Assembly: GCA_016191165.1 (NCBI GenBank)
Contig: JACPPF010000070.1
Coordinates: 1 to 32,995, forward strand
Direction of reading: 5' to 3'
Source of the DNA: Planctomycetota bacterium
Lineage (GTDB): Bacteria > Planctomycetota > Planctomycetia > Gemmatales > Gemmataceae
Length of the DNA: 32,995 nucleotides
Position numbers and translations under genes: made by a program. Below are positions 1 through 32,995 of this stretch, piece after piece. The notes under the pieces were generated by a model. That model searched no databases, was not told where the DNA came from, and worked only from the letters and a program-made list of their open reading frames with translations. Positions within the stretch are counted from its first letter, which is position 1, and every line of letters starts with the position of its first letter.

Positions 1-111
1 CCGCCGGGACGAGCCTGGCGGCTCGTTGTGACGTTTTTTTGAACCACGCGGATTCGGCGGCTCATCCTTGGCGATGACAAGCGACTTCCGCGCGTCATGG
101 GGCGGAATTAT

Positions 112-133
112 CCCGCAGCCTTTCGGCTGCGGG
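112..133. repeat. Perfect 9-bp stem-loop
   Basis: The arms cccgcagcc and ggctgcggg flank the loop tttc. There is no T-tract downstream on either strand, so I call it a structured repeat rather than an intrinsic terminator. Confidence 0.5.
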
Positions 134-211
134 CTTGGGTGAGCAAAATCAATGACCCCCGACCCTTTTTTCCGCCTTCGGGTTCGTTGCATCGCGTCCC
201 TCGGAAAAACG

Positions 212-240
212 TTGACAGGCGCAGGATCGCCTGGTACGTT
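212..240 (+). promoter_or_regulatory. Sigma-70-like promoter for the first gene
   Basis: A perfect TTGACA at 212-217 is followed by a 17-base spacer and TACGTT at 235-240. It sits about 110 bases before the chosen ATG at 350. This supports starting the protein at 350 rather than reading the open frame back to 152, because the earlier start would lie upstream of the promoter. Confidence 0.5.
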
Positions 241-349
241 CAACCCACTTCAACATTGCCACTCGACGACGCCCCGGTGTGCGGACCGTGATTCCGCTCA
301 ACCGGTTTTATCACGCTGCCCCCGCCGCGAACCCCAGGCACGTTTCGCC

Positions 350-1726
350 ATGAACACACCGTCGAACCACGAACCAGCACCCGCCGCGGGCAAGCCCACC
401 GAGCCCGGTTCAGCTTCTGCTTCGGCAACCAACTCGCGTCACGGAATCATGATTGCTGTTTTCGTCCTGGGTTTTTTGCTGCTCGGCTGCGTTCCCATCG
501 CGGGTCTTGGCCTGGCCTGGTATTTCGGCAGCGACGCGAAAAAATCCGCCAAGGGCGTTGTCGTGGGCGGAAAAATAAAGGACGAGCAACATGATGGCAA
601 ATGGAAAGAGCCGCCGAAGCGCGTGGATACGCCGCATGAAAAAAGGGTGAAGGAAACTGTCCAAAGGGCGGCGGCCTATTTGAAAAAAGGTTTGCTCGAC
701 GGAACGGCGCCCAAGGGGCACCCGGAAGCTCCGTTCTCGGACACGGAAACGGGAATCGCTTCGTTAATCGGCCTGGCCTTGCTGGAGGCCGGGATGCCAC
801 CGGAAGACCCCGCCGTCCGCATGGTTCTGGAAAAAGTTCGCAAGGTCAATCTGCAACTGAATTCCGTTTACGTGCTGAGCACGGTGCTGCTTTTCCTCAA
901 CCGGCTGAACGAAAAAAAATCGCTGATGGAAAGCGATCGGGGAATCATCCGCCGTCTCGCGCTGCGGCTGATCACCGGGCAGATTCCCTCGGGCCAGTGG
1001 AGCTACGCCACGACCTTGTTGGGGGAAAAGCGAGAGTTGCAACTGGTCAAGGATTTGCAAACCGGGAAGTACAAGCCAATGGGGGTACCCAGCACTTACC
1101 CCTCCAGCCCGCTCACGCAGTTTGCCATCCTGGCACTCTGGGGCGCCCGCAAGGCCGGCGTTCCGGTTAGCGCTCCGCTCCTGCGCGCGTCGCACTACTA
1201 TCGCAAAAATCAACTACCCGATGGCGGGTGGGGGTACAACAACATGGGCTACAATACCACCAACGTCGACTCCGGCACTTGCGCGGGTCTCCTTGCCCTG
1301 GCCATGGAGGAGGCAATCCGACACGATCGAGAATTCAACGGCGACCCCATGCCGCCGGAAGATCCAAAGCTGGGAAACATTCATGAAACTCAGAGGAAAG
1401 GCTTTGTTCGGCTCGGTAAGGCCATTGATCGGAAGAAGGACGACCCCCGGCCGCCCAGCACCAACAAATTGTTCGGCGCCGGCGCCTACGGAGATTGTTA
1501 TTTCTTGTGGGGCGTGGAACGGGTCGCCTTGATTTATGGCAAACCGACGATCGAAAGCAAAGATTGGTATCAATGGGGGAGTGAGATTCTCATCAAGACC
1601 CAGCAAAAGGATGGCGGCTGGATTGACCGATTTCATCCCGCCATCGACACCGCTTTCGCCATTTTCTTCCTGGCACGTGCGAATTTGGCCACGGACTTGA
1701 CCGAGAGTATGCGGTCGCGTCGGTAA
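350..1726 (+). CDS. Membrane-anchored squalene-cyclase/prenyltransferase-like repeat protein
   Basis: The protein has 458 residues. A short polar N-terminus is followed by one membrane helix at about residues 31-58. The rest, probably outside the cytoplasmic membrane, resembles the alpha/alpha-toroid repeats of squalene cyclases and prenyltransferases. QW-like motifs are visible at about 287 (QLPDGGWGY) and 417 (QQKDGGW). I see no DxDD-type cyclase acid motif, so cyclase activity is not supported; such proteins are common in planctomycetes with unknown roles. The frame is open back to 152, but the ATG at 350 leads directly into the anchor and lies downstream of a good promoter. The ribosome-binding site is weak. 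The gene stands alone; the next gene is convergent. Confidence 0.8.
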   Translation: MNTPSNHEPAPAAGKPTEPGSASASATNSRHGIMIAVFVLGFLLLGCVPIAGLGLAWYFGSDAKKSAKGVVVGGKIKDEQHDGKWKEPPKRVDTPHEKRVKETVQRAAAYLKKGLLDGTAPKGHPEAPFSDTETGIASLIGLALLEAGMPPEDPAVRMVLEKVRKVNLQLNSVYVLSTVLLFLNRLNEKKSLMESDRGIIRRLALRLITGQIPSGQWSYATTLLGEKRELQLVKDLQTGKYKPMGVPSTYPSSPLTQFAILALWGARKAGVPVSAPLLRASHYYRKNQLPDGGWGYNNMGYNTTNVDSGTCAGLLALAMEEAIRHDREFNGDPMPPEDPKLGNIHETQRKGFVRLGKAIDRKKDDPRPPSTNKLFGAGAYGDCYFLWGVERVALIYGKPTIESKDWYQWGSEILIKTQQKDGGWIDRFHPAIDTAFAIFFLARANLATDLTESMRSRR

Positions 1727-1781
1727 TCAGGGGGCGGCTGATTGCTATCCCCTCGCTTGCGCTCGGGGCTGGTAATGCAGG
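1727..1781. repeat. REP-like palindrome between convergent genes
   Basis: The short gap between the convergent stops contains CCCCTCGC-ttgc-GCTCGGGG followed by ctggt. This matches the general form of the palindromic repeats seen elsewhere in the window, for example near 22170. It may act as a bidirectional transcript end, but there is no T-tract. Confidence 0.4.
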
Positions 1782-2228
1782 TCACTTCCGGCGCGCGACA
1801 TCGCACGCCGTCTGGAACACCGCCAGGAGAAGGGCAACGGCGCCGAACGGCACAAGCCAAATGCCCAGGCCGGGGTCGCCCTCCAGAACGAAGACGCCGC
1901 CGAGGAAAAAACCGCCGGGCAAAAGGACACTCGCGGCCATCAACAAAGCCGAGGCGAGGCGGTGGCGCATCGTCATTGCCGTCGGCAGGGCGTAGCAGGT
2001 GAAAGCGAACGCGGCATGGACGAGCGCGAGCAGGGTGCCGTGCGCGTGCGACAACGTCCACATCAGGCGGCGCGTTTCCGCGCCGGGCCCCAGGTACCAG
2101 CCGAGCTTGAACGCGTGCAGCGCCTCCAGCGTGATGCCCAGCACGACAAAACACAACAGCGACCACCAGGCGAATTGCAGGTGGCGCGCACACAGCGTCC
2201 TTGTGTCGCTCGATTGGTCGTCGTTCAA
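1782..2228 (-). CDS. Small four-helix membrane protein with histidine pairs
   Basis: The product has 148 residues from a TTG start at 2228. I prefer this start because AAAGGAAAAC lies just upstream and the frame before it overlaps the preceding gene. About four hydrophobic helices are visible. Helices 1 and 2 frame the motif LSHAHGTLLALVHAAF, whose three histidines could ligate haem or metal, but that is inference. The start lies 22 bases after the stop of the octaheme cytochrome gene, so the two are probably co-transcribed. A natural hypothesis is a membrane partner for the cytochrome. I do not recognise the family. Confidence 0.6.
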   Translation of the reverse strand: MNDDQSSDTRTLCARHLQFAWWSLLCFVVLGITLEALHAFKLGWYLGPGAETRRLMWTLSHAHGTLLALVHAAFAFTCYALPTAMTMRHRLASALLMAASVLLPGGFFLGGVFVLEGDPGLGIWLVPFGAVALLLAVFQTACDVARRK

Positions 2229-2250
2229 GTGGGTTTTCCTTTGGTGGCGC

Positions 2251-4257
2251 TCACTCGTTGATGGCCATGGGCCGATCGTCGCGGTTTTTCCACAGGCGTT
2301 GAAAATCGCCTTCCCGGATGCGCCCTTGTTTGTCAATGAGCACGTGGGGCGGAAAGTCTTGCGGCGCGGATTTTGGCAAATCCGCCCACGTTTGCCGGGC
2401 GCGCTGACTCGCGGCGGCGCGCTGGTCCGGCGGGCCGACGAAGTTATAGGTGAATTCTCGGAAACCTGGCAAGCGTTTCAAGGACCGCTCGGCGATATAG
2501 CGAACCGCGTCGTAGCGATCGTCCAGGAGCTGGGCGAGATACGGCGCCTGCCAGTGGTTTCCCGATGCCGCGAGGGCGTCGTCCCAGCCGAAACTCCAGG
2601 CCATGAGCGCGCGCTGGCCGGCGTCGCCGCGTAGGGTCCACAGGATGCTGGCGGCGATCTGTTGCTCATCCTTGGCGAGTTTGGGGGCGGGGATCTTGTA
2701 CCACGATGCCAGGCGCTGCGCGGTCCAGGCCAGCGTCTTGTCGAGGTGGCACTGGTTGCACGCGTTGGGCCGGCCCGTCGCCAGACTCGTCTTCACGCTC
2801 GGCGAATCAATCTGGTGGCTGCGAATCGCCTTCATGATGCCATACGTGGTGAACGGCATGTGGCAATTGTAACACAGGCTGCCCGTCGAATCCCCGGCGT
2901 GATGGGTATGCCGGGTGAGCCGATCCGCGTTCTTGAATTGTTCGTGGCATTGCAAACAGGCGCGGTTGCCTTCCATGCCAAACTTGAGCTGATCGTCGGC
3001 CCATTCCTTGCGTTTGCGGGGATCGTCCTTCGCCTGGTGCATCTGATGGCATGACAGGCACGACATCTTGCCGCGCTGGAAGCAGGGCGTGTCGAGCAGC
3101 CCGTTGTACTCGCGGCCCGAGCAGCGGATCATGCCGTCGGACCAGAAGCTGCCGTCCTCGGCCGGATTGGGCGCGTCCCTGGGACGATCCGGTGGCATCA
3201 GATCGAGCCGGCCGCGCATGATGAACTGAATCGGGTCAGCGTGCAGGTTCCCGCCAGGGCGATAGGTGTAGCCCTTCTGCCGCCAGTTCTTTTCCGCCTC
3301 GTCGGTGCGATGAAAGATGACCGCGTGACATTGGCCACAAACCTCGGAGGAGCGGTCGTGCGGCAAGCGCGCGGGGTTGACGATGGTGAGGTCAGGTTCG
3401 TCAGCGAGGTGTTGCCGATAGCGGCGTAGTGGATCTTGATTGACGCGCACATGTTCCGCGCCGGGCCCGTGACAGGCCTCGCAGGAGATGCCGAACTCGA
3501 CGGCCTGCGTACCGGTCGCGTTGGGGCTGCGGCTTTCCGCTTGATCGAGGAGTGGTTCGGAGCGTCCGTGCGTGGCGTGGCATTTGATGCAAACCGTGCT
3601 CCAGCGGCCGAAGTCGCCCTTGAGGACCGCCAGCTCCGGGCGTTCTTGCAGGCACATCGGGTTGATGTAGCCGGAATGGCGCGGAATCCATTTCTTGTCG
3701 GCCTTGAGGTACATATAGGGTAAAATCATTAGCTCTCGCGCCTTGGAGGTGGACAGCCAGTAGGCTTGCCGATTGTGGGAACCCGTGGTCATCACGACCT
3801 GATACGTTTCGGAGAAATCGGGATTGCGCATGTCCAGCTCGGCGAGAAATTGCTTACCCTGGCGGAAAAGGCGGACATGCAGGTCCTTGCCGGTGAGCTC
3901 GACGTTGTTGAAATCGCCGATGACGCTTTCATCGCTGGCGACCTGCGTCATCGTCCGGTGATAAGAATCGTGCCAGGTGGAATGGTTATGGGGATGGCAG
4001 TTGCGGCAGGCGCCGGAGCCGACGTAGTTTCCGGTCGGTCGCTGGATCGGGCGATTGGTGGCGAAAGCCTCCCTGGTGACGGCCGGACCGGTCCACAGAA
4101 ACGCAGCGGCGACGATCAGGATCGACACACCCAGCCACAGCGCCGCGATGGCGCCGGCGGTTCGGCGCGTGCCCAGCCGGAAACGCCCCGACAGCGCCAG
4201 GATCGGACCCAGCGCCGCACAGAAAAGAACCGTGCAGAGGAACAACTCAAGGATCAT
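2251..4257 (-). CDS. Octaheme c-type cytochrome with membrane anchor and HEAT-like tail
   Basis: The product has 668 residues. The ATG at 4257 follows GGAGGAGGCTGCCC, a strong ribosome-binding site, so the frame extending to 4302 is not used. Two hydrophobic helices (about 1-24 and 36-57) precede a haem-binding region facing the periplasm. Eight CxxCH motifs are present: CRNCH (residues 84-88), CIKCH, CEACH, CGQCH, CLSCH, CLQCH, CYNCH and CNQCH. The first, with a nearby W..SYH, resembles cytochrome c554-type domains. The C-terminal part carries a HEAT-like stretch (DDRYDAVRYIAERSL). The likely role is periplasmic electron transfer; the substrate is unknown. It heads a two-gene unit with the membrane protein at 1782-2228. 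Confidence 0.9.
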   Translation of the reverse strand: MILELFLCTVLFCAALGPILALSGRFRLGTRRTAGAIAALWLGVSILIVAAAFLWTGPAVTREAFATNRPIQRPTGNYVGSGACRNCHPHNHSTWHDSYHRTMTQVASDESVIGDFNNVELTGKDLHVRLFRQGKQFLAELDMRNPDFSETYQVVMTTGSHNRQAYWLSTSKARELMILPYMYLKADKKWIPRHSGYINPMCLQERPELAVLKGDFGRWSTVCIKCHATHGRSEPLLDQAESRSPNATGTQAVEFGISCEACHGPGAEHVRVNQDPLRRYRQHLADEPDLTIVNPARLPHDRSSEVCGQCHAVIFHRTDEAEKNWRQKGYTYRPGGNLHADPIQFIMRGRLDLMPPDRPRDAPNPAEDGSFWSDGMIRCSGREYNGLLDTPCFQRGKMSCLSCHQMHQAKDDPRKRKEWADDQLKFGMEGNRACLQCHEQFKNADRLTRHTHHAGDSTGSLCYNCHMPFTTYGIMKAIRSHQIDSPSVKTSLATGRPNACNQCHLDKTLAWTAQRLASWYKIPAPKLAKDEQQIAASILWTLRGDAGQRALMAWSFGWDDALAASGNHWQAPYLAQLLDDRYDAVRYIAERSLKRLPGFREFTYNFVGPPDQRAAASQRARQTWADLPKSAPQDFPPHVLIDKQGRIREGDFQRLWKNRDDRPMAINE

Positions 4258-4390
4258 GGGCAGCCTCCTCCGAAGAGGCGAGGGACCGTCGGGGTTCGGC
4301 AATCGGCCGTGCCATCCATTAATGAATACGCTTCAGCACGACGATTGGTGCGCCCGTCGTGGTTCATTCGGATGCCCGGTATCCGTCCAG

Positions 4391-4449
4391 CGAGCCTCGA
4401 CCGCGAGGGAGCGGGATTTGACCGAACCGCCCCCCACGGTCGCGGCTCG
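4391..4449. repeat. Dispersed palindromic repeat, copy 1 (acggtcg-ggctcg type)
   Basis: The left arm begins cgagcctcgaccgcgaggga and the right arm ends acggtcgcggctcg. The same arrangement, with a few substitutions, recurs at 22331-22392. Both copies lie upstream of genes. Confidence 0.6.
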
Positions 4450-4485
4450 CGGCGAATCGAATTTGCGCGCCGCGCGCAGATCTTG

Positions 4486-4640
4486 ATGGATAGTAGTAAG
4501 ATTCTCGCACTGGACCTGGATCAGTTCAAGAGCGCTTCCCGCTTTTTCATGCGCCGCTGGTCGATGCAAAACTCAATTCCTTGGCCACCAGGCAACGGAA
4601 TGGCCTTCTCGTTCGTCTTCTCTATGTCTAAACGCAGAGG
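4486..4640 (+). pseudogene. Possible IS110-family transposase N-terminal remnant
   Basis: From an ATG at 4486 the frame reads M-D-S-S-K-ILALDLDQFKSASRFF. This closely resembles the start of planctomycete IS110-type (DEDD) transposases, whose first catalytic aspartate sits in an ILALDLGKFKS-like motif. After about 20 codons the similarity ends. A different frame (DAKLNSLATRQRNGLLVRLL) looks more like a continuation, so a frameshift followed by truncation is likely. No terminal repeats or RuvC-like core remain. This rests on motif memory, not a search. Confidence 0.45.
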
Positions 4641-4696
4641 TCTGAGCGTCAAGGAAGGCGCGGCTCGTTGCCCTTCGCTCGCGCTCAGGCTCGGAC
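4633..4696. repeat. Dispersed palindromic repeat, copy 1 (ctcaggctcgga type)
   Basis: The element runs from a left arm containing gtctgagcg to a right arm cgctcaggctcgga. It matches the element at 19076-19133 in arrangement and in most of the arm sequence. It ends just before the start of the WD40 gene. Confidence 0.5.
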
Positions 4697-4732
4697 CGGT
4701 TGGCCAACGTCATGTCGATGAGTGAAAAGACC

Positions 4733-7144
4733 ATGAATCATATCCCGATACGCAAGGTTGTCGCGCTGGGTTTGTTTACGAGCTTTTTTCTCGCCGGCCT
4801 GGCATCCGCCCAGCTGCCGCCGCGGGCCTTTGAACGATTCGGCGGCACCAAGCTTCGGCATGGCAGCCGAATCCTGTGCCTCGCCTATTCGCCGGACGAC
4901 AAGATGCTGGCCGCGGGCGGAGGCGACGATCCCGTGCGCATCTGGAACCCCAAGACCGGCGAACTGATCAAGGAGATCAACGAGCCGTGGGTCCACGCGA
5001 TGACCTTCTCCGCCAGCGGCACCACGCTCCTTCTCGGCGGCGCCCAGCGCGTGATCCGCCTTTGGAACTTCGAGCTCAACAAGGAATCGGGCCGGCTCGA
5101 AGGGCACAAGGCGACCGTCAAAGCGATCGCCATCGCGCCGGACGCATCAATTATCGCCTCGGGCGGTCAGGACGGAGCAGTTTACCTTTGGGACTTGAAC
5201 AACAAGCGCAAGGTCGCCGAGCTGCCAGGCCATTCAGGCGAGGTCAACGCGCTCATCTACTTCATGCAAGACGACAAGGCATTCCTCGTCTCCGCGGGAA
5301 GTGATCGCTCGATCATCGTCTGGAACCTCGACAACAATCAGCAAAAGCTCAAGCTCGACGCCGGGTGCGGCGTTTATGCGCTGGAACTTTCAGCCGATGG
5401 CAAAACGCTCTATTCCGCGGGGGATGACGCGCTCATCCGCCGCTGGGATCTTTCCACCGGCAAACAGACGGGCGAATTCAAGGGGCACGACGGCATCGTC
5501 GCCTCCGTGCGTCTGCGCGGCTCCATGCTCGTTTCCGGCGGACTCGACAAGACAATCCGCATCTGGGATGCCAAGACCACCCAGCTCAAGCGGACGATTG
5601 TACGTACGCCCGGGGATTGCGACGCGCTGGCGGTCACCGAGGCCGGCGACTTCCTCGCCAGCGCGGGACTCGGCGGCGCGATTCGGCTCGTGGACGCGCG
5701 GACGGGCAAGGAAATCCATGCCTCCCCGGACCTTCCCGCCGGCCTCGTCGGCCTGAGCCGATCGCCGGACGGCACGCGTCTCGCCGGCGTTTCCGCCGAT
5801 GGCCGAATCGCGGTGTGGAGCACAGGCGCCGGGAAGCTCGCCCGGCAATGGGACTCCAAACAAACGGGCGAACTCGTGCTGGCGTTCAGCCCCGACAACA
5901 AGACGCTGGCGGTCGCCGGCGCGACGCTGGGCTTCTGGAACGCGGACACGGGCCAGGAGATCCTCCAGGCGCCGCTGCCAACTGGCGAAACGATCGTTTC
6001 CGTGGCGTGGTCACCGGACGGCAAGACGCTGGCGCTGGCCCGGGCCAGCGGCCTGATCGATCTTTGGGATGTGGAAAAGAAGGGCCGAGTCGATGGCCTG
6101 CGCTACCCCGACCCGCTGTTCGCCGTCGCCTGGTCGCCCGATGGGAAGAAGCTGGCTGCCGCGGGGGGTGCGAAGATTTTCGTATGGAGCCCGTCCACCA
6201 AAGTGCTACTCAAATCGTTCGACGTGCGTGAAGGCCCGCCCCCGCCGACGCCGCTGGTCGCCTCGCTCGCCTTCGGCCCCGACAGCAACACGCTTGCCGC
6301 GGGCGGATGGGACGCGCTGATCCGCATCTACAACCTCAGCGCCAAGAATCCGACCGATATCAAGGAACGCCGGCAATGCGAAGGCCACACCAGCGCCATC
6401 TTCAGCGTCGCGTTTTCCGCCGATGGCCGATCGCTCGTCTCCGGCAGTTTCGATCGCACCGCGCGGCTCTGGGAAACCTTCAGCGGCAAGCAGATCGCCA
6501 GCTTCAAAGGGCACATCGGCGAGGTCCGCGGCGTTGCCTTCGCCCGCGGCGATCGCAGCGTCTACTCGGCAAGCACCGATGGCACCGTTCTGCACTGGGA
6601 CCTGCCCGGCCTCTCCAACGACGGCAAGCTGCCCCAGCTGACGCTTGGCTTTCAAGAATTGGAAAACGCCTGGCACACGCTGTCCACCAAGGAAACCGCC
6701 CGCGGGCACGAAGCCATGTGGCGCTGCATCGCGTCGGCAAAACAGGCGGTCCCGGCGCTAACCAAGAAAATCTACTTGCTCGATCCCGAGCGCGTCAAGA
6801 AGTTATTCAAGGACCTCGATTCCGGGCATTACCCGACCCGCAACGCGGCCATGACCGAGCTGACCAACTATGGCCGCTGGATGGAAGGCCGTTATGACAG
6901 GGCCATGAATGAGCCGCCATCGCTGGAGTACAAGCGGCGCGTGGACGCGCTGAAGCAAAAGCTGGCCAGCGCCAAATCGCCGTCGCTGGTGCAGGAGCGC
7001 CTGCGCGTCCGCCGCATCATGCTGATGTGCGAGCAAGCCGGCACGCCCGAGGCGGTGGAAGCCTTGCAAAACCTCGCCGCCCGCGCCCCCGAGGAAGAAC
7101 TGCGCCAGGAAGCCGCGGCGGCGCTGAGGCGGATGAAGAAATGA
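4733..7144 (+). CDS. Exported WD40 repeat protein, 14 blades
   Basis: The product has 803 residues from the ATG at 4733; an in-frame ATG at 4712 would add seven. The N-terminus (MNHIPIRKVV, then GLFTSFFLAGLASA) looks like a cleavable signal peptide. I count 14 WD40 blade ends, such as VRIWNPKTG, VYLWDLNNK, IRRWDLSTG, IDLWDVEKK and ARLWETFSG. This suggests two seven-bladed propellers covering about residues 30-625. The remaining 180 residues are helical, with a DLDSGHYPTRNAAMTEL stretch typical of the tail on planctomycete WD40 proteins. No kinase domain is fused. The role is unknown; a periplasmic protein-binding scaffold is the reasonable inference. Confidence 0.88.
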   Translation: MNHIPIRKVVALGLFTSFFLAGLASAQLPPRAFERFGGTKLRHGSRILCLAYSPDDKMLAAGGGDDPVRIWNPKTGELIKEINEPWVHAMTFSASGTTLLLGGAQRVIRLWNFELNKESGRLEGHKATVKAIAIAPDASIIASGGQDGAVYLWDLNNKRKVAELPGHSGEVNALIYFMQDDKAFLVSAGSDRSIIVWNLDNNQQKLKLDAGCGVYALELSADGKTLYSAGDDALIRRWDLSTGKQTGEFKGHDGIVASVRLRGSMLVSGGLDKTIRIWDAKTTQLKRTIVRTPGDCDALAVTEAGDFLASAGLGGAIRLVDARTGKEIHASPDLPAGLVGLSRSPDGTRLAGVSADGRIAVWSTGAGKLARQWDSKQTGELVLAFSPDNKTLAVAGATLGFWNADTGQEILQAPLPTGETIVSVAWSPDGKTLALARASGLIDLWDVEKKGRVDGLRYPDPLFAVAWSPDGKKLAAAGGAKIFVWSPSTKVLLKSFDVREGPPPPTPLVASLAFGPDSNTLAAGGWDALIRIYNLSAKNPTDIKERRQCEGHTSAIFSVAFSADGRSLVSGSFDRTARLWETFSGKQIASFKGHIGEVRGVAFARGDRSVYSASTDGTVLHWDLPGLSNDGKLPQLTLGFQELENAWHTLSTKETARGHEAMWRCIASAKQAVPALTKKIYLLDPERVKKLFKDLDSGHYPTRNAAMTELTNYGRWMEGRYDRAMNEPPSLEYKRRVDALKQKLASAKSPSLVQERLRVRRIMLMCEQAGTPEAVEALQNLAARAPEEELRQEAAAALRRMKK

Positions 7145-7161
7145 TTTGTGAAATACAGATA

Positions 7162-7205
7162 TTTGATTTCAGATTGAAAACATAGATCCTCAATCTGAAA
7201 TCAAA
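7162..7205. terminator. AT-rich 16-bp hairpin between convergent genes
   Basis: The perfect inverted arms tttgatttcagattga (7162-7177) and tcaatctgaaatcaaa (7190-7205) flank a 12-base loop. It lies between the stops of the WD40 gene and the minus-strand amidotransferase homologue. Its position suits a bidirectional terminator, although there is no long T-run. A further partial copy (gaaatct) follows on the right, so it may be a dispersed repeat reused as a terminator. Confidence 0.55.
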
Positions 7206-7227
7206 AATCCGAAATCTACAACTCCTC

Positions 7228-7950
7228 CTATCCCGCCATCGCCAGCTTGCGCGGCGCCGGTTTCGTGGCTTCGGCGCGGGTCCGGGCGGCGTCGATGAGG
7301 GCGCGGAAGACCTGGATGTCGAGCCCCGATGCGGACGCCGAGGCCGGCTGCCACTGCACGCCGACGCAGAACCAGGAATCGCTGGTGTGCTCGATCGCCT
7401 CGATCACGTTGTCCAGCGCGATCCCCGTGGCGGCGAAACCCTTGGCCACGCGCTGAATCGCCTGGCGATGTTCGCTGTTGACGACGATTTCGCCCTCGCC
7501 GAAGATGGTCGCCATCTGGGTGTTGGGCAGCACGTTGATCGCGTGCCGCAGGCCAGGTTCGGGCGGATGGCGATGTTGCAGCGCTTCAGGCAGTTCGCGC
7601 GCCAGGTCGCCATAGTTCAGACCGCCGAACGCGGAGTTCATCGCGAGCAAGGCCTGATCAATGGCCAGGAGCGGGAAGCGATGCTCGCGGCACCACAGGC
7701 ACAGCGATTCGATATCGCCTAGCTTGCCGGGCGTGGAGTTGTCGAAGTTGCAGGCGACGACGCCGTTGAAACCGTCGAGGATTTCATCCCACGGTTCGCC
7801 GCCGCAAGCGGGCTTGAGAAAGACGGGTTCCGCGCCGGCCGCGGTCATGGTGCCGTGATAGCCCGCGGACCACAGCCCGACACCTCGGCCTGTGACCTTC
7901 ACTTCGGAGCCATACACCGCAATACGCAAGGGTTGATCGGAAGAGAACAC
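7228..7950 (-). CDS. Class I glutamine-amidotransferase-like (peptidase C26) pseudoenzyme
   Basis: The product has 240 residues from a GTG at 7950, preceded by AAGGAG with a 7-base spacer; this length suits the PuuD-like gamma-glutamyl-GABA hydrolase family. The fold is recognisable: PLLAIDQALLAMNSAFGG lines up with the nucleophile elbow of PuuD (IFAICRGLQ...GG), VNSEHRQA with VNSLHGQ, and VGVQWQPA with LGVQWHPE. All three catalytic positions differ: Cys to Asp98, His to Gln201, Glu to Ala203. The oxyanion-strand glycines are also absent. The gene is otherwise intact, with a good ribosome-binding site, so it is probably a non-catalytic binding or regulatory protein rather than a hydrolase. 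The RidA-like gene is divergent from it. Confidence 0.82.
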   Translation of the reverse strand: MFSSDQPLRIAVYGSEVKVTGRGVGLWSAGYHGTMTAAGAEPVFLKPACGGEPWDEILDGFNGVVACNFDNSTPGKLGDIESLCLWCREHRFPLLAIDQALLAMNSAFGGLNYGDLARELPEALQHRHPPEPGLRHAINVLPNTQMATIFGEGEIVVNSEHRQAIQRVAKGFAATGIALDNVIEAIEHTSDSWFCVGVQWQPASASASGLDIQVFRALIDAARTRAEATKPAPRKLAMAG

Positions 7951-8026
7951 GGAAGGACTCCTTTCCTTTTGGGAAGCAAACAACGCCAACCTTGGCTTCT
8001 TCCGCCGTGGAAGATAAGGTGGAGAA

Positions 8027-8032
8027 ATTATA
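8027..8032 (-). promoter_or_regulatory. Candidate -10 box (TATAAT) for the amidotransferase homologue
   Basis: Read on the minus strand this is a perfect TATAAT, about 77 bases before the GTG start. The -35 region 17-18 bases upstream (GGATTT or TGGATT) is weak. Confidence 0.35.
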
Positions 8033-8217
8033 CAGGAGCAGGCCCAGAGAAATCCAGCATATTCCAGGAAATATTTTCCCCGGGCGCGAAGGCCGCTGGT
8101 GAACGCAGCTCGTTGTTCGTCCAACATGGCCGGGCGGCCCACGAAAACCTATGGTGAAGTCATGGCCACGCCCCCGGGCCAGAGCGTTCCCGCAGATTTC
8201 ATTGAAAGGGCTACCGC

Positions 8218-8655
8218 ATGGGCGCCGAACAAAAGGCGAAAGACCTGGGCATCGCGTTCCCCAAGAAGGAAAAGGGCTACCTCAACCTTTGCATCCGCGT
8301 CGGGAACCTGCTATTTACGTCGGGCCATGTCAGCGACATGAAGGGCAAGCTCGGCGCTGGCTTGACGGTCGAACAGGGCGTGCAGGCGGCGCGCGAATGT
8401 GCCGTCAAGATTTTGCAATCGGTCCACGACCTGCACGGCACGCTCGACGGTTTGCGCGTCGTCAAGCTCCTGGGCTGTGTCAACTCGACGCCCGACTTCA
8501 CCGATCAACATCTGGTCGTCAACGGCGCGTCGGATCTGTTCCACGAACTCTTCGGCAAGGACGAACTTGGCTACCACGCCCGCAGCGCGCTTGGTTTTGT
8601 TTCGCTGCCGATCGGCTCCGCGGTCGAGGTTGAGGCGATCTTTGAAGTCGTGTAA
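8218..8655 (+). CDS. RidA (YjgF/YER057c/UK114) family protein
   Basis: The product has 145 residues, slightly longer than E. coli RidA. Family landmarks are LLFTSGHVSD (about 31-40), LLGCVNSTPDFTDQH (about 84-98) and the C-terminal HARSALGFVSLPIGSAVEVEAIFEV. Arg122 in ARSAL matches the arginine that binds the substrate carboxylate in RidA, and the acidic residues of VEVEA are kept. The family hydrolyses reactive enamine/imine intermediates made by PLP enzymes and acts in the cytoplasm as a trimer. The ATG at 8218 follows AAAGGG. The gene is divergent from the amidotransferase homologue across about 270 bases. It belongs to a longer RidA subgroup, so the exact substrate is unknown. Confidence 0.9.
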   Translation: MGAEQKAKDLGIAFPKKEKGYLNLCIRVGNLLFTSGHVSDMKGKLGAGLTVEQGVQAARECAVKILQSVHDLHGTLDGLRVVKLLGCVNSTPDFTDQHLVVNGASDLFHELFGKDELGYHARSALGFVSLPIGSAVEVEAIFEVV

Positions 8656-8674
8656 CCGTCGCAAGCGGCCTGCG

Positions 8675-10405
8675 TCAATTCGCGCAATAATCCTTGCGCC
8701 CGAAAACCCAGAACGAATGGGCCGTGCAAAGGCCAGCAACGCTCAAGAAAATCGTTTGCTGGGTCAACGCCATGGAAGGCGCCAGCATCGGGCTGTATCC
8801 CTCGAAGCGACTCATTGGCGCCCCTTCGCCGACCAGGGAGAAATAATACGCCAGCGCGATCCACGCCGGCTCACCCGCCGCGACATGGGCGATGGCAACC
8901 AGTCCGACAAAAGCCACCACCGCGACATTCGCGAACAACACGCGCCGGCACAGGACCGACAGCCAAAGCCCCAGGCACCCCAGCATCAAAAGCAACGGCC
9001 ACGGCAGCACGATGAGTAACAGGAACGCCTTCCAATCGTAAATCCCGCACCCGAACCCGACCGCCGCGCCCAGGTAGCTTACCGCCAGGATCGGCCAGTT
9101 TCGCCACCAGGGCCCAAGCCATTTGGCAAAGAGGATGGCGCGCCGATCGTCGGGGATACTCAGGAGAAACGTCAGCGTACCATGTTCGCGTTCCCCGGCG
9201 ACGGTCATGGTCATCTGGAACACGGTGACCAAAAAGTAGGCGGCAAGCGCGATCAAGTAGGTTGTGAAGGTGAGGGTATACGCCAATCCACGCATGTTAT
9301 TTCTTCGTATGTCATCCAGCGGGAACAGATTGATCAGGTGATAGCTCGCGGACACGGCAGCCACGAAGCCGACGCCGTAGAGCAGCCAGCGCACGCTCAG
9401 GGAGTGCGTCGAGCCGTCCTTGAGGCATTCCTTCCAGAAAAGGGCATTGCCGGTCACCGGCCAGGCCCAGGGATGAATGCGTGACTGGGCCTGCCCGCGT
9501 TTGCCGGTTCTTTTGGAGATGGGTCGATTGTCGGTCAAAGCCAGCGACCCGGTGGCCTTGCGCGTTTGCTTGCGTTCCTCGCGGCGCAGGAATTCCATGC
9601 GAGCGATTGCACTGCGCAATGCAACCACCGTCAGGCCGGCATGAAGCAGCACCAACGGAATGAGCGAGCTGAAATAGAGTGGCCCATCCACGGGACCGAG
9701 ACCACCTGCTGCCCTGTTGGCGGCTTCGCCAAACCAGGGCAATGCCAGGGCCGCGACGATACAGAAGAAACCCAACAGGGCCATCCACCCGTAGGAACTG
9801 CTGATGGCGTTGAAAACGCTGTCGGAACGTGCCGAAACCCAGATGCACACGCTGCCCGCGCTGATAAGCATCAGAAACAAGTTGATCTCGTGATAGACGA
9901 GCAAGGATGCATCCACATTGCCCCAAAGATGCATGAACGCCAATAGGGGAAAGGTCGCCAGGGCGAATGCGCCGACGTGCACAAGCCGAGCGGCAAACTT
10001 GCCCAGCACCAGTTCACGGTCGGTCAGATGGGTGAGCGTGAGCGATTCGAGGGTCTGGTTTTCTTTTTCCTCGGCAATTGCGCTGGCGACATAGACGGGC
10101 AAAAGTGCAAGAATCAAGAGGTCCTGGAGAATAATGAGGAGATACGCGAAGTTGCTCGCACGCCGCGCAAACTCGGCGGGCTGGCTGAAATGGACGCTTT
10201 GCCCCTGCGTGCGATCCATGAGCAACATGCTGACGAGAACCACGGTCAGGAAAAGTACACGGGCCAGCGTCGGCCAACCCTTGCGCGCCAGGCGGACGAT
10301 GTCGTACTGGAAATGAGGCCCCAACCAGCCGCCGCGCAATGGGGCTAATACGGCGGAAAAAAGGTATTTGCCCGGCATCGCGGTAGTCCTGTCGAAATGG
10401 CTCAT
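8675..10405 (-). CDS. ABC-2 type transporter permease with two ABC-2 modules
   Basis: The product has 576 residues with about twelve hydrophobic helices. Two internal segments match the ABC-2 permease signature: AIAEEKENQTLESLTLTHL followed by VLGKF at about residues 110-145, and VAGEREHGTLTFLLSIP followed by LFAKW in the second half. A basic linker (about 280-310) separates the two modules, so one chain may supply both permease halves. No ATP-binding subunit is encoded nearby. The ATG at 10405 overlaps the stop of the Rpn-type nuclease gene as ATGA, which implies translational coupling. The transported substrate cannot be inferred. Confidence 0.82.
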   Translation of the reverse strand: MSHFDRTTAMPGKYLFSAVLAPLRGGWLGPHFQYDIVRLARKGWPTLARVLFLTVVLVSMLLMDRTQGQSVHFSQPAEFARRASNFAYLLIILQDLLILALLPVYVASAIAEEKENQTLESLTLTHLTDRELVLGKFAARLVHVGAFALATFPLLAFMHLWGNVDASLLVYHEINLFLMLISAGSVCIWVSARSDSVFNAISSSYGWMALLGFFCIVAALALPWFGEAANRAAGGLGPVDGPLYFSSLIPLVLLHAGLTVVALRSAIARMEFLRREERKQTRKATGSLALTDNRPISKRTGKRGQAQSRIHPWAWPVTGNALFWKECLKDGSTHSLSVRWLLYGVGFVAAVSASYHLINLFPLDDIRRNNMRGLAYTLTFTTYLIALAAYFLVTVFQMTMTVAGEREHGTLTFLLSIPDDRRAILFAKWLGPWWRNWPILAVSYLGAAVGFGCGIYDWKAFLLLIVLPWPLLLMLGCLGLWLSVLCRRVLFANVAVVAFVGLVAIAHVAAGEPAWIALAYYFSLVGEGAPMSRFEGYSPMLAPSMALTQQTIFLSVAGLCTAHSFWVFGRKDYCAN

Positions 10406-11400
10406 CCCGTTCGTTGCCGCAGTTGTTCTTGCAAATCGGCAGCCAGGCGCGTCAAGTCGGCCAACGACAGGTCGGCCAGTTGTTCCGCCGGGGTGACGGC
10501 CTGATTGAGCAATTGCTCGCAGAGGTGGATAATCCCAATCTTCTGGCCTTTTGCCTGGCCTTTTGCCAGGCCTTCTCGCCGTCCTTGTCCTCGTCCTTCT
10601 TGGCGTCCTTCTTCACGTCCTTCTTCACGTCCTTCTTCACGTCCTTCTTCACGTCCTTCTTCACGTCCTTCTTCACGTCCTTCGAGGCGTGCCACCTTCA
10701 TGCCCGTGTTGTAGTCCAGTTGAAACTTTCGCCGCGATTCGTATCGTTCGCGTTCTTCGTCGGTTTGGTTGAGCATTTTCAATTCCTCCACGGCCTGAAG
10801 CACCAGCGGTCTTCTTAGTTGCGCGGGTATCGCGTCCAGGTCAATTTTTGCAGCATTCCGCAAAAAGTAAAGCCAAATGTCCAGATCGTTCGTCAGTTCT
10901 TCCAAACTCTTGTTGAACTTTGGCAGCTCGATGATATGCAGGTCGATGTCGTCAACAAAAGGAAATCGATGTTGCTCTTCCAGGAGGCGAAAATGCAGAT
11001 GATGGTCAGCGGTTTGCGGAAACAGCACGTGGTCCAGGAAGCTGATCGAAATCGTTGGCCTCAGCTCCAGATAGTCCTGGCCTTCCCGGAGTTGTTCCTG
11101 ATGGAGCCGGGACCAATAGTAGAGGATGCGCTTTTCGTAATGCCGAAAGGCGAGCATCTGCATTTCGACGTTGAATAGCCGGCCCGATTGGTCGCGCGCC
11201 TTGATGTCCAGGATGGACAGCTTGTCGTCCAGCGCCTGCTTGGGATTGAATGGATTGAGTAACTCAAGGTCGTCGATCCGGTGTCCGGGGCCCGAATTCA
11301 ACACATTATCCACGATATCGATCAAAATCGGACGGGTGGCGTCGCGCCCAAGAAGATGCTTGAAAGCGTAATCCACCTTGGGATCGATACCGAGCATCAT
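10402..11400 (-). CDS. Rpn/PD-(D/E)XK family nuclease (putative transposase) with GREE repeats
   Basis: The product has 332 residues. The N-terminal part (about 1-110) is the restriction-like nuclease fold of the Rpn/COG5464 family: the start DPKVDYAFKHLLG, then LDIKARDQSGRLFNVEMQ, which holds the Asp and the Glu-x-Gln catalytic positions. The middle region is helical. Residues about 239-275 are a charged array of GREE/GREEG units, followed by glycine/lysine-rich repeats and a helical tail. Family members promote recombination or act as selfish or defence-linked nucleases. Here the gene follows the DUF1501 gene by 29 bases and overlaps the ABC permease by ATGA, so it is embedded in an apparent operon. 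A GGAG ribosome-binding site precedes 11400. Confidence 0.85.
   Translation of the reverse strand: MMLGIDPKVDYAFKHLLGRDATRPILIDIVDNVLNSGPGHRIDDLELLNPFNPKQALDDKLSILDIKARDQSGRLFNVEMQMLAFRHYEKRILYYWSRLHQEQLREGQDYLELRPTISISFLDHVLFPQTADHHLHFRLLEEQHRFPFVDDIDLHIIELPKFNKSLEELTNDLDIWLYFLRNAAKIDLDAIPAQLRRPLVLQAVEELKMLNQTDEERERYESRRKFQLDYNTGMKVARLEGREEGREEGREEGREEGREEGREEGRQEGRGQGRREGLAKGQAKGQKIGIIHLCEQLLNQAVTPAEQLADLSLADLTRLAADLQEQLRQRTG
10605..10682. repeat. 12-bp tandem repeat array inside the Rpn-type gene
   Basis: The unit gtccttcttcac occurs six times without change (10605-10676) and then partly. On the coding (minus) strand it encodes Gly-Arg-Glu-Glu units. The unit is a multiple of three, so copy-number change by slippage would keep the reading frame. 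Confidence 0.85.
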
Positions 11401-11429
11401 CGGTCAACTCCCGTAACCTGTCAGCGCGC

Positions 11430-12905
11430 CTACCCCAGCAACTCCGCGCGCACTTGGCCCTCGCCCGCGGCGGGAACCGGTCGGCCCAGACGATCGATGA
11501 GGATCGTATGCGGGTCGATGCCGAGGAGGTGATACATCGTCGCCAGCACGTCCTTGGGCGACACCGGCGTGGCGGCGACCTCCCCGCCCTGAGAGTCCGA
11601 GCGTCCCACGACCCGGCCCCTGGCGATGCCGCCGCCCGCCAGAATCATCGAATAAACCGACGACCAGTGATCGCGCCCGCCGCCAGGGCGATTGGCGACC
11701 AGCCGCGGCGTGCGGCCGTGCTCGCTCATGCACACGACCAGCGTCTCGTCCAGAAGGCCGCGGGTTCGCAGATCGTCGATCAGGGCGGTGAAGGTCTGAT
11801 CGAGCCCCGGGCACAGCAGGTTACGCATCTTCGGATAGTGATAGGAATGCGTATCCCAGGCGCTCTGTAAATGGTGGAAATCGTCCCAGAAAACGGTAAC
11901 GAAACGCGAGCCGGCTTCGACCAACCGCCGCGCCGCCAGCGAGGCCTGCCCGAACAGCGTCATGCCATACCGCTCTCGCACGGCTGCGGCTTCACGCTCC
12001 ACGTCGAGCGCCTGTCGCGTTTCGTTTGATGTCAACACCGCGAAGGCGCGTCGCCGATGGTGGTCGAAGGCGCCCATCGCGTCCTGTCGGTCGATCGTTC
12101 GGCTGGCGCTATCGAGATGGCGCAGTAGCCTGCGGCGATCATCGAGCCGAGCCAGGCCGACCTCCGCCGACAGGCCCTCCCCCACGCCGAGCGGAAAACG
12201 GAACCCGGGTTTGAGGCCGCCATATGGGTCGAGATTCGGGTTCGGGCTGGAAGGATCGTAATAGAGCGTATCGTTTCCTTCCCCTTGAAACTCCGTCCAG
12301 ATTGGATCGGCGGCCGTGCCGAGGAAATGACCATAGGGGCCTGCATCGCGCGAGGGATGATTGCGCCGCGAACTCGTCAGCCACGGCAGGGCGATATTGT
12401 TCGGAACGCCCTCGCCCCGGGTCGTCCCGCGGCGCTGATCGACGTGCTCGACCACCGAACCAATGAACGGCCAGTTGCGCGAGTCGCGCGGGTTGAGCTG
12501 CATCGGGATGTCCAGCGTCGGCGTCGAAGTGACCGCATAGGCGATCCCGTGGATCGGGTACGGATGCGTCATCGACCGCACAATGGTCGCCTGATCGCAA
12601 ATCCGCGCGGTGCGTGGGAACAACTCGCAAATCTGGGTGCCAGGCACACTCGTTGCAATCGGCCGAAACTCGCCGCGAACGTTGTCGGGCGCGTTCGGCT
12701 TCGGGTCAAACGTGTCGTGCTGGCTGGGCGAGCCGAACAGAAACAACAGGATGCACGACCTGGCCCGGCCAAACCCCGGCAAGCGCGACGACGAGGCGGC
12801 CGCCGGGCGCGCCTCCTGAAGTTGGAAGCGGGTTCCCAGCGAAAGTGCGCCCATGGCGCCGGCCTTGAGCAGATCGCGGCGCGTGATGCCTGGCAGATTC
12901 AACAT
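11430..12905 (-). CDS. DUF1501 protein with twin-arginine signal
   Basis: The product has 491 residues. It starts with a Tat-type signal (ITRRDLLKAGAMGALSLG, arginines at 9-10). The domain is of the alkaline phosphatase/sulfatase-like superfamily: LFLFGSPSQHDTFDPKPNAP near residue 55, VTVFWDDFHH, MSEHGRTPR near 393-399 and GRDHW shortly after. DUF1501 proteins are abundant in planctomycetes, are exported folded, and usually sit next to DUF1549/DUF1553 c-type cytochrome partners. No such partner is present here, so this one is an orphan. GAGGAGAGG precedes the ATG. It is the first gene of a probable operon with the Rpn-type nuclease and the ABC permease. Its biochemical activity is not established. 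Confidence 0.9.
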   Translation of the reverse strand: MLNLPGITRRDLLKAGAMGALSLGTRFQLQEARPAAASSSRLPGFGRARSCILLFLFGSPSQHDTFDPKPNAPDNVRGEFRPIATSVPGTQICELFPRTARICDQATIVRSMTHPYPIHGIAYAVTSTPTLDIPMQLNPRDSRNWPFIGSVVEHVDQRRGTTRGEGVPNNIALPWLTSSRRNHPSRDAGPYGHFLGTAADPIWTEFQGEGNDTLYYDPSSPNPNLDPYGGLKPGFRFPLGVGEGLSAEVGLARLDDRRRLLRHLDSASRTIDRQDAMGAFDHHRRRAFAVLTSNETRQALDVEREAAAVRERYGMTLFGQASLAARRLVEAGSRFVTVFWDDFHHLQSAWDTHSYHYPKMRNLLCPGLDQTFTALIDDLRTRGLLDETLVVCMSEHGRTPRLVANRPGGGRDHWSSVYSMILAGGGIARGRVVGRSDSQGGEVAATPVSPKDVLATMYHLLGIDPHTILIDRLGRPVPAAGEGQVRAELLG

Positions 12906-13207
12906 GACGCCTCTCCTCGTGAATTTGGGCCCGACGATGATCGTAGCATGGCGCGACCTTGGGATAAAGGGGTTTCTGAGGGCCAGGCAATATTGTCAGG
13001 GCATTTCTCAAAAAATGAAATGCCGAGATCATGGATGACAGCCCACGCCCTCGGATAGGGAGACTTATGCACATCGGCGGCAGCGACCCAATACCAGCCC
13101 CCCGCGCAAGCGGCGGGGCAACCCGCCTCAGGACAACGTGCGCGGACCCTTTTTAATAGGAGATTTATCGTATCAGAAAAGGTCCTGCCACCTCCTCCCC
13201 TTTTCCA
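12906..13207. other. Intergenic region with hairpin and partial repeat
   Basis: No gene is supported. Bases 13000-13024 hold a hairpin (ggcatttc / gaaatgcc). Bases 13088-13134 resemble half of the 107-bp dispersed element found at 14190-14296 and 24966-25072. The upstream region of the DUF1501 gene is here, but no confident promoter was found. Confidence 0.5.
13088..13134 (+). repeat. Partial copy of the 107-bp dispersed repeat
   Basis: The stretch beginning ataccagcccc, then a CCGC-gcaa-GCGG palindrome and a cgcctc end, lines up with the left half of the elements at 24966-25072 (plus) and 14190-14296 (minus). Confidence 0.45.
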
Positions 13208-13737
13208 TCAAGTGACAACGGGCGCCCCCGCCAACGGCATCCGCGGCGGCGCCGTGTCCCACATCAGCTTGACTTCCTCCGGCGTCAGGCCGTAGGCGGC
13301 GTTTACCAGGTCGCTTACCTTTTGTTCCAGGTTGAGCGCTTCGCCTTCCAGCGTTTGCAGCGGCGTTACCGTGGCAGTGTGTTCTTGCTTCAAGCGCTTC
13401 ACGTCGGCAACCGTTAGCGGATTCTTTTTGCCGCGGGCTTTCTTCACCTCGGCAGCCACCGTGTCAACATCGAGCTGGGCCACGTCCTGCAACTTCCGCG
13501 ACGGCTTCTCGACGCCGAATTCCAGGCGTAGCCAATCGAGCATCGCACGGCGGCCGGACTGCTGCTCTGGTGTAAGGTCGATCAGGTGGCGGACGGCGAG
13601 TTCGACGGCGCTGCGGACTGGGTCGGTCAAGGCCGCAGCTTGGGCCTGGCGTTCGCAGCGGCCTGGGGAAGCCCGAAGGCGCTCAGCTTGGGCCGAAGTG
13701 CGTCGAGTCGAAAGAGGGGCTTGGCATCCGTGGGCAT
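13208..13737 (-). pseudogene. Collapsed DNA methyltransferase / restriction-modification gene
   Basis: Two pieces of one family are fused. The C-terminal piece (about 13640 to 13208) contains DWLRLEFGVEKPSRKLQD, AEVKKARGKKNPLTV and the ending LVNAAYGLTPEEVKLMWDTA-PPRMPL. This is the characteristic C-terminus of large Eco57I-like/type II DNA methyltransferase-restriction proteins. The N-terminal piece starts at ATG 13737 after a GGAG ribosome-binding site and reads MPTDAKPLFRLDALRPKLSA, which resembles the family's normal N-terminus, but it stops at 13627 after 36 residues in another frame. The whole catalytic body (normally many hundreds of residues with the NPPY motif) is missing. This is therefore an internal deletion with a frame change, not an end truncation. 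A shorter intact gene is unlikely. Confidence 0.65.
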
Positions 13738-13993
13738 GGCAACTCCGCGGGATAAATGAGATTTCGGCTATTTGAACCGATTGGCGCGGGAATACAAGCC
13801 GCTTTTTTAGGCTTCCGCCCGCGGACGCGTTCACGCGGCAGAAACAGCCGCATAAACAGGGCCGGAAGTCGATATAAAATAAAACACCTACAGATAAAAT
13901 ACCCATTTCGGTCCCTCGCGTTGGCTCGGGAGCCAAAGGGGTTCCCTGCACAGGCCGACTGGCACGGTTTGCTGGCCGAAGGACTAACAGTTC

Positions 13994-14094
13994 GGTAGTG
14001 TCTCAGTTTGACGGTAGACCTCACGCTCCGCGTGAGGATTTCCTCACGCGGAGCGTGAGGTCTACCATGCCCCGAAGCTAAGTGAGACACCACC
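13994..14094. repeat. MITE-like element with terminal inverted repeats and inner 26-bp hairpin
   Basis: The ends ggtagtgtctca (13994-14005) and tgagacaccacc (14083-14094) are inverted repeats with one mismatch. Inside, a perfect 26-bp inverted repeat (13-base-pair core cctcacgctccgc...) occupies 14013-14038 and 14041-14066 with a 2-base loop, and each arm is itself palindromic. The element is about 101 bp and has no coding capacity. A target-site duplication is not obvious. Confidence 0.6.
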
Positions 14095-14189
14095 AACGGT
14101 TCAGGTTCGCATTCCACGAACGGCTGATTCCATTTGCAATGTCGGTTGTGCCATTTCGCCAGGCCTGACCCGGCGAGTTCCGTTTATGC

Positions 14190-14296
14190 CCAATACCGCT
14201 CGTTGACGAGCACTTGACCAGCCGCCAGCGCGAGTTGCTGGTTTTGGGAGGCTTCTCAAGCCCCCACACCTGCGCATGGGGCTGGTATCGCTCCGC
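14190..14296 (-). repeat. 107-bp dispersed repeat, copy 1 (inverted)
   Basis: Read on the minus strand, this segment aligns without gaps to 24966-25072 along its full 107 bases, with about 16 mismatches by eye. Both start gcggaNcgataccagcccc and end ggtattgg. Each copy holds two short palindromes separated by cctcccaaaac. Confidence 0.75.
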
Positions 14297-14458
14297 TTCA
14301 CGACGGGTGCGCTTCGGGTTCGGCCAGGGGGTCCATACCCCCCGTTTCGTGAGAAGTCCTCAAAAAATACGGCGCAACTCGCGGCCACAACTGACGTTTC
14401 AACGACGGGAGGACTTTTCACCAAAATCGAATTCCGGGCTGGTTCAAGTGAGGGTCCC

Positions 14459-14536
14459 AGCGAGCCGCCGGGCTTGTCCCGGCGGTGCATTCCGATTCGC
14501 CTAGGTTCACCGCCGGGACAAGCCCGGCGGCTCGCT
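14459..14536. repeat. 29-bp perfect inverted repeat (REP-like)
   Basis: The arms at 14459-14487 and 14508-14536 are perfect reverse complements around a 20-base loop. Each arm contains the internal palindrome CCGCCGGG-cttg-TCCCGGCGG. The right arm matches the first bases of the window (1-28) with about three differences. Confidence 0.75.
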
Positions 14537-14645
14537 GATTGTTTGTTACCCTAAAATCGATGGATTTGAACCAGGCCCGAATTCCGGGCTGCCGGTGGGG
14601 CGGAAACTGGCCCGGGCTTTTTTATTGGAGTCGCCGTTCACCACT

Positions 14646-14749
14646 CTCCGCTTGTGGGAGAGGGGCATTTGGGTTTGACGCCTCGCCACGAAATCGCTGG
14701 CTTGCGTGGCGCACACCCCTCACCCCCGCCCCCTCTCCCACAAGGGGAG
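14646..14749. repeat. Inverted repeat of the gggagagggg type
   Basis: ctccgcttgtgggagagggg (14646-14665) is matched by its near-complement at 14730-14749. The right part also forms its own hairpin (CTCTCCC-acaa-GGGGAGAG). The same motif family appears inside the mutL gene at about 16525-16575. Confidence 0.6.
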
Positions 14750-14771
14750 AGGGGAGATGTACCGTTACTTT

Positions 14772-14800
14772 TTGGATTTCGGAGATTCGTGACGTAAAAT
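14772..14800 (+). promoter_or_regulatory. Sigma-70-like promoter for the FabD-like gene
   Basis: TTGGAT (14772-14777), a 17-base spacer and TAAAAT (14795-14800) lie about 80 bases before the ATG at 14879, immediately after the 14646-14749 repeat. Confidence 0.5.
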
Positions 14801-14878
14801 GGAGTAGGCGCCCCGACGGCTCACCCAGCGCCCCGACTGTGCTTCGGAAAGTCCATAAAAAGCACAGGAACCGACAAG

Positions 14879-16045
14879 ATGGCCAGTCCAACCCTCGACT
14901 TTCGTTCCCACCTGAGCGAAACTGCCTTCGCCTTTCGTGGCTACAACGTGACCAACCTGGGCCGCACGCCTGAACTGCTGGCCCATGCCGCGTATGGGCC
15001 GATCGTGGAATCGCACCTGCGTGACGCCTCGGCCGTGTGCGGCGAGGTGCTGAAGCGTCCGGTCGATCTGGTTGCGCGCGTCCGCGCCGGTCAGGAGACC
15101 CGTGGGCTGGAAACCTATGCGGAGGATATCGCGTTGATCGTCGCGGTGGAGCTGGCGCACGTGCGCATTTTGGAGCAGTTTTTCGGGCTGTCGATTTCCA
15201 AGAGTCGCCTGACGTTTGGTTACAGCCTGGGCGAATGCACGGCGCTGATTGCCGCGGGCGTGTACGAGATGGCCGATTTGCTCCGCGTGCCCCTGGCGGT
15301 GGCGAGCGACTGCGCCGAGCTGGCGAGGGAGGTGACGCTTTCGGTCCTCCTTTCGCGTGGCCCCGTGCTCGATCTCGATGCCGTGCGCCGGCTCTGCCTG
15401 GAAATCAGCCAAGAGGGGCGGGGCATCATTGATGTTTCCACCTACTTGTCGCCGAATAGCTTGATCCTGATGGGGCAGAACGGGAGCCTCGATGTATTCG
15501 AGAAGCGCGTCAAGGACCTGTTCGCTCACCAGGTCTATTTCCGGCGCAACCTGCATCGCTGGCCGCCGATTCATACGCCAATCCTTTGGCAGCGCAGCAT
15601 TCCGAACCGGGCGGGACTTCTTCTCCAGACCATTCCGGGCGGGTTCAAGGCGCCGAGCGTGCCGATACTTTCGATGGTGACCGGGGCCACCAGCTACGGC
15701 GAATTGAATAGCCGGGAGTTGCTCAACCAGTGGATCGATCATCCGCAACGGCTCTGGGAGGTGATCTACAAGGTGCTTGCCGACGGCATCGAAACCGTGG
15801 TGCATCTGGGGCCGGAACCGAACCTGCTGCCGGCGATTTTCCATCGGCTGAGCAACAACCTGTCGGCGCGCACGCGGGGTCGGGACCTGGGCAGCCTGGG
15901 CCGGCGGACGATATCGAATCTGGTGCGTCGCCCCTGGCTGACGCGATTATTGCCGTCGTCCGCGGTGCTGTTTCGCTCGCTGTTCGTCAATCACATCATC
16001 CTGGAAGACTGGCTGCTCGCCGAACCCGCCAAGGCGGCGGCGTGA
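14879..16045 (+). CDS. FabD-like acyl carrier protein S-malonyltransferase homologue
   Basis: The product has 388 residues, longer than E. coli FabD (about 310). The nucleophile elbow is GYSLGEC with Ser116, where most family members have GHSLGE. VSTYLSPNSLILMGQ (about 186-200) corresponds to the FabD NxP/G segment. IHTP with His232 fits the catalytic histidine. The last 70 residues are basic and helical (RRPWLTRLLPSSAVLFRSLF) and lie beyond the normal domain. The family moves malonyl groups from CoA to ACP in fatty-acid or polyketide synthesis. No fab or PKS genes adjoin it; mutL follows after 135 bases. The malonyl-specific arginine was not confidently located, so the acyl substrate is open. 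Confidence 0.8.
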   Translation: MASPTLDFRSHLSETAFAFRGYNVTNLGRTPELLAHAAYGPIVESHLRDASAVCGEVLKRPVDLVARVRAGQETRGLETYAEDIALIVAVELAHVRILEQFFGLSISKSRLTFGYSLGECTALIAAGVYEMADLLRVPLAVASDCAELAREVTLSVLLSRGPVLDLDAVRRLCLEISQEGRGIIDVSTYLSPNSLILMGQNGSLDVFEKRVKDLFAHQVYFRRNLHRWPPIHTPILWQRSIPNRAGLLLQTIPGGFKAPSVPILSMVTGATSYGELNSRELLNQWIDHPQRLWEVIYKVLADGIETVVHLGPEPNLLPAIFHRLSNNLSARTRGRDLGSLGRRTISNLVRRPWLTRLLPSSAVLFRSLFVNHIILEDWLLAEPAKAAA

Positions 16046-16139
16046 CCAATCGCCGCCAGCGGCGGGTTGATTACGAGGGGCGGCGCGGATGCCACGCCGC
16101 GAGCGGCGAACAAATCGGGAAACTCCCGCGTCTCACTAC

Positions 16140-16145
16140 TATAAT
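16140..16145 (+). promoter_or_regulatory. Candidate -10 box for mutL
   Basis: A perfect TATAAT lies 36 bases before the mutL ATG. No good -35 box is visible 16-18 bases upstream. Confidence 0.35.
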
Positions 16146-16180
16146 GATTTCGTCCCTCCGCTCAGGATGAGGTCGAGCGC

Positions 16181-18052
16181 ATGCCGCGCATTTTGCAACT
16201 GCCGACGTCCGTCATCACCAAGATCGCCGCCGGCGAGGTCATCGAACGGCCCGCCAGCGTCGTCAAGGAACTTCTGGAAAACAGCCTCGACGCCGGCAGC
16301 ACGCGCATCGACATCGATATCGAGCAGGGGGGCAGCGAGCTCATTCGCGTCGTCGATAACGGGCACGGCATCCATCCCGACGACCTCGAGCTCGCCCTGA
16401 CCAATCACGCCACCAGCAAGCTGGAGACCGCCGACGATCTCTTCGCCGTGCGGACGATGGGCTTCCGCGGCGAGGCGCTGGCGTCGATCGCCGGCGTTGG
16501 CCACGTCACCATTCAATCGCGCACGCACTCACCCCTCACCTCTGACCTCTCTCCCAATGGGAGAGGGGAAGAAATGGGCGCCGAGTTGACCTCCCACGGC
16601 GGCGAGCTCTCTGGCGTCCGCGTCTGGAACGGCGCGCCTGGCACGCGCATCGAGGTCCGCCATCTGTTCTTCAACACGCCCGTGCGCCGCAAATTTCTCC
16701 GCACCGCCTCCACCGAGATGGGGCACATCTGTGAAATCTTCACGCGCATCGCCCTGGCGCGTCCTGGGGTGCATTTGGTCCTTCGGCATAACGACAAAAA
16801 GGTCTACGAAGTTTCCTCGTCCGATGATCTTCTTACCAGGCTCGGCGTATTCTTCGGCAAGGAAGTCCGCGATAAGCTTTACCCCCTCGACGCTCAACAG
16901 GGCCCGGCCCATCTGTTTGGGTACATTGCCGATCCGTCGTGTGACCGGGGCAACGCCAAGGCTCAGTATTTGTTCCTCAACCAGCGCTGGATCCGCGACC
17001 GCTCGCTGGGCCATGCGTTGCAGGAGGGTTATCGCGGCTTGCTGATGACCGGCCGTTACGCCGTCGCGTTCCTGTTCCTGGAGCTGCCCCCCGATCAGGT
17101 GGATGTCAACGTGCATCCCACCAAGGCGGAGGTGCGTTTCCGCGATGCCGGCGCGCTTTACTCGATGGTGCTCGCCTGCGTGCGCAATCGGCTCAACGAG
17201 GAGGAGTTGACCTCGCGCTTGCAGCCGCCCTCGCCAAACTCCAACGGCAACCAGACCTACTTCAGCCCGAAGCCGACGGAATACACGCCCTCGCTCTTCT
17301 CCAAGCCCGGCTTTCCGTCGTTTACCAAGGCCGCTCCAGGCCCCGAGGCGAGCGCAGCGAAGCCCTGGGAACCAGCCCCGCCCTCAAGCCCCGGGATGAG
17401 CGTAGCGATTCCCGGTGATGAACCGTCCGAACCAGAAGAAATCATCGACGAAACTCCAACCGCGAAGCCCGTCCTTGACGAGGTGCTCAACGCGATCCAG
17501 GTCCACAACACCTACCTGGTCGTCGAAACTTCCGACGGCATGCTCGTAATCGATCAGCATGCGCTTCACGAACGCGTCCTCTACGAAGAAATCAAGGAAC
17601 GCGTCCGCCAGGGCACGCTTGACGTCCAACCACTCCTGATCCCCGAGCCGATTGAGCTCTCGGCCGAGCAGGCAGCGTTGATTCTGGAGCATCGCAAAGA
17701 ATTAAATGAGCTGGGCCTGGGCGTCGAGGATTTCGGAGGCAACACGGTGATCGTCACGCGCTACCCCGCCCTCCTGGGCCGGCGACATCCGGCGGAGATT
17801 CTCAAGCGGGTGATCGACCACTTGACATCGAAGGAGCGCCTGCCGAGCCGGGAAATCCTGTTGAGCGATTTGATGAGCCTGATGGCCTGCCACGCCGCGG
17901 TTCGCTCGGGCGATGCGCTGACGCCCACGGAGATCGCGGCCCTGGTGGAGATGCGTCACCTCTCGAACGACACGCACCACTGCCCGCACGGTCGGCCCAC
18001 CGCGCTGCTCTTTACGCGCCACGAACTCGACCGCCAGTTTCGCCGAATTTGA
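16181..18052 (+). CDS. mutL: DNA mismatch repair protein MutL, endonuclease type
   Basis: The product has 623 residues. The GHKL ATPase motifs are intact: ENSLDAGS (Glu33, Asn34), VDNGHGI (Asp59) and GFRGEALASI (94-103). The C-terminal domain carries the endonuclease motif DQHALHERVLYE (Asp458 to Glu469, form DQHAx2Ex4E), ACHAAVRSGD (Cys570) and CPHGRP (601-606), which bind metal and zinc in nicking MutL proteins. The product should thus nick the strand to be repaired itself, as in MutH-less bacteria. Residues about 116-140 and 387-414 look like translated palindromic repeats inserted in frame (see findings); both lie in a variable loop and the linker, so function is probably kept. mutS is not in the window. 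Confidence 0.96.
   Translation: MPRILQLPTSVITKIAAGEVIERPASVVKELLENSLDAGSTRIDIDIEQGGSELIRVVDNGHGIHPDDLELALTNHATSKLETADDLFAVRTMGFRGEALASIAGVGHVTIQSRTHSPLTSDLSPNGRGEEMGAELTSHGGELSGVRVWNGAPGTRIEVRHLFFNTPVRRKFLRTASTEMGHICEIFTRIALARPGVHLVLRHNDKKVYEVSSSDDLLTRLGVFFGKEVRDKLYPLDAQQGPAHLFGYIADPSCDRGNAKAQYLFLNQRWIRDRSLGHALQEGYRGLLMTGRYAVAFLFLELPPDQVDVNVHPTKAEVRFRDAGALYSMVLACVRNRLNEEELTSRLQPPSPNSNGNQTYFSPKPTEYTPSLFSKPGFPSFTKAAPGPEASAAKPWEPAPPSSPGMSVAIPGDEPSEPEEIIDETPTAKPVLDEVLNAIQVHNTYLVVETSDGMLVIDQHALHERVLYEEIKERVRQGTLDVQPLLIPEPIELSAEQAALILEHRKELNELGLGVEDFGGNTVIVTRYPALLGRRHPAEILKRVIDHLTSKERLPSREILLSDLMSLMACHAAVRSGDALTPTEIAALVEMRHLSNDTHHCPHGRPTALLFTRHELDRQFRRI
16525..16575. repeat. Palindromic repeat inside mutL coding sequence
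   Basis: The stretch contains ctctctcccaatgggagagg, a hairpin of the same family as the intergenic repeat at 14646-14749. It is translated as SPLTSDLSPNGRGEEMG between the conserved TIQSRT and the GELSGVRVWN segment of MutL. Confidence 0.6.
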
Positions 18053-18116
18053 AAGCAGGTCCTCCACGTGGGAAGGGTGCGGAAACCAGGGCGGGAACGA
18101 CGAAAAGGGGGGCACA

Positions 18117-19064
18117 ATGTCGCGCGGCTTACCGATGAATCATCCAGAAACACGAGCCTGGGCGCCTTTTTTTTGGTGCCTGGCGGTATTGATGAGCGCG
18201 GGTCCGGCCCTCGCGCAGCCGGCGTTCCCGCCGGAACTGGTGCGATTTGTTCCCTATAAGTCAAAACCTGTATTCACCGGCGCCAAGGGAATGTGGGACG
18301 CCAAAATCCGCGAACGCGGCTGGATCCTCCGCGAGGCCGGCGGCTGGAAGCTGTGGTACACCGGGTACGATGGAACGAAGGAAGGCATCCGCCGGCTCGG
18401 CCATGCGACTTCTCCGGACGGCATTCAGTGGACGCGCCATCCGAAAAATCCCTTGCTCGCCGACCTCTGGGTCGAGGACATGATGATCGTTCATCACAAG
18501 GGCCAATACATCATGGTCGCCGAGGGCAAGAACGACATCGCCCATTGGCTCACTTCACGCGACGGCATCAACTGGACCCCGAAGGGCAAACTCGACATCC
18601 GCACCAAAAACGGACAGCCGATCGCCGCCGGTCCCTACGGCACGCCGACGCTGTTTCGCGACCACGACCGCTGGTGCCTCTTCTACGAACGCAACGACCT
18701 CGGCGTCTGGCTCGCCACCTCCAGCGACCTCAAGGTCTGGACCCACGTGCAAGACGAACCCGTCATGACCCCCGGCCCCGCGGAGTACGAAAAAAACCTG
18801 ATCGCCCTCAATCAAGTCATCAAGCACCAGGGCCGCTACTACGCCTACTACCACGGCAGCGCCCGCGCTGGCAAATTCAAGGGCCTTTGGAGCACCTGCG
18901 TCGCCACCTCCACGGACCTCATTCGCTGGCAGAAATGCGCGAAAAACCCGCTCGTGCCGAGTGCCGAGAACAAGTCGAGCGGCATCGTCATCCCCGCTGG
19001 GCGGGCGTTTCGACTCTACACGATGCACCCGGAGGTGTGGGTGTTCGGACCGGGAAAGCGATGA
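18117..19064 (+). CDS. Secreted glycoside hydrolase-like protein (GH43/GH32 five-bladed propeller type)
   Basis: The product has 315 residues. The signal peptide spans about 1-34 (AWAPFFWCLAVLMSAGPALA-QP). The rest shows the repeated pattern of five-bladed beta-propeller glycosidases of the GH43/GH32/GH130 superfamily: WKLWYTGYDG, LGHATSPDGIQWTRHPKNPLL, YIMVAEGKND, WLTSRDGINWTPKG, WCLFYERNDLGVWLATSSDL-KVWT, and YYAYYHGSA. These are the blade strands that display substrate-binding residues. Candidate acids are the Asp of GMWDAK and the Glu of VAEGKND, but the catalytic pair cannot be fixed by eye. The protein probably acts on a plant or algal polysaccharide or oligosaccharide outside the cytoplasm. 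The ATG follows AAGGGGGGCAC. Confidence 0.75.
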   Translation: MSRGLPMNHPETRAWAPFFWCLAVLMSAGPALAQPAFPPELVRFVPYKSKPVFTGAKGMWDAKIRERGWILREAGGWKLWYTGYDGTKEGIRRLGHATSPDGIQWTRHPKNPLLADLWVEDMMIVHHKGQYIMVAEGKNDIAHWLTSRDGINWTPKGKLDIRTKNGQPIAAGPYGTPTLFRDHDRWCLFYERNDLGVWLATSSDLKVWTHVQDEPVMTPGPAEYEKNLIALNQVIKHQGRYYAYYHGSARAGKFKGLWSTCVATSTDLIRWQKCAKNPLVPSAENKSSGIVIPAGRAFRLYTMHPEVWVFGPGKR

Positions 19065-19075
19065 TGGATGCGTTT

Positions 19076-19133
19076 TCCGAGCCTGAAGCGTAAGCGAAGC
19101 TTGGTTCCCCTTCGCTGCCGCTTCAGGCTCGGA
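19076..19133. repeat. Dispersed palindromic repeat, copy 2 (ctcaggctcgga type)
   Basis: The perfect 15-bp arms tccgagcctgaagcg (19076-19090) and cgcttcaggctcgga (19119-19133) start 11 bases after the stop of the GH43-like gene. It resembles 4633-4696. It may also end the preceding transcript. Confidence 0.65.
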
Positions 19134-19146
19134 CGGTCAAATCGCT

Positions 19147-19175
19147 TTGCAGTTTTTCCGCCGTTTTGTTACACT
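19147..19175 (+). promoter_or_regulatory. Sigma-70-like promoter for the OmpH-TPR gene
   Basis: TTGCAG (19147-19152), a 17-base spacer and TACACT (19170-19175) lie 45 bases before the ATG at 19221. The promoter supports that start, since the frame is open back to 19068. Confidence 0.55.
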
Positions 19176-19220
19176 TTCTTCCTTTCGCCCCAAACGCTGG
19201 CATCGAAAGGAATTCGCGCC

Positions 19221-21179
19221 ATGAAACGGATCATCCTCGGCTTGCTTTGCTGCGCCATCTTTGTGCCGGCCTCACCCGCCAACGATACCAAGCGCGAGCC
19301 CATGCCGGAAGGCGTGACGCGCGTGGCGGTGTGCAACATCGGGCTGGTGTTCGGCAAATACCACAAAGCCCTGAAATTCAAGCATGAACTGGAGGAAATG
19401 CTGGTTCGGCCCAAGAAGGAGGCGAAGAAGGTGATCGACGAAATGGAGGCCTGGTCCAAAGCCTTGCAACAAAAAGACCTGCCGCCCGGCGCCAAAGAGG
19501 AATACGAGGACAAAATCCGGGTCGCCAAGCAGAATCTCGAAGAAATAGAAAGAAAAATCAAGCGCATGCTTGGGAAAAAAGCAGAGGACAATCTTGTCAC
19601 GCTATGGAAGGACGTGCAGCGAGGGATCCGCGTTTATGCGACTGAAAAACGGATCGACATCGTTCTGGGCTACGGCGACCCCATGCAAAAAGAACTGCTG
19701 GACCTGTTCCCCAACGTCAACCGCAAGATGCAGGCGATGGACCAGGGCGGCACGGTCCCGCTCTTCGTGACGCCGCGCGCCGACATCAGCCAAGCGGTGG
19801 CCGATTGGCTCAACAGGCGGTATCTCGAGTCGTCGAATCGACCCGTGCAAAAAAAACCAGTGTTCACCAGGCCCGTCAACGCGCCGCCCGTATTCCTGGG
19901 TCTTGCCGCCTCGCTCCACGTTGCGGGCGCCGCTTTCCAGGACGGCAAATCCGCGCTCGCCAGGAAGGATTCTGTTCGCGCCATCGCATGTTTTACCAAG
20001 GCCATCGCTGCCAATCCCAGGTGCGCACGGGCCTATTCCTACCGCGGGCGCGCCCACGAAAAGAAGGGGAACTTCGACAAGGCCATCACCGATTGCACGA
20101 CAGCCATCGAACTCGATCCGAAGGAAACCAGCGCCTACATTCATCGCGCCACCGCCTATCGCCGCGGGAAATTGGATGACGACAAGGCCATAGCCGATTG
20201 CGAAAAGGCGCTGAAACTCGAACCGAGGAATGCGGAAGCATTTTTCAACCTCGGCAGTGCCCACGCAGGAAAGCGGAACCATGATAAGGGACTTGCCTAT
20301 TTGGCCAAGGCGCTCGAACTCGATCCCGGACACGTCGGCGCCTATTCCAACCGCGCCCTCTTGTATGCCGACCAGGGCGATTTCACCCGTGCGTTTGCCG
20401 ACATGGACCATGTGATTCACATCGATCCGCAAGGCGCGTTGAACTACGCTTTGCGCGGCGCGATTCATCTGGAACAGGGCAATATCGACAAGGCGCTGGC
20501 CGATCTGGCCCACGCCATCCGGCTCGACCCCGCCGAACCGGACACCTACCTGGTGCGAAGCGTGATTTACAGCAACCGGGGCGATTACCGATTTGGTCTT
20601 GCGGACGTGGACAAGGCGATTGCGCTCGGGACCAAAAAAACAATCAAGGCCTATCAGATCCGCAGCAACATCCACACGGAACGCGGCGACTTCGACAAGG
20701 CCGTCGCCGATGCGAACAAGGCGATCGAGCTCGGGCCCAAGGACGCTCTCGGTTACCTACTTCGCGCCAATGCTCATGCCCGAAAGAATGTCCACGTGGG
20801 CATCAAACGCGACATTGACAAAGCACTGGACCTCGATTCCGAATTGGCGTTCGGATACATGTTGCGTGGCCAATGGTATTTGCTCAAGCACCGGATGAAG
20901 GCCAATCCGGAGATGTTGGATAAGGCGATTACCGATCTCGAAACGGCAGTGAAACTCGATCCAACTGAGTGGCAGGGCCGCATGTGGCGCGGGGTTGCTT
21001 ACGGCGAAAAAGAGGACGCCAAGAAGGCGTTCGCGGATTTTGACGCGGCCATCCGCCATCGGCCCAACCAGCCGCGAATCTATGAAAACCGGGCGGATTT
21101 ACATCGCCGCCTCGGCAATGACAAGGCCGCCGATGACGACGAGGAGAAGGCCCGGGAGATCCGCAGGAAGGCGATTTGA
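19221..21179 (+). CDS. Skp/OmpH-like domain fused to about 12 TPR repeats
   Basis: The product has 652 residues. A signal peptide (MKRIILGLLCCAIFVPASPA) is followed by an OmpH/Skp-type region at about residues 25-175: VAVCNIGLVFGKYHKALKFK, a long charged coiled coil (KKEAKKVIDEMEAWSKAL to EEIERKIKRMLG) and IRVYATEKRIDIVLGYGDP. This is the usual order in Skp, a periplasmic chaperone for outer-membrane proteins. From about 235 to the end there are about 12 tetratricopeptide repeats (for example GNFDKAITDCTTAIELDPK and GDFDKAVADANKAIELGPK). The fusion suggests a periplasmic chaperone or scaffold that holds a client with the coiled coil and a partner with the TPR superhelix. AAAGGAATT precedes the ATG. 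Confidence 0.85.
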   Translation: MKRIILGLLCCAIFVPASPANDTKREPMPEGVTRVAVCNIGLVFGKYHKALKFKHELEEMLVRPKKEAKKVIDEMEAWSKALQQKDLPPGAKEEYEDKIRVAKQNLEEIERKIKRMLGKKAEDNLVTLWKDVQRGIRVYATEKRIDIVLGYGDPMQKELLDLFPNVNRKMQAMDQGGTVPLFVTPRADISQAVADWLNRRYLESSNRPVQKKPVFTRPVNAPPVFLGLAASLHVAGAAFQDGKSALARKDSVRAIACFTKAIAANPRCARAYSYRGRAHEKKGNFDKAITDCTTAIELDPKETSAYIHRATAYRRGKLDDDKAIADCEKALKLEPRNAEAFFNLGSAHAGKRNHDKGLAYLAKALELDPGHVGAYSNRALLYADQGDFTRAFADMDHVIHIDPQGALNYALRGAIHLEQGNIDKALADLAHAIRLDPAEPDTYLVRSVIYSNRGDYRFGLADVDKAIALGTKKTIKAYQIRSNIHTERGDFDKAVADANKAIELGPKDALGYLLRANAHARKNVHVGIKRDIDKALDLDSELAFGYMLRGQWYLLKHRMKANPEMLDKAITDLETAVKLDPTEWQGRMWRGVAYGEKEDAKKAFADFDAAIRHRPNQPRIYENRADLHRRLGNDKAADDDEEKAREIRRKAI

Positions 21180-21479
21180 CTTGCGCGGGCGGATGACTTT
21201 CCGCTTCGGTGTTTCAGGTGGTTATCGAACGGCTCAGCCAGGGTGCCAACGTTTCCCAAAAGGTGGGCCAAATGCCGCCGATGAAGATGGATTGGCGACC
21301 ACGAAACCAGTTTTGTGTACGGGAGAGCTGTGCCCTGGCGAAAGCCGCTGGTAGGATGATGGTTGATTGATCCTCTGGGCCGGTGAATCACCCGTCCGCC
21401 GGGCACGCGGTAGATCGTTCCCCCCGAGTGTATTGCCAAGGGAGTGGCGCGCTACTGCATTTAATCGAGAGGACAGAGC
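21180..21479. other. 300-base intergenic region, nothing recognised
   Basis: Short open frames exist on both strands, but none has a good ribosome-binding site or a recognisable motif. No strong palindrome was noted. The segment presumably includes the leader of the Uma2 gene. Confidence 0.5.
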
Positions 21480-22130
21480 ATGGCGATCACGCTCGAACGC
21501 ACGTCGAAAGCCGGCCTTTCCAGGAACGGACGGCATGAACCCGTCTGGAACATCGCGCGCTTTTACCCCTTGCAGGGCGATTGGACCGAGGAAGACTATT
21601 TCTCTCTTGAAAGGACCAGCGGCAACTGGATGATCGAACTTAACGACGGCTGCCTGGAGTTCCCGCCGATGCCCGATCCGTTTCATCAAGACATCGTCGA
21701 TTTCCTGTTCACCGCGTTCAAGGCGTTTCTGAAGGATCGGCAGTTCGGCCGGGCCTATTTCGCACCCCTACCCATTCGGCTATGGGCTGGCCAAATTCGC
21801 GAACCGGACATCGCCATTCTTGGTTATCATCGCCTCAAGAACAAGCGCAAAGCCCCGGACGGCGCCGACCTCGTGGTCGAAATCGTCAGCCCGGGCGAGG
21901 AAGCCCGCGAGCGCGATCTCGAAACCAAACGCCGCGAATACGCGAAGGCCGGCATTCGCGAATACTGGATCGTCGATCCGGAAGAGCGGACCATCACCGT
22001 GCTGACTCTTTCGGGCAAGAGTTATCGGGTCCACGGCGTTTTCGAAGCCGGCGATGAGGCGGCGTCCAAGCTACTGAAGGGCTTCAAGGTCGCCGTGAGC
22101 GGCGCGTTCGCGGCGGGGGAAGGGAAATAG
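21480..22130 (+). CDS. Uma2 family endonuclease (DUF820)
   Basis: The product has 216 residues. The Uma2 restriction-like fold is shown by YFSLERTSGNWMIELNDGCLEF near the start, REPDIAILGYHRL in the middle, and DLVVEIVSPGEEARERDLETKR followed by YAKAGIREYWIVDPEE. The Asp of EPDIA and the Glu of VVEIVSP are the usual metal-binding positions of this PD-(D/E)XK branch, and the lysine/arginine-rich RDLETKRREY helix follows. The family is widely expanded in planctomycetes and cyanobacteria with no settled role. GAGAGGACAGAGC precedes the ATG. A second Uma2 gene lies at 24393; the two are too different to be a recent duplication. Confidence 0.88.
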   Translation: MAITLERTSKAGLSRNGRHEPVWNIARFYPLQGDWTEEDYFSLERTSGNWMIELNDGCLEFPPMPDPFHQDIVDFLFTAFKAFLKDRQFGRAYFAPLPIRLWAGQIREPDIAILGYHRLKNKRKAPDGADLVVEIVSPGEEARERDLETKRREYAKAGIREYWIVDPEERTITVLTLSGKSYRVHGVFEAGDEAASKLLKGFKVAVSGAFAAGEGK

Positions 22131-22413
22131 GTTAGACCTACGGGCAAATGTGGGGTTTGGATTTGCAGGTCCCCGAGCTTGCGCTCGCGGCTGGTTGAGC
22201 AAAGCCGGCGGCGCACTGGTGTCGCTCGTGCGGCGCACGTGAGCACACCGCGTGGGTTTCTTCCTGGAATTCACCGTAGACCTTTCACGCGCAAATTCCG
22301 AAAACATTTCTGCAACGAAACACACGATCTACGAGCCGCGACCGTGAGGGAGCGGAAACACGCTCACCCACTCTCTGACGGTCGTGGCTCGTCACAACCC
22401 AAGGAAACTCGAC
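22131..22413. other. Intergenic region with REP-like palindromes
   Basis: It holds a CCCCGAGC-ttgc-GCTCGCGG palindrome near 22172, a gcgcac / gtgcggcgcac hairpin near 22210-22250, and the larger element at 22331-22392. No gene is seen. Confidence 0.5.
22331..22392. repeat. Dispersed palindromic repeat, copy 2 (acggtcg-ggctcg type)
   Basis: The arms acgagccgcgaccgtgaggg and gacggtcgtggctcgt enclose a short divergent middle. The element matches 4391-4449. It ends about 10 bases before the AAGGAAA ribosome-binding site of the next gene, so it would fold in the 5' leader of that mRNA. Confidence 0.65.
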
Positions 22414-23553
22414 ATGGCCAAGCAACCCCTCAACATCGGCATGATCGGCTACGGCTTCATGGGCCGGGCGCACTCCAACGCCTACAAGCAGGTCGGGCAG
22501 TTCTTCGACTTGCCGCGCCAGGTCGTCCTCAAGGCCGCCTGCGCTCGTGACGCAACCAAGGTGAAAGCGTTCGCCGACAACTGGGGCTACGAATCGACCG
22601 AGACCGATTGGCGAAAGCTTTTGGATCGCAAGGACATCGATTGCGTCGACATCTGCACGCCCAACAATTCGCACGCCGAGATCGCCATCGCCGCGGCTCA
22701 GGCAGGCAAGATGATCCTGTGCGAAAAGCCCCTGGCCATGAATGGGCCGGAGGGGTTGAAGATGGTGGAGGCGGTCGAAAAGGCGAAGGTGCCGAACATG
22801 GTCTGGTACAACTACCGCCGCGTGCCGGCGTGTACTCTGGCGAAACAACTGATCGACGAGGGCCGGCTCGGTAAGATTTTTCACTATCGAGCAAACTTCC
22901 TACAAGACTGGACCATCTCCGCCGACCTCCCGCAAGGCGGCGCCGGGCTCTGGCGTCTGGACGTGGCCGCCGCCGGCTCGGGCGTCACCGGAGATCTGCT
23001 CGCACACTGCATCGACACCGCGATCTGGCTCAACGGCGGCGTGCAAGATGTCTGCGCCATGACCGAGACGTTTATCAAAGAGCGCACCCACACCCTCACC
23101 GGCAAGGTCGAAAAGGTCGGCATCGACGACGCCTGCGCCTTCCTCTGCCACTTCAAAAACGGTTCCTTGGGCCTCTTCGAATCCACTCGTTATGCGCGTG
23201 GCCACAAGGCGCTGTACACCTTCGAGATCAACGGCGAAAAAGCGTCGATCAAGTGGGACCTGCACGACCTCCATCGCCTGGAATACTTCGACCACCGGGA
23301 CGAAAGCAAAATCCGCGGCTGGCACAAGCTGCACGTCACCGATAGCGATCACCCCTACATGGGCAACTGGTGGGTCCCGGGTTTATCGATCGGGTACGAG
23401 TCCAGCTTCGTGCACCAGGTCGCTGACTTCATCACCGGCATTGCGTCCGGCAAACCTGCGCAGCCCGACTTCCGCAACGCGTACGAGACGCAGCTCGTGC
23501 TCGATGCGATTCTCGATTCGGCGAAGGGGCGGGCGTGGCGGGAGGTGAAGTAG
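22414..23553 (+). CDS. Gfo/Idh/MocA family oxidoreductase, cytosolic
   Basis: The product has 379 residues. The Rossmann motif [12 protein letters not shown] is at about 9-20, [12 protein letters not shown] at about 84-95, and CEKPLAM near 105, the lysine of which is the family's catalytic or cofactor-binding residue. [14 protein letters not shown] near 198 carries the conserved histidine of the substrate domain. No signal peptide is present, unlike the two paralogues at the right end. The family oxidises or reduces sugars, inositols and related polyols with NAD(P). The exact substrate is unknown. AAGGAAACTCGAC gives a clear ribosome-binding site, so the frame extending to 22384 is not used. 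Confidence 0.9.
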
Positions 23554-23598
23554 GGCTTGCGGTCAGTACCATTTGTGGTACTATTCCAGGAAGCGAAC

Positions 23599-23910
23599 AT
23601 GATCGCTGTCACTCGCATTCCGACGCATCGCAACGATGGCTCGAAAGTCAGCCGTCGCGAGCTGCGTGCGATTCTTACGCGTGTACGAGATGCCTTTCGC
23701 GGTTATTCTTTCGAAGGACCATTCGAGGGGGCGTGGGTGGCGGAGGATGGCGAAGTATATGAAGAAAAGAGCTATCGCCTTGAGGTTGTCGTTGCTCAAA
23801 ATCAGGTAGGAGAGGCGCGGGAACTTTTCGTAAGTATTGGCACACAGCTTGGCCAGCGTGCAATCTTTTTCGAGCTTCGCGAAGGCGGCGAAATCCTCGA
23901 CATTGAATAG
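23599..23910 (+). CDS. Unknown 103-residue protein, first gene of a pair with a HicB-like protein
   Basis: I do not recognise the family with confidence. The product (from ATG 23599 after CCAGGAAGCG) reads TRIPTHRNDGSKVSRREL, then a segment FRGYSFEGPFEGAWVAEDGE, then a charged helix and the strands RLEVVVA, ELFVSIGTQLG, and AIFFELREGGEILDI. The pattern suggests a small alpha/beta fold with a beta-sheet, similar in feel to small DUF3574-type proteins. It has no signal peptide or membrane segment. It ends 12 bases before the HicB-like gene, so the two are probably one operon. A toxin-antitoxin or regulator-effector pair is a hypothesis only. It lacks HicA-type motifs (no short GxH double-stranded RNA-binding core). 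Confidence 0.7.
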   Translation: MIAVTRIPTHRNDGSKVSRRELRAILTRVRDAFRGYSFEGPFEGAWVAEDGEVYEEKSYRLEVVVAQNQVGEARELFVSIGTQLGQRAIFFELREGGEILDIE

Positions 23911-23922
23911 CGGAGGTTTGAT

Positions 23923-24291
23923 ATGCCCCGGCAGTCAGTAGTCGCCAAAGCAAAGGCGTTGCTCACGTTCGCGCGGAAAATTGCTGAAACGCCAGGCTTT
24001 ACCTGGGTAGACGCGAACAACGCTATTTACGCGCCCGGCGGCCCGTTTGCGCGGTTGTTCCCCACCAAGGAAGATCGAGCCGCATTTGCGAGAACTCCCC
24101 AGAGCAAGCAAATCGACGAAGCGATCGACAGCCTCCCCGAGCCGTCCGTGCGTCCTCAATCAAAGGAATACAGCGGCAAGTTCAATGTGCGCATCCCGAA
24201 ATCGCTGCACGCCGCCCTGGCCTGCGAAGCCGAGGCCGAGGGCGTGAGCCTGAATCAACTGGTGCTGGCGAAGCTGGCGCGGCATCTGTGA
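23923..24291 (+). CDS. HicB-like protein with ribbon-helix-helix C-terminus
   Basis: The product has 122 residues. Its C-terminus, GKFNVRIPKSLHAALACEAE followed by AEGVSLNQLVLAKLARHL, is the ribbon-helix-helix DNA-binding module typical of HicB-family antitoxins. The N-terminus has an amphipathic helix and the segment NAIYAPGGPFARLFPTKEDR, which also occurs in planctomycete HicB-like proteins as I remember them. GGAGGTTTGAT precedes the ATG. The usual HicA toxin is absent; the partner is the unknown gene immediately upstream. It probably binds DNA at its own promoter, as RHH antitoxins do. Confidence 0.8.
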   Translation: MPRQSVVAKAKALLTFARKIAETPGFTWVDANNAIYAPGGPFARLFPTKEDRAAFARTPQSKQIDEAIDSLPEPSVRPQSKEYSGKFNVRIPKSLHAALACEAEAEGVSLNQLVLAKLARHL

Positions 24292-24364
24292 GCGTGAACG
24301 TTCGAATGGCGAAGGGGCGGGCGCCGCCGCAGAATTAACTCTCCGCGCGGCGAACCGGCTTTGT

Positions 24365-24370
24365 TACAAT
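24365..24370 (+). promoter_or_regulatory. Candidate -10 box (TACAAT) for the second Uma2 gene
   Basis: TACAAT lies 23 bases before the ATG at 24393. No convincing -35 hexamer is seen at the expected distance. The same hexamer precedes other genes in the window. Confidence 0.4.
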
Positions 24371-24392
24371 CCACGGATGGAGGGAGACGTCG

Positions 24393-24947
24393 ATGTCCAC
24401 CGTTGCACAAAAACTACTGACCGCTGAAGAGTTCTTTCTGCTTCCCGATCCCGGTGGCGGACGGCAGCAAGAACTCGTGCGCGGGGAGGTCATCGTTATG
24501 CCGCCTCCTGAGGGATTGCATGGCGCGACTTGCGTAAGGACGGTGCACCGCTTGAGCAACTTTGTCCATGCCGGCCCCGGCGGGACGCTCGTTTGCAACG
24601 ATACCGGCTTCATCACCGAACGCGATCCTGATAGCGTGCGCGGACCCGATATCTCGTACTGGGCCAAGGGACGGCTCGCGGAAATCCCCGTTGGCTACAT
24701 TGAGATTCCCCCGGACATGCTGGTCGAGGTTCTATCGCCGAGCAACACCACGAAGAAAATCCTGGAAAAACTGCGCGAGTACTTCGCCAAAGGCGTGCGC
24801 CTGGTGTGGGTCATCTCGCCTGAAGATCGCACCCTTACCGTCTACCGCCAACCGGACGAGGGCCGATTGCTTCACGAAACGGCGAAGGCGACCGGCGAGG
24901 ATGTGCTGCCGGGGTTTGAATGCCGGGTAAGCGATTTGTTGCCGTGA
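24393..24947 (+). CDS. Uma2 family endonuclease (DUF820)
   Basis: The product has 184 residues, the usual Uma2 length. Landmarks are LLTAEEFFLLPDPGGGRQQELVRGEVIVM at the start, RGPDISYWAKGRL in the middle and MLVEVLSPSNTTKKILEKLR, YFAKGVRLVWVISPEDRTLTVY toward the end. The Asp of GPDIS and the Glu of VEVLSP are the expected metal-binding residues. GGAGGGAGACGTCG precedes the ATG. It follows the HicB-like gene by about 100 bases but has its own candidate -10 box. It differs considerably from the Uma2 protein at 21480, which fits family expansion by ancient duplication or transfer rather than a local copy. Confidence 0.9.
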   Translation: MSTVAQKLLTAEEFFLLPDPGGGRQQELVRGEVIVMPPPEGLHGATCVRTVHRLSNFVHAGPGGTLVCNDTGFITERDPDSVRGPDISYWAKGRLAEIPVGYIEIPPDMLVEVLSPSNTTKKILEKLREYFAKGVRLVWVISPEDRTLTVYRQPDEGRLLHETAKATGEDVLPGFECRVSDLLP

Positions 24948-24965
24948 ACCCTTAATCACTGTCAA

Positions 24966-25072
24966 GCGGAACGATACCAGCCCCATGCGCAAGCGTGGGG
25001 GTTTGGACAGCCTCCCAAAACCCCCAGCTGGCGCTGGGGGCTAGTCAAGTGCTCTTCGACGAACGGTATTGG
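24966..25072 (+). repeat. 107-bp dispersed repeat, copy 2
   Basis: This is the direct-orientation partner of 14190-14296, ungapped and about 85% identical by eye. It holds palindromes CCCCatgcgcaagcgtGGGG and CCCCCAGctggcgCTGGGGG. It sits between convergent genes. Confidence 0.75.
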
Positions 25073-25129
25073 CGGTGGCAGTAAGCCGGCCTGCAACATG
25101 TCATGCAACCATGGGCTCATCGCTAAGGT

Positions 25130-26203
25130 CTACGGCCCGGGCGGCGGCCCAAGGGCGCCTTTCGGTAGCGGCACCGGCGTGCCAAGTTTGGGCGGCGCCG
25201 GCAGCGGCGTGCCGAGCTTGGGGGCGGGCGGCAGCGGCTGTCCTCCACCAGACGGTAGCGGTTGACCCAACTCCACGCTCATCATCCGCCACTCGACCAC
25301 GGCTTCCCCCGTCGCGATCGGCACGCCGGCGCCGCCTGGTGTGCTCGGATCGGGCGGCCGGATTATCTCGACGCTCACGCGATTCACGCCATTGCCCAGC
25401 TCAAGCAGGGCCATGCGCGCGCGGGCCAACCCATTGAGATCGGTGGACACGATAACTTCTCTTGCCTGGCTGGCCAGAAACAAGGCGGGCGGACCATCCT
25501 GGATGCGATAGCGCACGCGGTACTTGGCGATCGGCTTGCGTTCCGTGACGCTCACGATACGGGTTACCAGTTCGTGGCTGATGTTCGATTTCACGACAGC
25601 CCGCGGCGGAAACTCCCAGCTCGCATCCACCCAGCGAACCACTGCCGTTTGCATACGCTTGTCCCAGTTGGAAATCGCGGGGACCACGACCTGAATGTGC
25701 GTATCCCCTTCCCGGGGCGAGCTGACGACGCACCACGATTGCCCGGGCCGAAGCATGATGTCGTCGAGCTTGCTGGAATTGCCTCGCGAAAGCCGCTGCT
25801 CGTGTCCGCAGGTGTAACTGACGGCGCGATTGCCGTCAACGCTCCCGCGCCCCGGGAGCACGCCGCTTTCATCGACCTCGACGAGTTCCCCGTTGCCGAC
25901 GATCCACTCGACCCGGCGATTGCGGCGCGGCGTACCGGCGGCATCGCGCACGGTCGCCAGCACGACAACCTGCGTGCCAACCTGGCAGGTCATGTTTTTC
26001 GGCTCAACGACCAGCTCGATGGCCTGCGGATCAAAATTGGCGTAATAGCCCGGCCCGACAGGCCTGGCATGGGTGGGCACGTTGTCGCCACTCGGCACCA
26101 AGTAGGGGAAATAGCTTGGATTCTGGCTCAGGCCAAGGCAACCGTTTGCGCAGCACGCGACGGGCGCCAGGATCAAGAACCCCAGTAGTCCCAGGCGTGA
26201 CAT
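25130..26203 (-). CDS. Exported Ig-like domain protein (possible lipoprotein)
   Basis: The product has 357 residues from ATG 26203 (GAGGAG upstream). The N-terminus (MSRLGLLGFLILAPVACCANGC) is a signal sequence with several cysteines; a lipoprotein cleavage site is possible but not canonical. The segment ELVVEPKNMTCQVGTQVVVLATVRDAAGTPRRNRRVEW resembles bacterial Ig-like (invasin/BIG) domains, and a second similar domain may start at VVRWVDASWEFPP. The C-terminus is a proline-rich repeat (LGTPLPAPPKLGTPVPLP), probably disordered. It is likely a cell-surface or periplasmic protein of unknown function. It is divergent from the epimerase gene. Confidence 0.75.
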   Translation of the reverse strand: MSRLGLLGFLILAPVACCANGCLGLSQNPSYFPYLVPSGDNVPTHARPVGPGYYANFDPQAIELVVEPKNMTCQVGTQVVVLATVRDAAGTPRRNRRVEWIVGNGELVEVDESGVLPGRGSVDGNRAVSYTCGHEQRLSRGNSSKLDDIMLRPGQSWCVVSSPREGDTHIQVVVPAISNWDKRMQTAVVRWVDASWEFPPRAVVKSNISHELVTRIVSVTERKPIAKYRVRYRIQDGPPALFLASQAREVIVSTDLNGLARARMALLELGNGVNRVSVEIIRPPDPSTPGGAGVPIATGEAVVEWRMMSVELGQPLPSGGGQPLPPAPKLGTPLPAPPKLGTPVPLPKGALGPPPGP

Positions 26204-26267
26204 GGGCGCAAGCGCTCCTCCATGAACGACCGCGTTCCGTTGCCCGTATACGGCAAGCGCGCCAGCG

Positions 26268-26297
26268 TTGCAAGGCGAATCCGCGCATTCATACAAT
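26268..26297 (+). promoter_or_regulatory. Sigma-70-like promoter for the epimerase gene
   Basis: TTGCAA (26268-26273), an 18-base spacer and TACAAT (26292-26297) lie about 60 bases before the ATG at 26359, in the divergent intergenic region. Confidence 0.5.
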
Positions 26298-26358
26298 ATT
26301 CGCGTTGTAGACCTCCTCCCCCCGCTTGTGCGGGAGCCTCGCTAGAAGGAAAACCACC

Positions 26359-27207
26359 ATGAAAACCGGCATGAACCTGCTCCTCTGGACCACCCACGTC
26401 ACCGATGCCCTCTTTCCGCTGATGGCGAAAATCAAGGCGACCGGTTTCGACGGCGTCGAGATCCCGCTCTTCGAGGGCGACGTGGCTCACTACAAGGCGA
26501 TCGCGGCGGAACTGAAAAAGCAGGGGCTTGGTTGCACGACCGTCACCGTCGTTGGGCCGGACGCGAACCCGATCAGCCCGGATGCCGCGATTCGCAAGGC
26601 GGCGGTCGAACGCCATCGCTGGGCCATCGAGATGACCGCGATCATGGGCGGCGAGAACCTTTGCGGCCCTTACCACTCGCCGCTCGCGGTCTTCTCCGGC
26701 GAGCCGCCGACCGAGGACGAGAAGAAACGCTGCGTCGAAGTCTGCCAGCAGTCGGCCGAGATCGCCAAGGAGCACAAGGTTAACCTGTGCATCGAGTATC
26801 TCAATCGCTTCGAATGTTACTTCCTCACAACGGCAGCGCAGGCGAAGGAACTGGTGCAGCGCGTCAATCATCCAAACTTCAAGACGATGTATGACACGTT
26901 CCATGCGAACATCGAGGAGAAGAATGCGGCTCAAACCATCAAGGCACTATACCCGCATTTTGGCCACGTGCATATCAGCGAAAGCGACCGTGGCACTCCG
27001 GGAACAGGTATGGTCCACTGGGACGAAACGTTCAAGGCGTTGCGCGAAGTCAAATACGACGGTTGGATGGTAATCGAGGCATTCGGCCGGGCGCTGCCGG
27101 CGCTGGCCGCGGCGACCAAGGTATGGCGTGACTTGTTCCCATCGTCGGATGAAGTGTACACGAAGGGGCAGGCGTTCATCCAGGAGAAGTGGAGGCAGTT
27201 TGCGTGA
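26359..27207 (+). CDS. Sugar phosphate isomerase/epimerase (D-tagatose 3-epimerase-like TIM barrel)
   Basis: The product has 282 residues from an ATG preceded by AGAAGGAAAACC. It has the xylose-isomerase-like TIM-barrel pattern (GFDGVEIPLFEGD near 29-41). The four metal ligands fit D-tagatose/D-psicose 3-epimerases exactly in spacing: Glu146 (CIEYLNRFE), Asp179 (TMYDTFHANIEE), His205 (HVHISESDRG) and Glu240 (WMVIEAFG), with gaps of 33, 26 and 35. It should use a divalent metal to interconvert keto-sugars or related polyol intermediates in the cytoplasm. The true substrate (ketohexose, hydroxypyruvate, inosose) is not settled. The Gfo/Idh genes nearby fit a polyol or sugar pathway. Confidence 0.9.
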   Translation: MKTGMNLLLWTTHVTDALFPLMAKIKATGFDGVEIPLFEGDVAHYKAIAAELKKQGLGCTTVTVVGPDANPISPDAAIRKAAVERHRWAIEMTAIMGGENLCGPYHSPLAVFSGEPPTEDEKKRCVEVCQQSAEIAKEHKVNLCIEYLNRFECYFLTTAAQAKELVQRVNHPNFKTMYDTFHANIEEKNAAQTIKALYPHFGHVHISESDRGTPGTGMVHWDETFKALREVKYDGWMVIEAFGRALPALAAATKVWRDLFPSSDEVYTKGQAFIQEKWRQFA

Positions 27208-27242
27208 TACAATGATCGGAAACCATGAACGAAGGGCAAGTC

Positions 27243-27683
27243 ATGAAAACAAACGGGAAACACAAGATGGGAAGGATCACTCTGGATTTGGAAGTGCTCA
27301 ACAATCGAGACGTAGACAGTGCATTGAGCGGCGACATGGATTGGACAAAGATCCGTCACAAAACCATTCAAGGCATTGTGGACACCGGCGCTACGCGCCT
27401 TGTTTTGCCGCTCTCGATCGTGAAAGAACTCGGATTGCCGTTAAGCGACAACCAAATCGAGGTTCGCTATGCCAATGGCCGCAAGAGCCTGCGCACCGAG
27501 GTCAGAGAGGTTCTGGTTCGTTTACAGGGCCGTGAGGGCGTGTATCGCGCAATCGTCGAACCGAAACGCGACACGGCATTGATCGGCGCAATTGTCCTGG
27601 AAGACATGGATTTCCTCGTCGATTGCACCAAGCTCCGATTGGTGCCGCGCGATCCGGATCATATCGTCAGCGAGATCGAGTAG
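27243..27683 (+). CDS. Retropepsin-like (clan AA) aspartic protease family protein
   Basis: The product has 146 residues from ATG 27243 (AAGGGC upstream); an alternative ATG at 27225 adds six residues but lies only 12 bases after a TACAAT -10-like box. The retropepsin-type motif IVDTGATRLVLP starts at residue 45, with Asp47 as the single catalytic aspartate, which would require a dimer. A second conserved strand is ALIGAIVLEDMDFLVD. Such small bacterial clan AA proteins are common next to toxin-antitoxin and Uma2 genes in planctomycetes, with unknown substrates. The small ORF at 27704 follows by 20 bases. Confidence 0.82.
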   Translation: MKTNGKHKMGRITLDLEVLNNRDVDSALSGDMDWTKIRHKTIQGIVDTGATRLVLPLSIVKELGLPLSDNQIEVRYANGRKSLRTEVREVLVRLQGREGVYRAIVEPKRDTALIGAIVLEDMDFLVDCTKLRLVPRDPDHIVSEIE

Positions 27684-27703
27684 AAAAGCCTGCGAGGCAT
27701 TCG

Positions 27704-27892
27704 ATGGCCACTTCGTTGGTTCATGTTCTGACGATCATCGGAAGGGCTGCACAAGACGTGGAGTCCGTTTGCGAGAACTTGCTTGCGAAAAGAAATCCTC
27801 GCGAACATAACGGACACGGCTCGGACAATTGGTCCACCGACGATCACGTTGAAATCGAGTATTTTTGCCCGAATCTGATAGTCGACCCTTGA
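27704..27892 (+). CDS. Small hypothetical protein, 62 residues
   Basis: The ATG follows TGCGAGGCATTCG. The product MATSLVHVLTIIGRAAQDVES is helical, then charged, and ends EIEYFCPNLIVDP. No family is recognised. The frame sits between the retropepsin-like gene (20 bases upstream) and the frameshifted membrane gene (15 bases downstream), which suggests an operon member. Spurious coding is possible. Confidence 0.45.
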   Translation: MATSLVHVLTIIGRAAQDVESVCENLLAKRNPREHNGHGSDNWSTDDHVEIEYFCPNLIVDP

Positions 27893-27907
27893 AGAGGCGA
27901 TCCGCGC

Positions 27908-28553
27908 ATGAATGAAACGCCCACCCAAACCCATCCCCGATTCCCCCTCCTTGGCGTCCTGCTCATCCTCATTGGCGGCGTTATTGGCGCGCTCAGCTAT
28001 CCGGTCTCGCAGGCCAGTCATGCCATATCAAAGGAAGTCCAGCGCAACGTCGGCAAAGAGCAGGCGCGGGCGGTGGCTCAAGGGGCGGTGAAGGCGGGAG
28101 AAAAAGGCTGGCGCTTCGCGCTCCGGCGCCGCGACGATAACAATGTGTTCCTGGATGTCGCCAGGTCCATCGTGGCGATCCTCGCGCTGGTCTGGTGTTG
28201 CCGCGTCTGTCTGATGGGATTCATTACCGAACTCGTCATCGAGCCGATTGGCCGGGCGCTGGGCATCGCGGCCCAGTTCAGCGTCTACACGATGGCGGGG
28301 TTCTTCGTGGGCTTTTGGCGTTCTGCACATGGTGGCGGGCGTTGGCGCCCTGCGGGGACGAGGATGGACGCGCTTGTTCGCCCGGCCGTTGCTCGTTCTG
28401 GATGGCTGTCAGGGGCTCTGCTTTATCGGGGCAAGTCCGGCGCTCTGGAGTGTGGACGATCCGACTCAAGGGATCGTCTCGCTCTGTTTGGGTCTGCTGC
28501 TGGTGTCGGTTTGTTTTCCGGCTGCTTCGGCATTCGGCCGGGTGGCCAAGTAA
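27908..28553 (+). pseudogene. Frameshifted small membrane protein
   Basis: From ATG 27908 the frame reads FPLLGVLLILIGGVIGALSY (helix 1), a charged helix, IVAILALVWCCRVCLMGFI (helix 2) and YTMAGFFVGF, then turns into low-quality, Arg/Gly-rich sequence. A second frame continues from the same point as GVLHMVAGVGALRGRG, then LLVLDGCQGLCFIGASPALW and LCLGLLLVSVCFPAASAFG, ending at 28553. One extra T in the run 28313-28316 accounts for the change; without it the product is about 214 residues with four or five helices. The cause could be a real mutation, a sequencing error or programmed +1 shifting. No family is recognised. Confidence 0.65.
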
Positions 28554-28557
28554 GACG

Positions 28558-28587
28558 AAGGCCCAGGGACGTTTATCCCGGGGCCTT
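28558..28587. terminator. Bidirectional hairpin between convergent genes
   Basis: AAGGCCC-a-GGGA ... TCCC-g-GGGCCTT forms an 11-bp stem with one mismatch and a 6-base loop. It lies directly after the membrane protein stop and about 25 bases beyond the minus-strand DUF1501 stop. A T-run (gttttttct) is present at about 28604 on the plus side, too far for a classical intrinsic terminator on that strand, but position and symmetry fit a shared terminator. Confidence 0.65.
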
Positions 28588-28611
28588 ACGGAATGCGCTG
28601 ATTGTTTTTTC

Positions 28612-29946
28612 TCAGAGGATTTCCCTGATCGGCCTTCCGTTGCTTACGATCGGCACCGGCCGGCCTTCGGGCGTGTAGAACTCCTCGTTGATGTCGATGC
28701 CCATGAGATGATAGATCGTCGCCATCAGGTCTTCGGGGCCATGCGGGTTGTTGGCGGGGCGTTCGGCGCGGGCATCGGACGCACCGATGGCGCGGCCGCC
28801 CTTGATGCCGCCGCCCCCCACCGCAACCGTGAACGCTGGGCCCCAGTGATCGCGGCCGGCGTTGCGGTTGATCCTTGGCGTGCGGCCAAATTCGCCGGTG
28901 ACAACGACAAGGGTGTTTTGCAGGCGGCCTCGATCGGCAAGGTCACGAAACAGAGTGGACAGCCCGGCGTCGAGGGCCGGAAGCAGCTCACGGCGAAGCG
29001 TCAGGAAGTTGTTGTCGTGCGTGTCCCAGTTGGTGTGATCGATCGTCACGCAGCGCACGCCCGCTTCCACCAGGCGCCGCGCCATCAGACACGATTGGCC
29101 CAGCGTATTGCGGCCGTACTCGTCGCGCAGGCGTGCGGATTCGGCTTGCAGATCAAACGCCCGGCGCGCCTCGGGGGACACCATCAAATTGAAGGCTTCG
29201 CGTTGATAATCGCTGACCGCCCGGGCGTGCGAATTTGCCGTGCGTTCCACGGACGCCTGATAGCGATCCAGCTGGCGCAGCAGTTCGCGGCGTGATTCTA
29301 GCCGGGTCGCGGCGAGGGTAGGCGGCGGGACGATGTCGGGTACCGTGAAGTTGGGAGCGTTCGGATCGGCGTCGATCACGAACGGGGCCGCCGTCGTGCC
29401 GAGATAGGCCGGCCCGCCGCTGGCGTGCATGCGTGGCAGCGCAACGTTCGCCGGCACCCCGCCACGCGGGCCAAGCTTCCTTGCCACAACCGAACCGACC
29501 GCGGGACGCTGATTGTTCGGACTCAGGTTCGGATTGAACCCGGCCACCGGGAAATAGCCGGTCAGCATGTAGTGGTCGGCCGGCCCGTGGTCGGAGTTGT
29601 GATGCCGGAACGAGCGAATCAGCGAGAACTTGTCCATTTGCCGGGCGATCCGCGGCACATGCTCGCAGACCCGGATGCCGGTGACGTTGGTGGCGATCGG
29701 ATTGAACTCGCCACGGAATTCCGTGGGCGCATTCGGCTTGAGATCAAAGGTATCGATCGTGCTGAGCCCCCCCTTGAGGAAGAGGTAGATGACCGAGATG
29801 TCGCGCGTCGACTGGCCGCGCGTACGAGCGCGTTCTTGAGCGTGCAGAATCGACGGCACGTTGAGGCCCGCGCCGAACAGGCCGGCGGCGCCGAGATGCA
29901 AAAAGTCGCGGCGTGAGAAACCGTCGCAGAATCGTTTAGCGCTCAT
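28612..29946 (-). CDS. DUF1501 protein with twin-arginine signal
   Basis: The product has 444 residues. The Tat signal is FSRRDFLHLGAAGLFGAGL (arginines at 12-13). Landmarks shared with the DUF1501 protein at 11430: LFLKGGLSTIDTFDLKPNAP, VTIDHTNWDTHDNNF, TGEFGRTPRI, GRDHWGPAFTVAVGGG and the ending DLMATIYHLMGIDINEEF. The domain belongs to the alkaline phosphatase/sulfatase-like superfamily, but catalytic activity has not been shown for most members. No DUF1549/DUF1553 cytochrome partner is adjacent. GGGGGACTTGCC precedes the ATG. It is divergent from the Tat-exported Gfo/Idh gene at 30162, and the two may share a regulatory region. Confidence 0.9.
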   Translation of the reverse strand: MSAKRFCDGFSRRDFLHLGAAGLFGAGLNVPSILHAQERARTRGQSTRDISVIYLFLKGGLSTIDTFDLKPNAPTEFRGEFNPIATNVTGIRVCEHVPRIARQMDKFSLIRSFRHHNSDHGPADHYMLTGYFPVAGFNPNLSPNNQRPAVGSVVARKLGPRGGVPANVALPRMHASGGPAYLGTTAAPFVIDADPNAPNFTVPDIVPPPTLAATRLESRRELLRQLDRYQASVERTANSHARAVSDYQREAFNLMVSPEARRAFDLQAESARLRDEYGRNTLGQSCLMARRLVEAGVRCVTIDHTNWDTHDNNFLTLRRELLPALDAGLSTLFRDLADRGRLQNTLVVVTGEFGRTPRINRNAGRDHWGPAFTVAVGGGGIKGGRAIGASDARAERPANNPHGPEDLMATIYHLMGIDINEEFYTPEGRPVPIVSNGRPIREIL

Positions 29947-30078
29947 AAGGCAAGTCCCCCCTGGTTATGAATTATTAAACCAGATTGCCGGGCAAAAGCC
30001 AAGCGATTTCTGGTGCTTTCAGGCCACCTTCAGGCGGACCGTCGATGGCACACGTTTAGCCGCGGGCCGTATTACTCA

Positions 30079-30106
30079 TTGAAGTCCGCCTCCGTTCGGT
30101 TACAAT
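30079..30106 (+). promoter_or_regulatory. Sigma-70-like promoter for the Tat Gfo/Idh gene
   Basis: TTGAAG (30079-30084), a 16-base spacer and TACAAT (30101-30106) lie 55 bases before the ATG at 30162. Confidence 0.55.
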
Positions 30107-30161
30107 CGACAGGCGCCCGCCAGTGTGGCAAGGCTCCGCGGCCAAGCAAGTGGGAGAAACC

Positions 30162-31244
30162 ATGAACGAACACCAACGTCGGGACTTTCTGAAAGCTGTC
30201 GGCGCCGGGGCCGTCCTTCCCAACCTCCTCGCGGCTGGAAACGCTGACACGCAACCAGCGCGCCATCGCATCAAGATCGGGCAGATCGGCGTCGGTCACG
30301 CCCATGCCAGCAAGCTTTCCGTATACCGCGCCTCGGCTGACTACGAGGTTGTCGGTATCGTCGAGCCCGATGCGGCTTTGCGCAAACAGGCCCAGAGTCG
30401 TGAAGTCTACCGCGGTCTGCGCTGGATGTCGCAGAAACAATTGCTGGGCACGCCCGGCCTTCAAGCGGTCCTGGTGGAAACGCGGGTCGGCGATCTCTTG
30501 CGGACCGCGGAGGCGTGCGTCAACGCCCGCAAGCATGTTCATATCGACAAACCCGCGGGCCAATCGTTGCCCCAGTTTCGTCGAATCCTGGCCGCAGCCA
30601 CGAAGCAAAAACTGCTCGTGCAGATGGGTTACATGTTCCGCTACAACCCGGCGGTCGTGCTGCTGCGCGATTTTCTCAGGCAGGGCTGGCTGGGCGAGGT
30701 GTTCGAGGTGCACGCCGTCATGAGCAAGGTCGTCGATCCGGCAGGCCGGCGCAGGCTGGCCGATTTTCGCGGCGGTATGATGTTCGAGCTCGGCTGTCAC
30801 ATTCTCGATCTGGTCATCGGCGTTCTGGGCAGGCCGCGCGAGGTTACCGCGTTCGCCCAACATGCGTCCCGTCTCGACGACCAATTGACCGACAACATGT
30901 TGGCCGTTCTCTCCTACCCACGCGCCACCGCCACGGTGCGATCGAGCGCGATGGAGGTCGAGGGCGTCCAGCGACGTCACCTCGTTGTCTGCGGAACGGA
31001 AGGGACGTTCCACATTCAACCGCTCGACAATCCGTCGGCGCGGGTGGCTCTTTCAAGAGCGCGCGGCAGGTACAAGAGCGGCTACCAGGACATCCGCTTT
31101 CCGCGCTACCATCGGTACGTTGACGACGCTGCCGACATGGCGCGCATTATCCGCGGCGAGAAGACCTCCGATTTTTCAAGCGCGCACGACCTGACCGTTC
31201 AGGAAGCCTTGCTGCGTTCGTGCAACCTGCCCATCAACACATGA
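30162..31244 (+). CDS. Gfo/Idh/MocA family oxidoreductase with Tat signal
   Basis: The product has 360 residues. The Tat signal is NEHQRRDFLKAVGAGAVLP (arginines at 6-7); the Rossmann motif follows as KIGQIGVGHAHASKL. The family EKP motif appears as IDKPAGQ, a conservative Glu to Asp change. MFELGCHILDLVIG carries the conserved histidine of the substrate domain. Such exported Gfo/Idh proteins are frequent in planctomycetes; they probably bind the cofactor before export. Substrate unknown. The start at 30162 is chosen for the GGGAGAAACC site and for the Tat signal at the N-terminus. A second Tat Gfo/Idh gene follows after 99 bases. Confidence 0.9.
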   Translation: MNEHQRRDFLKAVGAGAVLPNLLAAGNADTQPARHRIKIGQIGVGHAHASKLSVYRASADYEVVGIVEPDAALRKQAQSREVYRGLRWMSQKQLLGTPGLQAVLVETRVGDLLRTAEACVNARKHVHIDKPAGQSLPQFRRILAAATKQKLLVQMGYMFRYNPAVVLLRDFLRQGWLGEVFEVHAVMSKVVDPAGRRRLADFRGGMMFELGCHILDLVIGVLGRPREVTAFAQHASRLDDQLTDNMLAVLSYPRATATVRSSAMEVEGVQRRHLVVCGTEGTFHIQPLDNPSARVALSRARGRYKSGYQDIRFPRYHRYVDDAADMARIIRGEKTSDFSSAHDLTVQEALLRSCNLPINT

Positions 31245-31343
31245 AAACGGCGCCGTGCCCTGTGGCGCGGCGAGCCCCCGAGTTTGCTCAAGGCTGGATC
31301 ACCTGCCCGTGAAGAATCTCATGGCCAGGTACTGGAGCTTCAG

Positions 31344-32636
31344 ATGAAATCCACACGACGTTCCTTTCTTTCTTCTTCGATGGCCACCGCTGCGACGCTC
31401 GCCGCCACGAGCGAGGTACTCGGCGCGGGCGAGCGCATCGGCGTCGCGGTCGTCGGCGTCAACGGCATGGGGCATGCCCACGTGCGAACCCTGGCGGCCA
31501 ACAAGGGCGCTCGCCTTGTCGCCATCTGCGATATCGACCCGATGCCACGCGCTCGCGCGGTCAAGACGGTGCAGGACGCCAAACGCTCGGCGCCAACCCA
31601 AGTCGAAGACTTCCGCCGCCTGCTCGACAACAAGGAGATCCAGGCACTGGTCATCGCCACGCCTCACCACTGGCACATGCCGATCGCTCTGCGGGCCATG
31701 GCAGCCGGCAGGGACGTTTATGTTGAAAAGCCCGCCTCGCACGTCTTTCGCGAAGGCCGATTGCTGGTCGAGGCGGCCCAAAAGCATCGACGCATTGTGC
31801 AACATGGCACGCAGATGCGCTCCAGTCCCGTCACGGTTCGCGCCGCCGAGGTTCTCGCTTCCGGCATTCTCGGCACGATCAAGGTCACCAAGGCCTGGAA
31901 CTGCCAGCGCCAGGTTTCCCCCAAGCCCAGCGCCGACGGCAACACGCCCAAGGGCGTCAATTACGACCTCTGGCTCGGTCCTGCGCCGCAACGGAAGTTC
32001 AATCGCGTTCGTTTTCATCGAAGCTGGCGGCTCTTCCGCGATTACGGCAACGGCGACATCGGCGATGATGGTATTCACGACCTCGACATGGCGCGCTGGG
32101 GGCTCGGCGAAACGACCCACCCCATCAAAATCACCGCCCATGGCTCGCGCGTCGATCCCGACCTTGGCGCACGCGAATACCCGGACAACATGATGGTCAC
32201 CTACGAATACGCCAGTGGCAAAGTGCTCATCTATGAAGATCGGCAATACACCCCGTATGGCCTTCATGGCGTGGACAGCGGCAATGCGTTCTATGGCACA
32301 CGCGGGTACATGATCTTTTCACGCCGCGGTTTCTTCCAGGTCTTTCTCGGCGAGCGCGAAGAGCGCGGCCCCGCCCTGGGCGAGCGCGGCCGGGTCGGTA
32401 CGCCCCTCCCGGCGCACATGGAGAACTTTCTGGCTTGCATCCGGAATCGCCGCCCCACGAGCGCGCCAGCGGACGTCGCCCATCTCTCCGCCGGACTTGT
32501 CCATCTGGGTGAAATTGCTTATCGCACTGGCCGCATCCTGCGTTTCGACCCGAAGACGGAAACCTTCCGCGATGACCGGGACGCCAATGCCCTGTTGACC
32601 AAGGAGTATCGAAAGCCGTGGGGATTGAACGGCTGA
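31344..32636 (+). CDS. Gfo/Idh/MocA family oxidoreductase with Tat signal
   Basis: The product has 430 residues. The Tat signal is MKSTRRSFLSSSMATAATLA, and the Rossmann motif is VAVVGVNGMGHAHVR. VYVEKPASH holds the EKP motif, and GDIGDDGIHDLDMARWGLG the conserved histidine. The longer C-terminal part, with YEYASGKVLIYEDRQYTPYG and TPLPAHMENFLACIRNRRP, is typical of the exported planctomycete subgroup. TGGAGCTTCAG precedes the ATG at 31344; the frame open to 31284 is not needed. It is probably co-transcribed with the gene at 30162, although identity between the two is low. Confidence 0.92.
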   Translation: MKSTRRSFLSSSMATAATLAATSEVLGAGERIGVAVVGVNGMGHAHVRTLAANKGARLVAICDIDPMPRARAVKTVQDAKRSAPTQVEDFRRLLDNKEIQALVIATPHHWHMPIALRAMAAGRDVYVEKPASHVFREGRLLVEAAQKHRRIVQHGTQMRSSPVTVRAAEVLASGILGTIKVTKAWNCQRQVSPKPSADGNTPKGVNYDLWLGPAPQRKFNRVRFHRSWRLFRDYGNGDIGDDGIHDLDMARWGLGETTHPIKITAHGSRVDPDLGAREYPDNMMVTYEYASGKVLIYEDRQYTPYGLHGVDSGNAFYGTRGYMIFSRRGFFQVFLGEREERGPALGERGRVGTPLPAHMENFLACIRNRRPTSAPADVAHLSAGLVHLGEIAYRTGRILRFDPKTETFRDDRDANALLTKEYRKPWGLNG

Positions 32637-32954
32637 TGGCGCAATTCGTCGCAGGGAACGTCGCCCGGAAAAAACAATCGAACATGCCAGCCGCACTCGG
32701 ATACAATAATGGGCACGAAGCGTCCGACAAAACGATCCACGGCGATTTGCCTCCAAGGGCTATCTGGTAACTTCCATTGGCGCGTAAAACGCCTTCTGCG
32801 ATGAAACCTCCGCGGTTGCGGTGAAAGCCGCATTGGGGAGCCCAGTTCAGCTTCTTTTTTCAACCACCCGCTTTATTGATGGGATTTGACGTTTCAGGAA
32901 AATACAGACAGCGTTAAGCTACGGCCTGCCCACGGTCTTGCAAGGAGGCAGGTC
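32637..32954. other. Intergenic region before a possible new gene
   Basis: A TACAAT lies at 32702-32707, followed by a 31-codon frame without a clear ribosome-binding site. TTGACG occurs at 32886-32891 with no good -10 partner. No gene is supported before 32955. Confidence 0.45.
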
Positions 32955-32995
32955 ATGGCTCGTCGTAGCCCGCAAGAAGCGGGGGTCGCAAGAAC
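32955..32995 (+). CDS. Possible start of a gene running off the window
   Basis: AAGGAGGCAGGTC is a strong ribosome-binding site before ATG 32955, and the visible 13 codons (MARRSPQEAGVAR) are open to the window edge. The DNA also resembles the palindromic repeats of this genome (agcccgcaagaagcggggg), so a repeat overlapping the gene start is possible. Too short to identify. Confidence 0.4.
   Translation, partial: MARRSPQEAGVAR

Follow-up and report, generated by a model that had tools for sequence, protein, structure and literature searches.

A Gemmataceae protein of the PuuD/SpuA family with an invariant aspartate at the nucleophile position: a maintained lineage of probable pseudo-amidotransferases

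The gene at 7228-7950 of the analysed window (the whole stretch of 32,995 nucleotides of contig JACPPF010000070.1, from a planctomycete of the family Gemmataceae) encodes a relative of the PuuD/SpuA-type hydrolases and belongs to a lineage, here called clade D, in which the catalytic triad residues have been lost under purifying selection. Judged from its residue pattern, clade D is probably a neofunctionalised, ligand-binding and non-hydrolytic member of a planctomycete pseudoenzyme lineage that would have arisen in two steps from PuuD/SpuA-type hydrolases. The open reading frame is on the minus strand, the original prediction having given no strand, and presents the following features.

7228-7950, minus strand: coding sequence of the clade-D pseudo-amidotransferase, 240 aa (GTG start at 7948-7950, stop at 7228-7230)
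7342-7350, minus strand: codons of Gln201-Pro202-Ala203, where the family has the catalytic His-Pro-Glu
7465-7479, minus strand: codons of Asn158-Ser-Glu160-His161-Arg162, the family motif NSxHH being changed to NSEHR
7657-7659, minus strand: codon of Asp98 at the nucleophile-elbow position, which is Cys in active members and Gly in clade G (see below)
7955-7966, minus strand: extended Shine-Dalgarno GGAAAGGAGTCC, kept 5' of the clade-D orthologues
8027-8032, minus strand: -10 box TATAAT, kept in the clade-D orthologues
near 8054-8058, minus strand: (T)n-CTGG element upstream of TATAAT, conserved in the clade-D orthologues

The window protein passed the curated profile cut-off of the Peptidase C26 / PuuD-SpuA family, with 88.9 bits against Pfam Peptidase_C26 (PF07722; cut-off 20.5, E=5e-25), and scored 33 bits against the PuuD equivalog model NF008471, the cut-off of which is 266 bits. 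The high-significance structure matches were all C26 proteins, namely Lin1909 (3fij), SpuA (7d4r/7d53/7d50) and PuuD (6vtv). The AlphaFold2 model, obtained with 56 sequences, has a pLDDT of 86 and a pTM of 0.87 and exhibits a predicted nucleophile-elbow geometry, with a strand at 94-97, residue 98 and a helix at 99-107. The solved structure closest to this model is SpuA (Z 25.1, 212 residues, 2.5 A), with further matches to Lin1909 (Z 24.7) and PuuD (Z 24.5). As modelled, the window protein has the Peptidase_C26/PuuD-type class I amidotransferase (flavodoxin-like) fold, and the whole fold is common with the PuuD/SpuA gamma-glutamyl-gamma-aminobutyrate (polyamine) hydrolases (6vtv, 7d4r, 3fij; Z about 25, 205-214 residues aligned).

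When aligned to SpuA/Lin1909 with HMMER, two profile alignments giving the same columns, D98 stands opposite the Cys of 'GICRG', Q201 opposite SpuA His221, which is mutated in 7d53/7d50, and A203 opposite the catalytic Glu. The original prediction had placed D98, Q201 and A203 against Cys, His and Glu, and these columns were right; the Cys-His-Glu triad of an active gamma-glutamyl hydrolase is absent in the window protein. The case raised against it, a triad located elsewhere in the protein, was not encountered: no Cys column reaches 95% in clade D or clade G, the nearest ones being C84 (69%) and C87 (86%) of helix 77-90 in clade D and C195 (74%) in clade G, the latter not conserved in clade D. 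The triad positions 98, 201 and 203 of the 36 clade-D sequences read DQA in 20, DHA in 7, DHG in 4, DRA in 2, DNT in 2 and DNA in 1. Asp98 is invariant and is the sole fixed triad position, Glu203 is lost in every sequence and residue 201 drifts between Q, H, N and R.

The segment VNSEHRQA had been taken as an intact fold motif, which it is not. Active members and clade G have VNSxHHQA, and the changes of H to R and of x to E are extra clade-D-specific changes inside the former active site, with E160 present in 100% and R162 in 92% of clade D and H162 in 100% of clade G and of the sequences that retain the nucleophile (Cys-type). D98, H128 and E160 are fixed anew in clade D (each 100%), H126, R135, H136 and H161 are kept, and Asp71 of the oxyanion loop and Gln102 (+4) are lost. 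The oxyanion/substrate loop GGxDxxP after the third strand is absent in clade D, and the G63..P93 stretch counts about 31 aa versus 47-48 in clade G and the Cys-type; ~17 residues, with the oxyanion/lid loop among them, are missing. The conservation in clade D is 0.87 at the former active-site positions versus 0.65 in the rest of the protein (Mann-Whitney p=1.6e-5); in the same way, the values in clade G are 0.88 and 0.62.

Compared with PuuD/SpuA, clade D keeps H126, H136, N158-S159, H161, D180, E184, E187, Q199-W200 and P202, whereas it is without the Cys, the Glu and the +4 Gln, presents a relaxed His and an oxyanion/lid loop shorter by ~17 residues, and is without a puu-type operon. The ammonia-dependent carbamoyl phosphate synthetase I has a GATase domain without the Cys, and other pseudo-GATases exist too. 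In that enzyme a class I amidotransferase fold has likewise survived nucleophile loss, but the dead domain is fused to the synthetase, whereas the clade-D protein of 240 aa stands by itself and has had its site rebuilt.

Homologues were searched among relatives, in GTDB genome contigs, in the family Gemmataceae and in the phylum, and their scores formed three clearly distinct groups. In Gemmataceae, the clade-D profile gave 304-408 bits for clade D, about 137-176 bits for clade G, which bears Gly at the nucleophile position, and at most about 107 bits for a third tier, Cys-type where read. Clade D was present in 31 of 76 Gemmataceae genomes, many sampled genomes being incomplete MAGs, as one intact copy each with no stops, and was not found in any other family searched. 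Of the genomes sampled from the class Planctomycetia, nearly all had clade G (252-354 bits, joint profile), and 20 copies read from Planctomycetia families other than Gemmataceae were all GHE. Matches in the other classes of the phylum scored at most 204 bits (joint profile), and the 16 that were read were all Cys-type. An inspection of the three columns in homologues had been proposed with the original prediction; triad states were read in 154 sequences of clade D, clade G and the Cys-type, and this check showed Asp98 to be invariant in clade D.

In a maximum-likelihood tree of 91 sequences, the Cys-type, G and D sequences each lie on one side of a branch, with a support of 100/97 for G+D and of 100/100 for D, the stem of which is long (1.52). 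The support for clade-G monophyly is 93/54 only, and clade D could be sister to clade G, with 30-40% identity and neither having the nucleophile, and not nested in it. For the clade-D relatives nearest to the window, pairwise dN/dS (Nei-Gojobori) ranged over 0.16-0.22, and two closer pairs of the clade gave 0.08-0.10; the dN/dS comparison asked of the gene at the outset thus indicates purifying selection within clade D (0.08-0.22). The view of a maintained pseudoenzyme and not of decay is borne out by the 31 intact orthologues, dN/dS, the conserved promoter and ribosome-binding site, the invariant D98 and a conservation that centres on the former active-site motifs.

The loss of three residues is real; however, a PuuD-like enzyme probably did not lose them all at once, because the class-wide clade G, to which the closest relatives belong, is also without the Cys (changed to Gly) while keeping the His and mostly the Glu. 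The order Cys to Gly to Asp, with clade D coming from a Gly-bearing ancestor, is the simplest reading and is favoured because each step is a single base change.

The clade-G triad states were GHE in 80, GHQ in 14, AHH in 2, GHH in 1 and GHA in 1, and those of the Cys-type CHE in 20/20. The nucleophile position is Gly, rarely Ala, in clade G, and Cys is absent from clades G and D alike. Asp71 (100%), Gln102 (95%) and H126, H136, H161, H162 and H201 (100%) are kept in clade G; unlike clade D, it thus keeps the loop, Q102, His201 and mostly Glu203. R135, E154, W193, L210 and D211 are common to clades G and D, planctomycete-only and not found in the Cys-type. The genome of the window carries its own clade-G gene, next to a gene for AnmK (anhydro-N-acetylmuramic acid kinase), at another locus (L107).

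L107:8260-9018 (contig C107): own-genome clade-G gene, Gly-type, with AnmK as neighbour
L107:6843-8063, same strand as the clade-G gene and directly after it: own-genome AnmK gene (PF03702, E 7e-77)

When the clade-G positions were set against the PF03702 matches found in 49 Gemmataceae genomes, the clade-G gene stood directly before AnmK in 31/31 genomes holding both. Clade G is likewise followed by AnmK in the order's second family (L029, L031) and in the class families f6 and f8 (L219, L220, L222), and this was not seen in the f4 loci examined. The clade-G gene thus precedes AnmK in Gemmataceae and some other families, whereas the clade-D gene does not: the window gene has Asp98 and no AnmK neighbour, and the own-genome clade-G copy has both the Gly and the AnmK gene. 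The AnmK synteny suggests a role of clade G in peptidoglycan turnover, perhaps by binding a gamma-glutamyl murein peptide. Clade G is missing in 7 of the 31 clade-D genomes, 5 of which are also without AnmK; clade D is therefore independent of the clade-G/AnmK module. In the Gemmata group, a glutamine synthetase gene is located 5' of clade G (L090, L091, L093, L096, L097, L101, L103, L163, L164), with the gene order GS / pseudo-GATase / AnmK. Multihaem cytochrome paralogues of ~680 aa with 32% identity are encoded at 2251-4302 (minus strand) of the window and at L107:9708-11744 (minus strand), near the own-genome D and G genes; this did not recur in the other compared relatives and was considered a coincidence.

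Open reading frames in the GC-rich flanks were called with a simple codon-position rule. No conserved operon partner of clade D was found, the neighbours varying between the compared relatives. A WD40-protein gene adjoins the clade-D gene in L035, L036, L040, L042 and L043 and lies elsewhere in two more loci; it was rejected as an operon partner, being convergent and adjacent only in the window and these five close relatives. A RidA/YjgF-like gene at 8218-8655 (plus strand) is divergent from the clade-D gene and is not conserved in the compared loci. Further away, 10402-11400 (minus strand) encodes an Rpn/PDDEXK_2 transposase-like nuclease, the C-terminal part of which matches FliH models (NCBIfam) and is probably a coiled-coil tail.

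The strong ribosome-binding site and the TATAAT box noted in the original prediction are both present, and TATAAT, (T)n-CTGG and GGAAAGGAGTCC are all kept in orthologues of 58-81% protein identity. The spacing from (T)n-CTGG to TATAAT is ~19-22 bases (window ~8027-8058), longer than the usual -35 spacing, and the element could be an activator site or part of an unusual promoter. A regulon shared through the promoter or Shine-Dalgarno was considered and rejected: GGAAAGGAGTCC occurs only 2x in the genome, and the other copy precedes an unrelated membrane-protein-like open reading frame.

These data can be arranged in a two-step scheme. The ancestor would be a PuuD/SpuA-type gamma-glutamyl hydrolase. 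A first change, at the root of the class Planctomycetia, would have replaced its nucleophilic Cys by Gly and left the site otherwise intact (clade G); the product may still bind a gamma-glutamyl or amide ligand and would no longer form the glutamyl-thioester. In Gemmataceae, a second copy (clade D) would then have gained Asp at the Cys position and a new charged set, D98, H128, E160 and R162, while the catalytic Glu and the +4 Gln disappeared together with the oxyanion/lid loop and the His was relaxed. Without the oxyanion loop, the Glu and a residue to form the thioester, clade D is not expected to carry out gamma-glutamyl hydrolysis. In the reshaped former active site, the stand-alone, separately transcribed protein would bind a small metabolite, for which a charged amine or amino acid is a candidate, and the signal might be passed on by a binding partner. 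We infer the order of the two steps, the lack of hydrolase activity, the ligand binding and the partner. A ligand-binding regulator or sensor is plausible from the residues present, and in the compared loci no conserved clade-D neighbour points to a regulatory target.

Pseudo-amidotransferase subunits working through partners are known in general, and the nearly invariant SGLDIQVFR and ALQHRHPPE segments of clade D could be an interface. That the protein would be a structural or regulatory subunit acting solely in this way, the old pocket being a mere fold core, is nevertheless unlikely: such a core would hardly account for the charged residues that became fixed in the former active-site motifs, linkage to a partner gene is absent, and clade G is no obligate partner, since 7/31 genomes have clade D without it.

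An enzyme with a new chemistry, using D98 as nucleophile, base or metal ligand together with the invariant H126, H128, H136, E160 and H161, is less likely still. Position 201, the general base His of the family, may be Q, N or R in clade D, from which the oxyanion/lid loop is missing; metal binding is a guess from residue types, and we know of no Asp-nucleophile enzyme of the class I amidotransferase fold. Nevertheless, an invariant elbow Asp with several invariant His/Glu would look just so: residue 98 is Asp in 100% of the 36 sequences while 201 and 203 vary, and three further residues, H128, E160 and R162, have become fixed about the former site, where conservation is concentrated.

Pairs of a pseudoenzyme and an active paralogue are a common arrangement, but it is very improbable that clade D is an inhibitor or decoy of an active PuuD in the same cell. 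A paralogue match at the Cys-type level (>75 bits) was found in only 3/31 clade-D genomes, and the genome of the window itself has two strong C26 matches, its G and D copies, and no Cys-type among them; as such a paralogue is usually absent, clade D is unlikely mainly to regulate one. That the gene is decaying, or that the assembly or the alignment is at fault, is scarcely credible, the gene being intact in 31 independent assemblies with dN/dS of about 0.2 or lower and two profile alignments agreeing on the columns. A ligand-binding, non-hydrolytic protein fits best, because of the invariant charged residues of the old site, the own promoter, the lack of an operon and the usual absence of an active paralogue.

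A partial literature search yielded no account of a planctomycete C26 clade that is without the nucleophile. Clades D and G are likely to be annotated automatically as 'gamma-glutamyl hydrolase' or 'glutamine amidotransferase', an activity that the residues do not support. It is quite unlikely, taken as a whole, that the class-wide nucleophile-less PuuD-like protein is an undescribed part of peptidoglycan recycling (AnmK-adjacent in several families) and, in addition, that the Gemmataceae copy has its invariant Asp in a new active or sensing site; if so, no earlier Asp-centred site would be known for the class I amidotransferase fold. That a whole class has, nearly universally, a protein without the nucleophile, linked to AnmK in part of it, points to a possible role in planctomycete cell-wall metabolism that deserves testing. 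Clade D represents a second, further remodelling of the same site.
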